Source: Bacteroidales bacterium
GTDB lineage: Bacteria > Bacteroidota > Bacteroidia > Bacteroidales > P3
Reading direction: 5' to 3'
Assembly: GCA_017962545.1 (NCBI GenBank)
Contig: JAGCVD010000005.1
Span: forward strand, 20,403 to 84,402
DNA: 64,000 nucleotides
This document shows, piece after piece, positions 1 through 64,000 of the stretch; the stretch's first letter is position 1, and each line of letters starts with the position of its first letter. A program made the translations under genes and the position numbers. The notes under the pieces are model-generated. The model saw only the letters and a program-made list of their open reading frames with translations, was not told the origin of the DNA and ran no database searches.

Positions 1-1
1 G

Positions 2-502
2 CTGGAGAAGCAGTACAAGAGCAACATCACGGTGAAGCGCACCGACTTCCTCGGTGTGGAAATCGGCGTGCTGGACCAAGACCCGCAATGGGCCGCCGAC
101 ATAGCCAACTATATGGCGGCGATGTATGACACCCTCTGCCACGAAATTCATGCCGACCGTGCCGCGTCGGCCGCCGACGTGATGAACGGCGTGGTGAGCT
201 CGATGGAGCAGGAGATTGACTCGCTCAGCGCCACCGCCGGCAACTCGGCTTGGAAGAAGACCCTCATCGAGGACAAGTGCGAGCAGCTGGCCGACCTGCA
301 GACACGCGCCATGCAGACCAACGTGGACCGTAGCCTGGAGGTAAGCTACAAATATCTGGTGGACCGCGCGGTGCCGGCCGACAAGAAGGCCTATCCGAAA
401 CGCATGCTCATCGTGCTGGGCGGCATGCTGGGCGCCGTGGTGGTGTGCATCTTTGGTCTGCTGGTGTTCTGCCCCGCCAAGAAAGAAGAGACTATTGCCT
501 GA
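2..502 (+). CDS. Wzz-like chain-length determinant protein, C-terminal part (5' truncated by window edge)
   Basis: The frame is open from the first bases, so the N-terminus lies outside the window; 166 residues are visible. They begin with a segment of the polysaccharide co-polymerase type (VLDQDPQWAADIANYM), continue as a long charged, probably coiled-coil helix and end in one transmembrane helix (around MLIVLGGMLGAVV) with a short polar tail that finishes in KKEETIA. Such inner-membrane proteins set the length of O-antigen or capsule chains. The O-antigen ligase gene 39 bases downstream supports a polysaccharide assembly role. The family call is from memory of the motif and topology; the missing N-terminal part would confirm it. 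Confidence 0.75.
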   Translation: MEKQYKSNITVKRTDFLGVEIGVLDQDPQWAADIANYMAAMYDTLCHEIHADRAASAADVMNGVVSSMEQEIDSLSATAGNSAWKKTLIEDKCEQLADLQTRAMQTNVDRSLEVSYKYLVDRAVPADKKAYPKRMLIVLGGMLGAVVVCIFGLLVFCPAKKEETIA

Positions 503-510
503 GGGGCCTA

Positions 511-541
511 GACAATCTAGATATTCTAGAACATCTAGAAT
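511..541. repeat. Short TCTAGA-based tandem repeat between wzz-like gene and ligase
   Basis: The whole gap between the two genes is built from variants of ATCTAGA and TTCTAGAA, giving alternating palindromic words right up to the ATG at 542. It resembles in architecture the other short-unit degenerate repeats of this window. Confidence 0.6.
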
Positions 542-1990
542 ATGAAGCAATGGCTGATAAATAACAGGGGATTGCTGGCGGCATTGGGGCTGACGGTGTT
601 GTTCATCGTGGCCGAGGCCGAGGTGATGTTCTGGAAGGGTGGCCTGACGATGGCGCTGGTGCCACTGGCACTGCTGGTGGTGTGGCTCTTCTACGTGCGC
701 CTCGAGACAGGCCTGCTACTGATGGCCCTGCTGACGCCTTTCGCCGTGAATGTGGCGCTGATGCCCGGCATGGAGCTCTCCATGCCCGTCGAGCCCATGA
801 TGATACTCTTCAGCTTTTTCTTCCTCTTCCGAGTGCTTGTAGCACACAACTACGACTTACGTATTCTGAGGCATCCCGTGACGCTGTTGCTGCTGGCGGG
901 GCTGGCCTGGTGGGTTGTAACCAGCTGCACCTCGAGGTTGCCGTGGGTGTCGTTCAAGTATTTCATCGCACGCCTGTGGTTCGTCATACCGTTCTATTTC
1001 GCCGCCGCGCAGATATTCCGCAACCGCGAGCGCATTGCCCAGTTCTACTGGGCCTACGCCATCGGCCTCGGCATCGTCATCCTCATCGCCACCAGCAAGA
1101 CGCTGGGCAACTTCAGCGACCTGCAGACGCTGCACCGTGTGATGCGCCCCTTCTACAACGACCACACGGCCTACGGCTGCGCCATAGCGCTGCTGGTACC
1201 CGCATCAGTCCACTTCATCTTCGGCGGACGATGGAAAGGATGGCAACGTGTGCTCACACTCCTACTCTTCGCCCTGTTGTGCATCGGATTGTTCTTCAGC
1301 TACTGCCGCGCAGCATGGATTAGCGTGGTGGCGGCACTGGGCATCTACGTGCTTGTCCGCATGGGTATGAAGGTGAAATGGATGGTGCTGTTGTTCGGCT
1401 TGGGCGTGGGTATGTTCTTCGTCTACCAGAGCGACGTGCTCTACAAGCTAGGCAAGAACCACCAGGACAGCAGCTACACGCTGGCCGACCAGGTGAAGAG
1501 CATTTCCAACATCTCGACCGATGCGAGCAACGTGGAACGCCTGAACCGCTGGGCGTCGGCCATGCGACTTTGGAAGGAGAGTCCAGTGGTGGGCGTGGGG
1601 CCCGGCACCTACCAATTCCTCTACGGCAGCTACCAGAAGAGCTACCAGCTAAGCACCATCAGCACAAACGCCGGCGACCTAGGCAACGCACACAGCGAGT
1701 ACATAGGACCAATGACCGAACAGGGATTGCCGGGGGTGCTGCTCGTGGTGGCATTGTTCCTCACAACCTTCGCCACAGGCGTGCGCGTGTACCGTACCGC
1801 CAAAGACCTCGCCGTGGGACGTATGGCGCTGGCATTCACGCTGAGTCTCCTTACCTACTACGTGCATGGCGTCTTCAACAACTTCCTCGACACCGACAAA
1901 CTCTCCGTGCCTTTCTGGGCCTTCACCGCCGCTGTAGTGGCCCTCGACATGTACTCTGAGAAAAATGAAAAAGGAGAAAAGAAAAAATGA
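542..1990 (+). CDS. O-antigen ligase family (Wzy_C) membrane protein
   Basis: This 482-residue polytopic inner-membrane protein has about ten to twelve hydrophobic segments. A large periplasmic region lies at about residues 300-390, with the ligase-like stretches VVGVGPGTYQFLYGSY and NAHSEYIGPMTEQGLPG; the latter carries the conserved His-Ser-Glu area of O-antigen ligases and polymerases. Proteins of this family join or polymerise lipid-linked glycans at the periplasmic face. It follows the Wzz-like gene and its stop overlaps the next start (ATGA at 1987-1990), so the genes are probably co-transcribed. Whether it acts as WaaL-type ligase or Wzy-type polymerase cannot be told from sequence. 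A second member of the family lies at 42367-43617. Confidence 0.85.
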   Translation: MKQWLINNRGLLAALGLTVLFIVAEAEVMFWKGGLTMALVPLALLVVWLFYVRLETGLLLMALLTPFAVNVALMPGMELSMPVEPMMILFSFFFLFRVLVAHNYDLRILRHPVTLLLLAGLAWWVVTSCTSRLPWVSFKYFIARLWFVIPFYFAAAQIFRNRERIAQFYWAYAIGLGIVILIATSKTLGNFSDLQTLHRVMRPFYNDHTAYGCAIALLVPASVHFIFGGRWKGWQRVLTLLLFALLCIGLFFSYCRAAWISVVAALGIYVLVRMGMKVKWMVLLFGLGVGMFFVYQSDVLYKLGKNHQDSSYTLADQVKSISNISTDASNVERLNRWASAMRLWKESPVVGVGPGTYQFLYGSYQKSYQLSTISTNAGDLGNAHSEYIGPMTEQGLPGVLLVVALFLTTFATGVRVYRTAKDLAVGRMALAFTLSLLTYYVHGVFNNFLDTDKLSVPFWAFTAAVVALDMYSEKNEKGEKKK

Positions 1991-2529
1991 AAAATTCAAT
2001 TCTCTTTCTCATTTTTACCCTTTCATTTTTCATCTCCAATGCGCAACATGTGGTGCGCCACAACTGTTGGGATATCGACATTGAGGTCGCGTCGGACATC
2101 GACGTGCCGCCACCCTACATCATCAGCCGTTCCGACACAGGGCTGATGATTGTCGCCATGGGCAAGGAATATCTCGGCACACCCTACCATTATGGCGGCC
2201 GTACACCCAAAGGCTTCGATTGCGCTGGCTTTGCGCTGTATCTCTACCGCCACTTCGGCCACCACCTGCCAGGCTGGTGCGGTGCACAAGCCAAACTTGG
2301 CGTCGAGGTGAGCGACACACGCAATCTGCTGCCAGGCGACCTGGTTTTCTTCGGCGGTCGCCACAGGACCAAAACCATTGGCCATACTGGCATTGTGGTC
2401 AGCGCCGACCCCACCGACGGTACCTTCCGTTTCATCCACGCCTCCACCAGCAACGGCGTCATCATCAGCCGCAGTACCGAGGAATACTATTGCAGCCGAT
2501 ACATCACGGCCCGCCGGATACTGAAATAA
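1987..2529 (+). CDS. NlpC/P60 family cell-wall peptidase
   Basis: A 180-residue exported protein with a signal peptide (residues 1-19, ending ISNA) and one NlpC/P60 domain. The catalytic cysteine is C79 in GFDCAGFALYLY, the histidine is H133 in IGHTGIVVS, and H151 in FIHAS is the likely third polar residue. These enzymes cut peptide bonds in peptidoglycan stems. The domain fills the protein, without an obvious SH3 or LysM targeting module. It overlaps the ligase gene by four bases. The signal-peptide core is encoded by an AT-rich TTTTCA-type repeat (see findings). Confidence 0.9.
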   Translation: MKNSILFLIFTLSFFISNAQHVVRHNCWDIDIEVASDIDVPPPYIISRSDTGLMIVAMGKEYLGTPYHYGGRTPKGFDCAGFALYLYRHFGHHLPGWCGAQAKLGVEVSDTRNLLPGDLVFFGGRHRTKTIGHTGIVVSADPTDGTFRFIHASTSNGVIISRSTEEYYCSRYITARRILK

Positions 2530-2537
2530 ATAACACA

Positions 2538-2933
2538 ATGGCAAAACGGGGATTTATTGTTTTGGCCTGTGCCATACTGGCGGTAACAATGTCCGCCTGC
2601 GAGCGCGATATGTATGGCGACCTGTTCGTTACCCGAAAGTCGGCGACATTCCATGTGCAGTCCGCTGACGGCCAATCCCTGCCAAACGTCCGCCTGATGA
2701 CCGAAGAACTGGATGCCTTAGACGGTGACCTGATTGTCAATGGAACGCACTATGCCACTACCGATACTGACGGTCTGGTTACGGTAAAGGCCGTCTTTGA
2801 TGAAGAACCGGGATACAGCCATCTCGGGGAACGGACTACAAGATTCTCTTTCACCGCCACAGATTATGCCGAATACGACACCGTATTCAACTACTGGGAG
2901 GACACCATCGATATCGTTCTCCTCAGGGAGTAG
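2538..2933 (+). CDS. Small lipoprotein with Ig-like or carboxypeptidase-regulatory-like fold, function unknown
   Basis: I chose the ATG at 2538 because it gives a 131-residue protein starting MAKRGFIVLACAIL with a lipobox (VTMSAC); the same frame is open further upstream but only as antisense-like sequence over the NlpC gene. After the lipid-anchored cysteine the mature part looks all-beta, with TTDTDGLVTVKAVF resembling the turn of a carboxypeptidase-regulatory-like domain. It starts eight bases after the NlpC stop, so it is probably in the same transcript. No function can be assigned. Its stop lies only two bases from the convergent ClC stop. Confidence 0.75.
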   Translation: MAKRGFIVLACAILAVTMSACERDMYGDLFVTRKSATFHVQSADGQSLPNVRLMTEELDALDGDLIVNGTHYATTDTDGLVTVKAVFDEEPGYSHLGERTTRFSFTATDYAEYDTVFNYWEDTIDIVLLRE

Positions 2934-2935
2934 CG

Positions 2936-4732
2936 TTACTCGTCGCTGGTGGCGCTGATGAAACGTCGGTAGGCGCTGAAGGTGTTGGCACGGGAGATAA
3001 AGCCAAGGTAATTTTGATTGTCGTCGATGACCACCAGGTTGTAGCGGTTGCCAATACGGAATTTCTCAACGACATCCTGCAGACTGTCGCTGCTGCGCAC
3101 CAAGTCGCCCTCGGAGAGCGGGTGCATCAGGTCGTCGACCACCACGGTGTCGTACATCTCAGTATTGAAGATAATCTTACGCACATCATCCAACACAATA
3201 ACACCAAGGAACTTATCATCATCGGAGAGCACCGGGAAAAGGTTGCGGCGTGAGGTCTTAATTGCCTCAACAAGGTCGCGCAGGTGATCACCACTGCGCA
3301 CCACTACGAAGTTGGTCTCTATCAGCCGCTGCATATTCATCAGGTTCCAGGCGGAGGCGTCCTTGTCGTGCGTCAGCAGGTCGCCATGCGCCGCCAGTTT
3401 GCGGGCGTAGATGGAATGGCGTTCGAAAGGATTGATGCAGAGGTATGTCACCGCCGCTGCTGTGAGCAACGGCACCAGCAATTCATAGCCGCCCGTAATC
3501 TCGGCGATAAGGAACGTCGCCATAAAGGGGGCGTGCATCACACCCGTCATCACCGCCGCCATGCCCACCAAGGCAAAGTTAGCCGTGTTCTGCGGCGGCA
3601 GGCCCAGCTGGTTGCAGAGCATAGCGATGAAATAGCCCGACAGCCCACCGATGACCAACGATGGACCGAAGGTTCCTCCCACGCCGCCGGCGCCGATGGT
3701 AATAGCCGTTGCCACACCCTTCAATAGTATCAACGCCAAAAGGATTGCCAAGGTGACCCACGCGCTGCCTGCCAACGAGCGGTAGGGCGCTCCGGCAAAG
3801 AGACTGGCGGGGTTGCCATGCAGCAACTCGGTCAACGACGCATAGCCCTCACCGTAAAGCGGCGGGAAAAGCACCACCAGAAGACCCAGCAGCAGACCGC
3901 CGATAATCATTCGTATCCATGGGTTGCGACGCTTGGCGAACCACCCCTCCACACGGTCGGTAACACGGAGGAAATAGACCGATACGGCGGCGCAGAAAAC
4001 ACCCAACACAGCATAATAAGGCAGCTGCGACAGGGCGAAGTGCTCGTTCACAGTGAAAGTGAACTGCACACCGGTACCCATCAAGAAATAGGCCACCGTC
4101 GAAGCAGTCAGCGAGGCAATCAGCAGCGGTAACGCCGTCGTCGCCGTCAGGTCGAAGAGAAACACCTCCACCACGAACATGATACCCGCAAATGGAGCCT
4201 TGAAGATACCTGCTATCGCACCTGCGGCGCCGCAGCCCAGCAGTAATCGTACACTTTTCGGACTGAGCCTGAACCAGCGACCGATATTGCTGCCGATGGC
4301 GGAGCCTGTCGAGGCAATAGGAGCTTCAAGACCCACGCTGCCGCCGAAAGCCACCGTCAAGGTCGATGCCACCAACGATGTCCACATATTCTTGGCAGGC
4401 AAGGCTGAACGATTGCGACTGATGGCCAGCAGCACACTCGGCAGCCCGTGACCGATGTCGCCACGCACCACATACTTCACGAACAACATCGTCAACAAGA
4501 TACCTATCAACGGTAGGGAGAAGATAACTATCAGCTGCCAATTACCCGTCACCAGTTGCCAGTCGGCCCTCGACAGACGTGTCACCAAGGCGCCGGCATA
4601 ATGCACAAGCGTCTTCAGCGCCACCGCCGCCAAGCCTGCCAGCAGACCCACCACGACAGCCAGCAGGAGCAACATCACCTGCTCGCTCACGTGGCGCAGG
4701 CGCCACCGGTGTATCTTCATGTATAACGACAT
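2936..4732 (-). CDS. ClC family chloride channel/transporter with CBS domain pair
   Basis: I start at 4732 (MSLYMKIHRW; ATG 4720 is an alternative), because sequence further upstream overlaps the promoter and the divergent gene; this gives 598 residues. The N-terminal 430 residues are the ClC membrane core. Visible motifs are GHGLP in place of the usual GSGIP, GSVGLEAPI with the gating glutamate, and GGTFGPSLVIGG. Two CBS domains (about residues 450-595) follow and probably bind adenine nucleotides to regulate transport. The GHGLP/GLEAP variant suggests a ClC subfamily different from the classic E. coli exchanger; whether it is channel or antiporter is open. A repeat-like segment (WQLVTGNWQL) lies in the N-terminal part. 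Confidence 0.9.
   Translation of the reverse strand: MSLYMKIHRWRLRHVSEQVMLLLLAVVVGLLAGLAAVALKTLVHYAGALVTRLSRADWQLVTGNWQLIVIFSLPLIGILLTMLFVKYVVRGDIGHGLPSVLLAISRNRSALPAKNMWTSLVASTLTVAFGGSVGLEAPIASTGSAIGSNIGRWFRLSPKSVRLLLGCGAAGAIAGIFKAPFAGIMFVVEVFLFDLTATTALPLLIASLTASTVAYFLMGTGVQFTFTVNEHFALSQLPYYAVLGVFCAAVSVYFLRVTDRVEGWFAKRRNPWIRMIIGGLLLGLLVVLFPPLYGEGYASLTELLHGNPASLFAGAPYRSLAGSAWVTLAILLALILLKGVATAITIGAGGVGGTFGPSLVIGGLSGYFIAMLCNQLGLPPQNTANFALVGMAAVMTGVMHAPFMATFLIAEITGGYELLVPLLTAAAVTYLCINPFERHSIYARKLAAHGDLLTHDKDASAWNLMNMQRLIETNFVVVRSGDHLRDLVEAIKTSRRNLFPVLSDDDKFLGVIVLDDVRKIIFNTEMYDTVVVDDLMHPLSEGDLVRSSDSLQDVVEKFRIGNRYNLVVIDDNQNYLGFISRANTFSAYRRFISATSDE
4533..4563. repeat. In-frame repeat-like segment in ClC gene
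   Basis: On the coding (minus) strand the words TGGCAACTGGT and TTGGCAGCTGA form an imperfect tandem repeat that encodes WQLVTGNWQL. This looks like the TTGACAGTTGGC-type intergenic repeat also visible at 35567-35590. Assignment as an insertion rather than ordinary coding sequence is inference. Confidence 0.4.
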
Positions 4733-4754
4733 CGTTTTCAAAAAAAATCGGGTG

Positions 4755-4762
4755 CAAAAATA
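4755..4762 (-). promoter_or_regulatory. Bacteroidota -7 promoter element for ClC gene
   Basis: TATTTTTG on the minus strand matches TAnnTTTG and lies 23 bases before the chosen ClC start; it supports that start over longer ones. Confidence 0.6.
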
Positions 4763-4802
4763 CGAAAAATATTTAACTTGCGTTATTTTGTCATAAAAAA
4801 AC

Positions 4803-5846
4803 ATGAAAAACATGAAGAAAACTATTCTTTTCGGCACCTTGGCTGCTTTCGCCCTCACCTCGTGTGTCTCCCTCAGCGAGCACGAAGACCTGCAGAACAA
4901 ATACGACCAGACTTCACGCCAGTACAGTCTCACCCAGCAGGAGCTCATCGAACTCCGCGAAGAGAACGCCTCACTGGCCCGTCAGAACCAGTCGCTCAAC
5001 AACGACTACACAGAACTGGCCATCGCCAAAAACGCCGCCGACAGCCGTGTCGACAGCCTCAACCGCCGTATAGAGCAGATGGCACAGCACTACGACACCA
5101 CCATGGAGAACTACATCCAAGAGGTGGCAGGCAAGAGCCGTGACCTGACCCGCGCCCAGAACCTCCTCACCGCCCGCACCAAAGAGCTCGCCGACAAGGA
5201 ACGCGAGCTGCAGGCCCGTCAGACCGAACTGCAGGACCAACAGGAGTCGTTCAACCAACAGCGCAGCGAGTTCAACAACAAAGAACGCGAGCTCCTCGCC
5301 AAGCAGCGCCAGCTCGAAGAAGAGGAGGCCATCACCCGCGCCAAGCTCGAAGCCAAAGAGCGTGAACTAGAGACCGTGCGTACCGCCGTCACCAAGGCTC
5401 TCACCGGATTTGCCGACAAAGGACTGAAAGTGGAGACCAAGGATGGCAAAGTCTATGTCTCCATGGAAAACAAGCTGCTCTTCCCCTCGGCCAGCTGGAC
5501 CGTCAGCAAAGAGGGCGTCAACGCCATAAAGGAACTGGCCAAGGTACTCGAGAAAGACTCCTCACTCAACATCATGGTTGAAGGCCACACCGACAACGAC
5601 GCCTACCGCGGTTCCACCGCCGTCAAGGACAACTGGGATCTCAGCGTGATGCGCGCTACAGCCATCGTCAAACTACTGATACAGAATGGTCCCGCCATCA
5701 ACCCCGCCCGTATCGAGGCCTGCGGTCACGGTGAGTTCGCCCCCAAGGTACCCAACACCAGTGCCGAGAACAAAGCCATCAACCGCCGCACCGAGATTAT
5801 CCTCACCCCCAACCTCGACAAACTGCTTCAGGAAGTAGGCCAATAA
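4803..5846 (+). CDS. OmpA family peptidoglycan-binding lipoprotein with coiled coil
   Basis: A 347-residue protein with a lipoprotein signal (MKNMKKTILFG...ALTSC, cysteine at 21; start at 4812 is also possible). Residues about 25-195 are a long heptad-rich coiled coil. The C-terminal 130 residues are an OmpA/Pal-type domain with VEGHTDNDAYRGS and NRRTEIILTP, which in this family binds diaminopimelate of peptidoglycan. It probably tethers the outer membrane to the wall. It is divergent from ClC and is followed by a strong hairpin terminator. It differs from classic OmpA in having a coiled-coil spacer instead of a beta-barrel. Confidence 0.88.
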   Translation: MKNMKKTILFGTLAAFALTSCVSLSEHEDLQNKYDQTSRQYSLTQQELIELREENASLARQNQSLNNDYTELAIAKNAADSRVDSLNRRIEQMAQHYDTTMENYIQEVAGKSRDLTRAQNLLTARTKELADKERELQARQTELQDQQESFNQQRSEFNNKERELLAKQRQLEEEEAITRAKLEAKERELETVRTAVTKALTGFADKGLKVETKDGKVYVSMENKLLFPSASWTVSKEGVNAIKELAKVLEKDSSLNIMVEGHTDNDAYRGSTAVKDNWDLSVMRATAIVKLLIQNGPAINPARIEACGHGEFAPKVPNTSAENKAINRRTEIILTPNLDKLLQEVGQ

Positions 5847-5879
5847 TCGCCCCCACTTTCCTTTGTGTTATAACCATTT

Positions 5880-5903
5880 AACCCCTGTTCGCGAACAGGG
5901 GTT
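5880..5903. terminator. Palindromic hairpin terminator after OmpA-like gene
   Basis: A perfect 24-base palindrome, AACCCCTGTTCG and its complement, lies 34 bases after the stop codon. It lacks a long T-run but is placed as a transcription terminator. Confidence 0.7.
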
Positions 5904-5982
5904 AATCATTTATAGACCTTTCCTCCTATGAGCGTTAGGGATCTTTTTTTTCACCCGTTCAGTCCAATCCGAAAAAAAAGCG

Positions 5983-5990
5983 TATATTTG
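5983..5990 (+). promoter_or_regulatory. -7 promoter element for the M28-like gene
   Basis: TATATTTG matches TAnnTTTG and lies 78 bases upstream of the start at 6069, leaving a leader with a run of GCGCACGC words. Confidence 0.6.
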
Positions 5991-6068
5991 CAAGAATATA
6001 TGTGCGCACGCGCACGCATAAAGCGCACGCTATTAAAGGTTTGAAGATAAATATAAAAATATAAAAAG

Positions 6069-7571
6069 ATGAAAAAAACAGTCAGAAGCGTCGTATTCCG
6101 TCTTTGTGTAGCCGCCCTGCCGCTGTTGGCGCTGGCTCCTGCTGCCCACGCACAGCAACTCGACCCGCTACCCGTGCCCGCCGTGAGCACCGACACACTG
6201 ATGAAGCACATCGTGGAACTTACCTCGGAGACCTACCAAGGTCGTCTGTCGGGCACCCGTGGCCACGAGCGCGCCATGGCCTACGTGGAGCGCGTGCTGG
6301 AAGGCTACGGTTTGAAAGTCAAGGAACAGGAATTCAAAATTGAGTGCAACGAGATAGAGAACTGCAAGTTCAACATCTACATCCCTGGCAGCAAGGAGCG
6401 TCGCTACTTCACGCTGGGCAACGAGTTCTGCTGCGCCGGTATGACGGGCCGCGGCTATGTCGACGCCCAGATGGTCTTCGTGGGCTACGGCATCGACAAT
6501 GCCATCTTCAACGAATACAAGGGCGTCGACGTGCAGGGTAAGATAGCCGTCGTGCTGACCGGCACGCCGTCGTGGCTGCCTGCCAGCGTGGGCGACAATT
6601 ACACTCAGCTGCGCGACAAGGCCCGCACCGCTGAACGCCATGGCGCCATCGGTATGCTGGCTATCAACATCAGCCCCAGCTGCCTCAGCTACGAGCCTCA
6701 GAGCCGTATCTATTGCGGCGAGCTGCCCCACCTGGCCACCTTCCCCATCCTGCAACTGACAATGGACTGCGGCCGCGAGTTGCTGACGACCGAGGCCAGC
6801 GACCTCGACGCCGCCATACGCTCTATCGAAGAACAACACACCTGCTCTTTCGCCCTCTTGAAGAAAGCCGAGATTGACGTCAACGCCATCTACCGCTCAC
6901 AGGCCCGCACAGCCAACGTGCTGGGTCGTCTGGAGGGCAGCGACCGCATGTTGCGCCACGAGATCATCGTGGTCGGCGCCTCACTCGACGCCCCCGGCCT
7001 GCAGGGTGAGACGACCCTCTTCCCAGGTGCCGACATCAACGCCTCGGGCGTGGCGGCAGTCCTCGAGACGGCGCGGATCCTGAGCCAGAGCGGCTACAGC
7101 CCCAAGCGCAGCGTGCTCTTCGTGCTCTTCAGCGGAGGCGAGCAGCAGTGGCTGGGCTCGCGCGAATTCCTGGCACAATACTCCAAACTGAACAACGTGG
7201 AAGCCTTCCTCAACCCGCAGAACATCGGCTGGGGCGACAGCCTCGTGGTTCTGGGCGACAACCACTACCCCACCCTGTGGGAGATATGCCATTCGCACGA
7301 CACCGCCAGCGACCGCCAGTACATGGTGCACAGCGAGGAGAAGACCAATCCGCGCGGCGACGCGCGTGCTTTCGACAACCGTCGCATCCCCTCGCTGGTC
7401 ATCACGACGCACAACGGCCTGCAGCACAACCACGTGAGTTCCGACATCTGGGAAAACATCGACCGCAACATACTCACCAAAGCCTCACAGCTGCTCCTCG
7501 AGACCGCCGCCGACCTGGCCGACGGTCGCTACCAAGGTCGCAGTCCTAAGAGTAAAGGCAATCGTTACTAA
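6069..7571 (+). CDS. M28-family peptidase homologue, probably catalytically inactive
   Basis: A 500-residue exported protein (signal peptide to about residue 28, AHAQ) with the M28 alpha/beta fold and an inserted protease-associated-like domain (about 100-230). Comparing with the Aeromonas aminopeptidase pattern, the first metal His is S305 (GASLDAPG), the bridging Asp is I323 (GADINASG), the general-base Glu is G357 (SGGEQQWLGS) and the third Asp ligand is Q384 (NPQNIG). Only the second Glu (E358) and the last His (H455, NHVSSD) remain. It sits seven bases before the gldF-gldG fusion in one transcript. I infer a binding or scaffold role, like other M28 pseudoenzymes such as nicastrin. The residue alignment was done by eye. 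Confidence 0.82.
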   Translation: MKKTVRSVVFRLCVAALPLLALAPAAHAQQLDPLPVPAVSTDTLMKHIVELTSETYQGRLSGTRGHERAMAYVERVLEGYGLKVKEQEFKIECNEIENCKFNIYIPGSKERRYFTLGNEFCCAGMTGRGYVDAQMVFVGYGIDNAIFNEYKGVDVQGKIAVVLTGTPSWLPASVGDNYTQLRDKARTAERHGAIGMLAINISPSCLSYEPQSRIYCGELPHLATFPILQLTMDCGRELLTTEASDLDAAIRSIEEQHTCSFALLKKAEIDVNAIYRSQARTANVLGRLEGSDRMLRHEIIVVGASLDAPGLQGETTLFPGADINASGVAAVLETARILSQSGYSPKRSVLFVLFSGGEQQWLGSREFLAQYSKLNNVEAFLNPQNIGWGDSLVVLGDNHYPTLWEICHSHDTASDRQYMVHSEEKTNPRGDARAFDNRRIPSLVITTHNGLQHNHVSSDIWENIDRNILTKASQLLLETAADLADGRYQGRSPKSKGNRY

Positions 7572-7577
7572 TCAACT

Positions 7578-10055
7578 ATGCTCACGCTATACAAGAAAGA
7601 ACTCTCCAGTTTCTTCTCGTCGCTGATTGGCTATCTGACCATAGCCGTTTTCTTGGTACTCACCGGATTGATGCTGTGGGTGCTGAAAAGTGACTTTAAC
7701 ATCCTTGACTACGGCTACGCCGGCATGGACGGCCTGTTCCTCATCGGCCCGTTCCTCTACCTGTTCCTCATCCCCGCCATCACCATGCGCTCGATGGCCG
7801 AGGAAAAACGCACGGGCACCATCGAGATGCTCATGACACGGCCGTTGAGCGACTGGACCATTGTCTTCGCCAAATTCCTGGCTTCATGGACACTGGTACT
7901 CATCTCGCTGCTGCCGACGCTGGTGTGCTACGTCAGCGTCTACGTCCTCGGCGACCCCGTGGGCAATATCGACACAGGCAGCGTCGTCGGCTCCTATATC
8001 GGCCTGCTGCTGCTGGGCGGCGCTTTCGTGGCCATAGGCCTCTTCTGTTCGTCGCTGACCAGCAACCAGATTGTCTCCTTCATCCTCGCCGCCCTGCTGT
8101 GCGCCGTGGCCTATCTGGGCTTTGAGAGCATCTACAACATGGGCATCCTCGGCGATGCCGACCTCTTTGTCAAGCGCCTCGGTGTACGTCACCACTACGA
8201 GAGCATCAGCCGCGGTGTGGTGGATTCACGCGACGTGATATACTTCGTCTGCGTGATGGCGTTGTTTCTGATGGCCACACGCCTGGTGCTGCAAAGCCGC
8301 AAATGGGGTGGCTGGACCAAACGTCGCAGTCTCAAGCGCAGCCATTGGCTGGAGATGGGGGCCACGGTGGCCATCATCGTCGCCGTCAGCGTCATCAGCA
8401 ACTATCTCTTCTTCCGTGCCGACCTCACCTCCGAGCGACGCTACACCCTCAGCAAAGCCACCAAGCAGATGCTGAAGAAGATTGACGAACCCGTGCTGTT
8501 CCGCGTCTACCTCGAGGGCGAGTTCCCCGCCGACTTCAAACGGCTGCAGAACGAAACCAAGGAGATGCTCAACCAGTTCCGCGCATACAACCGCAACATC
8601 GAGTACGAGTTTGTCGACCCCACCAGTTTCGAGAGCCGCGAAGAGCAGCAGGTGTTCTACCAGAAGCTGGCACAGAAAGGCATACAGCCCACACAGATAC
8701 AGACCGCCGGACGTGGTGGCACCACGACACAGATTATCATCCCCGCCGCCGACGTGTTCTACCGCGGCAGCGAGACCTCGGTGCAACTCATCCAGAACCA
8801 GCGCTATGTCAGCGATGCCGACCTGCTGAACAACTCCATACAGAACCTAGAATATGTGCTCTCGGGCGCCATCCGTGCGCTGGCACGCGGCGAGAAGAAG
8901 CAGATTGGCTTCCTGCAGGGCCACGGTGAGCTCAACGGCGGCGTACTCTACGATGTGCAACGCTCGATGCAAGAGTTCTACAGCCTCGACTACGTAACCA
9001 TCGACGGACAGATACAAGCCCTCACGGCGCACCACCGCAACTCGGTGGACACCACCAAATACGAGTTCTTCAACCTCTACGACCTGCTCATCATCGCCAA
9101 ACCCACGAAAGCTTTCAGCGAACAGGACCTCTACATCCTCGACCAGTACATCATGTACGGCGGCAAGGTGCTGTGGCTCCTTGACGCGCTGGATGCCGAC
9201 CTTGACAGCCTGGCCGACCGAGGCCAGATGATGGCGACGCGCTATCCTCTGGGGCTCGACGAGATGCTCTTCACCTATGGCGTGCGGCTGGGTGCCAACC
9301 TGCTGATGGATATGCGCTGCCGCCCGATACCGATACAAGTGGGTCTCGTGGGCGAGAAGCCCCAGTTCCGCTTCATGCCGTGGTACTACTTCCCCGAGAT
9401 AGTGCCGCTGAGCGACCACCCCATCGTACGCAACCTCGACCTCATCAAGACCGACTTCGTGGGCAGCTTGGATCTTATTGACAACGATATCCGCAAGACC
9501 GTCCTGCTGACCACGTCGGAGTACACACGTCTGAAGAGCGCTCCCGCATTGGTCGAGTTGGCCGAGTCACAGACCGAGCCCGACCGCCGTCTGTTCTCGG
9601 CGAGCAGCCTGCCCGTCGCCGTGCTGCTCGAGGGCGAGTTCCACTCTGCCTGGCGCAACCGGCTGTCGCCCAACTTCATCTCCCAGGCCGCCATGGGATT
9701 CCGTGAGGTAAGCCCAGAGAACAAGATGATTATCATCTCCGATGGCGACATCATCCGCAACCGCTACATGCAGGAAGACGGTGCCGTGCTACCCTTGGGC
9801 TACGACTATTTCACACAAACACAATACGCCAACAAAGACCTTATCCTCAATGCCGTCAACTACCTTGTCGGCGACGAGGGCATGATGGCGTCACGTTCCA
9901 GAAACATCCGGCTGCGCAAGCTCGACGTGATGAAAGTCCATGAGCAGCGCACTCGCTACCAAATCATCAACATCGTCTGTCCCCTCGTGTTGCTGGCAGC
10001 CGCTGGCGGCATCATCGTGCTGGTCAGACGCAAGAAATACAGAAAACAGAAATGA
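7578..10055 (+). CDS. GldF-GldG fusion: ABC transporter permease plus auxiliary periplasmic domain
   Basis: This 825-residue protein joins two gliding-type ABC components. Residues 1-240 are an ABC-2 permease with six membrane segments, including the EEKRTGTIEMLMTRPLSDW loop typical of GldF. After a hydrophobic helix at about 255-280 comes a GldG-like ABC-associated domain (about 300-720) and a final membrane anchor (IINIVCPLVLLAAAGGIIV). In gliding Bacteroidota the GldA ATPase and separate GldF and GldG make one transporter; non-gliding gut members keep a similar system of unknown cargo. No ATPase gene lies nearby, so it must be supplied from elsewhere. The stop overlaps the DUF4340 start (ATGA at 10052). 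Confidence 0.85.
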   Translation: MLTLYKKELSSFFSSLIGYLTIAVFLVLTGLMLWVLKSDFNILDYGYAGMDGLFLIGPFLYLFLIPAITMRSMAEEKRTGTIEMLMTRPLSDWTIVFAKFLASWTLVLISLLPTLVCYVSVYVLGDPVGNIDTGSVVGSYIGLLLLGGAFVAIGLFCSSLTSNQIVSFILAALLCAVAYLGFESIYNMGILGDADLFVKRLGVRHHYESISRGVVDSRDVIYFVCVMALFLMATRLVLQSRKWGGWTKRRSLKRSHWLEMGATVAIIVAVSVISNYLFFRADLTSERRYTLSKATKQMLKKIDEPVLFRVYLEGEFPADFKRLQNETKEMLNQFRAYNRNIEYEFVDPTSFESREEQQVFYQKLAQKGIQPTQIQTAGRGGTTTQIIIPAADVFYRGSETSVQLIQNQRYVSDADLLNNSIQNLEYVLSGAIRALARGEKKQIGFLQGHGELNGGVLYDVQRSMQEFYSLDYVTIDGQIQALTAHHRNSVDTTKYEFFNLYDLLIIAKPTKAFSEQDLYILDQYIMYGGKVLWLLDALDADLDSLADRGQMMATRYPLGLDEMLFTYGVRLGANLLMDMRCRPIPIQVGLVGEKPQFRFMPWYYFPEIVPLSDHPIVRNLDLIKTDFVGSLDLIDNDIRKTVLLTTSEYTRLKSAPALVELAESQTEPDRRLFSASSLPVAVLLEGEFHSAWRNRLSPNFISQAAMGFREVSPENKMIIISDGDIIRNRYMQEDGAVLPLGYDYFTQTQYANKDLILNAVNYLVGDEGMMASRSRNIRLRKLDVMKVHEQRTRYQIINIVCPLVLLAAAGGIIVLVRRKKYRKQK

Positions 10056-11149
10056 AGAAACGCAACATCATCCTCATCGCCATCGTGGCCCTGATAGCCC
10101 TGACGGCTCTGATTATAGCCCTGCGTGGCTCACGCAAGTCCACCTTCCCACAAGACTACCACATCGCCGACACCGCCTCCGTCACACGCATCTTCATGGC
10201 CGACAAGCAGAATCAGCAAGTACTGCTTGTCCGTACCGGCGACTCCTCCTGGGTGGTCGACTGCAACGGCACCCAATACCAAGCCAACCAGCCCATGGTC
10301 AACCTGCTGCTTGAGACCCTCAACACCATGCGCATACGCCAACAGGTGAACCGCAGTGCCATACCCACCATCATCAAAGACCTCTCCGCCCGTGCCATAA
10401 AAGTCGAAGTCTACCAGCGCAAACCTTTCATCAACTGGTTCGGCGGCCGCCTGACCCTCTTCCCTCGCGAGAAACACACCGTCACCTACTTTGTGGGACG
10501 CGAGACACAGGACATGATGGCCTCCTATATGTACCGCGAAGGCGACAAGGTGCCCTACGTCATCCACATACCGGGCTTCCGTGGCTTCCCCACGCCACGC
10601 TTCATCACCGACCCGCTGAAATGGCGCAGCCACCTCATCGTTGACCTTGACGTCAAAGCCATAGACCGTGTAGAACTGACGATACCCGACAAGCCCGAAG
10701 AGAGCTTTGCCGTGCAACGTGAGGGCGAGGGCTTCCACCTGGAGCTGGCGAACGGACAACGGGCCGCAGGCTTCGACACAGCCCGTGTGGCACAGATGCT
10801 CTCCTCGTTCACCTACCTCAACTTCGACGAATACGCCGCCATCGTGCCCAACAGTTTCGCCGACAGCTGCGTCAGCGGCACTCCGCGCACCATCCTACGC
10901 ATCACCGACACCGCGGGACACACCCGCGAGATGCGCACCTTCATCAAATACGAGAATCCCGACGACCTCTTGGTCATGCCCGACCCCGAGATGTACGAGA
11001 CCTTCGACGTCGACCGCCTCTACGCACTTATTCGTGGCGAGAACGCCACCACCGAGGACACGGTGCTGATACAATACTATATCTTCGACAACATTCTCCA
11101 GCCCGCCAGCTATTTCCTGGGCCACGAGAAACAACGCATAGCCCGATGA
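10052..11149 (+). CDS. DUF4340 protein, partner of the GldF-GldG transporter
   Basis: A 365-residue protein with one N-terminal membrane anchor (IILIAIVALIALTALIIAL) and a large extracytoplasmic part made of repeated beta-alpha units. It has the DUF4340 pattern (ITRIFMADK-like start, WVVDCNG, repeated VDLDVKAIDRVELTIPD). Genes of this family usually follow gldG-like genes and are thought to act with them, although no activity is known. It overlaps the upstream gene and surE by four bases each, so it is translationally coupled. Confidence 0.82.
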   Translation: MKKRNIILIAIVALIALTALIIALRGSRKSTFPQDYHIADTASVTRIFMADKQNQQVLLVRTGDSSWVVDCNGTQYQANQPMVNLLLETLNTMRIRQQVNRSAIPTIIKDLSARAIKVEVYQRKPFINWFGGRLTLFPREKHTVTYFVGRETQDMMASYMYREGDKVPYVIHIPGFRGFPTPRFITDPLKWRSHLIVDLDVKAIDRVELTIPDKPEESFAVQREGEGFHLELANGQRAAGFDTARVAQMLSSFTYLNFDEYAAIVPNSFADSCVSGTPRTILRITDTAGHTREMRTFIKYENPDDLLVMPDPEMYETFDVDRLYALIRGENATTEDTVLIQYYIFDNILQPASYFLGHEKQRIAR

Positions 11150-11907
11150 AGCCGCTGATACTCATCACTAACGACGACGGCTATGCCGCCCGTGGGCTCA
11201 AGGTGCTGACCGAGGTGGCCCGTGAGTTCGGCGACGTGGTGGTTATGGCCCCCGAGCAGAACGCTTCGGCCAAAGGTCTCAGCCTCACCACCAAGGTACC
11301 TGTGCGTGTGCGGGAAGTCCAGCAGGAGAAGGGACTCCATGTCTACGCCTGCGACGGAACCCCCGTCGACTGCCTCAAGCTGGCCTACGAGCACTTCTGC
11401 CCCCGACGTCCCAACCTGGTGCTCAGCGGTATCAACCACGGCAGTAACAGCTCCATCAATGTGCTCTACAGCGGCACCATGGGTGCCGTCATCGAGGCCA
11501 CCGTGTTAGGCGTCAACGCCATAGGCTTCTCGCTGCTCAACCACAGCCTCGAAGCCGACTTCGAGCCTTCGCGGCCCATCGTGCGCCACATCGTCGGCCA
11601 TGTCCTCAAGCACGGCCTGCCGGCCGACGTAGCACTCAACGTCAACATCCCTCGGCTCACCGCCGACGAGATAAAGGGCATCCGTCTGTGCCACCAAGCC
11701 TCAGGGAAATGGCTCGACAGCTTTGAGAAACGCGTCGACCCCATTGGTCGCCCCTACTGGTGGCTGACGGGCAAGTTCGTCTGCAATGAACCTCCCGACA
11801 CCAGCGACGAATGGGCGCTGATGCACGGCTACGTATCCGTGGTGCCCATACATACCGACTACACCCACTACCCCGCCATCGGCGAGTTAAAAAATATGGA
11901 GCTATAA
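11146..11907 (+). CDS. surE: 5'/3'-nucleotidase SurE
   Basis: A 253-residue cytosolic metal-dependent phosphatase that removes phosphate from nucleoside monophosphates. The metal site is formed by D10 and D11 in ILITNDDGYAARG, the serine/asparagine region VMAPEQNASAKG and the asparagine in VLSGINHGSN. The SGTMGAV segment completes the SurE signature. Length fits the family (about 250). It overlaps DUF4340 by ATGA and is followed one base later by a small membrane-protein gene, so it is part of the long + strand operon. Confidence 0.95.
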   Translation: MKPLILITNDDGYAARGLKVLTEVAREFGDVVVMAPEQNASAKGLSLTTKVPVRVREVQQEKGLHVYACDGTPVDCLKLAYEHFCPRRPNLVLSGINHGSNSSINVLYSGTMGAVIEATVLGVNAIGFSLLNHSLEADFEPSRPIVRHIVGHVLKHGLPADVALNVNIPRLTADEIKGIRLCHQASGKWLDSFEKRVDPIGRPYWWLTGKFVCNEPPDTSDEWALMHGYVSVVPIHTDYTHYPAIGELKNMEL

Positions 11908-11908
11908 G

Positions 11909-12205
11909 ATGAAACACTTCTTCACACAGGACAAAATAGCGGTGGGCCTGGTATCGGGCCTAGGCTCCGAGATGCTCCTCTGCCTGCTGCTGGCCGCAGG
12001 TCTGCTGCTGGCCGGCGAAGACCTAGCCAGCCACATACGCTGGTTCGGCGGCATGTTCATCCCTCCCATCCTCATCCTGCGCGCCTACGCCCGAACCCGA
12101 CAGCACCCCATTGTCACCAAGACCCTCGCCACCATCCTCTTTGTCACCTTCGTGGCTTTCATGTATTACCTCCTCAGCTCCCACTCTTTAAACCTTAAGC
12201 CTTGA
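11909..12205 (+). CDS. Small hydrophobic membrane protein, unknown
   Basis: A 98-residue protein with three hydrophobic helices (about 12-35, 45-60, 73-92). It starts one base after surE and its stop TGA overlaps the TTG start of lpxB, which argues strongly that it is expressed. The C-terminal codons (SLNLKP) fall in a CTTTAAACCTTAAGCCTTGAAA repeat-like stretch broken here only by its own degeneracy. Its place before lpxB suggests a lipid or envelope link, but this is only context. Confidence 0.7.
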   Translation: MKHFFTQDKIAVGLVSGLGSEMLLCLLLAAGLLLAGEDLASHIRWFGGMFIPPILILRAYARTRQHPIVTKTLATILFVTFVAFMYYLLSSHSLNLKP

Positions 12206-13317
12206 AATACTACCTCATAGCCGGTGAAGCCTCGGGGGACCTCCACGGTGCCAACCTCATGCGGGCACTGCGTGAGAAAGACACCGACGCACAGTTCCGC
12301 TTCTGGGGAGGCGACATGATGGCCTCCGTGGGCGGCACCCCTGTGCGCCACATCCGCGACCTCGCCATCATGGGCTTCGTCGAGGTGGTGGCACATCTGA
12401 GCACCGTACTGGGCAATATAAGCTTCTGCAAACGCGACATCGAAACGTGGCACCCCGACGCCGTCATCGGCATCGACTATCCGGGCTTCAACCTCAAAAT
12501 CGAGACCTGGGCCCACGAGCGGGGCTTCAAGACGGTGCACTATATCTCGCCCAATCTCTGGGCCTGGAAGAAAGGTCGCATCAAAGGGATGCGCAAGAGC
12601 CTCGACCTACTCTGCTACATCCTTCCTTTCGAGGAGCGCTTCTTTGCCGAGAACGACATGCCCCAGGCGCTCTACGTGGGACACCCGCTGCTGGACGCCG
12701 TCAAGGACCAGCTGTTCGAGCCTGCCTTCAACGGCGAACGCCCTGTGATTGCCTTGCTGCCCGGCAGCCGCCGGCAAGAGCTCAAGAAAAGCCTGCCGCT
12801 GATGGTGCAACTGGCCCGGCGCCATCCCGAGTATCGCTTCATCGTGGCCGGCATGAGTCTCATCAGCAAGGAGTTCTACGACGAATTGATTGAGAAACAC
12901 TCCAGCAACCTTGAGGTCGTCTACGACCAGACCTACCCGCTGCTGGCATCGGCCTACGCCGCCGTCGTATGTTCCGGCACCGCCACACTCGAGACGGCGC
13001 TCTTCAACGTGCCGCAGGTGGTATGCTACCGCGCCAACCCCATCTCCATCGCCATCGCCCGGCTTATCGTCGGCAAACGTATCAAGTACATCTCGCTGGT
13101 CAACCTTATTGCCGACAAGCCCGTCGTCACCGAGTTGATTCAGGACGACTTCAACCACGCCCGTCTGGAACAGGAATTCCAACTCATCACAACCAACGAC
13201 GCCAACCGCATCCGCATGTTCACACAATATGCCCAGATGCGGACGCTCATTGCTGGCAGCGGCGCCAGCGCACGCACCGCACAAGCCATCATCGACCTCA
13301 TAACTCACAAATCGTAA
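12202..13317 (+). CDS. lpxB: Lipid-A-disaccharide synthase
   Basis: A 371-residue glycosyltransferase family 19 protein that condenses UDP-diacylglucosamine with lipid X in lipid A synthesis. The start is a TTG at 12202, overlapping the previous stop; the protein begins MKYYLIAGEASGDLHGANL, the signature N-terminus, so no other start fits. Other landmarks are IGIDYPGFNLKI, YISPNLWAWKKGR, LPGSRRQELKK and VVCSGTATLETAL. It is peripheral at the cytoplasmic face of the inner membrane. The only lipid A gene in the window. Confidence 0.95.
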   Translation: MKYYLIAGEASGDLHGANLMRALREKDTDAQFRFWGGDMMASVGGTPVRHIRDLAIMGFVEVVAHLSTVLGNISFCKRDIETWHPDAVIGIDYPGFNLKIETWAHERGFKTVHYISPNLWAWKKGRIKGMRKSLDLLCYILPFEERFFAENDMPQALYVGHPLLDAVKDQLFEPAFNGERPVIALLPGSRRQELKKSLPLMVQLARRHPEYRFIVAGMSLISKEFYDELIEKHSSNLEVVYDQTYPLLASAYAAVVCSGTATLETALFNVPQVVCYRANPISIAIARLIVGKRIKYISLVNLIADKPVVTELIQDDFNHARLEQEFQLITTNDANRIRMFTQYAQMRTLIAGSGASARTAQAIIDLITHKS

Positions 13318-13322
13318 CTCAC

Positions 13323-14651
13323 ATGCGCCGTCTGCTGTCCATACTCCTGCTCCTCCTGACCCTCCAGTCCGCTCATGCCGAACACATCCGGGTACGTCTG
13401 TATAGCAACGCCCAGATAACCACCCTCAACGTATCCTTCGACCTCGGCTACTACAACCTCTATGCCGACGGCGACCAGCTCATCGAGGACATGGTGGGCG
13501 AAGGGCGCTCCGTCATCATCCGCCCCGACGGCGGCAAACTGCATGTCAGCGTCAACGAGGACGACTACGGCACCTTCAGCACCCTGCGCCTCGAAGCCAC
13601 CGACACCGCCTGCATCCTCTGTCTGAATCCTGAGGGCCAGAAACAGCGCACCTACGAGGGCAACCTCGAGGTCAGCCCCCTGAAAGGCGGCAAACTGCTG
13701 CTCATCAACGACGTAGAGTTCGAGACCTATATCGCCGGCGTGGTGCAGAGCGAAATCTACGGCACCCAGAGCGACATCTTCCGCATACAGGCCATCATCA
13801 GCCGCACCTGGGCGCTGCGCAACATGAACAAACATGCCGCCGACGGCTACAACTTCTGCGACTTCGTCCACTGCCAGGCCTACCAGAACCGCTGCATACG
13901 GCCCGACATCATGATGGGAGCCATCCAGAGCAGCGGCGAGACACTCGTCGACAGCCTCGGCGCCCTCATCGAGACACCTTTCCACTCCAACTCCGGCGGA
14001 CAGACCTGCAACTCGGAAGACGTGTGGCGCGCGGCGCTACCCTACCTGCGCTCCGTGCAGGACACCTTCTCTTACCACATGCGCCAGAGCGACTGGGTGA
14101 AAACCATCAGCCTCGACCGCTGGCTCAACTACTTCGCCAAGAAGCACAACCTCGACATCAACGACAGCGCCATCCGCGACAGCCTGCTCCACTTCACACA
14201 AGAGCAACGCCGTGTGCGCCTTCTCGACATACCCCTCACCCGCATCCGTACCGACTTCCAGCTGAAGTCCACCTTCTTCAGCGTCAGCGTCGACAGCGTC
14301 ACCGAGTCCGTCATCCTCCACGGACACGGCTACGGCCACGGCGTGGGACTCAGCCAGGAGGGAACCATACGCATGGTAGGCCTCGGCTACAGCTACGACA
14401 GCATCCTGCGCCACTACTACACCGGCGCCGTCATCCACCTCGACCCCACAGCCAACCACTCCTACGTCGAGAACTACGCCGGACAACTGGCTCGCATCAT
14501 CGAAGAAGACAAGAACAAGAAAACCCAGACACGCTCCAAGAAAGACGACTGGCTGGGACGCCTCTTCCGCCTGCGCGACCGCGAGGAACGCGAAGAGATA
14601 TACATCGAAGAACAGCAAGACAACGAAAAAGACTGGCAATACGAGTGGTAG
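13323..14651 (+). CDS. SpoIID/LytB domain protein (amidase enhancer or lytic transglycosylase-like)
   Basis: Starting at the ATG at 13323 (MRRLLSILLLLLTLQSAHA signal peptide) gives 442 residues. A SpoIID domain spans about residues 110-380: YIAGVVQSEIYG, IQAIISRTWALRN, SNSGGQTCNSEDVW and GHGYGHGVGLSQEG are its landmarks. In Bacillus the domain cuts denuded glycan strands or stimulates amidases; in Bacteroidota the role is unstudied but wall remodelling is likely. The last 60 residues are charged and low in complexity (EEDKNKKTQTRSKK). It follows lpxB by five bases. Confidence 0.88.
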   Translation: MRRLLSILLLLLTLQSAHAEHIRVRLYSNAQITTLNVSFDLGYYNLYADGDQLIEDMVGEGRSVIIRPDGGKLHVSVNEDDYGTFSTLRLEATDTACILCLNPEGQKQRTYEGNLEVSPLKGGKLLLINDVEFETYIAGVVQSEIYGTQSDIFRIQAIISRTWALRNMNKHAADGYNFCDFVHCQAYQNRCIRPDIMMGAIQSSGETLVDSLGALIETPFHSNSGGQTCNSEDVWRAALPYLRSVQDTFSYHMRQSDWVKTISLDRWLNYFAKKHNLDINDSAIRDSLLHFTQEQRRVRLLDIPLTRIRTDFQLKSTFFSVSVDSVTESVILHGHGYGHGVGLSQEGTIRMVGLGYSYDSILRHYYTGAVIHLDPTANHSYVENYAGQLARIIEEDKNKKTQTRSKKDDWLGRLFRLRDREEREEIYIEEQQDNEKDWQYEW

Positions 14652-14683
14652 AGAGAAGAATTAATAATTAAAAATTAAGAATC

Positions 14684-15238
14684 ATGATGAATAAGATAAA
14701 AGCAATTGTATTCTGCGCAAGCCTAATCTTCAACTTTCAGTTTTCAATTTTCAACTCGGCCCAAGCCCAGGTGAAATGGCACACCATCGAGGAAGCCTCG
14801 CAGGCCAAGATTGGTGAGAAGATGTACTTCGTCGACTTCTACACCTCCTGGTGCGGCTACTGCAAGAAGATGGACCGCGAGACCTTCAGCGACGCCACCG
14901 TCGCCAAGATACTCAACAAATACTTCTACCCCGTCAAATTCGACGCCGAAGGCACCAACACTTTCCAATGGAAAGGCAAGACCTACCATCCTGTCCTCAC
15001 CGGACGCAACCGCCAGCATGAGTTCGCCCGCGGCCTGCAGGGCTACCCCACTTTCGCGCTCTACAAATCCGACGGTACCCCGCTGCAAGCCATCCCAGGC
15101 TTCTACTCGGCCAAGGAATTCACCATCATCCTCTGGTATTTCGCCTCCGGCGACTGCGACAAATACCCCTACGAACGCTACCAGAAAATATTCGACAAAG
15201 AGATACGCCCTACTATGGAAAAAGCCCTCGGAAACTGA
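14684..15238 (+). CDS. Secreted thioredoxin-fold protein
   Basis: A 184-residue periplasmic thioredoxin-like protein with redox motif C57-G-Y-C60 in FYTSWCGYCKKM. It resembles the thioredoxin_7/DsbD-gamma group used for disulfide reduction in the envelope. The signal peptide (CASLIFNFQFSIFNSAQAQ) has its hydrophobic core coded by the repeat AACTTTCAGTTTTCAA, which occurs again in btuB. A 30-base AT-rich repeat-like spacer separates it from the SpoIID gene. Confidence 0.85.
   Translation: MMNKIKAIVFCASLIFNFQFSIFNSAQAQVKWHTIEEASQAKIGEKMYFVDFYTSWCGYCKKMDRETFSDATVAKILNKYFYPVKFDAEGTNTFQWKGKTYHPVLTGRNRQHEFARGLQGYPTFALYKSDGTPLQAIPGFYSAKEFTIILWYFASGDCDKYPYERYQKIFDKEIRPTMEKALGN
14728..14756. repeat. 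TTTTCA-type repeat encoding signal-peptide core
   Basis: Three TTTTCA/TTTCAA words in tandem; shares the 16-mer AACTTTCAGTTTTCAA with 21484-21499 inside btuB, in the same reading frame (NFQFS). Confidence 0.6.
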
Positions 15239-15251
15239 AAAATGAAACAAT

Positions 15252-15266
15252 AAGGAGACAGGAGAT
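15252..15266 (+). repeat. AAGGAG-type repeat flanking dispersed element copy 1
   Basis: AAGGAGACAGGAGAT directly precedes the 50-bp element; identical words occur on the minus strand at 24520-24548, 62568-62715 and 63764-63804. Confidence 0.6.
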
Positions 15267-15316
15267 AAGACAATACCACTACTAGCAAAAACGGACCCAA
15301 CAAATACATTTGTCTT
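15267..15316 (+). repeat. Dispersed 50-bp inverted-repeat element, copy 1
   Basis: Begins AAGACAATACC and ends ACATTTGTCTT, so the ends are inverted repeats. It lies between the thioredoxin-like gene and ftsY and points toward ftsY. The sequence TACATTTG inside its right end matches the -7 box TAnnTTTG, so the copy may supply a promoter for ftsY. Copies 2 and 3 are at 62518-62567 and 63533-63583. Confidence 0.75.
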
Positions 15317-15362
15317 GAACTTCTTGAACTCCTTCAAAAAACCGAAACTAATAACTAAAAAT

Positions 15363-16316
15363 ATGGGACTCTTCAGCAAGAAAGAAAAAGACGCCGAACG
15401 CCAAACCCTCGACAGCGGACTGGCCAAAACCAAAGAGAGTTTCTTCCAGAAAATCTCCCGCAGCATCCTCGGCAAATCGACCGTCGACGACGATGTCCTC
15501 GACAACCTCGAGGAGACGCTCATCACCTCCGATGTGGGCGTCGAGACCACCCTCAAGGTCATCGAGAAACTGCAGGAGCGCATCCGGCGCGACAAATACA
15601 TCAGCACCTCCGAGCTCAACTCTATCCTGCGTGCCGAGATAGCACAACTGCTACGCCAACCCCAGACCCACTTCCCCGCCGCATTCGACGCGCCGCTGCC
15701 CAAGAAGCCCTACGTCATCCTCGTGGTGGGCGTCAATGGTGTCGGTAAGACCACCACCATCGCCAAGCTGGCCTACCGCTACAAGGAAGCCGGCCGCAGC
15801 GTCATCCTCGGCGCCGCCGACACCTTCCGTGCCGCCGCCGTCGAACAGCTGCAGCTCTGGGCCGACCGTGTCGGCGTGCCCATCGTACAGCAGGGCATGG
15901 GTGCCGACCCCGCCAGCGTGGCCTACGACACCCTGCAGAGCGCCCTCGCCAAGGACGCCGACGTCGTCATCATCGACACCGCCGGACGTCTGCACAACAA
16001 AGTGGGCCTCATGAACGAGCTCACCAAGATACGCCGCGTCATGCAGAAGCTGGTGCCCGACGCACCCCACGAGGTGCTCCTCGTCCTCGACGCCTCCACG
16101 GGTCAGAACGCCATCGAGCAGGCCCGCCAGTTCACCCAGGCCACCGACGTCAACGCCCTCGCCCTCACCAAACTCGACGGCACCGCCAAAGGCGGCGTCA
16201 TTATAGGCATCAGCGACCAGTTCCAGGTCCCTGTCCGCTACATAGGCCTCGGCGAGAAGATGACCGACCTCCAGCTCTTCAACCCCTCCGAATTCGTAGA
16301 CTCCTTGTTCGAATGA
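15363..16316 (+). CDS. ftsY: Signal recognition particle receptor FtsY
   Basis: The start at 15363 (MGLFSKKEKDAERQ) gives 317 residues, the usual short FtsY without the long acidic A domain. The SRP GTPase G motifs are clear: GVNGVGKTTTIAKLA (P-loop), DTFRAAAVEQL, DTAGRLHNK and TKLDGTAKGG. It docks SRP-ribosome complexes at the inner membrane. A longer frame back to 15315 (MNFLNSFKKPK) runs into the repeat spacer and is not needed. The stop overlaps the rimO start (ATGA at 16313). Confidence 0.95.
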   Translation: MGLFSKKEKDAERQTLDSGLAKTKESFFQKISRSILGKSTVDDDVLDNLEETLITSDVGVETTLKVIEKLQERIRRDKYISTSELNSILRAEIAQLLRQPQTHFPAAFDAPLPKKPYVILVVGVNGVGKTTTIAKLAYRYKEAGRSVILGAADTFRAAAVEQLQLWADRVGVPIVQQGMGADPASVAYDTLQSALAKDADVVIIDTAGRLHNKVGLMNELTKIRRVMQKLVPDAPHEVLLVLDASTGQNAIEQARQFTQATDVNALALTKLDGTAKGGVIIGISDQFQVPVRYIGLGEKMTDLQLFNPSEFVDSLFE

Positions 16317-17626
16317 AAATCAACATCATCACCCTCGGCTGCAGCAAGAACACCGTCGACAGCGAGAATCTGGCAGGGAAACTGAAGGCGCAGGGCCACA
16401 CCGTCTGTTTCGACGGCCAGCCCGACCAGAACTTCGACGCCATCATCGTCAACACCTGCGGCTTCATCGGCGACGCCAAAGAGGAGAGCATCAACACCAT
16501 CCTCCAGCAAGCCTCCCTGCCCGGACATCCGCGCCTCATCGTCTGTGGCTGCCTGGTGGAGCGCTACAAAGACGAGCTGGCCAAGGAGATACCCGAAGTC
16601 GACGTCTGGTATGGCGTCCACGAGTGGGAGCAGATAGCCTCCGACCTTAAAGACCTTAAGGACCCTAAGGATCTTAAAGCACTCACACGTCCCCTCTCCA
16701 CCCCCAGCCACTACGCCTACCTGAAGATTGCCGAAGGCTGCAACCGCAGCTGTTCCTACTGCGCCATACCCCTCATCCGCGGAGCCCACCGCTCGCGGCC
16801 TATGGAAGAGCTGGTGGCAGAGGCCAAACAGTTGGTGGCAGAAGGAGTAAAAGAACTGATAGTCATCTCTCAGGACACCACCTACTACGGACTCGACCTC
16901 TACCGTCGCCGTGCGCTGGGAGAGCTACTCAACCGCCTTGCTGAAGAAAGCGGCGCCCCCTGGATACGCCTGCACTACACCTACCCCTCCTCCTTCCCCG
17001 AGGATGCCATCGACGCCATCGCCCACCATCCGAACATCTGCAACTACATCGACATACCCCTGCAGCATATCAACAGCCGTATCCTCGGCTCCATGCAGCG
17101 CGGCATCGACCGCGAAGGCACACTGCGCCTGCTGCAGACCTTCCGTGCCAAGCTGCCCGACGCTGCCATACGCACCACGCTCATCGTGGGCTACCCGGGC
17201 GAGACCGAAGAGGAGTTTGAGGAACTCAAGCAGTTCGTCCGCGAGGCCCGTTTCGACCGCATGGGATGCTTCGCATACTCACCCGAGGAGGGCACCCCCG
17301 CCGAGCACCTCGGCGACCCCGTACCCGAAGAGGAAAAACAGCGCCGCGTCAGCGAACTGATGGCCATACAAGAAGAAATCTCGCTTGAGAAAAACCAGGC
17401 CCGTGTGGGCAAGGTGTACCGTTGCATTGTGGACAGAAGAGAGGGCGACTATATAGTCGCCCGTACAGAATATGACAGTCCCGAAGTCGACGACGAGGTC
17501 CTCGTCCGGCAAACCCAGGCCTCCATCCGCCCGGGCGACTTTGTCAACATCCGCATCACCCAGGCGATGGAGAACGACCTCATCGGATCACTACTACCTT
17601 CCTGGCGGAACGGTCGCCAACCTTGA
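16313..17626 (+). CDS. rimO: Ribosomal protein S12 methylthiotransferase RimO
   Basis: A 437-residue radical-SAM enzyme that methylthiolates Asp of ribosomal protein S12. The UPF0004 domain carries LGCSKNTVDSE and CGCLVERY cysteines. The radical-SAM cluster is CNRSCSYCAIP, followed by GAHRSRP, which separates RimO from MiaB. The C-terminal TRAM domain starts near residue 360. Between the first two domains a repeat encodes LKDLKDPKDLKAL. The last nine residues (PSWRNGRQP) extend past the usual RimO end and lie antisense to the tail of the convergent LRR gene (47-base overlap). Confidence 0.95.
   Translation: MKINIITLGCSKNTVDSENLAGKLKAQGHTVCFDGQPDQNFDAIIVNTCGFIGDAKEESINTILQQASLPGHPRLIVCGCLVERYKDELAKEIPEVDVWYGVHEWEQIASDLKDLKDPKDLKALTRPLSTPSHYAYLKIAEGCNRSCSYCAIPLIRGAHRSRPMEELVAEAKQLVAEGVKELIVISQDTTYYGLDLYRRRALGELLNRLAEESGAPWIRLHYTYPSSFPEDAIDAIAHHPNICNYIDIPLQHINSRILGSMQRGIDREGTLRLLQTFRAKLPDAAIRTTLIVGYPGETEEEFEELKQFVREARFDRMGCFAYSPEEGTPAEHLGDPVPEEEKQRRVSELMAIQEEISLEKNQARVGKVYRCIVDRREGDYIVARTEYDSPEVDDEVLVRQTQASIRPGDFVNIRITQAMENDLIGSLLPSWRNGRQP
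16643..16679. repeat. In-frame 9-bp tandem repeat in rimO linker
   Basis: Four degenerate 9-base units of the type ACCTTAAAG/ACCTTAAGG encode repeated (D)LK triplets in the linker between the UPF0004 and radical-SAM domains. The last unit is ATCTTAAAG. Confidence 0.65.
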
Positions 17627-19445
17627 CGATATACACCCCCGCAGGCTGCACCTGGTCACTTACAGGGCGGCCCATTATGTCATACACGCAGACCGTCTCA
17701 CCCTCGGCGCCTTCCACCACGATGCGACCATCCACAGCACGCACATTGATGTCCGAACGCTGGCCATCGGCCTCGTCGACAGCCATCGTGCTGGAGAAGT
17801 TGGCAGTCAGCGCCGTATCTTGCGTGAGCTGTAACGAGCGGGGATTCTCGGTGTTGCCGTCACTCCAATGGCTGAAGGCATAGCCGTCGGCTGCCGAGGC
17901 AGAGAACGTCAGCGTATTGTCCTCACAGGAAGTCGGTATCGTCTGAATCTCCACAATGCCCTGAGCGCTGTCCGCGCTCTGGATATCGTAGGTAAAGCTC
18001 AACTCCTCGACAAAGTTGGTGAAGTGTCCCCAGGCGCTGTCGTAGGCCACACTGCTGCCACAGGGAACATAGACGGGAATATCGTCAGGCACAAACAGGA
18101 ACATATAGGAAGTGTCCGGGGTCTCCGGCACCTCTGGCGCCAACGAGCGGATATAGGTCAACCCACTGCAGGCGAAGAATGCATAATCTCCCAAATAGTG
18201 GAGCCCACGGGGAAGGGTGACAGAACTCAATCGGGAGCATCCAAAAAACAGATATTCGCCCATATAGTCCACACCTTCGGGAATGTCGACAGAGGTCAGG
18301 TTGCTACAATTCTTGAATTCGCAGCTGGACATCCTTGTGAGTGTGGCAGGCAGCGAAACCGAGGTCAGGTTCTCGCACCCAAAGAAGGTGTAGCCGCGGA
18401 GCGACGTGACCGAAGACGGGATAACCGCCGTAGTCAAACTGAGACAGTGTGCAAATGCATTCGTGCCCAGAAAATCCACCGATGAGGGTACCGTCACCGA
18501 CGCCAGCGACTCGCAATGATAGAAGGCGGCGTTGTCAATCCACTTGACAGAAGAAGGGATGTCCACCGACGTCATTGCCGTGCATCCGCGGAAGGCGCCG
18601 ACCTCGAGGGTGTCGATGGTCGGCGGAATGGCGAACGAGGTGATGTGGGTGCAGCCTGCGTAGGCCGCCTTACCGATGGTGCGGACTTCGGCCGGGATCA
18701 CCGTATTGTGGCACCCACGCACCAGCGTGTTGGTGGCCGTCTCGATGATGGCGTTGCAGTTGTTGCGGCTGTCAAACACAGGGTTGTTCGCATCCACCAC
18801 GATGGAGGCCACCTCGCCGCAACCCTCAAAAGCCATGAAACCGATATGCGACACCGACGCCGGGATGTAGAGCGAAGTGATACCGCCGCAGTCGCGGAAA
18901 GCCGTCTCGGGAATTGCCTTCACATTATTGCCGATAACCAGCGTGGTGATACTATTATCACAATCGAGAAAGGGGCTACGCATTGAGATGCAGCTGTCGG
19001 CATTGAAAATGACCTCCGTAAGACCTGTACACCCTTGGAACGTGCAATCAAACACCTGGCGCGAGGGTATGAAGCCGATGCGGGTAACCGACTCGGGGAT
19101 GGTGATGGAGGTCAAACCCGTACAGTTTTTGAAGGCCATACCCCCTATCCATCTCACGGTGTTCGGTATCGACACCGAGGTCATGCCCGGATTGTTCCTA
19201 AAGGCATTTTCATAGATTTCGGTCACGGCGTAGGTCACACCGTTGTAGGTCACGCTGTCGGGGATAATCAAGTCGCCGGTAAGCGTACCATTATAGAATC
19301 CCACAACTGCGGCCGAGCCACCAATCGTGTCGTAATGAAGAGTGTGCCCCGAGGGAGAGACACTGTTGAAGAGATAGGCTTCCGCCTTTTGTGGACACAG
19401 CAGCGCCGTTAGCAGGGCAACTGTAAAAAGGACTTTCGTTTTCAT
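17580..19445 (-). CDS. BspA-like leucine-rich repeat surface protein with T9SS sorting domain
   Basis: A 621-residue secreted protein. The signal peptide (ALLTALLCPQKAEA) is followed by about fifteen LRR_5 (BspA/TpLRR) repeats of the form AFxxCxxLTSVxIPxSVxxIG between residues 60 and 450. A small FSHWSDGN domain like those of internalin-type beta repeats comes near 510-550. The C-terminus (VCVYDIMGRPVSDQVQPAG...VYIVKVGDRSARKVVVI) has the form of a type A T9SS sorting domain, so the protein is probably exported through the outer membrane and cell-surface bound. BspA-like proteins bind host or microbial ligands. I see no clear -7 box. Its 3' end overlaps rimO. Confidence 0.85.
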   Translation of the reverse strand: MKTKVLFTVALLTALLCPQKAEAYLFNSVSPSGHTLHYDTIGGSAAVVGFYNGTLTGDLIIPDSVTYNGVTYAVTEIYENAFRNNPGMTSVSIPNTVRWIGGMAFKNCTGLTSITIPESVTRIGFIPSRQVFDCTFQGCTGLTEVIFNADSCISMRSPFLDCDNSITTLVIGNNVKAIPETAFRDCGGITSLYIPASVSHIGFMAFEGCGEVASIVVDANNPVFDSRNNCNAIIETATNTLVRGCHNTVIPAEVRTIGKAAYAGCTHITSFAIPPTIDTLEVGAFRGCTAMTSVDIPSSVKWIDNAAFYHCESLASVTVPSSVDFLGTNAFAHCLSLTTAVIPSSVTSLRGYTFFGCENLTSVSLPATLTRMSSCEFKNCSNLTSVDIPEGVDYMGEYLFFGCSRLSSVTLPRGLHYLGDYAFFACSGLTYIRSLAPEVPETPDTSYMFLFVPDDIPVYVPCGSSVAYDSAWGHFTNFVEELSFTYDIQSADSAQGIVEIQTIPTSCEDNTLTFSASAADGYAFSHWSDGNTENPRSLQLTQDTALTANFSSTMAVDEADGQRSDINVRAVDGRIVVEGAEGETVCVYDIMGRPVSDQVQPAGVYIVKVGDRSARKVVVIR

Positions 19446-19649
19446 TGTTTTGCGGGTTTGTGGGTTAATAATTGGTGATTGTGCACTCTCGACCTAATAG
19501 ATGCCTCGGCGGCCGGTTTTGTTGCCAATAAGACGAATAAAAGGTGCGTTTTGGACCACGGGAGGTGAATAATTAACATTATTTAACTCTTCCGTCATCT
19601 CTCCTTTCTCATTTTTCCTTTCTCCTCTCTCATTTCTCATTTTTTTTCG
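19446..19649. other. Gene-free stretch with pyrimidine-rich repeat before the btuB riboswitch
   Basis: Between the LRR gene start and the btuB promoter. Bases about 19570-19640 are a run of TCTCCTTTCTCATTTTTCC-type words, i.e. GGAGAAA/GAGAAATGAGA repeats on the other strand. I see no gene. The LRR promoter must lie here, but no TAnnTTTG box is evident on the minus strand. Confidence 0.5.
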
Positions 19650-19657
19650 TATCTTTG
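19650..19657 (+). promoter_or_regulatory. -7 promoter element for the btuB transcript
   Basis: TATCTTTG matches TAnnTTTG and ends two bases before the riboswitch P1 stem, so transcription would begin at its 5' edge. Confidence 0.7.
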
Positions 19658-19659
19658 CA

Positions 19660-19831
19660 GCCGGTTTTGGTCGCCCAAAGTGGGCGCCAAGAGGGAATCG
19701 GGTGCGAATCCCGAGCAGTCCCGCTGCTGTGAGCCTCAATGGTTTACACATCCAACAAGCCACTGTGCACCGCCATAGGTGTATGGGAAGGCGGATGTGT
19801 GGAGGCGAGCCAGAAGACCTGCCAAAGCCGC
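19660..19831 (+). promoter_or_regulatory. Cobalamin (AdoCbl) riboswitch upstream of btuB
   Basis: The class is recognised by the conserved core GGTGCGAATCCCGAGCAGTC, then CCCGCTGCTGTGA, the GCCACTG segment, ATGGGAAGGCGG and the B12 box GCCAGAAGACCTGCC at 19809-19823. CCGGTTTTGG at the 5' end pairs with CCAAAGCCG at the 3' end as P1. Binding of adenosylcobalamin normally represses expression. It lies 35 bases before the btuB start, so control of translation is plausible. Confidence 0.93.
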
Positions 19832-19866
19832 AAAAGAAAAAGCCCTCGAGGAAAGGACTGAAGAAA

Positions 19867-21885
19867 ATGAGCATTGTATTGTATCGTATCGTAAAGTTTA
19901 TCGTCCACCGACCACAATGCTCGGTGGCCACGCTGCTCTACGTTCTGTGCTCCTGGGCTTTTCTTTCTTCTGCAACAGCACAAGACACCATACAAATCCT
20001 TGACGAGGTGGAGGTTAGCAGCCAGCGCACCCCCGCCACCCTGCGCACCGCAGCGCCCACGCAGGTGCTCGAGGCCGCCGCCATCGAGGCCCAAGGGTTG
20101 CTGCAGCTCAGCGACGCCGTGCGCCAGATGGCCGGCGTCACGCTGAAGGACTACGGCGGCGTGGGCGGCATGAAAACCGTCTCGGCCCGCGGCCTGGGCA
20201 GCCAGTTCTCGACGGTGACCATCGACGGCGTGGCCGTCGACAACGCCCAGAACGGCCAAGTGGACCTGGGACGCTATCTGCTGGGCAACGCGGCCTACGT
20301 GAGCTTCAGCCAAGGGCAGCAGCAGGAGCCGCTGCTGTCGGCACGCGCCTATGCCGCAGGCAACGTGCTCAACATCGAGACCTCCGAGCCACAGTTCTTC
20401 CTGGCGGAGCGCACGAACCTCAAGGTGGGCATGGAACTGGGCAGCTTCGGCATGATGAACCCCACGGCGCTGTGGGAGCAGAAATGGAGCCGGCGTCTGA
20501 AGAGCAGCGTGTGGGTCAACTGGCTGAAAAGCGACGGCGACTACCCTTTCACGCTCTACCACACCTACGACCATACGGGCCTGACCACCCATGAGCGCCG
20601 CCTGCACTCGGCGATGCATATGTTCACCGCCGACGGCAACCTGTTCTACAGCATCGCCCCCAAGAACACGCTGACGGCCAAGGTACACTATATGAGAGGC
20701 ATGCACCAGCTCCCCGGACAGGTGGTGCTCAACAGCAGCTACACCTCGGCGCAAAGCACCCACGAGCATTCCGCCTTCACCCAGGTGCGGTGGCGTGTGG
20801 AGAAGGAGCGCTGGCAGTGGCAGCTGCTGGGCAAGGCCATGAGCGGCTACGACCAATACGAGGACAGCCTGGCGCTGGGGTATGTCAACAACTATATGGA
20901 GAACCACTACCGCCAGCGTGAGGGCTACATCAGCGCCAGCGCCCTGTGGCATGCGCTGCCGTGGTTCGAGCTGAGCATGGCTGCCGACGGCGACATGAGC
21001 AACCTGCGGAGCAACCTGGCCTACCGCAACGACGTGCTGCGCAGCAGCCTGCTGACGGTGCTGTCGGCCCGCGCCCACGCAGGCCCCCTCGAAGGCCGTG
21101 CCCATCTGCTGGCCACCGCCACACGGGACCGTGTGGGCGACCTCGACACCTGCCCGGCATACCGCCGCCTGTCGCCCTATGCCGCCGTGCTATACACGCC
21201 CATCACAGGCCTCACGCTGCGCTACTTCTACAAGGAGACCTACCGCGTGCCCAACTTCAGCGAGCTGTATTTCTTCCTCTCCATCCCTCGCAACCTGCGT
21301 CCCGAGAGGGCCCACCAGCACAATATCGGCGTCACCTACGCCACCGACCATCTCAACGCCACCGTCGACGGCTACTTCAACCGCGTGGAAGACAAGATCA
21401 TCGCCAAGCCGGGCTCCAACATGTACTACTGGACGATGGAAAACCTGGGGCTGGTGCACATCCTCGGCGTCGACGCCACCGCCAACTTTCAGTTTTCAAC
21501 TTTCATTTGTCAGATTAACTACAGCTTCGCTCATGCCGTCGACATGAGCGACCCCACCGACGAGAAAACCTACGGCTACCAGATACGCTACACCCCACGG
21601 CATTCGGGCGGCGGCAGCCTGCGCTGGGAGAGCCGCTGGGTGAACCTCGGCGCCACCGCCATGGTGGTGGGGCACCGCTACGCCTATGCGCAGAACAACG
21701 CCAACAACCGTCTGCCCGCCTACTGCGACCTCGGGCTCAGCGCCGACCGCCGCTTCGACCTGCGGTGGGGCACGCTGCGCGTGCAGGTGCAGGTGCTCAA
21801 CCTGCTCGACACACAATACGAGGTGGTACAATACTACCCCATGATGGGGCGCAACTACCGCCTCGCCGTCACCTATGAATTCTAA
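19867..21885 (+). CDS. btuB: TonB-dependent cobalamin receptor BtuB
   Basis: I chose ATG 19867 (MSIVLYRIVKF) because the frame upstream runs through the riboswitch. The 672-residue product has a signal peptide ending near SATAQ, a TonB box region (DTIQILDEVEVSS), a plug domain (VRQMAGVTLKDYGGVGG, SARGLGSQFSTVTIDGV) and a 22-strand barrel ending in YEF. It imports corrinoids over the outer membrane using TonB energy. The riboswitch and the BtuG-like neighbour 12 bases downstream make cobalamin the substrate. In one barrel strand the peptide NFQFSTF is coded by the repeat found in the thioredoxin signal peptide. Confidence 0.93.
   Translation: MSIVLYRIVKFIVHRPQCSVATLLYVLCSWAFLSSATAQDTIQILDEVEVSSQRTPATLRTAAPTQVLEAAAIEAQGLLQLSDAVRQMAGVTLKDYGGVGGMKTVSARGLGSQFSTVTIDGVAVDNAQNGQVDLGRYLLGNAAYVSFSQGQQQEPLLSARAYAAGNVLNIETSEPQFFLAERTNLKVGMELGSFGMMNPTALWEQKWSRRLKSSVWVNWLKSDGDYPFTLYHTYDHTGLTTHERRLHSAMHMFTADGNLFYSIAPKNTLTAKVHYMRGMHQLPGQVVLNSSYTSAQSTHEHSAFTQVRWRVEKERWQWQLLGKAMSGYDQYEDSLALGYVNNYMENHYRQREGYISASALWHALPWFELSMAADGDMSNLRSNLAYRNDVLRSSLLTVLSARAHAGPLEGRAHLLATATRDRVGDLDTCPAYRRLSPYAAVLYTPITGLTLRYFYKETYRVPNFSELYFFLSIPRNLRPERAHQHNIGVTYATDHLNATVDGYFNRVEDKIIAKPGSNMYYWTMENLGLVHILGVDATANFQFSTFICQINYSFAHAVDMSDPTDEKTYGYQIRYTPRHSGGGSLRWESRWVNLGATAMVVGHRYAYAQNNANNRLPAYCDLGLSADRRFDLRWGTLRVQVQVLNLLDTQYEVVQYYPMMGRNYRLAVTYEF
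21484..21509. repeat. TTTTCA-type repeat inside btuB barrel
   Basis: AACTTTCAGTTTTCAA plus CTTTCATTTG encodes NFQFSTFIC; the first 16 bases are identical to 14730-14745. Confidence 0.6.
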
Positions 21886-21897
21886 TATGATTATAAT

Positions 21898-22983
21898 ATG
21901 AAACCGATCACCCGCTTATTGACTCTCGCCCTCGTGGTCGCCGGCCTCAGCGCCTGCGAGAAACCCGAGCCCCAACCCGTCAACCCCTCCGGCAACGACA
22001 CCCTCGCTGCGCCCCATGCCCTAGTGCTCAACGAAGGCCCCGAGGGCAACAACGCCTCGCTGTCGTACCTGAACCTCACCACAAGCGACGTCGTCAACCA
22101 CTGGTTCGCCACCCACAACGGACACCAGCTGGGCGATGTGGCACAGGACCTGCTGGTTTATGGCAGCAAGGCTTACGTCACCGTATGGAAATCGGGCTGC
22201 CTCGAGGTGATAGACACCGCCACCGGCGCCTCCACCCATGTGGACCTCGGCACCCGCGGGCCCCGCTACATGGCTGCCGACGGCGGCAAGCTCTATGTTA
22301 CCTGCTACAATCCAGCCAGCGTGATACGTATCGACACCGCCACCCTGCAGGTGGAAGCCACCTGTCCGCTGGGCAGCTACAATCCCGAGGGTGTGGCCAT
22401 CGCCGCCGGCAAACTGTTCGCCGTCAGCTCCTGGATTGGCAACAGCCAGAGTGAGATTACCTACGACAACAAGGTGTATGTGGTCGACCTCGCCACCTTT
22501 GCCAGCGCCACACCCATCGTGGTAGGTCCCAACCCGCAGACGGTCATGGTCATCGACGACAACCACCTTATCGTCAACTGCTGGGGTGTGTGGAATATGT
22601 CCAATGGGACGACCGAGGGTGAAGGGTCGGCCGTCATCGACGCCACGACGCTCAATGTCAGCCAGACAGGACAGCCGCTCACCAAGATGACCGTCAGCAA
22701 CGGGGACATCTACGGCTATATGTCGACCTACGACGCCTCGTGGAACATGACCACCTCTTTCCTCAAGATGGACGCCACGACCTTCACGACGACGCCTCTC
22801 CTGACCTCCTGCGGCATCAACAACCCCTACTGCATCGCCGTGCATCCCGCCACCGGTAACATCTATGTGGGCACCGACGGTAACTACAGCACCAACGGCG
22901 ACCTCTACTGCTTCACGGCAGACGGCACCCTGTGTTGGAAACGGGAGGTGGGCATGCTGCCCTCCAAAGTGGTGTTCTTCTGA
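21898..22983 (+). CDS. btuG: BtuG-like surface lipoprotein (beta-propeller, cobalamin binding)
   Basis: A 361-residue lipoprotein (lipobox GLSAC, C20) built of repeated propeller blades: GSKAYVTVWKSGCLEVIDTA, GGKLYVTCYNPASVIRIDTA, AAGKLFAVSSW and NIYVGTDGNY. In Bacteroides the BtuG (DUF5074-type) protein caps BtuB and captures B12 with very high affinity. Order, spacing and common riboswitch support the same role here. The stop codon directly abuts the stop of the convergent DUF4476 gene. Other seven-bladed surface lipoproteins are possible, so the name rests mainly on context. Confidence 0.78.
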   Translation: MKPITRLLTLALVVAGLSACEKPEPQPVNPSGNDTLAAPHALVLNEGPEGNNASLSYLNLTTSDVVNHWFATHNGHQLGDVAQDLLVYGSKAYVTVWKSGCLEVIDTATGASTHVDLGTRGPRYMAADGGKLYVTCYNPASVIRIDTATLQVEATCPLGSYNPEGVAIAAGKLFAVSSWIGNSQSEITYDNKVYVVDLATFASATPIVVGPNPQTVMVIDDNHLIVNCWGVWNMSNGTTEGEGSAVIDATTLNVSQTGQPLTKMTVSNGDIYGYMSTYDASWNMTTSFLKMDATTFTTTPLLTSCGINNPYCIAVHPATGNIYVGTDGNYSTNGDLYCFTADGTLCWKREVGMLPSKVVFF

Positions 22984-23748
22984 TTACTTCTGCGTGGCTA
23001 TATAGTCAAGCACCTTCCTCTTATCGCTGGTGAAGGTGAGCACATCGATGGTGCGGTAGTAGTTGGCGGGATCGATGCAATAGCCATAGGCATATTTAAG
23101 AAACTCGACCTGTGAGTTGCTGAAGTCGATGCTCTCGGCCAGACGTGCTATCTGAGCCGCGGTGAGATGCGACGAGGCTACGATGACCTTGCCCAGCGCG
23201 AGACGCTCGTTGTCGAAGGAGAGCGACCTCATGCGCAGCAGCATAGAGTCGAGTCCGTCGGGGGTGACTTCGTAGAACGGGACCTCCTCGGCGACAGCTT
23301 CCTGCTCCGGTTCACGCGTCTCGGAGTCGAGCGTCACCACACGGCGGGCCTCCTCGCGCAGAGCATTGCGCTCCTCGGTGTCGGGACGGTTGCGGGCGGC
23401 GGTGTAGAGGTAGAGTTCCCCCAGACGTGCGTCATAGTTGACGTTAACGGTGACGACCTTCTCGTTGGGACGCAACTGGAGCACGGCGGCCTTCTCGACA
23501 GGACGTTTGAGGATGACAACGACCTCATGGACCTGGTCGGTGACTTCCGTCACCAGCACACGTCCCAAGGGCAACCGATTCTGCAGGTTGCCGTCGATAT
23601 AGACGTTGAAAGCCTCGCCATGCTGCGACACGAAGTTGACGCCATAGTGGACAGGCGGCGGGGTTTTGGTGACAGAGAGGTTGCCCGTCTGCGCAGTCGT
23701 GGCGAGACAGAGATGCAAGAAAAGGGATATGGCTGTGAGGTATCTCAT
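22984..23748 (-). CDS. DUF4476 domain secreted protein
   Basis: A 254-residue protein with a signal peptide (LFLHLCLATTAQ) and a C-terminal DUF4476 domain (residues about 165-252: VIASSHLTAAQIARLAESIDF, LKYAYGYCIDPANYY, FTSDKRKVLDYI). The middle part is beta-rich with a carbohydrate-binding-like look but unassigned. DUF4476 proteins are common in Bacteroidota and uncharacterised. Its start overlaps the PHP-gene stop (23745-23748). It is the last gene of the minus-strand etf operon run. Confidence 0.82.
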   Translation of the reverse strand: MRYLTAISLFLHLCLATTAQTGNLSVTKTPPPVHYGVNFVSQHGEAFNVYIDGNLQNRLPLGRVLVTEVTDQVHEVVVILKRPVEKAAVLQLRPNEKVVTVNVNYDARLGELYLYTAARNRPDTEERNALREEARRVVTLDSETREPEQEAVAEEVPFYEVTPDGLDSMLLRMRSLSFDNERLALGKVIVASSHLTAAQIARLAESIDFSNSQVEFLKYAYGYCIDPANYYRTIDVLTFTSDKRKVLDYIATQK

Positions 23749-24518
23749 AGTGACCGCAGTTTATGTTCACGGAAATACATAGTGTCTATCCATCGACCCT
23801 CCTCGCCGCGCAGCGCTTTGGCGAACTCGCTGAAGGAGCGGTGCTCCATATAGATGACATTGTAGACGTCACCCACGTTGTCGATGAAATGGGCGTCGCT
23901 GTCGGTGATGAAGTTGAAACGTTTAAGATAGGCGAACTTCTTGACAATCTCGTCGCGGGTGATGAACTTGTTTATCTCCAGACCGTCGGCACGAAGGTCG
24001 GGAGGCACGAAGCCTAGCTGGCTCGTCAGGCTGGTGGTGCCCTTGTTGATATGGGCGGGCACAAAGAGGCCGCCAATGCGGTGCACCTCGTCGTAGATGC
24101 CGTCGATGTCGACATCAATGGCGTTGAGCAGGTGATACTGCTCCTCCCCAACTATCTCGTCGTTCTCGTCGACGATAAGCTGGTAGCCGAAACGGTCTTC
24201 GTCGTTGGGTATCGGAGGCAGGTGGGCGTCGAGGAACTCCTGGAAGGCGTCCAGCTGTTCGTCGGTCTCGAAGTAGCACAGACAATGGGCCTCTTCCTGC
24301 GACGTCACCTCCACGCCTCCCAGCACAAAGAGGCCTTTCTGTTTGCCTATCTGCTGGGTCACTTTGACCTGACGGGTGGTGTTGTGGTCGCTGATGGCTA
24401 TCATGTCAAGGCCGCGAGCAAGGGCACGGTCGACAATCGCCGTGGGCGACATTTCCAAGTCGCCACACGGCGATAGTACCGTATGGATATGCAGGTCAGC
24501 TTTGAAAGGAGCTACCAT
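23745..24518 (-). CDS. PHP domain phosphoesterase
   Basis: A 257-residue protein with the PHP metal-binding motifs DLHIHTVLSPCGD, AISDHNTT, VEVTSQEEAHCLCYF and the late DSDAHF. PHP enzymes hydrolyse phosphate esters; members close to this form are found next to DRTGG-domain and hydrogenase or NADH-linked genes in anaerobes, where their task is unknown. Here too the DRTGG gene is directly upstream. A GGAGGTAAGGAGACAGGAG stretch on the minus strand precedes the ATG by about 14 bases and could act as a ribosome binding site. Confidence 0.85.
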   Translation of the reverse strand: MVAPFKADLHIHTVLSPCGDLEMSPTAIVDRALARGLDMIAISDHNTTRQVKVTQQIGKQKGLFVLGGVEVTSQEEAHCLCYFETDEQLDAFQEFLDAHLPPIPNDEDRFGYQLIVDENDEIVGEEQYHLLNAIDVDIDGIYDEVHRIGGLFVPAHINKGTTSLTSQLGFVPPDLRADGLEINKFITRDEIVKKFAYLKRFNFITDSDAHFIDNVGDVYNVIYMEHRSFSEFAKALRGEEGRWIDTMYFREHKLRSL

Positions 24519-24519
24519 A

Positions 24520-24548
24520 ACATTTGTCTTAACTCCTGTCTCCTTACC
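24520..24548 (-). repeat. AAGGAG-type repeat just before the PHP gene
   Basis: On the minus strand AGGAGGTAAGGAGACAGGAG, then TTAAGACAAATGTT and the ATG. The words are those of the arrays at 62568-62715, here in ribosome-binding position. Confidence 0.6.
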
Positions 24549-24550
24549 TC

Positions 24551-24883
24551 CTAATTAAGCAACTGGTATATCTTACCGACCGTCTCGTAGGTCTGCATGT
24601 CGGTGCTGAGGAAGGGGATGCCCTCCTCGTTGCTCTGCTCGACGGTGTCCTCGGGGGCGGTGAGGCCTTTGACGAGGATGACACAGGCCAGCTCTTTCAG
24701 CGAGGCTATGGCCATCACATTCTTGTGGGTCTGCAGCGTCACCCAGACGTTGCCCATCTCGGCATTGCCCATCACGTCGCTCAGCAGGTCGCTGACATAG
24801 CAGCCGTCAATGTCGCGGTCGAGGCCGCTCTCACCGCACAATACACGGAGATTCAGTTTTTCGACAAGTTCTCTGACTTTCAT
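24551..24883 (-). CDS. DRTGG domain protein
   Basis: A 110-residue single-domain cytosolic protein. The start MKVRELVEKLNLRVLCGESG and the segments GCYVSDLLSDVMGNA, ACVILVKGL and IPFLSTDMQTYETVG match stand-alone DRTGG domains, the ligand-binding module also seen next to CBS domains and in HPr kinase relatives. Such proteins occur with PHP proteins and redox enzymes in anaerobes. Ligand and partner are unknown. The PHP gene follows after 32 bases. Confidence 0.85.
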   Translation of the reverse strand: MKVRELVEKLNLRVLCGESGLDRDIDGCYVSDLLSDVMGNAEMGNVWVTLQTHKNVMAIASLKELACVILVKGLTAPEDTVEQSNEEGIPFLSTDMQTYETVGKIYQLLN

Positions 24884-24908
24884 ATTCTATCAATTGTGTT
24901 TAGTGTTC

Positions 24909-25850
24909 TTAACGGGGAATGGTGATATTGACCAGACGCATGGCATCGCCGACATAGGAAGTGGCGCAGAGGCCTCCCTGGTTGTAGAAGCCCACATAAA
25001 CCTCTTCGGGATAGCGATTGGCAAGTTCCTGCACGCGGGCGTCCATTTTCTTGGCGATGGGCAGCTGACGGTCCTTACGGACCTTCATGACATCGACAAC
25101 GACCTTGTGCTGCAACGGGGCAGCCATCTGGAAATAGGCGCACCTGTCGTTCTCCGAAGGCTCTTTTTTGGCGCCGTAGTTCTTCTGCCACATATCGCCG
25201 CAAATCGAATCGACTTCGCCATATTTCGTCTCTATCTCTTTATCTAGGGCGGTGTACTGCTCCATCAACTTGCTATACTCCTCGTCGGAAGCGAGTCTCT
25301 CCGCGGTACGCAGATAACGGTCCAGCAACTCGTTGGCATACTTGGTGGTCAGTTCCTGCTTATCCTCGTCACTCATATTGTTGTACTGCTCCTCACTGAT
25401 GCCCAACTCGCCGAACAGATGCTCGTCGTAGTTGTACAGGCTTCCTGCTTTGGCGCCACCCATCATGACCACATAGCCCGAGGCCGATGCCACAACCATC
25501 TTGGAGACGAATGTGGTAGTGGGATTGGCGAGCACCTTGAGGGTACGTTGATTGGCACGGTTCTGCTCACAGGCATACTCCGCCAACTGCTGCGGCGCAG
25601 GTATCTGAGGCACCATCGCCATCACCTCCTCGGGGGTGGGGACATGGTTTTCATCCATCTCTTCCTCTGTCGACTGCTGTGTCGCCCTGGGAGAGGATTC
25701 CTGCTTCGACACACCCAAGGACTCACCCACTTTCTTCTCTAAGGTCTGCTCCATCTTTTTCTTGAGGGCTCCGCCCACTACTCTCCCCACCTGGGCCTGA
25801 GTGCCCATGGTCAGCGTGAGTGCAAGGAGCAATACTACGACTTTTCTCAT
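24909..25850 (-). CDS. Secreted or periplasmic protein of unknown function
   Basis: A 313-residue protein with a signal peptide (VVVLLLALTLTMGTQAQ). The first 80 mature residues are charged and helical (GGALKKKMEQTLEKKVGES, then a Glu/Gln-rich linker). The rest is mostly helical with SEEQYNNMSDEDKQELTTKY and a beta-like end (YVGFYNQGGLCATSYVG). I recognise no domain. It lies between acyl-CoA dehydrogenase and DRTGG genes with gaps of about 20-25 bases, so it is probably co-transcribed. Confidence 0.7.
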   Translation of the reverse strand: MRKVVVLLLALTLTMGTQAQVGRVVGGALKKKMEQTLEKKVGESLGVSKQESSPRATQQSTEEEMDENHVPTPEEVMAMVPQIPAPQQLAEYACEQNRANQRTLKVLANPTTTFVSKMVVASASGYVVMMGGAKAGSLYNYDEHLFGELGISEEQYNNMSDEDKQELTTKYANELLDRYLRTAERLASDEEYSKLMEQYTALDKEIETKYGEVDSICGDMWQKNYGAKKEPSENDRCAYFQMAAPLQHKVVVDVMKVRKDRQLPIAKKMDARVQELANRYPEEVYVGFYNQGGLCATSYVGDAMRLVNITIPR

Positions 25851-25868
25851 ATCAGTTTGTAATTAAAA

Positions 25869-27581
25869 TTATTCGGCACGGAACGATGCGAGGTCGGCCT
25901 CGGTGAAGTGCATCACGTAGTAGGCTTTGGCGCAGACATCTTCCTCAGTCATGCGGACATAGACGTTGGCGCTCTTCTCGAAGAGTTCGGGAGCACGGGT
26001 GGCGTCGTCCATGATGAGGAGACTCATGATAATCTCGGCGGTCATGTCGTAGAGACGGCGGGCCAGGAAGTCGTGCACGTCTTCGTTGTTGGCTTCCTTG
26101 ACGTAGTTGACGGCCTTCTCATAGAGATCCACCAGCGGAGCGATGCGGGCCTTCAGAGGCTTCATGGCGTCGCTCACCTCGCTCTGCAGCATGTCCTTGA
26201 TGACCTGCAGGTAGGTGCCGTTGGTGACGTAGCGGATGGCGGCGACGACCTGTAACTGGGTGGTACCCTCGTAGATGCTGAAGATGCGTGCGTCGCGGTA
26301 GAGTCGCTGGCTCTTGTACTCCATGATGAATCCCGAGCCGCCGTGAATGCTGATGGCGTCGTAGGCGTTCTGGCTGGCGTACTCGCTGTTCATACCTTTG
26401 GCGATGGGCGTGAAGGCGTCGGCCAGACGGCTGTACTGCTTCATCTCGTTGCGCTCCTCGGGGGTAAGCTTGCGGTCGCGGCTGATGTCCTCGAGGCTCT
26501 TGTAGAGGTCCACATAGCGGGCGGTCTGATAGAGCAGGCTGCGGCCGGCGTCGAGCTTGGCCTTCATGCGGCTGAGCATATCGTAGACGGCGGGGAATTT
26601 GATGATCTTCTCGCCGAACTGGGCACGTTCGCGGGCATAGGCCAGACCTTCGTTGTAGGCCTCCTGCTCCACACCGACGCTCTGGGCGGCGATACCGAGA
26701 CGGGCGCCGTTCATCAGGGCCATGACGTATTTGATGAGACCCAGCTTGCGGTCGCCGCAGAGCTCGGCCTTGGCGTTCTTGTAGGTGAGCTCGCAGGTGG
26801 GGCTGCCGTGGATGCCGAGCTTGTGCTCGATGTGGCGCACGTCGACGCCGCCGTTGCGCTTGTCGTAGATGAACATCGACAGGCCACGGCCGTCCTTGGT
26901 GCCCTCCTCGCTGCGGGCGAGAACGAGGTGGATGTCGGAGTCGCCATTGGTGATGAAACGCTTCACACCGTTGAGGCGCCAGCAGTTCTCCTTCTCGTCG
27001 AAGGTGGCCTTGAGCATCACGCGCTGCAGGTCGCTGCCTGCATCGGGCTCGGTGAGGTCCATGCTCATCGTCTCGCCGGCGCAGATACGCGGGATGTACT
27101 TGGCACGCTGCTCCTCGCTGCCGAACTCGTAGAGGGTGTCGATGCAGCTCTGCAGGCTCCAGATGTTCTGGAAGCCGGCGTCGGCGGCGCTGATAATCTC
27201 GCTCATCATGCTGAAGACCACGTTGGGAACGTTCAATCCACCAAAGCGGCGCGGCATCGAGACGCCATAGAGGCCCGCCTTGCGGGTCTGCTCGAGGTTC
27301 TCGACGGTCTTGCTGGCATAGATCATGCGGTTGTTCTCCAGGTGCGGCCCCTCAAGGTCGACACTCTCGGAGTTGGGTTCGATGACGTTGGCAGCCACAT
27401 CGCCGGTGATACCCAGGATGCGACGGTAGTTCTCGATGGCATCCTCGTAATCCACGGGGGCGTAGTCGATGCCGTTGGCGGCGTCCTCGTAATTCTTTTC
27501 GCGCAACTCCACGAGCCGCTTCATCAGCGGATGCTCCAGGTGAAACGCTATCTCAGGATGGTCGGTATAATAGTTTGCCAT
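25869..27581 (-). CDS. Acyl-CoA dehydrogenase (long form)
   Basis: A 570-residue FAD enzyme that oxidises acyl-CoA to enoyl-CoA, passing electrons to ETF. Family landmarks are MDLTEPDAGSDLQ, LNGVKRFITNGD, KLGIHGSPTCELTY, YARERAQFG and IYEGTTQLQ, where the glutamate is in the usual catalytic-base region. The extra C-terminal helical domain (about 450-570) is that of the larger dehydrogenases. etfA and etfB lie upstream in the same operon, so the electron acceptor is encoded beside it. In an anaerobe it may run in reverse, for example as a butyryl-CoA type dehydrogenase; the chain length is not predictable. Confidence 0.93.
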   Translation of the reverse strand: MANYYTDHPEIAFHLEHPLMKRLVELREKNYEDAANGIDYAPVDYEDAIENYRRILGITGDVAANVIEPNSESVDLEGPHLENNRMIYASKTVENLEQTRKAGLYGVSMPRRFGGLNVPNVVFSMMSEIISAADAGFQNIWSLQSCIDTLYEFGSEEQRAKYIPRICAGETMSMDLTEPDAGSDLQRVMLKATFDEKENCWRLNGVKRFITNGDSDIHLVLARSEEGTKDGRGLSMFIYDKRNGGVDVRHIEHKLGIHGSPTCELTYKNAKAELCGDRKLGLIKYVMALMNGARLGIAAQSVGVEQEAYNEGLAYARERAQFGEKIIKFPAVYDMLSRMKAKLDAGRSLLYQTARYVDLYKSLEDISRDRKLTPEERNEMKQYSRLADAFTPIAKGMNSEYASQNAYDAISIHGGSGFIMEYKSQRLYRDARIFSIYEGTTQLQVVAAIRYVTNGTYLQVIKDMLQSEVSDAMKPLKARIAPLVDLYEKAVNYVKEANNEDVHDFLARRLYDMTAEIIMSLLIMDDATRAPELFEKSANVYVRMTEEDVCAKAYYVMHFTEADLASFRAE

Positions 27582-27584
27582 AAC

Positions 27585-27782
27585 TTATTGTTCTTCTTGT
27601 TCTTCGTTGTTTGTTATTTTTGACTCTTCCTCAACCTTTTTGGCAGCCTCCTCAGCCTCGCGACGACGTAGCGCTTCGCGCATGGCTTCCAATTCGAGAT
27701 TATTGTGGTCACCGGTGTTGTATTGGTTTCCATACCCAAGTTCCCACGCGTCGTGATCCTGTTGCTGCATTGTCTTGCCCAT
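27585..27782 (-). CDS. Small 65-residue charged protein in the etf-acyl-CoA dehydrogenase operon
   Basis: It begins two bases after the etfA stop and ends three bases before the acyl-CoA dehydrogenase start, a spacing that argues for a real translated gene. The product is Gln/Asp/Asn-rich at the start (MGKTMQQQDHDAWELGYGN) and a charged helix later (MREALRRREAEEAAKKVEEE), without membrane segments or cysteines. No family is recognised. It could be a small adaptor of the ETF-dehydrogenase complex, or an unstructured linker peptide. Confidence 0.65.
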   Translation of the reverse strand: MGKTMQQQDHDAWELGYGNQYNTGDHNNLELEAMREALRRREAEEAAKKVEEESKITNNEEQEEQ

Positions 27783-27784
27783 GG

Positions 27785-28807
27785 TTATTTGCTGTTTTGC
27801 TTGTAATACTTGATCATCTTGGGGACGACCTCCTCGACGGTACCGGTGATGACGTAGTCGGCGATTTTGTTAATGGGGGCCTCGGGGTCGCTGTTGATGC
27901 TGATGATGATGCCGCTGTCCTGCATGCCGGCGATGTGCTGAATCTGGCCGCTGATGCCGCAGGCGATGTACACCTTGGGGTGCACCGTGACACCCGTCTG
28001 GCCTATCTGGCGGTCGTTGTCAATCCAGCCTGCATCGACGGCGGCGCGGCTGCCGCCCACCTCGCCGTGAAGCACTTTGGCGAGCTCGAAGAGCATGTCG
28101 AAGCCTTCCTTGCTGCCCACGCCGTAGCCGCCGGCAACGACGATGGGTGCCCCTTTGAGGTTGTGCTTGGCGGCCTCCACATGGTGGTCGAGCACTTTCA
28201 CCACAAAGGCTTCAGGACTGACATACTTGCCCACCTCGGGATAGACCACCTCTTTCTTGCAATTGCCCTCATAGACGGCTTTTTGCATGACGCCGCTGCG
28301 CACGGTGGCCATCTGCGGACGGTGGTCGGGGTTGACGATGGTGGCCACGATGTTGCCACCGAAGGCGGGACGTATCTGGTAGAGCAGGTTCTCATAGGTC
28401 TTGCCGCTCTTCTTGTCCTCGTAGGGACCAATCTCGAGCTGTGTGCAGTCGGCGGTGAGGCCGCTGGTGAGACTGCTGCTGACACGCGGGCCGAGGTCGC
28501 GGCCGATGACGGTGGCGCCCATGAGGCATATCTGCGGCTGCTCCTCTTTGAAGAGGTTCACCACGATGTCGGTATGCGGTGCCGAAGTGTAGGGGAAGAG
28601 CTCGGGGGCGTCGAAGACGAAGAGCTTGTCGACGCCATAGGGGAGTATCTGCTCCTCGACTTTACCTTTGATGCCGGTGCCGATGGCTACGGCGTGAAGC
28701 TCTACTTTCAACTCATTGGCCAGCTTGCGGCCTTTGGTCAGAAGTTCCTGCGAGACCTCACGCACCTCGGTGCCTTCAATCTCTATATATACGAATACGT
28801 TGTTCAT
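27785..28807 (-). CDS. etfA: Electron transfer flavoprotein alpha subunit
   Basis: A 340-residue ETF alpha with N-terminal ETF domain and the FAD-binding C-terminal half: VVAGGYGVGSKEGFDM, GGSRAAVDAGWIDNDRQIGQTG, KVYIACGISGQIQH and SINSDPEAPI. With EtfB it carries electrons between acyl-CoA dehydrogenase and a quinone, ferredoxin or NAD-linked partner. It overlaps etfB by one base (TAATG). Whether the complex bifurcates electrons cannot be judged by eye. Confidence 0.95.
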   Translation of the reverse strand: MNNVFVYIEIEGTEVREVSQELLTKGRKLANELKVELHAVAIGTGIKGKVEEQILPYGVDKLFVFDAPELFPYTSAPHTDIVVNLFKEEQPQICLMGATVIGRDLGPRVSSSLTSGLTADCTQLEIGPYEDKKSGKTYENLLYQIRPAFGGNIVATIVNPDHRPQMATVRSGVMQKAVYEGNCKKEVVYPEVGKYVSPEAFVVKVLDHHVEAAKHNLKGAPIVVAGGYGVGSKEGFDMLFELAKVLHGEVGGSRAAVDAGWIDNDRQIGQTGVTVHPKVYIACGISGQIQHIAGMQDSGIIISINSDPEAPINKIADYVITGTVEEVVPKMIKYYKQNSK

Positions 28808-29676
28808 TAGCCAATAATCTTATCGTTCAACAATTCCTTGATGAGGCCGTCGATGTCGGCGTCGGCGCCGGTGAGGCTCTTGCTCTCCTTGGCCTGGAAG
28901 GCGATGCTCTGCACCTCCTTCACCTTCGTCGGCGAACCACTCATGCCGCACTGGTTGGGGTCGCCGTCCACGTCAGCCACGCTCCACTGCGTGAGGTTGA
29001 GGTAGGGGCGCCCGGTGCGGAGACCCTTGCGGGCGTCGTCCTCGGCCACTTCCAGCGGGCAGGCAGCGTACTTGTATTTCATGACGAGTTTGGCGTTCTG
29101 CGGGCGGCACTCGGCGGCGCTACCGTTGACGGTGACAACGAGGGGCAGCGGAGCCTCTACCACCTCCACGCCGCCGTCGATCATGCGGCGGATGGTGGCC
29201 TTGCCGTTCTCAATCTTCAGAATCTCTTCTGCATAAGTAACCTGATTCAAACCCAGTTTCTGAGCCACCTGGGGACCCACCTGGGCAGTGTCGCCGTCGA
29301 TGGCTTGACGGCCGCCGATGACGAGGTCCACGTCGCCAATCTTCTTGATGGCGGTGGCCAGAGCGTAGCTGGTGGCCAGTGTGTCGGCACCGGCGAAGAG
29401 ACGGTCGGTGAGCAGCCAGCCGGTATCAGCACCGCGATAGAGACCTTCGCGGATAATCTCGCCGGCACGCGGCGGACCCATGGTCAGCAGGCCCACAGTG
29501 GTACCAGGATTCTGCTCCTTGATACGGAGCGCCTGCTCCAATGCATTCAAATCTTCGGGGTTAAAAATGGCAGGCAGAGCAGCACGGTTCACCGTACCCT
29601 CCGCCGTCATAGCATCCTTGCCAACATTCCTTGTATCAGGGACTTGCTTGGCAAGTACAATAATCTTCAGACTCAT
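28807..29676 (-). CDS. etfB: Electron transfer flavoprotein beta subunit
   Basis: A 289-residue ETF beta: LKIIVLAKQVPDTRNVGKD at the start, LTMGPPRAGEIIREGLYRGAD, VIGGRQAIDGDTAQVGPQVA and LPLVVTVNGSAAECRPQNAK. It binds AMP or a second flavin and forms the heterodimer with EtfA. First gene of the operon; a clear promoter lies upstream at 29699-29706. Confidence 0.95.
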   Translation of the reverse strand: MSLKIIVLAKQVPDTRNVGKDAMTAEGTVNRAALPAIFNPEDLNALEQALRIKEQNPGTTVGLLTMGPPRAGEIIREGLYRGADTGWLLTDRLFAGADTLATSYALATAIKKIGDVDLVIGGRQAIDGDTAQVGPQVAQKLGLNQVTYAEEILKIENGKATIRRMIDGGVEVVEAPLPLVVTVNGSAAECRPQNAKLVMKYKYAACPLEVAEDDARKGLRTGRPYLNLTQWSVADVDGDPNQCGMSGSPTKVKEVQSIAFQAKESKSLTGADADIDGLIKELLNDKIIG

Positions 29677-29698
29677 ATTATTAATAGATATTAGTGTG

Positions 29699-29706
29699 CA
29701 AAGATA
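29699..29706 (-). promoter_or_regulatory. -7 promoter element for the etf operon
   Basis: TATCTTTG on the minus strand, 22 bases before the etfB start, in an AT-rich gap. Confidence 0.7.
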
Positions 29707-29740
29707 CGAAATGTTTTCAAACTGACCAAATATTGAAACC

Positions 29741-30487
29741 TTAGAACTCCCACATGCCGCTGTCTTTGAGGAACTGCAGCAGGTCGCGGCTGACGCCCAC
29801 GTTCAGGTCGTGGGGGTAGCGCTTGGTGGTGAATATCTCACAGTAGTTGCGCGTGCCGTTCTCCTCGACCATCCTCTTGTTGAAGGGGTCGTCGTCGCGC
29901 ACCTTGTGGCTCTCTGTCAGCTCCTCGTCGCTGGGCACATGGTAGGTCTCGCGGTGCAGGACGGCATCCTGTCCGAGACGCTCGCTGCGACGCGGCGCCT
30001 CCGCCGGATAGCCCATGGCGATGGCGATGACGGGCACCACCCCCATGGGGCACTGCAGCAACTCGGCAATCTGGCGCGTATTGTAGTTGACGGTACCCAG
30101 ATAGCAGAATCCCAGTCCCTTGGACTCTGCGGCGACACAGATGTTCTGCGCGCAGAGCGAGGCGTCGACGAGGGCCGAGATGAACCACAGCAGGTTGCCG
30201 TAGGGTTCGTCGCAGCCGTTCACACGGCAATACTGATGGTAGCGGGCCACATCGGTGCAGACGGTCAGCCACAGGGGCGCCGTGGAGCACTGGCCGAAGT
30301 GCAGCTTGCACAAATCGGAACGCAGCGGCTCCTGGGTAGTGGCTATCACGCTGTACAGCTGCATGTTGCCTGTATTGGAAGCACGGAGGCCGCACTCCAC
30401 TATCTCTTCCAGCATCTGGGCCTCAACGGCCTGCTGAGTAAACTGGCGCACCGAGCGGTGCGCCAGCATGGTTTCAATGGCAGTCAT
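29741..30487 (-). CDS. Nitroreductase family flavoprotein
   Basis: A 248-residue FMN-dependent reductase. It opens with AIETMLAHRSVRQFTQQAV, the usual RSxR FMN-binding start, and has GLRASNTGNMQLYSVI, AAESKGLGFCYLGTV and AIAMGYPAEAPRRSERL. Similar to NfsA-like or NADPH oxidoreductases; the true substrate is unknown. It follows fabG after a 45-base gap filled with GGAG/AAAGGAG-type words on the minus strand. Confidence 0.88.
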   Translation of the reverse strand: MTAIETMLAHRSVRQFTQQAVEAQMLEEIVECGLRASNTGNMQLYSVIATTQEPLRSDLCKLHFGQCSTAPLWLTVCTDVARYHQYCRVNGCDEPYGNLLWFISALVDASLCAQNICVAAESKGLGFCYLGTVNYNTRQIAELLQCPMGVVPVIAIAMGYPAEAPRRSERLGQDAVLHRETYHVPSDEELTESHKVRDDDPFNKRMVEENGTRNYCEIFTTKRYPHDLNVGVSRDLLQFLKDSGMWEF

Positions 30488-30532
30488 TTCTCCTTTTATT
30501 ACTTTACTACTATACTCCTTTTCTCCTCTCTC

Positions 30533-31282
30533 CTACAACGACACACCGCCGTCGACACAGATGACCTGGCCGGTGATATACTCAGAGAGGTCGGAGGCCA
30601 GGAAGAGCGAGGTACGCGCAATGTCGAGGTCGGTACCACCGCGACGGAGTGGTATCTCGGCGAGCCACTTGTCGCGGGCTTCCTTGGGCATCGCCTGGGT
30701 CATCGCCGACTCGATGAGGCCGGGGGCGATGGCGTTGCAGCGGATGCCGCGTGAGCCGAGTTCCTTGGCGAGGCTCTTGGTGAAGCCCAGGATGCCGGCC
30801 TTGGAGGCCGAGTAGTTGCACTGGCCCGCGTTGCCGTTGACGCCCACCACCGACGAGGTGTTGATAATGGAGCCTGAGCGCTGCTTGAGCATCATGGGGG
30901 CGAAAGCCTTGCAGTAGTTGAACACCGAGCGCAAGTTCACCTCCAGCACGAGGTCCCAGTCCTTGGGGCTCATGCGGAGCAGCAGGCCGTCGCGGGTGAT
31001 GCCGGCGTTGTTGACGAGGGCATCAAGACGGCCGAACTCTTTCTGCACCTGCTCGGCGACGGCCATCGTCTGGTCGTAGTCGGCGGCGTTGCTGGCGATG
31101 AAGGTGCTCTTGGGGCTGACCTTCTGCAGTTCGGCGAGGAGCTCACGGCTGGCGTCGTTCTCCTGCAAATCAGTGAAAATCACGGTGGCGCCCTCTTCTG
31201 CGAAGAGCTGCGCGGTGCGGCGACCGATACCGCGGGAACCGCCAGTCACCAAAGTTATCTTGTCTTTTAAAAGCATAATCAT
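30533..31282 (-). CDS. fabG: 3-oxoacyl-ACP reductase FabG
   Basis: A 249-residue SDR enzyme reducing beta-ketoacyl-ACP with NADPH. The nucleotide motif is TGGSRGIGRRTAQLF, NNAG is at VNNAGITRDG, and the catalytic Ser, Tyr and Lys are in INTSSVVGVNGNAGQCNYSASKAG. The start is 31282 (MIMLLKDK) or 31276 (MLLKDK). A mobile-type element ends four bases before the start codon, so the native upstream control has probably been replaced. It belongs to the fabH-fabF-fabZ-fabG cluster. Confidence 0.93.
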   Translation of the reverse strand: MIMLLKDKITLVTGGSRGIGRRTAQLFAEEGATVIFTDLQENDASRELLAELQKVSPKSTFIASNAADYDQTMAVAEQVQKEFGRLDALVNNAGITRDGLLLRMSPKDWDLVLEVNLRSVFNYCKAFAPMMLKQRSGSIINTSSVVGVNGNAGQCNYSASKAGILGFTKSLAKELGSRGIRCNAIAPGLIESAMTQAMPKEARDKWLAEIPLRRGGTDLDIARTSLFLASDLSEYITGQVICVDGGVSL

Positions 31283-31299
31283 TAAGGCCTCACCCCCAC

Positions 31300-31322
31300 C
31301 CCCTCTCCTAGGAGGAGAGGGG
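31300..31322. repeat. Left palindrome of the DUF559 element
   Basis: Ten-base stem CCCCTCTCCT/AGGAGAGGGG with loop AGG. Confidence 0.85.
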
Positions 31323-31340
31323 TGTTGGTAGAGGACTTTT

Positions 31341-31721
31341 TTAATCGTTATACAATTGTTTTACTATTTTCTCAATCACTTTGTTCAAGTCAAACAAAAC
31401 TTCTTCATTGCTGAATCTTATGACTCTGTATCCCCAGTTATTCAGGTTTGCTGTACGAACCTCATCATCGTCCTGCTGTCTCGGCTCACTATGATACCCC
31501 CCGTCAACTTCAATGACCAATCGTTTGGGGAGACAAATAAAGTCCACAATATAATCACCTATTGGGTGTTGTCTGCGGAACCTAATACCAGACAATTTGT
31601 CACGCAAGGCATTCCATAAAACACGCTCTGCCTCTGTCATGTTTTTACGGTTCTCTTTTGCATAATCTTTCAAAAGGCCGTATCTGTCAGGATATGTTGT
31701 TTTGTTGAGGAATCCAGCCAT
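31341..31721 (-). CDS. DUF559 Vsr-like endonuclease domain protein
   Basis: A 126-residue protein of the DUF559 family, a PD-(D/E)XK fold close to very-short-patch repair nucleases. It shows ARENRKNMTEAERVLW-like start (YAKENRKNMTEAERVLWNAL), FRRQHPIGDYIVDFICLPKRLVIEVDGG with the conserved D and E-x-D residues, and YRVIRFSNEEVL near the end. Biochemical function is unknown. The gene is alone between inverted ends and is lower in GC than its neighbours, with many AAA and TTT codons, which fits acquisition. Confidence 0.88.
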   Translation of the reverse strand: MAGFLNKTTYPDRYGLLKDYAKENRKNMTEAERVLWNALRDKLSGIRFRRQHPIGDYIVDFICLPKRLVIEVDGGYHSEPRQQDDDEVRTANLNNWGYRVIRFSNEEVLFDLNKVIEKIVKQLYND

Positions 31722-31733
31722 GGTTTCGTGCCC

Positions 31734-31756
31734 CCCCTCTCCTATCAGGAGAGGGG
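31734..31756. repeat. Right palindrome of the DUF559 element
   Basis: Ten-base stem CCCCTCTCCT/AGGAGAGGGG with loop ATC, identical in stem to the left copy. Confidence 0.85.
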
Positions 31757-31768
31757 CTGGGGGTGAGG

Positions 31769-32194
31769 CTATTTATTATCAATCAGCGCAAACGTGAGGT
31801 CACCCTGACAGCAGGGCTTGCCGTCGACGCTGGCTTTGGCTTCCACGAAAAATATCATCCCGCGGCGGCTGGTGATATGGGCGTGCACCTCGATCGTGTC
31901 GCCGGGACGCACAGGCTGGCGGAAGCGCACATTGTTGATACCGCTGTAGAGCGGCGTGCGGCCCACCAGTTCGTCGCGCACCAAGATGCAGCTCGACTGA
32001 GCCATAATCTCGCACTGGATGACGCCGGGCACCACGGGGTTGCCGGGGAAGTGGCCCTGCAGGAAAAACTCGTCGCCACGCACATGGTAGTGGGCGATAG
32101 CCTCATCGCCTTCCATCACCACATCGTCGATGAGTAGCATCGGCTCACGATGCGGCAGGAAGGTTTTTATGTCGTCTCTGTTCAATACGTTCAT
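31769..32194 (-). CDS. fabZ: 3-hydroxyacyl-ACP dehydratase FabZ-like
   Basis: A 141-residue hot-dog fold dehydratase. It starts MNVLNRDDIKTFLPHREPML and has the active-site helix QGHFPGNPVVPGVIQCEIMAQ divided as H48 and E62. It dehydrates 3-hydroxyacyl-ACP in fatty-acid elongation. In most Bacteroidota the main FabZ is fused to LpxC, so this stand-alone copy belongs to a separate fab cluster. The stop codon TAG overlaps the edge of the DUF559 element. Confidence 0.88.
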   Translation of the reverse strand: MNVLNRDDIKTFLPHREPMLLIDDVVMEGDEAIAHYHVRGDEFFLQGHFPGNPVVPGVIQCEIMAQSSCILVRDELVGRTPLYSGINNVRFRQPVRPGDTIEVHAHITSRRGMIFFVEAKASVDGKPCCQGDLTFALIDNK

Positions 32195-32198
32195 ATTT

Positions 32199-32230
32199 CT
32201 CTAAACTTTAAACTCTAAACTTTAAACTTT
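32199..32230. repeat. CTAAACTTTAAA tandem repeat between fabZ and fabF
   Basis: Alternating CTCTAAA and CTTTAAA units fill the fabZ-fabF gap and run into the last codon of fabF. Confidence 0.55.
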
Positions 32231-33460
32231 ACGCAGCGCCACCGTTGCGTTGTTGCCTCCGAAGCCGAAGGTGTTGCTGATGGCGATGTCGGCCTGCCAC
32301 TGGCGGGCGGTGTGCGGCGTGTAGTCGAGATCACACTCGGGGTCGGGCTGGTCGAGGTGGATCGTCGGCGGGATGACGCCGTTCTGCAGCGCCATAGCGC
32401 TGATGATGAGCTCTACGGCACCCGTGGCGCCAAGCATGTGACCGTGCATCGACTTGGTGCTGCTGATCATCGCCTTGCGGGCACCTTCTTCGCCGAGGGC
32501 CGCCTTGATACCCTTCGTCTCACCCTTGTCGTTGAGTGGCGTGCCTGTACCGTGGGCGTTGATATACAGTCGCTCGTCGCTCTTGAAGCCCGACTCCTCC
32601 AGCGCCAGACGCATCGACTCGGCGCCACCGCGGCACTCGGGGTGCGGGGCGGTGTAGTGATGGGCGTCGCAGGTGTTGCCGTAGCCGCTGACCTCGGCAT
32701 AGAGCTTGGCGCCGCGCTTCTTGGCAAGCGTCTCACTCTCAAGGACAAGAATACCGCATCCCTCACCCAGCACAAAGCCCTTGCGACGAGCGTCGAAAGG
32801 CAGCGAGGCGGCCATGGGATCGTCCACCGTGGTGAGGGCTTTCATATTGGCGAAGCCGCCGACAGCCATCTCGCAGATGGCCGCCTCGGTGCCGCCGGTG
32901 ATGACGGCGTCGGCACGACCCTCATGGATGAGACGGTAGGCCTCGCCCACGCTGTGGGTGCCTGTGGCACAGGCCGTCACCACGGGGATATTGGGCCCTT
33001 GGGCATTATAGGTGATGGCCACATTGCCGCCGGCGATGTTGCTGATCATCTCGGGGATGAAGAGTGGCGAGATACGGCGCAAGCCGTACTGCAGCTTGTT
33101 GGCGTGCTCACGCTCGAAGGTCTTGATGCCACCGATGCCGCTGCCTATGGCCGTGCCGAAACGGCGCGGGTCGATGTCCTCGCCCACACGCAGGCCGCTG
33201 TCGGCCATCGCCTGCGCGGCAGCCGCCAGCGCAAAGAGGGCGAAACGGTCGTTGTGACGTATCATGGTCTTGTCGATACCGAAATCCTCGGGATTGAAGC
33301 CCTTCACCTCGGCGGCAACCTTCACAGGAAGGTTCTCGCGGTCAATCTGCTGGATGTAATCGATGCCACAGACACCGTTCACCAGACTGTTCCACAATGC
33401 TTCAACGCTATTTCCAAGCGGGGTGATGCAACCCATGCCTGTGATGAAAACTCTGTTCAT
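32222..33460 (-). CDS. fabF: 3-oxoacyl-ACP synthase II FabF
   Basis: A 412-residue condensing enzyme with the Cys-His-His triad: C at about 163 in TACATGTHSVGEAY, H in INAHGTGTPLND and H in KSMHGHMLGATGA. It elongates acyl-ACP with malonyl-ACP. The enzyme is full length. Two-gene neighbours fabH and fabZ on either side show a cluster for a fatty-acid or related acyl chain. No acyl carrier protein gene is seen between them. Confidence 0.94.
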   Translation of the reverse strand: MNRVFITGMGCITPLGNSVEALWNSLVNGVCGIDYIQQIDRENLPVKVAAEVKGFNPEDFGIDKTMIRHNDRFALFALAAAAQAMADSGLRVGEDIDPRRFGTAIGSGIGGIKTFEREHANKLQYGLRRISPLFIPEMISNIAGGNVAITYNAQGPNIPVVTACATGTHSVGEAYRLIHEGRADAVITGGTEAAICEMAVGGFANMKALTTVDDPMAASLPFDARRKGFVLGEGCGILVLESETLAKKRGAKLYAEVSGYGNTCDAHHYTAPHPECRGGAESMRLALEESGFKSDERLYINAHGTGTPLNDKGETKGIKAALGEEGARKAMISSTKSMHGHMLGATGAVELIISAMALQNGVIPPTIHLDQPDPECDLDYTPHTARQWQADIAISNTFGFGGNNATVALRKV

Positions 33461-33496
33461 GCTATATTATATATTAATGTTTCTAATAAATATTAA

Positions 33497-34459
33497 TTAA
33501 TACCTCACCACGGCGGCGCTGGTCACAAAGCCGGCACCGAAGCCGTTGAAGACCAGCAGGTCGCCACGCTTGATGACGCCCTCGCGTATCTTCTCGTCGA
33601 GCAGCACGGGGATGCTGGCCGACGAGGTGTTGCCACGACGCTCGATGTTGTGCAGGAAGCGCTCCTGCGGCAGGTCGAAGTTCTGCTTTATGGCCTCAAG
33701 GATACGCATATTGGCCTGATGCAGAAGGAAATGGTCGATATCCTCCAGCTTGAGACCCGCCTTCTCTACCACCTCGCGGATGTCGCGCTGAGCCGACGTG
33801 ACGGCCATGCGGAACACCTCGCGACCCTTGAGCTGCATGGCCTTGTGGGTGTCTATACCCTCGCCCACCTCGAACGGCGTCGGCTCGCAGGGCAGACGGT
33901 AATAGATTACGTCGGGCATCGGGGTGGAGGTCAACTTGCTGGCCAGCAGGTTGTCACCCTTGCCCAGCACCATGGCGCCGGCGGCGTCGCCAAACAGCAC
34001 ACAGGTCTCGCGCTGCGTCCAGTCGACCATGCGCGTCACCTCCTCGGCACAGATGTACAGGATATGCTTGGCGCGTCCCGTCTCGAGGAAGGCGTCGCAG
34101 ATATCCAGGCCGTAGGTGAAACCGGCACAGGCCGAGTTCAGGTCCATCGTCGGACAGTTGGGACCCTTGATGCCTAGGATATACTGCACAAGGGCTGCCA
34201 ATGAGGGAGTTACGTAAACGTTACAGACATTGTGACAGATGATGAAGTCGATGTCCTCCGGCACCAGCCCCGCAGCCTCGATGGCCCGCTGACCCGCCAG
34301 AGCAGCAATCTCCTCGAAACGCTCCGTCGTGATAATCTGTCTTGATTTGATACCAGTGCGCGTGGTGATCCACTCGTCACTCGTCTCCACATACTCCGAA
34401 AGCATGTCGTTGGTGACGGTGTGTTTCGGTACGGCACTTCCTGTTCCAAGTATTTTCAT
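33497..34459 (-). CDS. fabH: 3-oxoacyl-ACP synthase III FabH
   Basis: A 320-residue initiating ketosynthase. The catalytic cysteine is in LNSACAGFTYGLDI, the histidine in HFLLHQANMRILEAI and the asparagine in RRGNTSSASIPVLL. It condenses acetyl-CoA or a branched primer with malonyl-ACP. It leads the cluster, with the promoter in the gap to the divergent LytTR gene (a -7-like TTTCTTTG near 34545). Confidence 0.93.
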   Translation of the reverse strand: MKILGTGSAVPKHTVTNDMLSEYVETSDEWITTRTGIKSRQIITTERFEEIAALAGQRAIEAAGLVPEDIDFIICHNVCNVYVTPSLAALVQYILGIKGPNCPTMDLNSACAGFTYGLDICDAFLETGRAKHILYICAEEVTRMVDWTQRETCVLFGDAAGAMVLGKGDNLLASKLTSTPMPDVIYYRLPCEPTPFEVGEGIDTHKAMQLKGREVFRMAVTSAQRDIREVVEKAGLKLEDIDHFLLHQANMRILEAIKQNFDLPQERFLHNIERRGNTSSASIPVLLDEKIREGVIKRGDLLVFNGFGAGFVTSAAVVRY

Positions 34460-34600
34460 TCTATCAAATTTGTGGACTCGTTGTGCTTGCTGTTTTGTAG
34501 TTTGAGCCCGTGTTATTATCTTAATTTTTATTAAATTTCGTGGTGCAAAGAAACACCATTATTTAATATTGGAAATGTTAAAATCTGTAAAATTCACAAT

Positions 34601-34655
34601 ATAGTTGGTAAAAGAGCGTTATTTTGGGTGAAAAAAGCATATTTTGGGTAAAAAA
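34601..34655 (+). promoter_or_regulatory. Three direct repeats with 20-bp period before the LytTR gene
   Basis: ATAGTTGGTAAAAGA (34601), ATTTTGGGTGAAAAA (34621) and ATTTTGGGTAAAAAA (34641) start exactly 20 bases apart, two helical turns, and the last reaches the start codon. LytTR proteins bind pairs of direct repeats with about this spacing, so this is a likely operator for autoregulation. Shared control of fabH is possible. Confidence 0.6.
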
Positions 34656-35566
34656 TGAACGACATCTATATTGACCAACTGTTAAACATACGCTCCATCC
34701 GGCACTTTTTGACCCGCCGGGATTACATTTTCCTGTTTTTGGCACTCACGGGTGTAGCGACAGTTTTGATGGTTGTCTTCGGACAGCCCACCTCGCTGAC
34801 CGGATACACCGAGCAGCTCACCTCACTCTCGCCCTTGGGACAGATCACCATCAGCTTCATCTCCGGTTTCGGCACCCTGATACTGAGTCGCGCGCTGCTC
34901 TACTTCGTCAACCGCGCCCACGAGGTCACTCCGGGCGGTCTGGCCGTCTGGATAGCCATCGAGCTCATCTTCTGTGTCTCCGTCATCACCCTGGTACTCT
35001 GGGCCCTCGGTGGCGGCGGCAAAGTCGACCTGGCCTCCTTGGCGGGCACCGTCGTGCTCGGCTTCGTCGGCCTCGTCCTCATCCCCCACATCATCACTTA
35101 CCTCGCCTGCCGTCTCCGCGAGACCCACGACGAACTTATCCGCCTGCGCCAGATGCTCAACCGCCAAGACCCTCTCTCCCAGACCACTACCGACACCAAC
35201 GTCAACTTCTACGCCAAAGGCGGACGCATGGCCTTCTCCACACGGCTGAGCAACATATTATATATCGAGGCCGCCGACAACTACGTCAACCTCCACTACC
35301 TCAACGACGACAAAGAGGATACCTTCATCCTCTTCAACTCAATGAAAAACATCGAGAAAGACTTCTCTGGCACCAGCCTCATGCGCTGCCACCGCGGCTA
35401 CATGGTCAACGCCATGAATGTCAAGCTGATGCGCAAAGATGGCGCTGGACTACTGCTCGAGTTGAACAAGAGCGACAAAGTGGTACCCGTGTCGAAGAGC
35501 TTCGCCGAACCCATCACGCGCTACTTCGCCAGCAACACCAGCATGCCCCTCCCTAGCGAAAGTTGA
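34655..35566 (+). CDS. Membrane-anchored LytTR transcription regulator
   Basis: A 303-residue protein with four hydrophobic helices in the first 170 residues (IFLFLALTGVATVLMVV, ITISFISGFGTLIL, LAVWIAIELIFCVSVITL, VVLGFVGLVLIPHIITYL). A coiled linker (LRETHDELIRLRQML) leads to a LytTR DNA-binding domain (about 195-295: ILYIEAADNYVNLHYL, FSGTSLMRCHRGYMVNAM). There is no receiver domain, so it is not a classic response regulator; a membrane signal is probably passed directly to DNA. The ATG is at the third direct repeat. Confidence 0.88.
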   Translation: MNDIYIDQLLNIRSIRHFLTRRDYIFLFLALTGVATVLMVVFGQPTSLTGYTEQLTSLSPLGQITISFISGFGTLILSRALLYFVNRAHEVTPGGLAVWIAIELIFCVSVITLVLWALGGGGKVDLASLAGTVVLGFVGLVLIPHIITYLACRLRETHDELIRLRQMLNRQDPLSQTTTDTNVNFYAKGGRMAFSTRLSNILYIEAADNYVNLHYLNDDKEDTFILFNSMKNIEKDFSGTSLMRCHRGYMVNAMNVKLMRKDGAGLLLELNKSDKVVPVSKSFAEPITRYFASNTSMPLPSES

Positions 35567-35590
35567 CAGTGGGCAGTTGACTGTAAACAC
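35567..35590. repeat. GTTGACAGTGGGCAGTTGAC-type repeat
   Basis: Tandem AGTTGAC words directly after the LytTR stop, of the same style as the in-frame segment of the ClC gene. Confidence 0.5.
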
Positions 35591-35592
35591 AA

Positions 35593-35615
35593 AACTCAAC
35601 AAATACATTTGTCCT
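35593..35615 (+). repeat. Right half of the dispersed 50-bp element
   Basis: CAACAAATACATTTGTCCT matches the right part of copy 1 (15298-15316) with one change, and is again followed by CTCC-rich sequence. It contains TACATTTG, a -7-like box, 40 bases before the next gene. Confidence 0.6.
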
Positions 35616-35647
35616 GCACTCCTTTCACTCCTTAAAAAATAAAAAAA

Positions 35648-36067
35648 ATGGAACTCCGTCTCACCTATCAGGAAATCAGCGACCTCATCGAGAAGAAAGC
35701 CGGCCGTGCGCTGCCCATCGTCTATGGCGGCCCACACACCGTGCGCGTCAGCTACGACGTCAACGTGCTCTTCAAGAGCGCCAGCGTGGGGCTCGACCTC
35801 ACGGTCGACCGCATCGAGGGACGCGACATCTTCCTCTCCTACTCCGGCGGCGCCGGCATCGACTTCATGGTGCGGCAAGCCCTCAGCATGGCCCGCACGC
35901 GTCCCGGCGGCGAGCTCATCGAGCCCCTCGACGGCAACCGCATACTCCTGGCTCTCAGCAAGAACCCGCAGGCCGGCACACTCCTCGACCACGTCGAGCT
36001 GCGCGACATACGCTTCGACGAGCGCTACGCCATCATCGAATTCATCCCAAAAGATACAAATATTTAA
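35648..36067 (+). CDS. Hypothetical cytosolic protein, 139 residues
   Basis: The protein starts MELRLTYQEISDLIEKKAGR, has no signal or membrane segment, and alternates short helices with beta strands (VRVSYDVNVLFKSASVGLDL, IEGRDIFLSYSGGAGIDFM). The regular hydrophobic pattern and length indicate a real folded protein. I recognise no family. The half copy of the dispersed element lies directly upstream and may provide its promoter. Confidence 0.65.
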   Translation: MELRLTYQEISDLIEKKAGRALPIVYGGPHTVRVSYDVNVLFKSASVGLDLTVDRIEGRDIFLSYSGGAGIDFMVRQALSMARTRPGGELIEPLDGNRILLALSKNPQAGTLLDHVELRDIRFDERYAIIEFIPKDTNI

Positions 36068-36079
36068 AAACCTTTCTGT

Positions 36080-36271
36080 TGTGAAAAAACTATTCTGATT
36101 CCTCTGTGCAGCGATGCTGCTCGTGTCGTTTACCGCCTGCGACGACGAGAACAACGGGAACAACAACACCCTCGACCGACCATCCACCGACCCTCGACCC
36201 GTTTTTACGATTGGAAACGGGCACAAGACTCCCTCAGGCGTTGTGGTATTTCTCGTGGCGGAGGATGGTGA
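36080..36271 (+). pseudogene. Broken lipoprotein N-terminus
   Basis: GTG at 36080 starts MKKLF, then TGA, then in the same frame FLCAAMLLVSFTACDDENN, a typical lipoprotein signal and acidic linker (lipobox SFTAC). After about 20 mature residues the frame enters a CTCGACCGA-type repeat and then antisense rlmH. A start at ATG 36113 would bypass the stop but gives only 52 residues. It is best read as a truncated gene remnant. Confidence 0.55.
36169..36207. repeat. CTCGACCGA repeat, copy A
   Basis: CCTCGACCGACCC, a CCACCGACCC variant and TCGACCCGTTTTT. The same words, in the opposite orientation, are at 63829-63867. Confidence 0.6.
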
Positions 36272-36707
36272 AGGCGCGGTAGAGCTGCTCTAGGAAGAAG
36301 AGGCGCACCATCTGGTGGTTGAAGGTCATCTGCGACAATGAAATCTTGCTGTGGGCGGCGGCATAGACGGCCGGCGAGAAGCCAAAGGCGCCACCGATGA
36401 CGAAGGCCTGCGTGCGCACGCCGCCATTCATCTGTTTCTGCAGGTATTCAGAGAAGGCCACGGAGGTGTACTCGCGCCCGTGTTCGTCGAGGAGCACGAC
36501 ACAATCGACTTTCTCCAGCTGTTTCAATATCAACTGTCCCTCACGCTCTTTGACTTCGTCGGGCGACAGCTTGCCGACGTTCTTCAGCGCGGGGATGACG
36601 ACGAGCTCGAAGTCGCAGTAGTGCTTCAGACGGCCGACATATTCGTCGATACCCGCCTGAATATAGGGCACGTCGGTTTTGGAGACGACTATCAGTTTTA
36701 TATTCAT
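36234..36707 (-). CDS. rlmH: 23S rRNA (pseudouridine-1915 N3) methyltransferase RlmH
   Basis: Start at 36707 (MNIKLIVVSKTDVPYIQAG) gives 157 residues, exactly the family length. The SPOUT knot region is VIGGAFGFSP and the C-terminus is the usual RAFTILRHEKYHN. It methylates pseudouridine 1915 of the ribosomal A-site helix 69. It overlaps the upstream GNAT gene by four bases. A much longer frame upstream is just the antisense reading of the neighbour. Confidence 0.96.
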   Translation of the reverse strand: MNIKLIVVSKTDVPYIQAGIDEYVGRLKHYCDFELVVIPALKNVGKLSPDEVKEREGQLILKQLEKVDCVVLLDEHGREYTSVAFSEYLQKQMNGGVRTQAFVIGGAFGFSPAVYAAAHSKISLSQMTFNHQMVRLFFLEQLYRAFTILRHEKYHNA

Positions 36708-37633
36708 AGGTCCAGGAGTCGTTTGCCGAAGGGGATAGTGGAACGGTAGATGCAGCGGTAGGGTGTCTGCTCGGTGCCGAAGGAGCTGTAGAAGAAGGCC
36801 AAATTGGCATCCATGCCGCCCTCGAAGTCGAAGCTCTGCGTCAAGGTGGAGAGCCGGCGCAGCATCTGCCACATGAGGTAGCTCATGGCCCCGTGGGGGG
36901 CTTTGTCGCCAATGGCCAGCAGGAGGGACCAAGCGCAGCGCTCGTCGTAGGCCACGAACCAGGCGGCCTGCAGGCTGCCGTCCTCGCGGCTGCGCAGTCC
37001 CCAGAGGAGTCCTTGCTGGCGGCCGCAGGCGGCGGTGACGACGCGGCGCAGCAGCGCTTCGGGGATGAGGTCGCGCTGGCCACGACGGCGGTAGTAGTCG
37101 ATATGGAAGGGGACGAATTCGTCGAGGGCGAGGTGCTCGTCGACCACACAGGCGGCCTCGACGGATTTGTCGTAGCGGCGGCGAATGCGCGAGGCATTGG
37201 CGTAGAGGGCCTCGGGGTCGGCCAGCGAGGGGAAGCGGTAGGTGTGGCGTGTGGCGGTGCGGAAGCCATGCTGGAGGAAAGGCTGGCTGTCGCCCATCTC
37301 GGGAGGGAAGCACTGCATGCAGAGCACCGCCTTCTGATGGCGCAGGCCTGCGGCGAGGGCCACAAGGGTGTGCTGGCGGCTGGTGGCGTCGAGCGAAGGG
37401 TCAATCCAAGGCCCGCACCAAGGGGTGAGCTGGGGTTGAAGGATGTATTTCATTCCAAACTTGCGCCCGTAGAGATAGGGCATCGCACCATCCAGATGAC
37501 CATGCCCCTTGCTCAGCAGCACGTCCCACTGCTTGTCGGCGCAGACGGCCTCCATCCACCAATATTGCTGAAACAGAGGGACGTAGAGACCCTCTGTTTC
37601 ACATAGTTGGCGGTATTGTTCCTTGTTGGTCAC
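36704..37633 (-). CDS. GNAT/FemAB-like acyltransferase
   Basis: A 309-residue protein with two GNAT-like halves, as in FemAB/BioF2-type transferases. Typical parts are VPLFQQYWWMEAVC near the start, IRRRYDKSVEA in the middle and LLAIGDKAPHGAMSYLMWQM, SFDFEGGMDANLAFFYSSFG at the end. Members transfer amino acids or acyl groups, e.g. to peptidoglycan precursors, but the substrate here is unknown. It overlaps the OmpA-like gene start and rlmH start by four bases each. Confidence 0.8.
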   Translation of the reverse strand: MTNKEQYRQLCETEGLYVPLFQQYWWMEAVCADKQWDVLLSKGHGHLDGAMPYLYGRKFGMKYILQPQLTPWCGPWIDPSLDATSRQHTLVALAAGLRHQKAVLCMQCFPPEMGDSQPFLQHGFRTATRHTYRFPSLADPEALYANASRIRRRYDKSVEAACVVDEHLALDEFVPFHIDYYRRRGQRDLIPEALLRRVVTAACGRQQGLLWGLRSREDGSLQAAWFVAYDERCAWSLLLAIGDKAPHGAMSYLMWQMLRRLSTLTQSFDFEGGMDANLAFFYSSFGTEQTPYRCIYRSTIPFGKRLLDL

Positions 37634-38562
37634 TGGATCTTGATGCTCACGCGGTTGTTCTTGATGCGGCCCTCACGGGTCTCGTTGTCGCCGATGGGGT
37701 CGGCGTCACCCTTGGCCTCGACCTCGATGCGGTCGGCCTCGATGCCGCGCATCAGGAGAGCCTTCTTGATTTCGACGGCCCGCTGGCGCGAGAGGCCTAT
37801 GCAGTAGGCCTCGGTGCCCTGGTTGTCGGAATAACCCGTCAGCAGGACGCCCTTGCGCTCGTTCTCCTTGAGGTAGAGGGCGATGGTGTCGATTTGAGGT
37901 ATCCAGGACTCGACGATGGTGGCGTCGTTGGGGAAGAAGCGTATGTCGTCGAAGGTGCGGCTGACGGTGTCGGGGGTGAAGATGGGGCGTTTCTTGGTGC
38001 CGAAGTACATGAGCAGGCCCACACGGATGAGGGGCTCCTCGCGTTTCTCGTTGTAGTAGTTGACGCCTTTGAAGTAGCGGTAGTCTATCTCGGCCACCTG
38101 ATAGGTCAGCTTGTTGCGCATCTCCATCTTCCCTTTCCATTCCTCGAAGGCGTCGAGGGCCTCTTTGGCCTCGACTTTGGCCTGCTCGACGAGGGCGTCG
38201 TGCTGGGCGTTGTCCTCAATCTCGGGGTTGACGGCATAGATGGCGCATATCGTCGCTGTGGCGCGCGACATGCGCTGCAGGTAGTTCACCACGGGCGTGA
38301 AGTCGCCCCAGTTGGCTTTCTTCTGGCGGGCCACCGCGGGCATGACGGAGTAGTCGTAAGGCATGTAGTATATGCGGGTGTCCTTGGTGGAGAAGTTGGT
38401 GAACTTCCAGAGGGTGTCGTAGTCATCCTGACGCACCTTCTGCCGGCCCTCGATGTAGGGCGAGGCGCCTTTCTTGCCGCCACGCGGCTTGGACTGTGCG
38501 ACGGCGTCGAGACATCCGGCGACCAAGAGGAGGGCCATCATCAGACTGATTATCTTCTTCAT
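37630..38562 (-). CDS. OmpA family protein
   Basis: A 310-residue envelope protein with a signal of lipoprotein type (LMMALLLVAGC, C17). The middle (about 70-190) is helical and beta mixed and unassigned. The C-terminal 110 residues are an OmpA-like domain with GYSDNQGTEAYCIGLSRQRA and NNRVSIKIQ. It probably binds peptidoglycan. It lies between ftsE and the GNAT gene. Confidence 0.84.
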   Translation of the reverse strand: MKKIISLMMALLLVAGCLDAVAQSKPRGGKKGASPYIEGRQKVRQDDYDTLWKFTNFSTKDTRIYYMPYDYSVMPAVARQKKANWGDFTPVVNYLQRMSRATATICAIYAVNPEIEDNAQHDALVEQAKVEAKEALDAFEEWKGKMEMRNKLTYQVAEIDYRYFKGVNYYNEKREEPLIRVGLLMYFGTKKRPIFTPDTVSRTFDDIRFFPNDATIVESWIPQIDTIALYLKENERKGVLLTGYSDNQGTEAYCIGLSRQRAVEIKKALLMRGIEADRIEVEAKGDADPIGDNETREGRIKNNRVSIKIQ

Positions 38563-38612
38563 AACAGTTGCGTTTTATCTTTTAGTGCTCGTATAACGTG
38601 TTTTATTGCAAA

Positions 38613-39317
38613 TTATTGTGCCTCGGGGTCGACGAGGGTGCCATTTTCGCACACGGCCACGCGGGCGGGGAAGCGGTCGATCATCATGAAGTCGTGGGAG
38701 GAGATGAGCATGGTGGCACCTGTCTCGCGGCCCACGTCGACGAGGAGCTGCATGATTTCGGCCGAGGTGACGGGGTCGAGGTTGCCCGTGGGCTCGTCGG
38801 CGAGGATGAGCTTGGGGTTGTTGATGAGGGCCCGTGCGATGCCCACGCGCTGCTGCTCGCCCTCGGAGAGGTGACGCGGCATAGCGTCGGCCTTGTTGGC
38901 GATGCCGACGGCGGCGAGGGTCTTCTTCACCTGGTCGTCGATTTCCTGGCGTTTCTTCCAGCCTGTGGCGCGGAGCACGAACTCGAGGTTGGCATAGACG
39001 TTGCGGTCGTCGAGCAGACGGAAGTTCTGGAACACGATGCCTATCTGGCGGCGCAGCGCCGGCACCTGGCGGCGTTTCAGTCGGGCGACGTCGATGCCGC
39101 ACACGACGGCTCTGCCCTCGGCGATGGGCTGGTCGCCATAGAGGCTGCGCAACAGCGACGTCTTGCCGGCGCCACTCTTGCCTATAAGATAGACAAACTC
39201 GCCTGTGCCAAGTCGCAGGTTGACATCCTTCAAAAGGGGTTCCTCGTCGTGGCTAATAACCACATTCTCAAGCAGCACCACAGGCTCCTGCAGAGCCTCA
39301 GTCTCATTGTTTTCCAT
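38613..39317 (-). CDS. ftsE: Cell division ATP-binding protein FtsE
   Basis: Start at 39317 (MENNETEALQEP) gives 234 residues. Walker A is GKSGAGKTS, the Q-loop FQNFRLLDDRNVYANLEF is the FtsE signature, the ABC signature is LSEGEQQRVGIARAL and Walker B is LILADEPTGNLD. FtsE pairs with FtsX at the septum to activate peptidoglycan hydrolases. No ftsX gene lies next to it here, unlike many bacteria. A promoter is found at 39345-39352. Confidence 0.9.
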   Translation of the reverse strand: MENNETEALQEPVVLLENVVISHDEEPLLKDVNLRLGTGEFVYLIGKSGAGKTSLLRSLYGDQPIAEGRAVVCGIDVARLKRRQVPALRRQIGIVFQNFRLLDDRNVYANLEFVLRATGWKKRQEIDDQVKKTLAAVGIANKADAMPRHLSEGEQQRVGIARALINNPKLILADEPTGNLDPVTSAEIMQLLVDVGRETGATMLISSHDFMMIDRFPARVAVCENGTLVDPEAQ

Positions 39318-39344
39318 AGGATAATATTCACTCAAATACGAGTG

Positions 39345-39352
39345 CAAAAATA
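39345..39352 (-). promoter_or_regulatory. -7 promoter element for ftsE
   Basis: TATTTTTG on the minus strand, 28 bases before the ftsE start. Confidence 0.65.
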
Positions 39353-39501
39353 CATAATAATAATGGAACCACAATAAATGTTACAAAAACAAATCAACAC
39401 CCCGCTGTCGAAATCCTCGGCGGGACAGGAATATAAGGGCGACGACAGGTGGGAATTATGTTAAATTATCTTTTTTTTACTACCATATAGAAAAAAGTGC
39501 G

Positions 39502-39509
39502 TATTTTTG
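39502..39509 (+). promoter_or_regulatory. -7 promoter element for acyl-CoA synthetase 1
   Basis: TATTTTTG, 22 bases before the start at 39532. Confidence 0.65.
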
Positions 39510-39531
39510 CATTTTAAAACGAAACGAAACT

Positions 39532-41397
39532 ATGACAGAAATCACACGCACTTTCGACCTGCTGGACCACTTGGTGGAGCGCTATCCGAAGGATGACCTG
39601 CTGGCAGGTAAGGTGAACGGCGAATGGGTGAAATACTCGTCGCACGACTACTATAAATATGCTCATTATCTGGCTTATGGCCTCTGCGAGATGGGCCTCA
39701 AACAAGGCGACCGCGTGGTGACGATGAGCGCCAACTGTCCGGAGTGGAACTTCATCGACATGGCGTTGGCGATGAGCGGCATCATCCATGTGCCCATCTA
39801 CCCCACCCTCTCGGCGGAGAACTATCTGCACATACTGCGCCACAGCGAGGCGACGGCGATATTCGTCAGCACGAAGGTGCTGATGAACCGTCTGCGTCCG
39901 GCACTGGAGCAGCTGGAGGAAAAGCCGCAGGTGTTCACCCTGGCCAACATCGAGGGCGAGCACCGCATGCTGGAGATACTGAAAGCCGGTATCGCCAGCC
40001 GCGAGAAATGGATGCCCGAGATAGAGCGCCGCAAGCAGAGCATACAGCCCGACGACTGGATGACGATGATCTACACCAGCGGCACCACGGGACTCCCGAA
40101 GGGCGTCATGCTGAGCCACAGGAACCTGTGCAGCAACTTCCTGGCGCACGAGAAGGTGAACCCGATGACGTCGGAGTGCCGTGTGCTGTCGTTCCTGCCG
40201 CTGAACCACATCTACGAGCGCAGCCTCAACTATCACTGGCAGACCAAGGGTGTGAGCATCTACTATGCCGAGAGTCTGGGCACGATACAGCAGAACATGA
40301 TGGAGATACACGGCGATGGCTTCTGCGCGGTGCCGCGAGTGCTGGAGATGGTCTACGACAAGCTCTATGCCGCCGGCAAGGACTTCACCGGCATAAAGAA
40401 GAGGATTTACGACTGGGCCTTCCGTCACGGCCAGCGCTACGACTACACGCTGCTGAAGAGGGCGAACATCTTCTTCCAGATGTCGCAGTGGTTCCTGGAG
40501 CGCGCCGTCTACCGCCACTGGCGCGAAAAATTCGGCGGCCACCATCTGACGATTATCACCGGCAGCAGCTCGATACAGCCTAAGATGATACGTCTGTTTG
40601 CCGCCGCCGGCATCAACATCTATGAGGGCTACGGTCTGAGCGAGACGAGTCCTGTGATAACTGTCAACGACCCCGCCCACCATCAGGTGAAGATAGGCAC
40701 CGTGGGGCCTGTGCTGCAGGGCGTGGAGATGAAGTTCGCCGACGACGGCGAGATACTCACCCGCGGACCGCATGTGATGCTGGGCTACTACAAAGACCCC
40801 GACTACACGGCCCAGGTGCTCGACAAAGACGGCTGGTTCCACACGGGCGATATCGGCGAGCTGGTAGGTGGCAAATACCTGAAGATTACCGACCGCAAGA
40901 AGGACATCTTCAAGCTGTCGGCCGGCAAATATGTGGCGCCGCAGCTGATAGAGAACATGCTGCGCGGGTCGGAGTACATCGACCAGGTGATGGTCATCGG
41001 CGAGAACGAGAAGCAGACCGCCGCCATCATCAGTCCCAACTTCAACACGCTGCACTACTGGGCGCTGAAGTACCACCTCCACTACCGCGACAATGTGGAG
41101 CTCATCTCGCTCCCCCAGACGCAGGACAAGATGCGCAAGGTGCTCGACGAATACAACAAGACGCTGGCGCCGCACGAGCAGATAAAGCAGTTCCGTCTGG
41201 TGCCCGAGGAATGGACGGCCGCCAACGGCATGCTGTCGCCGACCTTGAAGCTGCGCCGTGCTCCGCTGATGGAGAAATACAAGAGCATTATCGCCGACAT
41301 CTACGGCCACGAGGAGCAGTCCTCATCCGGCTTCTTCTCGGCGTTCAAGAGTATAGAACTGCCCACGATGCCGTGGGGTAAGAAAGGAGAAAAATGA
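39532..41397 (+). CDS. Long-chain acyl-CoA synthetase (AMP-binding)
   Basis: A 621-residue adenylate-forming enzyme. The P-loop-like motif is MIYTSGTTGLPKGVMLSH, followed by NIYEGYGLSETSPV, WFHTGDIGEL and the hinge ITDRKKDIFKLSAGKYVAP. It activates fatty acids to acyl-CoA through acyl-AMP. The type with large N-terminal domain and EWNFIDMALAM resembles FAA1/FadD15. A paralogue lies at 56326-58110. The stop overlaps the next gene by ATGA. Confidence 0.93.
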   Translation: MTEITRTFDLLDHLVERYPKDDLLAGKVNGEWVKYSSHDYYKYAHYLAYGLCEMGLKQGDRVVTMSANCPEWNFIDMALAMSGIIHVPIYPTLSAENYLHILRHSEATAIFVSTKVLMNRLRPALEQLEEKPQVFTLANIEGEHRMLEILKAGIASREKWMPEIERRKQSIQPDDWMTMIYTSGTTGLPKGVMLSHRNLCSNFLAHEKVNPMTSECRVLSFLPLNHIYERSLNYHWQTKGVSIYYAESLGTIQQNMMEIHGDGFCAVPRVLEMVYDKLYAAGKDFTGIKKRIYDWAFRHGQRYDYTLLKRANIFFQMSQWFLERAVYRHWREKFGGHHLTIITGSSSIQPKMIRLFAAAGINIYEGYGLSETSPVITVNDPAHHQVKIGTVGPVLQGVEMKFADDGEILTRGPHVMLGYYKDPDYTAQVLDKDGWFHTGDIGELVGGKYLKITDRKKDIFKLSAGKYVAPQLIENMLRGSEYIDQVMVIGENEKQTAAIISPNFNTLHYWALKYHLHYRDNVELISLPQTQDKMRKVLDEYNKTLAPHEQIKQFRLVPEEWTAANGMLSPTLKLRRAPLMEKYKSIIADIYGHEEQSSSGFFSAFKSIELPTMPWGKKGEK

Positions 41398-42224
41398 GAA
41401 TCCTGCTACCTCTCTCACTGGTCGTCATAGGACTGTTCTGCGGCTGCAAGTCGCAGCAGGAGTATGCCTATTTCAGCGATGTGCCCCGCAACACGGAGTT
41501 CCCCATCGCACAAACCTATTCGGCGACGGTGTTTGCCGGCGACCGGCTGCACATCGACGTATACAGCCAGACGCCCGAGTCGACACAGCCCTTCAACCAA
41601 GAGGTGGTACGCGTGGGCGACAGCCGCTTCGTGCAGGACACCCTGCACGCCACGAACACGCGTGGCTACCTGGTGGGCACCGACGGGAACATCACCTTCC
41701 CGCTGCTGGGCGTGCTGCCGGTGGAGGGGTTGACGCTTGACAGCGTGTCGCACCTGATAGAGCGGCGCCTCAAGGAGGGCCACTATGTAGACGATGCGCT
41801 GGTCACGACGAAGGTGATGAACTTCAGCGTGACGGTGGTTGGCGAGGTGGCGAATCCGTCGCAGCTGCACAGCGACGGCACCCGGCTGACCATCTTCGAG
41901 GCGCTGGCGCAGTGTGGCGACGTGACGATGGACGGTATGAGGACCAACGTGGTGGTGGTGCGCAAAGGGCCGAACGGCGAGACGGTCGACAGCGTCGACC
42001 TCACACGTCCCGAGGTGTTCAACTCACCCTACTACTACCTGCAGCAGAACGACATCGTCTATGTGCAGCCCAACGAGAAGAAAAAGAAGACCGCCTACCG
42101 CAACGAGGACTGGCCCCAATACCTGAACTTTGGCGTGCAGGCTGTGAGATTCGCCTACACGGCCATCTACCAATGGTTCTTCAGTCCAGCATCGAGGGAA
42201 GTGCTCCAAAACAGGAACAACTGA
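41394..42224 (+). CDS. Polysaccharide export (Wza-like) outer-membrane lipoprotein
   Basis: A 276-residue lipoprotein (lipobox GLFCGC, C18). The Poly_export domain begins at AGDRLHIDVYSQTPES and LVGTDGNITFPLLGVLPVEGLT; SLBB-like repeats follow (NFSVTVVGEVANPSQLHSDG, TIFEALAQCGDVTM). It is of the Bacteroidota capsule-export type and ends in a hydrophobic helix (VRFAYTAIYQWFF). It forms the outer-membrane exit for capsule or EPS. It is coupled to the acyl-CoA synthetase by ATGA overlap and ends in a strong terminator. Confidence 0.9.
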   Translation: MRILLPLSLVVIGLFCGCKSQQEYAYFSDVPRNTEFPIAQTYSATVFAGDRLHIDVYSQTPESTQPFNQEVVRVGDSRFVQDTLHATNTRGYLVGTDGNITFPLLGVLPVEGLTLDSVSHLIERRLKEGHYVDDALVTTKVMNFSVTVVGEVANPSQLHSDGTRLTIFEALAQCGDVTMDGMRTNVVVVRKGPNGETVDSVDLTRPEVFNSPYYYLQQNDIVYVQPNEKKKKTAYRNEDWPQYLNFGVQAVRFAYTAIYQWFFSPASREVLQNRNN

Positions 42225-42233
42225 TAAAAGAGA

Positions 42234-42259
42234 AAGCCCCGCATCACGATGCGGGGCTT
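42234..42259. terminator. Terminator between Wza-like gene and tRNA-Gln
   Basis: An 11-bp perfect stem AAGCCCCGCAT/ATGCGGGGCTT with loop CACG, with T-rich sequence on both sides, so it may serve both convergent units. Confidence 0.88.
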
Positions 42260-42266
42260 CTTCTTG

Positions 42267-42337
42267 TTGTCCCACCAGGATTCGAACCTGGGCAAGCAGA
42301 ACCAAAATCTGATGTGCTACCATTACACCATGGGACA
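42267..42337 (-). tRNA. tRNA-Gln (anticodon TTG)
   Basis: On the minus strand the acceptor arm TGTCCCA pairs with TGGGACA. The D arm is GGTGTAATGGTAGCAC, the anticodon loop TTTTGGT holds TTG between CAGA and TCTG, and the T arm reads CCAGGTTCGAATCCTGG. The discriminator base is A. CCA is not encoded. Confidence 0.95.
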
Positions 42338-42358
42338 ATCTCTCTCGAAAAGAATGTG

Positions 42359-42366
42359 CAAAAATA
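42359..42366 (-). promoter_or_regulatory. -7 promoter element for tRNA-Gln
   Basis: TATTTTTG on the minus strand, 22 bases before the tRNA 5' end and directly after the ligase stop codon. Confidence 0.6.
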
Positions 42367-43617
42367 CTAACTTTTTGACGACTGGGCAAATTTATTTTCT
42401 TCGACACTCATTATCAAAACCATAATAGCATATAGATACCCTATGAACTGCAAGCCCATCTGGCGCTCGAGCATCGATTCGAAGAGCAAATTGAACATCA
42501 CGACACCCATTGCTGCCACCAACGGGAAAGCATAGCGACTACGGCGTTTCATGGCCAGGCAGAGTGGCATCACCAGGAAACAGAGCAGCGCCAGCAATCC
42601 CGGGATGCCGGCGGCCAGCAGGCTCTCCATATATTGGTTGTGGGCGTTGAACGTCCAACTCTCGTGACCATCCTGTGCATATTGTTGCTGCTGGACAGCA
42701 CGATAGTCACCCACGCCGTATCCAACCACAGGCGACTGCATCGCAGTGCGGAAGTTCTCCCGATTGATACTGGTTCTCGCATCGTCCTCCACATTCACGA
42801 CCGTCGATGTGATGCGATCGACATAACCCGGCATCAGTTGGGTGACCGCCACCATGCCGCCAGCCACCAACAAAGCGACCCCTACGCCCAACTTCCAGCT
42901 GCGACGTGTGAGTGCGAGGTGCACCACACAGGCCAAGGCGGTGAGAGCCATCGCCAGCATACCGGCGCGCGAATTCACCAATACAGTATAGCCGATAAGC
43001 AGCAGCAGCGCGACAATCAGCACAATACGAGACCAGACCTTGTGCTCTTTCCAACGGCTGGAGAGCTCATGATAGACGAAGACCATGGCGACCACAGCAT
43101 ACAAGGCGATATACGCGTGGTGGTAGACACCACGGTTCTCTTGAGCATAAGAAGCATAGAAACTATTTTGAAAAGAGACAAAGCTCACTCCCTTCAGCGC
43201 ACCGATGCCAGCCTTGACGAGGAAGTAGAGGAAAGCGCCAACGACGCCTATCAACAGGGCGTAGCCCACACCGCGCAGATGGCTGCGCGTAAGGTAGCTT
43301 GTATCGGACAACAGGAAACTGACGGGGAAGATGAGCAACACTGCTTTAAGGTACAGCACCTCCGCACCTTCAGCCATGTCGTTTGTCCAGAGCAGGCTGA
43401 GAGTCAACACCAGCCAGTAGACGACGGCTCCCGCCATTGCCCAGCGCAACGGCTTGGTGAGCGCCGGGTTGCCCAGCCGGCGCTGCGCCACCATCTTAAC
43501 GACGGTCACCAGTCCCAGAAATGCGGCCGTCCAGAGACCGTAGCGCCAACCTATCGGCATAGCGGCGGCCATGAGCAACATGGCGCCATACTGTAGCTTA
43601 TCGTACCATTTCATCAT
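42367..43617 (-). CDS. O-antigen ligase family membrane protein (second copy)
   Basis: A 416-residue polytopic protein with about eleven membrane segments. The large periplasmic loop has FRTAMQSPVVGYGVGDYRAV and WTFNAHNQYMESLLAAGIPG, whose His-Asn region is the Wzy_C signature. It is only distantly like the 542-1990 protein. It stands alone behind uvrB (5-base gap), apart from the polysaccharide genes, so the glycan acceptor is unclear. Confidence 0.85.
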   Translation of the reverse strand: MMKWYDKLQYGAMLLMAAAMPIGWRYGLWTAAFLGLVTVVKMVAQRRLGNPALTKPLRWAMAGAVVYWLVLTLSLLWTNDMAEGAEVLYLKAVLLIFPVSFLLSDTSYLTRSHLRGVGYALLIGVVGAFLYFLVKAGIGALKGVSFVSFQNSFYASYAQENRGVYHHAYIALYAVVAMVFVYHELSSRWKEHKVWSRIVLIVALLLLIGYTVLVNSRAGMLAMALTALACVVHLALTRRSWKLGVGVALLVAGGMVAVTQLMPGYVDRITSTVVNVEDDARTSINRENFRTAMQSPVVGYGVGDYRAVQQQQYAQDGHESWTFNAHNQYMESLLAAGIPGLLALLCFLVMPLCLAMKRRSRYAFPLVAAMGVVMFNLLFESMLERQMGLQFIGYLYAIMVLIMSVEENKFAQSSKS

Positions 43618-43622
43618 AGTTT

Positions 43623-45707
43623 TTATCTTGCTGTTTCCAATAACGCTTGCAGCTCTTTAATCTCATCGCGGTAGGTGGCGGCGGTCATGAAGTCCAGCTC
43701 TTTGGCGGCGAGCTGCATCTTGCGCTGCCGCTCACGTATCTCCTTGCGCAGCTGCTCCTTGGTCATCGCCATGAAGGCTGACATACGCGACACCAGAGGC
43801 GACGCCTCCTGCTCTGAGCCTTCGGCGGCCATCAACGGCCGCTCTTGCTGCTGCTCGTAAGGACGCACGGGAGCCTTTCCCGCGCTCTCTTCGGCAGCAC
43901 GTTCGATAACGCTGGTGGTACCTAGGATGGCTTCGGTGCTCTTCACAATCTGACGCGGCACGATGCCGTGTTCCATATTGTATTTAATCTGCTTCTCACG
44001 GTGGCGGTTGGTAAGGTCAATGGCTCGCTGCATGGAACCCGTGACGGTGTCGCCGTAGAGGATGGCCTTGCTGTGCACGTTGCGGGCCGCACGTCCGATG
44101 GTCTGGATGAGGGCGCGGTCGCTGCGCAGGAAGCCCTCCTTGTCGGCGTCGAGGATGGCCACCAGGCTCACCTCCGGCAGGTCCAGACCTTCGCGCAGCA
44201 GGTTGACACCTACCAGCACATCGAAGACACCCATACGCAGGTCGCGCATAATCTCCACACGCTCCAGCGTGTCCACGTCGCTGTGGATATATTTGCTACG
44301 GATGCCCAGGTTGATAAGGTAAGTCGTCAGCTCCTCGGCCATGCGCTTGGTGAGGGTGGTGACGAGCACACGCTCCCCTTTGTCGACGGTGTTCTCTATC
44401 TCGTCAAGCAGGTCATCGACCTGACTGACGGCGGGACGTACCTCCACCACAGGGTCCAGCAGACCCGTAGGCCTGATTACCTGCTCCACCACGATACCCT
44501 CGGCTTCGGCCAACTCGTATTCTGCCGGCGTGGCGGAGATGTAGATGGTCTGACCAGTGAGATTATAGAACTCCTGGTAGGTCAACGGACGGTTGTCGAG
44601 TGCCGACGGCAGACGGAAGCCATACTCCACCAGCGAGGTTTTGCGGCTGCGGTCGCCGCCGTACATGGCGCCGATCTGCGGCACGGTGACATGACTCTCA
44701 TCGACCACCAGCAGGAAGTCGTCGGGGAAATAGTCTATCAGACAGAACGGGCGGCTGCCGGGCGCACGGCCGTCGAAATAACGGCTGTAGTTCTCGATAC
44801 CGGAGCAGTAGCCCAGCTCCTGAATCATCTCCACATCATAGTTGACACGTTCCTCCAGGCGTTTGGCCTCGAGGTGCTTGCCGATACTGTAGAGGTAGTC
44901 GCGCCGCTCGTACATATCGCGCTGTATCTGCAACAAGGCATCGCCCATGTGCTCCTTGGAGGTCAAGAAGTTGGAGGCGGGATAGATGACCACCTCGTCG
45001 AAGCGCTCCAGCCGCTGGCCGCTGACGGGGTCGAAGCTCTCGAGGCCTTCTATCTCATCGTCCCAGAAAGAGATGCGGTAGCAGAAGTCGGCGAAAGAGG
45101 GATACACGTCCACCGTGTCGCCTTTCACGCGGAAGCGGCCGTTGGTGAACTCAATCTCATTCCGAACATACTGACCTTCCAGCAGCTGCATCAACAGCTG
45201 GTCGCGCTGAAGGCGGTCGCCGACATGCAAGGTGACGGTACCACGCTTGAATTCGTCGGGGTTGCCGATACCGTAGATACAGCTGACGCTGGAGACCACG
45301 ATGACATCGCGACGGCCGCTGAGCAAGGCGCTGGAGGCCCGCAGGCGCAGCTTGTCGAGCTCGTCGTTGATTTGCAGGTCTTTTTCAATATAGGTGTTGG
45401 TAGAGGGAATATAGGCTTCAGGCTGGTAGTAGTCGTAGTAGCTGACGAAGTACTCCACCGCGTTGTTGGGGAAGAACTGCTTGAATTCGCCGTAGAGCTG
45501 TGCCGCCAGCGTCTTGTTGTGGCTCATCACCAGCGTGGGACGTCCCAGCTGCTGGATGACGTTGGCCACGGTGAAGGTCTTTCCGCTGCCTGTGACACCC
45601 TGCAGCACCTGGGCCCGCTGACCGGAACGCACACCCTCCACCAACTGGCGGATGGCCTCCGGCTGGTCGCCCATGGGAGCGAAGTCCGATTTCAAGTCAA
45701 AGTTCAT
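43623..45707 (-). CDS. uvrB: Excinuclease ABC subunit B
   Basis: Start at 45707 ([20 protein letters not shown]) gives 694 residues, the normal length. Helicase motifs: [14 protein letters not shown] (Walker A), the beta-hairpin region [34 protein letters not shown], and QTIGRAARN. The UVR domain that binds UvrC is the last 40 residues ([19 protein letters not shown]). It verifies damage in nucleotide excision repair. The upstream open frame beyond 45707 is not coding; it crosses the divergent gene. Confidence 0.96.
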
Positions 45708-45786
45708 CGCTGCTTTAAACGTAGAATAGTTCAACTTATTGTCCCACACCATAAAATAAAAAGCGGGGAAGTGCGTTTTATTGGCA

Positions 45787-47352
45787 ATGAGAACCATCAG
45801 CATAGACCTCACTCCGGAGGAGTACCATGTGCCGGAACAGTTGCGCCGTGCTGTCGCCCGACAGCTGGGCGTCGGTGTCGACACTCTGGAGGAGCTGCAT
45901 GTCACCCGCCGCACCCTCGACTGCCGTCGACGCCAGGTGGTGTACCACACCGAGATAACCCTTGGAAGCGCCGCAGATTCCGGTTTATCTGGAGATATTA
46001 GATTATCCCCCATCCCCTCCTCTGCCCCACGGGTGGTCATCGTCGGCGCAGGTCCTGCCGGACTCTTCGCAGCCCTGCGCTGCCTCGAGTTGGGCATGAA
46101 GCCCGTCATCGTGGAGCGCGGAAAGCCTGTGGAAGAGCGCAAATACGACATTGCACGACTCACCCGCGAGAAAGTCGTCAACCCCGACAGCAACTGGTGC
46201 TTCGGCGAAGGCGGCGCGGGGACCTACAGCGACGGCAAGCTCTACACCCGCTCCACCAAACGCGGCGACGTGGGCGCCGTGCTGCGCACCTTCGTGGCCC
46301 ACGGCGCCGACCCCGACATCATGCTCGACGCCCATGCCCATATCGGCACCGACCGTCTCAGTGGCATCATCCGCAATATGCGCCACACCATCGAGGGGGC
46401 CGGTGGCGAATACCACTTCAACACCCGCATAGCGGACCTGATATTCAAAGACGGGCGCGTGCTCGGCGTCGTCGACACCGACGGCAACCGCCTCGAGGGC
46501 CGCGCAGTCATTCTCGCCACCGGTCACTCAGCACGCGACATCTACTCCTTGTTCCACCGTCACGGCTGGCTGCTCGAAGCCAAGCCCTTCGCCCTTGGCG
46601 TGCGTGTGGAGCATCCACAGGAGCTCATCAACGAGATACAGTACCACGGCAAAGGCTATTCCAAATACCTACCGCCGGCAGCCTACAACCTGACAACGCA
46701 GGTAGGTTCACACGGAGTGTTTTCATTCTGCATGTGTCCTGGAGGCGTCATCGTGCCTGCCGCCACTGCCGACGGACAGCAGGTGGTCAACGGCATGAGC
46801 AACTCGCGCCGCAACTCTCCCTACGCCAACAGCGGCATCGCCGTCACCGTAGGGTTGAACGAAGAATTAAGAATGAAGAATGAAGGGTTGGCATCGCCAT
46901 TAGCCTTGTTGGCGTTTCAACAGCAGATGGAGCAGCGTATGTTCCATGCCGGCGGCGACGCCATCAACGCCCCCGCCCAGCGGCTGGTCGACTTCCTGCA
47001 GCGCCGCTCTTCGTCGCGTCTCAACCAAACAGGCTACATGGGCGAGGCCGTCAACGCCCCTCTGCACGAACTGCTGCCGTCCTTCGTGGTCGACAGCCTA
47101 ATACAAGGTTTCAAAGATTTCGACCGCAAGATGCACGGTTTCATCACCGAGGAAGCCTCGCTGCTGGCCGTCGAGAGCCGCACCTCGTCGCCCGTGCGCA
47201 TCCCCAGAGACAAAGAAACCCTGCAGCATCCACAGCTGCAGGGCCTGTATCCTTGTGGCGAGGGTGCCGGTTACGCCGGCGGCATCGTCAGCTCCGCCCT
47301 CGACGGCATCCGCTGCGCCGACGCCGCGAAAACCCTCAGCCTTCAAAAGTAA
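45787..47352 (+). CDS. FAD-dependent oxidoreductase (COG2509-like)
   Basis: I choose ATG 45787 (MRTISIDLTPEEYHV), giving 521 residues. The Rossmann motif is VVIVGAGPAGLFAALRCLE, followed by ERGKPVEERKYD, NWCFGEGGAGTYSDGKLYTR and YPCGEGAGYAGGIVSSALDG. This family of uncharacterised dehydrogenases is widespread in Bacteroidota. An unusual LNEELRMKNEGLASPLALL segment is coded by an AAGAATTAAGAATGAAG repeat, apparently an insertion in a surface loop. A low-complexity stretch (SGLSGDIRLSPIPSS) also precedes the Rossmann fold. It diverges from uvrB. Confidence 0.85.
   Translation: MRTISIDLTPEEYHVPEQLRRAVARQLGVGVDTLEELHVTRRTLDCRRRQVVYHTEITLGSAADSGLSGDIRLSPIPSSAPRVVIVGAGPAGLFAALRCLELGMKPVIVERGKPVEERKYDIARLTREKVVNPDSNWCFGEGGAGTYSDGKLYTRSTKRGDVGAVLRTFVAHGADPDIMLDAHAHIGTDRLSGIIRNMRHTIEGAGGEYHFNTRIADLIFKDGRVLGVVDTDGNRLEGRAVILATGHSARDIYSLFHRHGWLLEAKPFALGVRVEHPQELINEIQYHGKGYSKYLPPAAYNLTTQVGSHGVFSFCMCPGGVIVPAATADGQQVVNGMSNSRRNSPYANSGIAVTVGLNEELRMKNEGLASPLALLAFQQQMEQRMFHAGGDAINAPAQRLVDFLQRRSSSRLNQTGYMGEAVNAPLHELLPSFVVDSLIQGFKDFDRKMHGFITEEASLLAVESRTSSPVRIPRDKETLQHPQLQGLYPCGEGAGYAGGIVSSALDGIRCADAAKTLSLQK
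46861..46886. repeat. In-frame GAAGAATTAAGAATGAAG-type repeat in flavoprotein gene
   Basis: GAAGAATTAAGAATGAAGAA and a further TGAAGG encode EELRMKNEG. This AT-rich word is of the kind usually found between genes, e.g. 14655-14683. Confidence 0.55.
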
Positions 47353-48118
47353 AGCTAAGCATGAAAGTACGGGAGCGGAGATAATCAAAGGAGCGGATGT
47401 AAATCTCCGGGTCTTCCACTTTGAGGTCCAACAGGCCGAAGGACATCTTCATCTCGATGGCGAACTTGACATAGGTCAGAAAGACATCGAATCCCACGCC
47501 CATGGTGTAGCGCAGGTCACTGGGCTGCAGACGCACAATGTTCTGGTTGGTCTGGTTGCGGTTCTTGCGCAACGAGGCGAAATCGAAGCCGTAGCTGGCG
47601 CCGGCGGTGAGGTAGGGCCGGAAGTCACCGTATCGCACCGAACGCAGCTTCAGTTCTATGGGGATGTCGCCGTAGACCGACTCCACGTTGCGGCTCCGCT
47701 CGGCAAGATGGTGCGTGGCAAAGTATTGCTGTTCCCATGCGAAGCTAATCTCACGTGTCACCAGCGTGACACCTGGCAGCATACGCAGGTTGAACCAGTT
47801 GCCCAGCCTCATGTCGCCGACGACGGCGATATGGAACCCTGGGGCGTAGTACGACGTGGTTCCCTGCAGGGTCTGTCGCAACTCGGCATCCTCGCTGTAA
47901 TGCAGGTCGAACTTCGACTGGGTATAGCCCACCTGAATGCCATAGTGCAACAGGCGTCGGTCAAACTGACCCAGGTTGCCCGTCTGACCTTGTGCTGACG
48001 CCTCGCTAAACTGAAAACTGAAAAGAAGAAAGAAAAAGAGTGAAAAGACAAGCGCTCTGTCTCGCACATTTGTCACTTCACTCCCCTTCACTCCTTTCTC
48101 ACTCCTTTTCACTCCCAT
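47336..48118 (-). CDS. PorT-like outer-membrane beta-barrel protein (T9SS-related)
   Basis: Start at 48118 gives 260 residues; the first twenty (MGVKRSEKGVKGSEVTNVRD) are coded by GGAGTGA-type repeats, so the natural start may be later. A signal-like core LVFSLFFFLLFSFQFSEASA follows. The mature part (LLHYGIQVGYTQSKFDLHYS, NLRMLPGVTLVTREISF, FRPYLTAGASYGFDF) alternates as an eight-stranded barrel and resembles PorT/SprT of the type IX secretion system. T9SS-sorted proteins are encoded at 17580 and 50206, which fits. The C-terminal codons overlap the convergent flavoprotein gene by 17 bases. Confidence 0.68.
   Translation of the reverse strand: MGVKRSEKGVKGSEVTNVRDRALVFSLFFFLLFSFQFSEASAQGQTGNLGQFDRRLLHYGIQVGYTQSKFDLHYSEDAELRQTLQGTTSYYAPGFHIAVVGDMRLGNWFNLRMLPGVTLVTREISFAWEQQYFATHHLAERSRNVESVYGDIPIELKLRSVRYGDFRPYLTAGASYGFDFASLRKNRNQTNQNIVRLQPSDLRYTMGVGFDVFLTYVKFAIEMKMSFGLLDLKVEDPEIYIRSFDYLRSRTFMLSFTFEG
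48005..48046. repeat. TTTTCA-type repeat in signal peptide of PorT-like gene
   Basis: On the minus strand CTTTTTCTTTCTTCTTTTCA is followed by GTTTTCAGTTTAG, coding FFFLLFSFQFS. Confidence 0.5.
48066..48118 (-). repeat. GGAGTGA-type repeat at start of the PorT-like gene
   Basis: GGGAGTGAAAAGGAGTGAG and further AAGGAGTGAAGGGGAGTGA on the minus strand, ending at GACAAATGTG. The words and the GACAAATGTG end recur on the + strand at 62490-62530. Confidence 0.6.
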
Positions 48119-48120
48119 AG

Positions 48121-49140
48121 TCAATTTTCGGTTATTTCTCCACGGAGCGACTGGCTGAGGCGCACCTTGACATGCTCCTTGTCGTCGGGATACTCGCCCA
48201 GCAGGCACATCATCTTGGCGATGGCGGCCTCGATGGTGATGTCGCCGGCGCCGATGACACCGATGCGGTCCATGTCACAGCTGGCGGCATACTGGCGCAT
48301 CTTGACGGAGCCGGCCTTGCACTGAGTGACGTTGAGGACGATGACGCCGCGGCGTATGGCATCGTCGAGGGCCGAGATGAACCACTCGTCGGTGGGGGCG
48401 TTGCCCGAGCCATAAGTCTCAACAACGACGCCCTGCAAATCGGGCGTGTTCAGCACCGCGTTGACCACCTCCGGACCGATGCCGGGGAAGAGCTTCAGGA
48501 TGGCCACACGCGTATCGAAACGCTTGCGCACCTGCAGCGGCTCGGTAGGCATAGGCAGGAAGAGGTGCTCCTTGAAGGTGATGTTGATGCCGGCCTTGGC
48601 CAACGAGGGGTAGTTGTACGACTCGAAGGCGTCGAAATTCTCGGCATTGATCTTAGTACTGCGGTTGCCGCGGTAGAGGTGGCTCTCGAAGAAGATACAC
48701 ACCTCGGGGATGGTCACCAGACGTGTGGAGGCAATCTCCAAAGCACAGATGATGTTCTCGCGGCCGTCCGACCGCAGCATACCCAACGGCAACTGACTGC
48801 CGGTGAAGATGATAGGCTTCCCGAGATTCTTAAACATGAAGCTCAGCGCCGAAGCCGTATAGGCCATCGTGTCGGTGCCGTGGAGCACCACGAAGCCGTC
48901 GTAGTTGTCATAGTGACGCTCAATAATCTCCGCGATATTGACCCACAGCGCGGGAGTCATGCAGCTGGAGTCGATGATGTTGGGCAGCGTCACCGAGTCG
49001 ATACCGTAACTGCAGCCGCGCAGCTGAGGCACAGCGTCATAGATGCGGTCCAGGGCGAAAGGATGCAGTGAGCCATTCTCGTCCTGCACCATACCGATGG
49101 TACCACCGGTATAGACAATCAGAACACGATTATGCGTCAT
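48121..49140 (-). CDS. ansA: Type I L-asparaginase
   Basis: A 339-residue cytosolic asparaginase. The catalytic threonine is T14 in IVYTGGTIGM, and the second triad threonine-aspartate is in FVVLHGTDTMAYTASAL. It hydrolyses asparagine to aspartate and ammonia. There is no signal peptide, as expected for the AnsA type. It is coupled by TAATG with the upstream coiled-coil lipoprotein gene. Confidence 0.95.
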   Translation of the reverse strand: MTHNRVLIVYTGGTIGMVQDENGSLHPFALDRIYDAVPQLRGCSYGIDSVTLPNIIDSSCMTPALWVNIAEIIERHYDNYDGFVVLHGTDTMAYTASALSFMFKNLGKPIIFTGSQLPLGMLRSDGRENIICALEIASTRLVTIPEVCIFFESHLYRGNRSTKINAENFDAFESYNYPSLAKAGINITFKEHLFLPMPTEPLQVRKRFDTRVAILKLFPGIGPEVVNAVLNTPDLQGVVVETYGSGNAPTDEWFISALDDAIRRGVIVLNVTQCKAGSVKMRQYAASCDMDRIGVIGAGDITIEAAIAKMMCLLGEYPDDKEHVKVRLSQSLRGEITEN

Positions 49141-50012
49141 TACTTGGTCGAAATCACCAAATAGTCAGTGTATTTCCAGAACTGGGCAGGGTTGAGAATG
49201 CGCAGGTAGGCGGTGACGGCGGCATTGTCTTCGTCGGCCACCAGCTCATAGCTGTTGTCGGGATGCTGCGAGATGACGACGGCGTTCTTCTTGTTGATGC
49301 TGATGGTCGTCACCTTGGTGCGGTCAATCTCGGTGAACATCTCCGTGTTCATGTCCGCCACGGTGCCTTGCTTGCGGCCGATGCCGATGAAGCCACCCGT
49401 CTTGGCGACAATACCGGCTTCCTTGAGCTCGTTGTAACTTCCCACGACGAACCAGGCACGGTTGGCGTCGGCAATCTGCTGGGCGATATAGTCGGCTTTC
49501 TGCTGGTTCTGGGCCGTCAGGTCGGAGACATTCTGATGGAGGTCTCTGATGACCAGCTTGCTGTTCTCCAACTCGGCCGTCAGGGCGGCAATCTGCTGCT
49601 CCTGCTCGGCGGCGCGCTCCTCGAGACGGGTGATGAAAGCCTCCATCTCGGCAGCCTTCTTGTCAAGGGTGCCCACACGCTGGTTGAGCTGGGCTATCTT
49701 CTGCTTGTTGGCGGCCATCATAGTCTCGATAGCACTCATCTGCTCGGCAATCTGCTTCTTCTGGTTGACATTGCCCTCCACGTTGTTGCGACGCATCTCC
49801 TGGACGGTGCTGTACTTGGAGTTGATCATCGAAAGATTGTCCTCGATTTCGTTGAGCATGACAAAGAGGCTGTCAATCTCAGCATCCTTGGTGTCGACGA
49901 TGCTCTGCAAGGAGTCAATCTTGTACTGACGACTGTCAAGTTCCTTCTGGTTGCACGACATAAAGTTCATCGTCACCAGAACCAATCCCACTGTCAAAAC
50001 AATTTTCTTCAT
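49140..50012 (-). CDS. Coiled-coil lipoprotein, unknown function
   Basis: I start at 50012 (MKKIVLTVGLVLVTMNFMSC, lipobox FMSC, C20), giving 290 residues; upstream codons lack a start context. Residues 25-180 are a continuous heptad coiled coil (SRQYKIDSLQSIVDTKDAEI, RNNVEGNVNQKKQ). The C-terminal 110 residues form a small beta domain (WFVVGSYNELKEAGIVAKTG, VISQHPDNSYEL, WKYTDYLVISTK). Similar proteins occur in Bacteroidota without known role; periplasmic tethering is plausible. Confidence 0.8.
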   Translation of the reverse strand: MKKIVLTVGLVLVTMNFMSCNQKELDSRQYKIDSLQSIVDTKDAEIDSLFVMLNEIEDNLSMINSKYSTVQEMRRNNVEGNVNQKKQIAEQMSAIETMMAANKQKIAQLNQRVGTLDKKAAEMEAFITRLEERAAEQEQQIAALTAELENSKLVIRDLHQNVSDLTAQNQQKADYIAQQIADANRAWFVVGSYNELKEAGIVAKTGGFIGIGRKQGTVADMNTEMFTEIDRTKVTTISINKKNAVVISQHPDNSYELVADEDNAAVTAYLRILNPAQFWKYTDYLVISTK

Positions 50013-50144
50013 ATCATTTACTATTTTCGTTTTTTCAATAACAAATTCTCCGCCCAATCGCGGTATTTGCATAACGACGTTTCTTATATGTTATTTTATA
50101 CGTGTATCGTAAATAATGTTAAAAACATTTTTACAACAATAAAA

Positions 50145-50179
50145 CAATAGTTCTTCAATGCACGATTGAAGAACTATTG
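50145..50179 (-). terminator. Terminator after the B12-regulated repeat protein
   Basis: A perfect 15-bp stem CAATAGTTCTTCAAT/ATTGAAGAACTATTG with loop GCACG (CGTGC on the minus strand), then on the minus strand a T-rich tail. It is 26 bases past the stop codon at 50206. Confidence 0.85.
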
Positions 50180-50205
50180 GAGAACTATCGATGAAAGGCA
50201 GGCGA

Positions 50206-52509
50206 CTAGCGCTTGACAATCTTATGGCTGGTGGTGCCTATGCGAAGCAGGTAGATACCGGCTTTGAGGCTCTCGGTGTCAATCTGCTGGCGGTCGGAGG
50301 TAATCTGCCAGCTGGCAAGCTGACGGCCCGTCATGTCGTAGAGAACGACCTCGCTGCCAGCGGCACCACAGACAGTCAGACGGTCGCTGACAGGATTGGG
50401 ATAGACGCTCAACGTGGTGGTGGCCACATCGTCGACACCCTCGGTGTTCTGGTGCAGCACAGCCACACCGTCAAGGTCGAAGCCAGCGCTATAGCTGATG
50501 GTGGGGAACGGGTCGTTGACTATGTGGCCATAGGCATCGTAAGTGGCGTACTGCGGGTCGATGCTGCCGACAACATCAACGATACGCACGTGGGTGATAT
50601 TGTTGATGTCGATACCCGTGCTGTCAGCCAGCTCGGCAAGATCGAACGGAGTGCCGTAACCTGCGCGGTACTTGCCGGCGAGGTTATTGATGTACGTGGC
50701 GTCCACCTTGCTGACAATCTGGCGGGATGTCTGAGTGAGACTGGTGGCGGGGAAACGCACAAAGCGCTCACCGTCGCTGCTCACCTCAACAAAGGCCAGT
50801 TCAAGGAAGTAGTCGTCGAACGGGTTCTCAAAGACCGCAAAATCGGGGCCCTCACCATTGGTGATGGGATGGGCAAAAGTGAGCGTAGCCATACCGCCGT
50901 CACCAAGACTGACAACATCCGTGGTGCTGGTGGTTGCAGCACCCACAGCGTCGTTCTCAGTGCCGTAGGTCACCACAGGTGCCTCGGGGTTGGTGAGGTT
51001 CTGCGAGCCGCGCACGATGGTGCAGGCGGTAGCCCAAGCCACGATGTTGGTGCTGTTGGCAGCGATAGCCTCACAACCCTCGGTGCCCACACTGCCGCTG
51101 AAGGGACCATAGCCGAGAGGCTGGCCTGCAGCGTGGATAGTCATCGGATAGACATAGATATAGTCGGTCCAGTTCCACTCGGGAATATAAACACTGTCGA
51201 CCAGCACACCTGCGGCGGGGTCGGCCCAGCGGCTGAAGTCGCCGTTATGGAACGCCTGACCCATGCCAGCACTCTGGTAACCATTGATGAAGTGGCTCCA
51301 CCAGTTGCCAGCGGTGATGCCATGGGTGGTGCCATTCTCGGTGAAGGTGATGTCGCTAACCATGCCGGAGGCGCTGTAGTTGAAGCGCGGGTCGGCTGCA
51401 GCAATGTCGTCCATGATGGTCTGCAATGTCACGCTGTCGGCGTCGAAGCGGTAGCCCCATGCCAAGGCAGTATCAGCCCAGTTGACCACGAAGAGCACCT
51501 CGCTGGCGCCCTCACCCACCCAAAACTCAATGGCACTGGCCTCGATGATGGCGTCAACAGGCAGAGGAACACTGACAGGATGTATCTCCATGGGGTAGAC
51601 ATAAATGTAATCGGTCCAGTTCCACTCGGGAATATAAACACTGTCGACCAGCACACCTGCGGCGGGGTCGGCCCAGCGGCTGAAGTCGCCGTTATGGAAC
51701 GCCTGACCCATGCCAGCACTCTGGTAACCATTGATGAAGTGACTCCACCAGTTGCCAGCGGTGATGCCGTGGGTGGTGCCATTCTCGGTGAAGGTGATGT
51801 CGCTAACCATGCCGGAGGCGCTGTAGCTGAAGCGCGGGTCGGCAGCAGTGATGTCGTCCATGATGGTCTGCAAGGTCACGCTATCGGCAGCAAAGCGGTA
51901 GCCCCACGCCAAAGCGGTATCGGCCCAGTTGACCACAAAGAGCACTTCATTGCTGCCTTCACCCACCCAATAGAGGATGTCGCTGGCGGCGATGGTAGCA
52001 TCGACGGCAGCGGGAGCGTTGGGGTCAACGGCCATAATCATCGTGTCGGCGGTGCCCATCTGCATCCAGTCGACAAAATCGCCGTTCTGTATCATATCAG
52101 CGGCCACACCACCCGACGAATAAGCCGCGTCAGAAGAGTTCAACCAATTGTACCACCACCAATCCACAGTGCCAAGCAAGCTAAGACCCAGCTCGGCGTC
52201 ATTGTAAGCGAGATTGCTCACCCACGAAGGAGAGCCAGTGACGGTGAAGCGGCTGTCATAGGCGGCGATAGTGTCCATCAGCGAGCGGAGCATAATGGGA
52301 CCACCGTTCCACTGCACACCCCAGGCGACACCGATAAAGTCTTCGTTGTCATCTTCCCAAGTAACAGCTATGACGGCACGATTGCTGCCGGTACCCGTCC
52401 AGAACTGGATGGCGCTCTGCGGAACCGTGGGGTTACCAGGACCCATCTGAGCCATGGCGCCAAAACCAAGCACCAGGCATAAAGATAATGTGAGTAATTT
52501 CTTTACCAT
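50206..52509 (-). CDS. Cobalamin-riboswitch-controlled secreted protein with three repeats and T9SS sorting domain
   Basis: A 767-residue exported protein (signal LTLSLCLVLGFGAMA). Three repeats of about 149 residues follow: a divergent one (22-165, AIQFWTGTGSNRAVIAVTW) and two nearly identical ones (170-318, 319-467: EVLFVVNWADTALAWGYRF, NGDFSRWADPAAGVLVDSVY). Residues about 480-690 form another beta domain (GDGGMATLTFAHPITNGEGP, DFAVFENPFDDYFLELAF). The end (LSVYPNPVSDRLTV, LKAGIYLLRIG, HKIVKR) is a type A T9SS sorting domain. The B12 riboswitch upstream ties it to corrinoid uptake, probably as a surface binder. I recognise no characterised domain in the repeats. Confidence 0.85.
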   Translation of the reverse strand: MVKKLLTLSLCLVLGFGAMAQMGPGNPTVPQSAIQFWTGTGSNRAVIAVTWEDDNEDFIGVAWGVQWNGGPIMLRSLMDTIAAYDSRFTVTGSPSWVSNLAYNDAELGLSLLGTVDWWWYNWLNSSDAAYSSGGVAADMIQNGDFVDWMQMGTADTMIMAVDPNAPAAVDATIAASDILYWVGEGSNEVLFVVNWADTALAWGYRFAADSVTLQTIMDDITAADPRFSYSASGMVSDITFTENGTTHGITAGNWWSHFINGYQSAGMGQAFHNGDFSRWADPAAGVLVDSVYIPEWNWTDYIYVYPMEIHPVSVPLPVDAIIEASAIEFWVGEGASEVLFVVNWADTALAWGYRFDADSVTLQTIMDDIAAADPRFNYSASGMVSDITFTENGTTHGITAGNWWSHFINGYQSAGMGQAFHNGDFSRWADPAAGVLVDSVYIPEWNWTDYIYVYPMTIHAAGQPLGYGPFSGSVGTEGCEAIAANSTNIVAWATACTIVRGSQNLTNPEAPVVTYGTENDAVGAATTSTTDVVSLGDGGMATLTFAHPITNGEGPDFAVFENPFDDYFLELAFVEVSSDGERFVRFPATSLTQTSRQIVSKVDATYINNLAGKYRAGYGTPFDLAELADSTGIDINNITHVRIVDVVGSIDPQYATYDAYGHIVNDPFPTISYSAGFDLDGVAVLHQNTEGVDDVATTTLSVYPNPVSDRLTVCGAAGSEVVLYDMTGRQLASWQITSDRQQIDTESLKAGIYLLRIGTTSHKIVKR
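51110..51556 (-). repeat. 447-bp internal tandem repeat, unit 3
   Basis: Nearly identical to the adjoining unit at 51557-52003 with an offset of exactly 447 bases (149 codons), e.g. the CGGTCCAGTTCCACTCGGG word at 51165 and 51612. Confidence 0.9.
51557..52003 (-). repeat. 447-bp internal tandem repeat, unit 2
   Basis: Second of the nearly identical pair. Identity is highest in the middle 250 bases; synonymous changes gather toward the edges. Boundaries are approximate. Confidence 0.9.
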
Positions 52510-52646
52510 ATTGATATTGTTTTAATTGTTAATAATACTTCCAATCTCACAATATCGGCAACGGAAACTTCGGGGAAAAGACCTGCGGCAAATGCAAATC
52601 TTCTGTCACCGGATGCTTTTTCCTCGAAAGCGGTACCGATTTTCTA
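52510..52646 (-). promoter_or_regulatory. Expression platform and leader of the second cobalamin riboswitch
   Basis: The minus strand has GCAGGTCT (52579-52586), an exact complement of AGACCTGC in the B12 box (52654-52661), followed by TTTTCCCC. Alternative pairing between them could switch the structure. No coding region is seen in this leader. Confidence 0.5.
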
Positions 52647-52820
52647 CGATTTGGCAGGTCTTCTGGCTTGCTCTCCTCCACCCTGTCTTCCCATACGCCT
52701 ATGGCGGCGCACAGTGACATAAACATCTGGGCTTCAGCTCTCGAGCTTACAGCAGCGGGACTGCGCCGGACTCTCACCGGCTTCCCTCTTGGCACCCTCG
52801 ACGGGCGACCAAATCGGCGG
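52647..52820 (-). promoter_or_regulatory. Cobalamin (AdoCbl) riboswitch upstream of the repeat protein
   Basis: On the minus strand: CCGATTTGG pairs with CCAAATCG as P1; then GCCAAGAGGGAAGCCGGTGA, GTCCGGCGCAGTCCCGCTGC, the TCACTGTGC segment, GTATGGGAAGACAGG, and the B12 box GCCAGAAGACCTGCC at 52653-52667. It has the same 5' half as the btuB riboswitch (GGTCGCCC...GCCAAGAGGGAA), so the two are related copies. Confidence 0.93.
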
Positions 52821-52828
52821 CAAAAGTA
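52821..52828 (-). promoter_or_regulatory. -7 promoter element for the second riboswitch transcript
   Basis: TACTTTTG on the minus strand, directly before the riboswitch 5' end, same geometry as at btuB. Confidence 0.7.
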
Positions 52829-52884
52829 CAAAATAAAATCCATATGGGAAAATAATTTTATTCCGGCGCCGTTATTTAAGTATT

Positions 52885-55287
52885 ATGAATGAACAACTAG
52901 CCAAACAGATACTCAAAGTCTTCGTCAACAATCCCTTCGACGCCTTCAACCACAAGCAGATCTCCTCGCGCATAGGCGCGGGCAGCAAGGCCGAGCGGCA
53001 GGAGGTGATACGCACCATACAGCAGCTCGCCGAAGAGAAGCGCCTTGTGGAAGACGACCACAAGGGGAAGTATAAAATCAACCCCAAGAGCATCGACGAT
53101 GAACTGATGCCACGCAACTACGTCACCGGCATCATCGACATGAAGCAGGGTGGCAAAGCCTACGTCATACCCCAGGTTGACGAACGCGACCCCAAGGGAG
53201 CGAATGTCAACCTGGGCGAGGACATCCAGATAGCCCCCAACAACACCCACCACGCCCTGCACGGTGACACGGTGAAGGTGCTCATGTTCCCGCAACGCAA
53301 AATGCACAAGCCCGAGGGACAGGTGGTGGAGATTATCAAACGCGCCAAAACTCGCTTCGTGGGCGTCATCCAGCGGCAGGAGCGCTTCGCCTTCATGGTC
53401 AGCGACAGCCGCACCATGCCCGTCGACATCTTCATCCACATCGACGACCTCGGCGGTGCCGAGAACGGTGAGAAGGTGCTGGTGGAGATGACCGACTGGC
53501 CCGAGCGCATGAACAACCCCGTAGGCAAGGTCATCAAACGTCTCGGCCGTCCGGGCGACAACAACGTGGAGATGCAGAGCATCCTCGCCGAGTACGACTT
53601 CCCGCTCGACTTCCCCGTCGAGGTCGAGGAGGAGGCCAAGAAGATTCGCAAGCCTACCAAGAAAGAGATGGCCTCACGGCGCGATTTCCGCGACGTCACC
53701 ACCTTCACCATCGACCCCGCCGACGCCAAAGACTTCGACGATGCCCTCTCCTACCGTGAGCTACCTAACGGCCACGTCGAGGTGGGCGTACATATCGCCG
53801 ACGTGAGCTATTATGTCAAGCCCGGCAGCGCCATCGACCGCGAGGCCTACGAGCGTGGCACCTCGGTCTACCTCGTCGACCGCACCATTCCCATGCTGCC
53901 CGAGAAACTCTGCAACGAGGTCTGCTCACTGCGGCAGGACGAAGAGAAACTCTGCTTCAGCGTCGTCATGGAGATGGACAGCAAGGCCAAGGTCCTCAAC
54001 ACCTGGATGGGCAAGACCGTCATCCGCAGCGACCGCCGCATGGCCTACGAGGAGGCGCAAGAAACAATTGAAAATGGAAAATGGAAAAATGAAAATTCGA
54101 CTGACGCGGTTGGTGAGGCGATATTGAAGTTGCATGCTTTAGCCACCATCTTGAGAAACCAGCGCTACAAGGACGGTGCCATCAACTTCGAGACGCAGGA
54201 GGTAAAGTTCCAGCTCGACGAGAACGCCAAACCCATCGGCGTCTACATCAAGGAGAGCAAGGAGGCCAACTGGCTCATCGAGGAGTTCATGCTGCTGGCC
54301 AACCGCAGCGTGGCCGAGTATGCAGGGAAGACATCAAGACATCAAGACATCAAGACATCAGGCTCCAAAAACTCGAAGTCTCGAAGTCTCGAAGTCTCGA
54401 AGACTTTTGTTTATAGGGTCCACGACGAGCCCAACCCCGAGAAGCTCAACACCTTCGTCGAATTCGTCGCCAAGCTGGGCTTCAGCATGAAGACCACCAG
54501 CCGCAAGGCCCTCGCCGAGAGCTATAACCGCCTCTTCGAGAATATCGCCGGACGCGGCGAGGAGCACATGGTCGACACCATCGCTATACGCACCATGTCC
54601 AAGGCCTACTACAGCACCGAGAACATAGGCCACTACGGCCTCGCCTTCCGCTACTACACCCACTTCACCTCGCCCATCCGCCGCTACCCAGACCTGATGG
54701 TGCACCGCCTGCTGGAATATTACTTGTCTTCAAGCCGTCAAGACATCAAGACATCAAGCTCGAAGTCTCAAGGTCTTGAAGTCTCGAAGTCTGCTCCCGA
54801 CAGGGAGCGCCTCGAAGAGGCATGCAAGCACTGCTCCATCATGGAGAAGAAAGCCTCCGACGCCGAGCGCACCAGCATCAAGTACAAGCAGGCCGAATAC
54901 CTGGCCGACAAGCTGGGGCAGGTCTTCCCCGCCCTCATCAGCGGCGTCAGCAAGTGGGGCATCTATGCCGAGATAGAGGACAGCAAGTGCGAGGGAATGA
55001 TACCTATCGGCAGCCTCAAGGACGACTACTATATGCTCGACGAGGACAACTACCAGGTCATCGGACGCCGTCACGGCCGTTGCTACAAGCTCGGCTACCC
55101 CGTGCACATCCGCGTCCGCCGCGTCGACCTCCTCAAGAAGCAGATAGACTTCGACCTCGTCGAAGAGGAAGAGCTGAGCCGTCCACAGCGTCCCGCCTCA
55201 TCAAAAGGCAATAATCAGCGCAACAAGAAAGGCAAAGAGACAAAAGCCAAAGGGCACTCCCACCATCGGAAACAAAACAAAAAATAA
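52885..55287 (+). CDS. rnr: Ribonuclease R
   Basis: An 800-residue RNB-family 3'-5' exoribonuclease. An N-terminal winged helix (QILKVFVNNPFDAFNHKQIS) is followed by cold-shock domains, the RNB domain (TIDPADAKDFDDALSYREL, with the metal-binding aspartates; RYYTHFTSPIRRYPDLMVH) and a C-terminal S1 domain with a basic tail. It degrades structured RNA. Three repeat tracts lie in frame: IENGKWKNENST, SRHQDIKTSGSKNSKSRSLE and SRQDIKTSSSKSQGLEVSK. They fall at loops between conserved blocks, so the enzyme is probably still active. Confidence 0.94.
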   Translation: MNEQLAKQILKVFVNNPFDAFNHKQISSRIGAGSKAERQEVIRTIQQLAEEKRLVEDDHKGKYKINPKSIDDELMPRNYVTGIIDMKQGGKAYVIPQVDERDPKGANVNLGEDIQIAPNNTHHALHGDTVKVLMFPQRKMHKPEGQVVEIIKRAKTRFVGVIQRQERFAFMVSDSRTMPVDIFIHIDDLGGAENGEKVLVEMTDWPERMNNPVGKVIKRLGRPGDNNVEMQSILAEYDFPLDFPVEVEEEAKKIRKPTKKEMASRRDFRDVTTFTIDPADAKDFDDALSYRELPNGHVEVGVHIADVSYYVKPGSAIDREAYERGTSVYLVDRTIPMLPEKLCNEVCSLRQDEEKLCFSVVMEMDSKAKVLNTWMGKTVIRSDRRMAYEEAQETIENGKWKNENSTDAVGEAILKLHALATILRNQRYKDGAINFETQEVKFQLDENAKPIGVYIKESKEANWLIEEFMLLANRSVAEYAGKTSRHQDIKTSGSKNSKSRSLEVSKTFVYRVHDEPNPEKLNTFVEFVAKLGFSMKTTSRKALAESYNRLFENIAGRGEEHMVDTIAIRTMSKAYYSTENIGHYGLAFRYYTHFTSPIRRYPDLMVHRLLEYYLSSSRQDIKTSSSKSQGLEVSKSAPDRERLEEACKHCSIMEKKASDAERTSIKYKQAEYLADKLGQVFPALISGVSKWGIYAEIEDSKCEGMIPIGSLKDDYYMLDEDNYQVIGRRHGRCYKLGYPVHIRVRRVDLLKKQIDFDLVEEEELSRPQRPASSKGNNQRNKKGKETKAKGHSHHRKQNKK
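54064..54100. repeat. In-frame GAAAATGGAAAA-type repeat in rnr
   Basis: AATTGAAAATGGAAAATGG and AAAAATGAAAATTC, coding IENGKWKNEN; an AT-rich word type otherwise intergenic, within a GC-rich gene. Confidence 0.65.
54329..54407. repeat. In-frame 8-bp tandem arrays in rnr, tract 2
   Basis: Four ACATCAAG units, a short spacer, then four TCTCGAAG units. Eight-base units change frame each time, yet the tract as a whole keeps the reading frame open. Confidence 0.8.
54727..54793. repeat. In-frame 8-bp tandem arrays in rnr, tract 3
   Basis: ACATCAAG-type and TCTCGAAG-type units in the same order as tract 2, fewer and more degenerate, about 400 bases downstream. Confidence 0.75.
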
Positions 55288-55296
55288 TAAAAGATT

Positions 55297-56319
55297 ATGA
55301 AAAAGAATATCGTACTGGTAATAGCGGCCCTGATGGCCTTCACGGCGAACGCCCAGCACGGCGGTCCCCTCTTCCACATCCAGGTGGATGGCGTCTATGG
55401 CTACATCAACAACACGGGCAAAGTAGTCATCAAACCTCAATTCAGTGATGCTCGCGACTTCTCGGAAGGGCTGGCAAGGGTAACCTTGGACATCTACCAT
55501 TGGGGATACGTCGACACCACCGGCAAGATGGTCATCCAACCCCAGTACGACTGGGCCGAAGACTTCTCCGAGGGTCTGGCGGCAGTGAAGGTCGGCGGCA
55601 AATGGGGTTTTATCGACAAGAGCGGCAGATTCGTCATCAGCCCCCAGTGGTCCAGCGTACGCTACTTCCACGAAGGTCTGGCGGCAGTGGAGACCCCCCT
55701 TAGCAGATACAGAAGCAGCTGGGGCTTCATCGACAAGAGCGGCAACGTCGTCATCGCCCCTCAATTCGACAAGGCCTGGCACTTCTCCGAAGGCCTGGCG
55801 CTGGTGCAGATCGACGGCAAATGGGGGTTCATCAACAAGACCGGCGCCGTCGTAATCACCCCGCAGTACAAGGTAGCCTGGTCATTCCATGAGGGCTTGG
55901 CACAGGTGGCATTAGATGAAGACTACGGCTTTATCGACAAGAGTGGCAAGATGGTGATTGCTCCGCAGTTCACCTCCGTCGAAGATTTCTCCGAAGGACT
56001 GGCGGCCGTCAACGTCAAAGGCACCTGGGGCTACATCGACAAGAGCGGCAATTTCGTCATCAAACCGCGCTTCGACCTGGCCTGTCCTTTCTCCGAGGGG
56101 ATGGCCGCCGTGCGGCTTGACTACGACAAAGGACTCTGGGGCTACATCGACAAGACCGGCAAGATACTCTTCCAGCTGACCTGCGGCTCCGCCGGGAATT
56201 TCAGTCACGGCGTGGCGCCCCTCGAACGCGAAATCCTCATCGACTCCGATGGCGCCGATTTCGCGACAGACTACATCAACAAGAATGGCAAGATAGTCTG
56301 GAAAGAGAACCGTAAATAA
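55297..56319 (+). CDS. WG-repeat (KWG) protein, secreted
   Basis: A 340-residue protein with a signal peptide (IVLVIAALMAFTANA) and about ten WG repeats of the form WGFIDKSGxxVIxPQFxxxxxFSEGLAxV. They fold as beta units, probably a propeller or solenoid. WG-repeat proteins are common in Bacteroidota and are of unknown function, perhaps ligand binding at the surface. It starts nine bases after rnr and ends close to the convergent synthetase gene. Confidence 0.87.
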   Translation: MKKNIVLVIAALMAFTANAQHGGPLFHIQVDGVYGYINNTGKVVIKPQFSDARDFSEGLARVTLDIYHWGYVDTTGKMVIQPQYDWAEDFSEGLAAVKVGGKWGFIDKSGRFVISPQWSSVRYFHEGLAAVETPLSRYRSSWGFIDKSGNVVIAPQFDKAWHFSEGLALVQIDGKWGFINKTGAVVITPQYKVAWSFHEGLAQVALDEDYGFIDKSGKMVIAPQFTSVEDFSEGLAAVNVKGTWGYIDKSGNFVIKPRFDLACPFSEGMAAVRLDYDKGLWGYIDKTGKILFQLTCGSAGNFSHGVAPLEREILIDSDGADFATDYINKNGKIVWKENRK

Positions 56320-56325
56320 CAACTG

Positions 56326-58110
56326 TTATTTGAACAGCGCGTCGATCTGCTCCTGGTAGGCGGCGGCGACGTTGCGGCGGATGAGCTTCTGGGTCGGCGT
56401 GAGCATCTTGTTGGCTTCGGTCCAGGCCTCGGGCACAAGGGTGAAGCGCTTGACACGTTCCGTCTCACCGAGTTCAGCGTTGTACTTGTCGACCACCTTC
56501 TGGTAACGGGCGATGACGGTCTTGTCGGCCACCATCTCCTCGGGCGTGGTGGCGCTGACACCGTGACGCTTGCACCAGTCCTTCAGCATGTCGAAGTCGG
56601 GGGCTATCAAGGCGGCGGCGAACTTCTGTCCGTCACCCACGACCATCATGTCGAGGATGAAGGGAGCCTGTTTCATCTTCTCTTCAATCACCTCGGGATT
56701 GATGTACTTGCCCATGGAGGTCTTGAACATACTCTTGGTACGGCCGGTAATGAACAGGTAGCCGTCGGGGTCGAAGTAGCCCGTGTCGCCGGTGTGGAAC
56801 CAGCCTTCGCTGTCGATAGCTTCGGCGGTGAGCTCAGGCTTGTTGTAGTAGCCCTTCATCACGTTGCCGCCACGGCACTGTATCTCGTTGGTCTGCGGGT
56901 CGATGCGCACCTCAATCTCGCGCATGGCGAAGCCCACGGAGCCTATCTTGCGGCCTTTCTTGTTGCTGTTGGTCACAGCGATGAGCGGCGAGCACTCGGT
57001 GAGGCCGTAGCCCTCGTAGAGGTCCAGGCCCACGCAGGAGAAGAAGCGCGTGAGACGCGGCTGGATGATGGCGCCGCCACTGACGAGCATGCCCAGATGG
57101 CCGCCCATGCTCTCGCGTATCTCTTTATATACCAACTTGTCGGCAATCTTCTTCTGCAGCTTGTACCAGCAGCTGAGCTTGCTTTCGTCGAGGTCGTATT
57201 TGAAGGCCAGGTCGAGGGCCCAGTCGAATATCTTCTTCTTCATGCCGGTGAGCTTCTCGCCCTTGCGGAAAATCTTGTCGTAGACCTTCTCGATGAAACG
57301 CGGCACGCAGGCCAGCATGTGCGGCTGTATCTCCTTGCAGTTGTCGCCCACCTTGGCGATGCTCTCGGCATAGGCAATCTCGAAACAGAGCCACTGGTAG
57401 AGGTAGCCCATCATGCGCTCGTAGATGTGGCACATGGGGAGCCACGACAGGGCGCGCGTCCAGGTCTTTCCCGGGCTCTCCTTGATTTCCTGCACGTTCA
57501 TGATGAGGCCGCGGTGCGTCAGCATGGCGCCCTTGGGCACACCTGTGGTGCCACTGGTGTAGATCATCGTGCATACGTCGTCGGTGGTCAGCGAGTCCTT
57601 GATGGCCTGCAGCTGCTGCGGGGCGTCGGGGTGCTCGGCCACATAGCGGCGGCCAATCTCGTAGATGTCGTCCATCGACTTCACGCCCTCCATGGGCACG
57701 ATGGTGCAGAGATTCTCCAAGTGAGGCAGCTGCTCGCGGATATTGCTTATCTTCTTGTACAGGGCGGGGGTCTCCACCACCAGCAGACGCACCTCGGCGT
57801 CGTTAAGGATGTACTGGTAGTCCTCCTCGCTGATGGTCGGGTAGATGGGCAGCAGCACGGCACCCGTCTGCTGCACGCCGAAGTCGACATAGTTCCACTC
57901 CGGACGGCCGGCGCTGATAAGGCCGATATTCTCGCCCTTCTTCACGCCGAGGTGCAACAAAGCATAACTGATGAGATTGACTTTCTCGATATATTCGTCA
58001 ATAAAATGCGACTTCCATTCTCCGTTTTCCTTGAACTTAAAGACGGGACGCTCGGGGTGGAGTTCCTTTCTCCACGCAAGCAGGTCAAACAATCTGGTAG
58101 GTTCTTGCAT
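56326..58110 (-). CDS. Long-chain acyl-CoA synthetase (AMP-binding), second copy
   Basis: A 594-residue paralogue of the 39532 protein. Motifs: MIYTSGTTGVPKGAMLTHRG, DLYEGYGLTECSPLIAV, WFHTGDTGYFDPDGYLFITG and RTKSMFKTSMGKYINPEV. It makes acyl-CoA from free fatty acid, ATP and CoA. Two such enzymes with the Etf/acyl-CoA dehydrogenase operon suggest use of exogenous fatty acids. The minus-strand promoter TACTTTTG is at 58137. Confidence 0.93.
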   Translation of the reverse strand: MQEPTRLFDLLAWRKELHPERPVFKFKENGEWKSHFIDEYIEKVNLISYALLHLGVKKGENIGLISAGRPEWNYVDFGVQQTGAVLLPIYPTISEEDYQYILNDAEVRLLVVETPALYKKISNIREQLPHLENLCTIVPMEGVKSMDDIYEIGRRYVAEHPDAPQQLQAIKDSLTTDDVCTMIYTSGTTGVPKGAMLTHRGLIMNVQEIKESPGKTWTRALSWLPMCHIYERMMGYLYQWLCFEIAYAESIAKVGDNCKEIQPHMLACVPRFIEKVYDKIFRKGEKLTGMKKKIFDWALDLAFKYDLDESKLSCWYKLQKKIADKLVYKEIRESMGGHLGMLVSGGAIIQPRLTRFFSCVGLDLYEGYGLTECSPLIAVTNSNKKGRKIGSVGFAMREIEVRIDPQTNEIQCRGGNVMKGYYNKPELTAEAIDSEGWFHTGDTGYFDPDGYLFITGRTKSMFKTSMGKYINPEVIEEKMKQAPFILDMMVVGDGQKFAAALIAPDFDMLKDWCKRHGVSATTPEEMVADKTVIARYQKVVDKYNAELGETERVKRFTLVPEAWTEANKMLTPTQKLIRRNVAAAYQEQIDALFK

Positions 58111-58136
58111 AGATTTGTTAATTTAAATTAATTTTG

Positions 58137-58144
58137 CAAAAGTA
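58137..58144 (-). promoter_or_regulatory. -7 promoter element for acyl-CoA synthetase 2
   Basis: TACTTTTG on the minus strand, 26 bases before the start codon. Confidence 0.65.
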
Positions 58145-58272
58145 CGACATTATTGTCACATGGCAAAAAAAAAAATGTTAAAAGTGTCCCACCGACAAAA
58201 CAAGTCCTCCCACAGCCCCTGTAGAATGGACTGGCTTTGACAAAAAACTTGTGGGACTTCCGATTTTTTTCG

Positions 58273-58280
58273 TATCTTTG
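58273..58280 (+). promoter_or_regulatory. -7 promoter element for holA
   Basis: TATCTTTG, 26 bases before the holA start, divergent from the previous promoter. Confidence 0.7.
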
Positions 58281-58306
58281 TCGATTGCAAAGTTTAGTCG
58301 ACATCG

Positions 58307-59314
58307 ATGGCACTGACTGATAAACAACTGATTGAGGAGCTCAAGCGGGGCTCCTACAAACCCGTTTACCTGCTGACGGGCGAGGAGAACTACTATATCG
58401 ACGTGGTGTCGGACTACTTCGAGCAACATGTCATCGACCCCTCGCTGCGCGACTTCGACCAGACGGTGGTCTACGGTCGCGACGTCGACATGGCCACGGT
58501 GATAAGCACCGTGCAGCGCTACCCCATGATGTCACCCGTGCACCTGGTCCTCGTCAAGGAGGCGCAGGACATCGACCTGCGGCAGTGGGAGCGTCTGACG
58601 GCCTACCTGCAGCAGCCGTCGCCCCAGGGCGTACTGGTGCTCTGCTACCGCCACAAGAAATTCGACAAGCGCACGGCCGTCTATAAAGCCATCGACAAGG
58701 CCGGCGTGGTGTATGAGAGCCCGCGCATCTACGACAACCAGGTGCCGGCATGGATAGCCCGCGAAGTGCAGGCCCGCGGCCACAGCATCACCGACAAGGC
58801 CACGGTCATGCTGGCGGAATACCTGGGCACCGACCTGGGCAAGATAGCCAACGAGCTCTCCAAGCTCTACCCCCTGCTCCCCGAGCAGGGCACCATCACC
58901 GAGAAGCTCATCGAGGAGCAGATAGGCATCAGCAAGGACTACAACATCTTCGAGTTGCAGAAAGCCATCGGACGGCGCGACGTGGTGATGTGCAACCGCA
59001 TAGTGAACTACTTCGCCGCCAACCCCAAGAAGAACCCCATCCAGATGATGCTGCCGCTACTGTACAGCTACTTCCTGAAGGTGATGTTCTACCACCAGCT
59101 GGAGAACAAGAGCGACGCCGCCAAGGTGCTGGGCTGTGCGCCGAGTTTCGTGCAGGACTACGCCGTGGCGGCACGCAACTACTCCCTCGGCAAGCTGGCC
59201 ACCTGCATAGACTACCTCTACGAGACCGACCTGCGCAGCAAGGGCGTCCGCAACAGCGGCAACGTCACCGACGGCGAACTGCTGAAAGAGTTGATATTTA
59301 AAGTGATTCATTAA
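58307..59314 (+). CDS. holA: DNA polymerase III delta subunit
   Basis: A 335-residue clamp-loader subunit. It begins MALTDKQLIEELKRGSYKPVYL with the typical PVYLLTGEENYYIDVVSDYF, continues with HLVLVKEAQDI, LSKLYPLLPEQGTITEKLIE and a C-terminal collar domain. It opens the sliding clamp together with gamma/tau and delta prime. Length is standard. Confidence 0.92.
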   Translation: MALTDKQLIEELKRGSYKPVYLLTGEENYYIDVVSDYFEQHVIDPSLRDFDQTVVYGRDVDMATVISTVQRYPMMSPVHLVLVKEAQDIDLRQWERLTAYLQQPSPQGVLVLCYRHKKFDKRTAVYKAIDKAGVVYESPRIYDNQVPAWIAREVQARGHSITDKATVMLAEYLGTDLGKIANELSKLYPLLPEQGTITEKLIEEQIGISKDYNIFELQKAIGRRDVVMCNRIVNYFAANPKKNPIQMMLPLLYSYFLKVMFYHQLENKSDAAKVLGCAPSFVQDYAVAARNYSLGKLATCIDYLYETDLRSKGVRNSGNVTDGELLKELIFKVIH

Positions 59315-59339
59315 ACGGCGAATTATACAACGAATAGGG

Positions 59340-61673
59340 ATGAAACGACTACTGTATATAGCGTTATTTTTCAGTTTTCATTTTTCATTTTTCATTTCGG
59401 CCCAGGCGCAGGGCACCGTGAAGGGTGTGCTGTTTGACGAGAGCAACGGCGAGGCCGTGCCTTTTGCTAATGTGATACTCGACGGCACCGCCTACGGTTG
59501 CGCCACCGACCTCAACGGCTTCTTCCTTATCAACAAGGTCCCCGCCGGCGACTACACCCTGCGGGTGCGCTTCATGGGCTACGAGGAATACTCCCAGACC
59601 GTCACCATCGCCGACCGGCGCATCGTCACCCTGACCATCCACCTCAAGCCGGCGGCCCAGATGCTCAAGGCCGTGGAGATCACCGACAGCAAGGCCGAGG
59701 AGCGCCGCATACAGACACAGGTCAGCGTGGAGAAGCTCACCGCCAGCCAGATACAACAGATGCCCTCCATCGGCGGCACGGCCGACATAGCGCAGTACAT
59801 GCAGGTGCTGCCCGGCGTCAACTCCACCGGCGACCAGGGCGGCCAGCTCTACATACGCGGCGGCTCGATGATACAGAACCTCTGCCTGCTCGACGGCATG
59901 ATTGTCTACAACCCCTTCCATAGCATAGGACTCTACTCCATCTTCGAGACCGATGTCATCCTCAACGCCGACATTTACACTGGCGGCTTCGGCGCCGAAT
60001 ACGGCGGCCGCATGTCGTCGGTGATGGACATCACCACACGCGACGGCAACAAACGCCACCACACCGGCAAGATAGGCATCAACACCTTCGGCGCCAACCT
60101 CATCCTGGAAGGCCCCATCAAGAAGGAGACCTCCACCTCCAAGTCCACCGTCACCTACCTCCTCACCGCCAAGAACTCCTACCTCTCCAAGACCTCCGAG
60201 CTGCTCTACTCCCACGTCAACGGCGGCCTGCCCTTCGACTTCCTCGACCTCTACGGCAAGATTACCGCCAACTCGGGCACCGGCAGCAAAATCAGCCTCT
60301 TCGGCTTCCACTTCGACGACTCGGTGAGCAACTATCAGTCCATCGCCGACTACCACTGGCGCAACTATGGGCTGGGCACCAACTTCATGCTCGTCACCGG
60401 CTCGTCGGCCATCCTGGAGGGCACCGTGGCCTACAGCAACTACCACATCACCCTCGACGACGGTTCGGGGAAAGACAAGTACAGCTCCATCAGCGGCTTC
60501 AACACCACCCTGCAGGTGACGAACTTCATCGGTGCCAACCGTCTCCGCTACGGTCTCACCATCGAGGGCTACAACACCGACTACCGCTTCTACAACAACT
60601 ACTCCAAGTGGATCTCGCAGCATGTCCCCTCGACCAACCTGTCGTTGTACGCCACCTACAAGTTCACCTCCGACAAATGGCTGCTCGACCCAGGGGTGCG
60701 CCTCGTCTACTACGCCACCCTCGCCAGCACACAGCTGGAGCCCCGCATCGCCGCCAAATACAACGCCACCGACAAGCTGCGCTTCAAGATGGCCGGCGGC
60801 TTCTACAGCCAGATATTCCTCGACGCACGCTCCGACAATGACATCGTCAACCTCTTCTCCGGCTTCCTGACCGGCAGTGCCGACCTCGGGCTGCCCTCGA
60901 CGTTCCTGGGCAACGAGGTGACCTCGTGCGTGCAGAAAGCCAAGCACCTCATCGTCGGTGCCGAATACGACCTCACCGACCTCATCACCTTCAATGCCGA
61001 GGTGTACCTCAAATACTTCGACCAGCTGCTCAACGCCAACCGCAACAATATCTACAGCGACCTCGACAACGACTACAACAACCCCTCCAGCAGATACTAC
61101 CAGCCCGAATACCTGCGCAAAGACTACATCATCGAGGAGGGCCTCGCCACGGGCTTCGATGTCAGCGCCACCTTCGACCTCGACCGTCTCTACCTCTGGG
61201 CCACCTACTCCCTCGGCTACGTGCAGCGCACCGACGAGCTGCAGACCTACAACCCGCACTACGACCGCCGTCACACCGTCAATCTGCTGGCCACCTACAC
61301 CTTCGGCAGCAACAACGACTGGGAGGTCAGCGGCCGCTGGACTTTCGGCTCGGGGTTCCCCTTCACGCAGACGCAGGGCTTCTACCAGCAGCTCATGTTC
61401 AACGACGGCATCGTCAACGACTACACGCGCGAGAACGGCACCTACGGCATCCATTATGCCGAGCTCTACAAAGGCCGTCTGCCGGCCTACCACCGTCTCG
61501 ATTTGGGTATCAAGCGTAAATTCTCACTGGGCACACGCTCCATCCTGGAGCTCAACCTCAGCGCCACCAACATCTACAGTCGCGAGAACATCTTCTACTT
61601 CAACCGCGTCACTTTCGAGCGCGTCAACCAACTGCCCATACTCGTCAGCTTCGGCGCCAACTTCCGCTTCTAG
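59340..61673 (+). CDS. TonB-dependent receptor with carboxypeptidase-regulatory-like domain
   Basis: A 777-residue outer-membrane receptor. The signal peptide (LFFSFHFSFFISAQA) is coded partly by TTTTCATTTTTCA repeats. A CarboxypepD_reg domain (GTVKGVLFDESNGEAVPFAN) is followed by the plug (VLPGVNSTGDQGGQLYIRGG) and a beta barrel ending in FGANFRF. No lipoprotein SusD partner is next to it, so it is not a SusCD pair. Substrate unknown. Its stop codon directly abuts the convergent msrA stop. Confidence 0.92.
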   Translation: MKRLLYIALFFSFHFSFFISAQAQGTVKGVLFDESNGEAVPFANVILDGTAYGCATDLNGFFLINKVPAGDYTLRVRFMGYEEYSQTVTIADRRIVTLTIHLKPAAQMLKAVEITDSKAEERRIQTQVSVEKLTASQIQQMPSIGGTADIAQYMQVLPGVNSTGDQGGQLYIRGGSMIQNLCLLDGMIVYNPFHSIGLYSIFETDVILNADIYTGGFGAEYGGRMSSVMDITTRDGNKRHHTGKIGINTFGANLILEGPIKKETSTSKSTVTYLLTAKNSYLSKTSELLYSHVNGGLPFDFLDLYGKITANSGTGSKISLFGFHFDDSVSNYQSIADYHWRNYGLGTNFMLVTGSSAILEGTVAYSNYHITLDDGSGKDKYSSISGFNTTLQVTNFIGANRLRYGLTIEGYNTDYRFYNNYSKWISQHVPSTNLSLYATYKFTSDKWLLDPGVRLVYYATLASTQLEPRIAAKYNATDKLRFKMAGGFYSQIFLDARSDNDIVNLFSGFLTGSADLGLPSTFLGNEVTSCVQKAKHLIVGAEYDLTDLITFNAEVYLKYFDQLLNANRNNIYSDLDNDYNNPSSRYYQPEYLRKDYIIEEGLATGFDVSATFDLDRLYLWATYSLGYVQRTDELQTYNPHYDRRHTVNLLATYTFGSNNDWEVSGRWTFGSGFPFTQTQGFYQQLMFNDGIVNDYTRENGTYGIHYAELYKGRLPAYHRLDLGIKRKFSLGTRSILELNLSATNIYSRENIFYFNRVTFERVNQLPILVSFGANFRF
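59365..59396. repeat. TTTTCA-type repeat encoding signal peptide
   Basis: TTTTTCAGTTTTCATTTTTC and ATTTTTCATTTC code FFSFHFSFFIS. Confidence 0.6.
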
Positions 61674-62213
61674 TCAGTTGGCCTTGCGAGCGAACTCGAA
61701 CAGCGCCCGCGGCAGATGGCAGTAGCCGTCGGGGTGCTTCTCCAGATAGTCCTGGTGGCTCTCGTCGGCGGGGTAGAAATTGCGTATAGGCTCCACCTCC
61801 ACGGCCAACGGGGCGCTGTAGCCGCGCTGCACCTCGTCATACACCTCGCGGATGACCAGACAGTCTTCCGGCTCGATATAATAGATGCCTGTGCGGTAGC
61901 GCGTCCCCTCGTCGTCGCCCTGACGGTTGACGCTCGTGGGCTCGATACAGTCGAAGTAGAGGTTCAGCAGCTTGCGCAGGGGCAGCACCTCGGGGTCGAA
62001 CACCACGCGCACCGCCTCGGCATAGCCCGTGCGGTCGGTGTAGACCTCCTCGTAGGTAGGCTTCTCGGTAATAATATCGTTTGCTCCCATGCGGTCGCAC
62101 TCGGTATTCTTACCGTTTGCAAAGCCCGTCTCGGTCTCCACCACGCCGTGAATCTGTTTCAGATAATGCTGCGCGCCCCAGAAACAACCCGCAGCCAGGA
62201 ATATAGTCTTCAT
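61674..62213 (-). CDS. msrA: Peptide methionine sulfoxide reductase MsrA
   Basis: Start at 62213 (MKTIFLAAGCFWGAQHYLK) gives 179 residues; further upstream codons lie in the promoter. The catalytic C10 is in GCFWG; YRTGIYYIEPED and FYPADESHQDYLEKHPDGYC follow. It reduces the S-form of methionine sulfoxide. There is no MsrB domain fused or adjacent. Its promoter TATTTTTG is at 62267. Confidence 0.95.
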   Translation of the reverse strand: MKTIFLAAGCFWGAQHYLKQIHGVVETETGFANGKNTECDRMGANDIITEKPTYEEVYTDRTGYAEAVRVVFDPEVLPLRKLLNLYFDCIEPTSVNRQGDDEGTRYRTGIYYIEPEDCLVIREVYDEVQRGYSAPLAVEVEPIRNFYPADESHQDYLEKHPDGYCHLPRALFEFARKAN

Positions 62214-62266
62214 ATATTGTACTCTACATTTAACATCACGGAACCGCAGCCCTGCAATTCCGACTG

Positions 62267-62274
62267 CAAAAATA
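62267..62274 (-). promoter_or_regulatory. -7 promoter element for msrA
   Basis: TATTTTTG on the minus strand, 53 bases before the msrA start. Confidence 0.65.
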
Positions 62275-62423
62275 CAACTTTTCTCCGAAATACGAGGGGA
62301 AAATAGTTTTAAGTTTTTAGTCACATTAATTTTTGAGGGAGTTTACTCCAATTAGGTCGCAGGCCTGCGGGGCAGGCAGCAAGAAATGAACGCTACTGCC
62401 TGTTCACCCATTTATCACAACAG
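62275..62423. other. Gene-free stretch left of the repeat island
   Basis: No gene is seen. Bases around 62360-62385 carry a GC-rich GCAGGCCTGC/GGGGCAGGCAG segment, and CTGCCTGTTCACCC follows. A comparable CCTGCAAGCAGGC word is at 63510. Confidence 0.4.
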
Positions 62424-62449
62424 AAAAGGCCCTCCAATGAGAGCCTTTT
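62424..62449 (+). terminator. Hairpin with T-rich tail
   Basis: AAAAGGC-CTC pairs with GAG-GCCTTTT around a CAAT loop with one mismatch. On the + strand TTCTTTGG follows. No transcript obviously needs it, so it may end antisense transcription toward the island. Confidence 0.5.
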
Positions 62450-62486
62450 CTTCTTTGGTTACGGTTGTTTTTAGTTACATTTTTTT

Positions 62487-62517
62487 GAGAGAGTGAAGGG
62501 GAGTGAGAGGAAGTGAA
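62487..62517. repeat. GGAGTGA-type repeat next to element copy 2
   Basis: GAGAGTGAAGGGGAGTGAGA and further GGAAGTGAA; same words as 48066-48118 on the opposite strand. Confidence 0.55.
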
Positions 62518-62567
62518 AGGACAAATGTGTTTGTTGGGCCCGTTGTTGTTAGTAGAGGTATTGTCTT
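62518..62567 (-). repeat. Dispersed 50-bp inverted-repeat element, copy 2
   Basis: Read on the minus strand it starts AAGACAATACCTCTACTA and ends AACACATTTGTCCT. It is 50 bases long like copy 1, with about eight substitutions. Confidence 0.75.
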
Positions 62568-62715
62568 ATCTCCTCCCTCCTTACCTCCTTATCTCCTTAC
62601 CTCCTTATCTCCTGTCTCCTTACCTCCTTATCTCCTTACCTCCTTATCTCCTGTCTCCTTACCTCCTTATCTCCTGTCTCCTTACCTCCTTATCTCCTGT
62701 CTCCTTATCTCCTTA
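62568..62715 (-). repeat. Tandem array of Shine-Dalgarno-like AAGGAG units
   Basis: About 148 bases made only of AAGGAGGT, AAGGAGAT and AAGGAGACAGGAGAT units (minus strand), roughly eighteen GGAG cores. It lies directly after the DUF6266 stop and runs into element copy 2. Confidence 0.85.
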
Positions 62716-62730
62716 CGGTCTGCCACAGCA

Positions 62731-63405
62731 CTACGCGATGGTGCCGGTGCCGGCGTAGAGGGTTGCGGAGAAGGCCTTGGGGTCGTGGGGCGTGTTGTCG
62801 GCGGCCTTGAGGAAGGCCCACACCTCCACGTAGTCGCCCTGCCAGTTGCCGGGCACGTCGAGCTTCGCCTCGCTGTCCGAGCGCGTGGCGCTGCCGTCGC
62901 TCATCACGGCGAGCCCCAGCACGGTGTTGTACACCACAAGGAACACGCGGTCGCTGGCGCTGTTGACGTTGGTGTCGATGTAGCCGTTCTCGATGGGCAC
63001 CACCACACGCTTGGGCGTGCTGAAGCTGGCCTCGCCCAGCGAGACGGGCGTGAGGGCCGACTTGGGGGCCGTCAGCGCGATTTCCTCGTAGTCGGCCTCT
63101 GCGTGGCGGTCCTGGCCGATGATGGTCACGGCGCCGTAGTTCTGCTTGAGGAACTGGCCGCTGAGGGTCGTCTTCTTGCTGACGGCGTAGTCCTGCAGCG
63201 TGAAGCGGAGGACGGTCTTGAGGGCGGCAGCCATCGAGGAGAGCAGCTTGAACTTCGCGCGGGACTCCTTCTGCTTGGCGGTGTTTGGATTGGCGGGCGA
63301 GTCGTTGTACTCGCGGCCGACGATGATGCCGCGCCACTTGTACTGCACGGCGTCTTTGAAGCGGTTTTTGAAGGTGCCGTAGGCACCTGTGTAGACTTTT
63401 GCCAT
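62731..63405 (-). CDS. DUF6266 family protein
   Basis: A 224-residue protein starting MAKVYTGAYGTFKNRFKDAV, with the DUF6266-like YKWRGIIVGREYNDSPANPN, TAKQKESRAKFKLLSSM, RVFLVVYNTVLGLAVMSDGS and GDYVEVWAFLKAAD. It has no signal peptide; the fold is probably two beta domains after a short helical part. The family is multi-copy in Bacteroidota and uncharacterised. It is the only gene of the repeat island, with arrays on both sides. Confidence 0.75.
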   Translation of the reverse strand: MAKVYTGAYGTFKNRFKDAVQYKWRGIIVGREYNDSPANPNTAKQKESRAKFKLLSSMAAALKTVLRFTLQDYAVSKKTTLSGQFLKQNYGAVTIIGQDRHAEADYEEIALTAPKSALTPVSLGEASFSTPKRVVVPIENGYIDTNVNSASDRVFLVVYNTVLGLAVMSDGSATRSDSEAKLDVPGNWQGDYVEVWAFLKAADNTPHDPKAFSATLYAGTGTIA

Positions 63406-63532
63406 AGTTTTTGTAAAGTTTAAAGGTTAATGGTTAATGGTTAATGGTTTTGTAGTGAAGTAGACAGTAGTTTTTCACTAGATTAAATTTATTTCAAAGG
63501 AGTTCAAAGCCTGCAAGCAGGCAGAAGTAGTT
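63406..63532. other. Gene-free stretch before DUF6266 gene with GGTTAAT repeat
   Basis: 63417-63450 holds GTTTAAAGGTTAATGG and then further GGTTAATGG units (CCATTAACC on the minus strand). CCTGCAAGCAGGC at 63510-63522 is a small palindrome. No gene is seen. Confidence 0.5.
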
Positions 63533-63583
63533 AAGACAAATGTGTTTGTGGGGCCCGATGTTTGCTAGTAGTGGTATTGTCTT
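63533..63583 (-). repeat. Dispersed inverted-repeat element, copy 3 (51 bp)
   Basis: On the minus strand it starts AAGACAATACCACTACTAGC and ends AACACATTTGTCTT. It lies upstream of the DUF6266 gene and points toward it. Confidence 0.75.
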
Positions 63584-63679
63584 ATCTCCTTATCTCCTTA
63601 TCTTCTTTTCTCCTTATCTCCTTATCTTCTTTTCTCCTTATCTCCTTATCTCCTTACCTCCTTATCTCCTGTCTCCTTT
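63584..63679 (-). repeat. Second array of AAGGAG units
   Basis: On the minus strand AAGGAGAT, AAGGAGGT, and AGAAGAT variants, again abutting an element copy (copy 3). Confidence 0.8.
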
Positions 63680-63763
63680 TTCGCTACATTTTTTTAATTC
63701 AGCGGTGCTCAAGGCCTTTCCCTCATCAAGCTCGGCAGCCACAGCACCCTTCGGTCAGGCAGA

Positions 63764-63804
63764 TCTCCTTCTCTCCTTACCTCCTTATCTCCTGTCTCCT
63801 CCCT
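63764..63804 (-). repeat. Third, short array of AAGGAG units
   Basis: On the minus strand GGGAGGAGACAGGAGATAAG then GAGGTAAGGAGAGAAGGAGA. No element core is seen next to it. Confidence 0.7.
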
Positions 63805-63828
63805 TCCTCATTTCGTTTCGGATCCAAA

Positions 63829-63867
63829 AAACGGGTCGAGGGTCGGTCGAGGGTCGGTCGAGGGTGG
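63829..63867. repeat. CTCGACCGA repeat, copy B
   Basis: On the minus strand three CCCTCGACCGA units, then CCCTCGACCCGTTTTTT. Copy A is at 36169-36207. Confidence 0.65.
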
Positions 63868-64000
63868 AGGGTTTCTCAGTCGTGTCAAAGACCTTTTTCG
63901 TTAAGCCAGATGACCAATGGAAGCTTGCTTACATTGGCATGGCGAGAAAAAGTGGATGTCAATCAGCTCTTCCTTTTGTGATCACGATGCAAAAGTACGA
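63868..64000. other. Gene-free right edge with hairpin and minus-strand promoter box
   Basis: The hairpin CCAATG-g-AAGC-TT-GCTT-a-CATTGG lies at 63914-63937. TACTTTTG (minus strand) at 63990-63997 is a good -7 box reading into the island. I see no protein gene after it, so it may drive a short RNA or the DUF6266 gene. Confidence 0.45.

Follow-up and report, generated by a model that had tools for sequence, protein, structure and literature searches.

A DUF559 nuclease gene between REP-like hairpin ends: a candidate homing-like mobile element in Bacteroidota

Introduction

What is a gene for a DUF559 nuclease, enclosed by palindromic ends, doing exactly at the junction of fabZ and fabG? The question arises from a stretch of 64,000 nucleotides of a Bacteroidales bacterium (assembly GCA_017962545.1, contig JAGCVD010000005.1, positions 20,403 to 84,402), hereafter the window, in which the fab cluster is interrupted by such an insert. 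Here, we trace the insert, its enzyme and its end units through the genus, through named genomes of the phylum and through plasmids, and arrive at the view that what spreads these repeats may be an enzyme that cuts DNA and not a conventional transposase.

Structure and genomic position of the element

The insert is 483 bp long (31287–31769), with a sole gene flanked by inverted hairpin ends (Table 1). Its arms (31287–31322 and 31734–31769) are 36-nt inverted repeats, 89% complementary and with 411 nt between them, and each consists of the hairpin CCCCTCTCCT-nnn-AGGAGAGGGG and, on its outer side, two free bases and then GGGGGTGAGGC. The hairpin-plus-tail units bounding the element measure about 45 nt, and both face outward. 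A preliminary description of this DNA had rightly seen the ends as inverted hairpin repeats but understated them at about 23 bases with one difference. The local inverted-repeat score of the element is 27, where 1000 dinucleotide shuffles reach 13 at most, and among 410 evenly spaced positions of the window this score recurs only where the position overlaps the element, the next being 12.5. The coordinates also agree with the exact placement between fabZ and fabG, and with the last base of the fabZ stop codon coming from the element, both of which had been proposed: the G of TAG lies at 31769, where the element ends. Immediately upstream of fabZ (32195–32230), the window additionally displays short A/T-rich direct repeats (CTTTAAACT).

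Table 1. Features of the fabZ–fabG junction in the window
Feature	Coordinates	Strand	Evidence or remark
Whole element, 483 bp	31287..31769	-	Between fabZ and fabG; inverted-repeat ends; no insert at the junction in 25 of the 30 closest relatives
Left end: tail GCCTCACCCCC plus hairpin CCCCTCTCCT-AGG-AGGAGAGGGG, tail outward	31287..31322	-	Sequence and inverted repeat; 28 places in the genome at up to 2 mismatches
DUF559 gene, 126 aa, conserved E71, D73, H77, D86	31341..31721	-	Pfam PF04480, E 5.4e-38; 45-row alignment; 3r3p, E 1e-7
Right end: hairpin CCCCTCTCCT-ATC-AGGAGAGGGG plus tail GGGGGTGAGGC, tail outward	31734..31769	+	Sequence and inverted repeat
fabZ	31769..32194	-	Last stop base supplied by the element
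fabG, gene after the insert	30533..31282	-	Begins 4 bases past the other end of the element

The enzyme is related to a homing endonuclease

The one gene inside is, as had been claimed, a DUF559 gene: its 126-aa product matches PF04480 with 129.7 bits (cut-off 20.6; E 5.4e-38). Across a 45-row alignment, E71, D73, H77 and D86 are invariant, with 3r3p having N and W at two of these positions. Searched against solved structures, the profile retrieves 3hrl, described as endonuclease-like (E 1.6e-29), and 3r3p, described as a ‘mobile intron protein’ (E 1e-7), which we take to be I-Bth0305I. The best PADLOC model is ‘homing endonuclease’ (E 5e-8); weak PADLOC matches to two further nuclease-type models, DpdF and mREase_II, count against our preferred reading, and PHROGs and NCBIfam returned weak or sub-cut-off matches. 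Judged by its sequence, DUF559 is related to a homing endonuclease, and the classification in PMC9403480 files it under the EDxHD homing endonucleases.

Insertion and turnover beside fabZ

Among the 30 closest fabZ loci of the genus, fabG follows fabZ without interruption in 25, as judged from a FabG motif no more than 130 nt away in 24 of them and from inspection of the sequence in G100; four carry such an end after fabZ (G000, which is the window’s genome, G037, G065 and G108) and one has another gene, bearing out the expectation, set beforehand as a test, that the element would be absent from most relatives. More widely, fabZ is matched in 104 of 119 genus genomes, and DUF559 lies within a few hundred bases of it in nine: on the fabG side in G000, G037, G108, G065, G094 and G013, and on the other side in G110, G083 and G068. 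Another complete element is present at a different place in G083 (L104), where units at 1951 and 2440 enclose the gene. At the same place, G108 and G037 have FabZ proteins that are 96% identical and DUF559 proteins that are 56% identical; for G068 and G094, which carry the gene on opposite sides of fabZ, the values are 99% and 62%, and the closest pair of DUF559 proteins on different sides (G110 and G037) shares 73% (FabZ 88%). Such discordant identities argue against a common history of the two genes and, as far as sequence comparison goes, point to repeated arrival of DUF559 elements beside fabZ.

One alternative is that DUF559 is a host repair or defense nuclease lying amid common terminator hairpins, with nothing mobile at present. 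It draws on the Caulobacter DUF559 protein VsrA, which is tied in PMC12907096 to DNA damage in cells without a cytosine methylase, on the adjacency of DUF559 and fabZ in the nine genus genomes, and on the RecG copies (see below), where one place in five of five loci with similar nucleases is as expected from inheritance. The empty fabZ–fabG sites and the very different DUF559 genes beside fabZ in close relatives contradict it, as do observations on ends and reading frames given below, and we hold it to be unlikely.

With the empty sites aligned, no target-site duplication could be fixed, the flanks being too diverged, nor could a target consensus, which counts against our explanation; judged by eye, some empty relatives share the bordering GC, but on just one side. 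We also considered fabZ as a general target and rejected it: by motif, FabZ is near only one (L213) of 80 loci in named genomes, the best 80 of 549. In G108 (L139), the FabZ frame reads on into the element, which adds PHPQPLS to its end. At the fabZ–fabG junction of G110 (L137), there is a different small open frame beginning MTNSFKEVVAWQ, free of such ends, which resembles four-helix-bundle proteins. Inserts of several kinds may be tolerated here.

End units form a dispersed repeat family in the genus

The pattern GGAGAGGGGNNGGGGGTGAGG, allowing up to two mismatches, occurs at 28 places in the window’s genome, against seven for the reversed-pattern control. At least one unit is present in 51 of 119 genus genomes, and nine of the 119 have at least 12 (14 to 71). 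The latter abundance is seen in 9 of the 12 genomes with a DUF559 match at E<1e-31 versus none of the 107 others (Fisher 2e-11; Mann–Whitney 7e-7). The exceptions, which weigh against our explanation, are three genomes with strong DUF559 matches and few units (G065 and G014 with one each, G084 with none) and G079, which has 11 units and no DUF559 match. Over half of the 28 units in the window’s genome stand in gene-less outward pairs, at least eight of which exist besides the element, and inspection by eye reveals a decayed partner for some units that seem single. Across six genomes, neighboring units within 200 bp face outward in 45 of 51 pairs, picked by hand among the matches listed, and span 87–195 bp (median 118). 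The element is thus a pair of this type that encloses a gene. Around 30 DUF559 loci retrieved from the genus, ends or tails are found on both sides in 9 of 12 strong matches and in none of 18 weaker ones. A second DUF559 subfamily in the genus (L014, L015, L017, L019–L022) features an FPPY motif before the domain and has none of the hairpins searched for.

The two arms of one pair are no more alike than arms taken across pairs (24 pairs; permutation p 0.26), a point against our explanation; a single donor for both arms of a pair, an idea that looks partly true in G083, fails over the 24 pairs. An Rfam search gave no match above the gathering score.

The resemblance of the outward pairs to REPINs raises the alternative that a Y1/HUH transposase of the RAYT or IS200 type moves the hairpins, with DUF559 a passenger caught between two of them. 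The terminal repeats of some Y1 ‘TIRYT’ genes, as described in PMC3733652, share the motif GGGGWSAS, which fits the tail GGGGTGAG; a Y1 match is present in 73 of 120 genus genomes, and a GGGGWSAS-like motif or its complement lies somewhere in 9 of the 22 Y1 loci inspected. However, Y1_Tnp (PF01797) has no match in the window’s genome (assembly 81% complete) or in G009 with its 43 copies, the presence of Y1 shows no association with unit copy number (p 0.66 and 0.48), and none of the 22 Y1 loci, 20 of which come from REP- or DUF559-bearing genomes, has a CTCTCC/GGAGAG hairpin. Sought in the 120 genus genomes and beside the ends, a RAYT/Y1 mover was rejected as not associated with the units, and we consider this alternative quite unlikely.

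Flanked DUF559 genes across Bacteroidota and on plasmids

In named genomes, we scanned the best 80, by score, of 549 Bacteroidota DUF559 loci. Among these 80, 65 of the 79 scorable loci have a flanking inverted repeat above the 99th percentile (13.0) of the controls, which comprised 287 shifted windows with a mean of 8.9 and one control at 27; this last control counts against our explanation. This was the other test set beforehand, and the ends are indeed paired around other DUF559 genes. The repeats differ by locus (e.g., CCTCACCCC..CCCTCTCC; GACTCTCCCCC..CCTCCCT; AGCCCCCTAACCCCCT), and both arms within a locus agree; such a locus-specific variant common to both ends is a further point against a host nuclease amid terminators. 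The pattern GGAGAGGGGNNGGGGGTGAGG itself is matched in 65 of 296 genomes of the phylum (49 of 140 genera), with some hits at two mismatches and with the reversed control also hitting a few genomes.

The end type follows the resident element. We counted two types, P and T, which we assigned from the inverted repeats of the loci, in 23 genomes. Those entered as P-type have more P than T units in seven of seven cases (P/T 13/1, 20/9, 48/0, 40/28, 148/29, 12/0 and 9/0), and those entered as T-type have more T than P in 8 of 11 (e.g., 0/28, 2/70, 0/42 and 3/63), with the single genome of both types holding both (16/19). Three T-type genomes with more P units (G418, 64/3; G421, 40/11; G422, 22/12) go against our explanation, and so does G431, with 12 T units, among the four genomes of other types (0/0, 1/12, 0/0 and 0/4). 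G423 has a third-type locus as well, and the element ends of G009 merely resemble type T.

DUF559 relatives occur in 51 plasmid records, from which 22 loci were fetched. The inverted-repeat score is at least 3 above all of the locus’s own controls, at most three per locus, in 14 of the 22, and the flanked loci belong to Cyanobacteria, Deinococcota and Alphaproteobacteria. A flanked gene is carried, for instance, by plasmid pAQ6 of Picosynechococcus PCC 7002 (L337). The remaining eight have no inverted repeat above the controls, which counts against the best explanation; among them, by eye, several have a similar one-sided hairpin and L339 has one on both sides. Three Deinococcus plasmids (L319, L326 and L342) display flanked DUF559 genes at differing spots of one hpa (4-hydroxyphenylacetate) cluster. 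In phages, there are three weak DUF559 records and no more.

Nested genes and in-frame pairs inside coding sequences

Among the 80 best-scoring of 549 named loci, 32 have DUF559 within an open frame of at least 220 aa. Pfam identifies a host enzyme in all eight named frames scanned (two IleRS, LeuRS, mutase/MeaB, MetH, ValRS, GH31 and RecG) and in all three genus frames (epimerase, DegT and GHMP kinase); further nested frames were read by eye, and a Flavobacterium LeuRS is among the host enzymes. No intein (Hint) family was detected by Pfam in 11 nested ORFs (three at E≤0.001, eight at E≤0.01). Certain places recur: directly before TTRPDTIFG in LeuRS (four of six), before TTRPETI in ValRS (three of three), before the TATPIPR stretch in RecG (five of five) and, for guanylate kinase, upstream of the start motif in five loci, in frame in at least three of them (L244, L265 and L273). 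The identities of nuclease versus host protein are 56–66% versus 58–70% for LeuRS, 67–73% versus 80–90% for ValRS, 54–71% versus 66–80% for guanylate kinase and 65–79% versus 83–88% for RecG. Since such identities cannot separate repeated arrival from inheritance, we set these four recurring places aside as proof of homing.

Gene-less pairs likewise occur inside genes, and in-frame read-through is seen in 10 of 24 pairs, against 6.2 expected with shuffled inserts; we claim frame keeping as no more than survival bias. Eight of these ten pairs, chosen for flanks resembling conserved genes, were aligned with relatives, and the frame is kept in all eight. The genes, named from motifs by eye, are RibD, a CCA-adding/HD protein, NqrA, MutS2, TsaD, a transglutaminase-like protein, an O-antigen-ligase-like protein and UvrD. 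Relatives without the units exist for all eight, some with other linkers or inserts there (TsaD, NqrA and UvrD), and, translated, the units give peptides such as SPTPLLGGEG and HSPLLSGEGLGVR. In-frame copies inside enzymes are not terminators, contrary to the role that the host-nuclease alternative assigns to the hairpins. The residues that separate the two units in MutS2, NEVVPFDLTL, are the native sequence found in relatives; WKAISF of the transglutaminase-like protein and DGN of the CCA protein hint more weakly at a native inner stretch, and none is evident in the others. A pair can thus bracket native DNA, which insertion as a single piece fails to explain and which runs against our best explanation.

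The least likely alternative is that the hairpins multiply by themselves, through replication slippage or template switching at palindromes, with the nuclease controlling or exploiting rather than moving them: local copying could yield the MutS2 pair around native sequence, and identical 23-nt hairpins occupy both arms in four of eight pairs of G083, but similarity within a pair does not generally exceed that between other arms, and the gene itself is found, with such ends around it, at many unrelated sites.

Other pairs were noticed by eye in signal-peptide-like starts (L094, 1007–1154 and 2084–2218, in G083; L112, 1093–1225 and 2155–2290, in G068), where the inner stretch resembles a signal-peptide start and the right unit stands directly before the AQ cleavage region (IHSPLLQGEGLGVRL).

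A probable homing-like element with REP-like ends

The insert in the window is probably a compact mobile element, with its DUF559 nuclease the matched enzyme of the genome-wide hairpin units and with cut-and-repair of a homing-like kind as its mode of spread. A homing-nuclease-like element with REP-like ends is the best reading, in which the enzyme that we observe in association with the repeats would also cut DNA and move the element. We propose that the nuclease recognizes the tail or hairpin, or a target, and would break or nick the DNA at the ends or at preferred targets; the host, in repairing the break, might then copy in the element or a hairpin unit, and the in-frame, splice-free insertions would be the survivors inside genes. 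Cut-and-repair is favored over RAYT chemistry because of the relationship to a homing endonuclease; repeated arrival at fabZ fits homing, and the dispersed pairs fit a REPIN-like action in trans. The idea of a compact element tied to a DUF559 endonuclease, as suggested in the preliminary description, gains support at the sequence level from the empty sites and from the paired ends at other DUF559 loci. The accompanying REP-like idea is strengthened by the dispersed gene-less pairs, by the co-occurrence of the units with DUF559, though not with Y1, and by the in-frame insertions. More tentatively, there could be a widespread new class in which an EDxHD-type nuclease copies itself and, in trans, gene-less end pairs, including splice-free in-frame insertions into essential enzymes; many of the C/G-rich palindromes scattered through bacterial genomes would possibly belong to it, and pairs would also be placed around native DNA.

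Comparison with known systems

The system is akin to REP/REPIN–RAYT in its short palindromic units, outward pairs, gene-less copies and genome-specific unit types, and it repeats the defining arrangement of a REPtron, in which a unit scattered over the genome (28 places here, 7 for the reversed control) also stands on either side of the enzyme gene. RAYTs have a Y1/HUH transposase, whereas here there is a Vsr-like nuclease and no PF01797 match in its own genome. A GTAG at one end of the REP unit is the rule for RAYTs according to PMC3733652, in contrast to the units here, which end in a GGGGGTGAGGC-like tail. Moreover, unlike in REP/REPIN, a number of units are in frame inside genes and at least one pair brackets native sequence.

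With the EDxHD homing endonucleases such as I-Bth0305I, the enzyme shares sequence (3r3p, E 1e-7) and the occupation of the same places in conserved genes across several genera; the DUF559 set itself conserves E, D, H and D, with N and W in 3r3p at two of these places. It departs from them in that no intein surrounds the nested copies scanned and gene-less copies accompany the gene; to our knowledge, hairpin ends with gene-less copies are no recognized feature of that family. The family has, as described in PMC3943268, a long DNA-binding extension, which the DUF559 protein of about 126 aa lacks.

Rickettsia palindromic elements, as portrayed in PMC10969869, are palindromes of about 150 bp in frame in unrelated protein genes; the units here resemble them in lying in frame inside unrelated genes (eight conserved genes), and differ in that the passages of that source on these elements name no enzyme, whereas here a candidate enzyme is present in the full-length copy. 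MITEs and the TIRYT elements of PMC3733652 are alike in their inverted ends, non-autonomous copies and the motif GGGGWSAS; unlike in TIRYT elements, there is no Y1 match in the window’s genome and no target-site duplication that could be fixed.

A literature search for a link between DUF559 and repeats, with most subscription journals outside its reach, found no report. The system is RAYT/REPIN-like without Y1 and GTAG and EDxHD-like without an intein, and we found no report joining these features. If our reading holds, a function would be assigned to a DUF family, and an enzyme-linked case would be at hand of palindromes rewriting proteins in frame. The REP-like CGTC repeats apparently have no dedicated transposase, according to PMC3733652, and if a non-HUH nuclease is the matched partner of a repeat family, such a nuclease could be the engine for some of these orphan REP-like palindromes.
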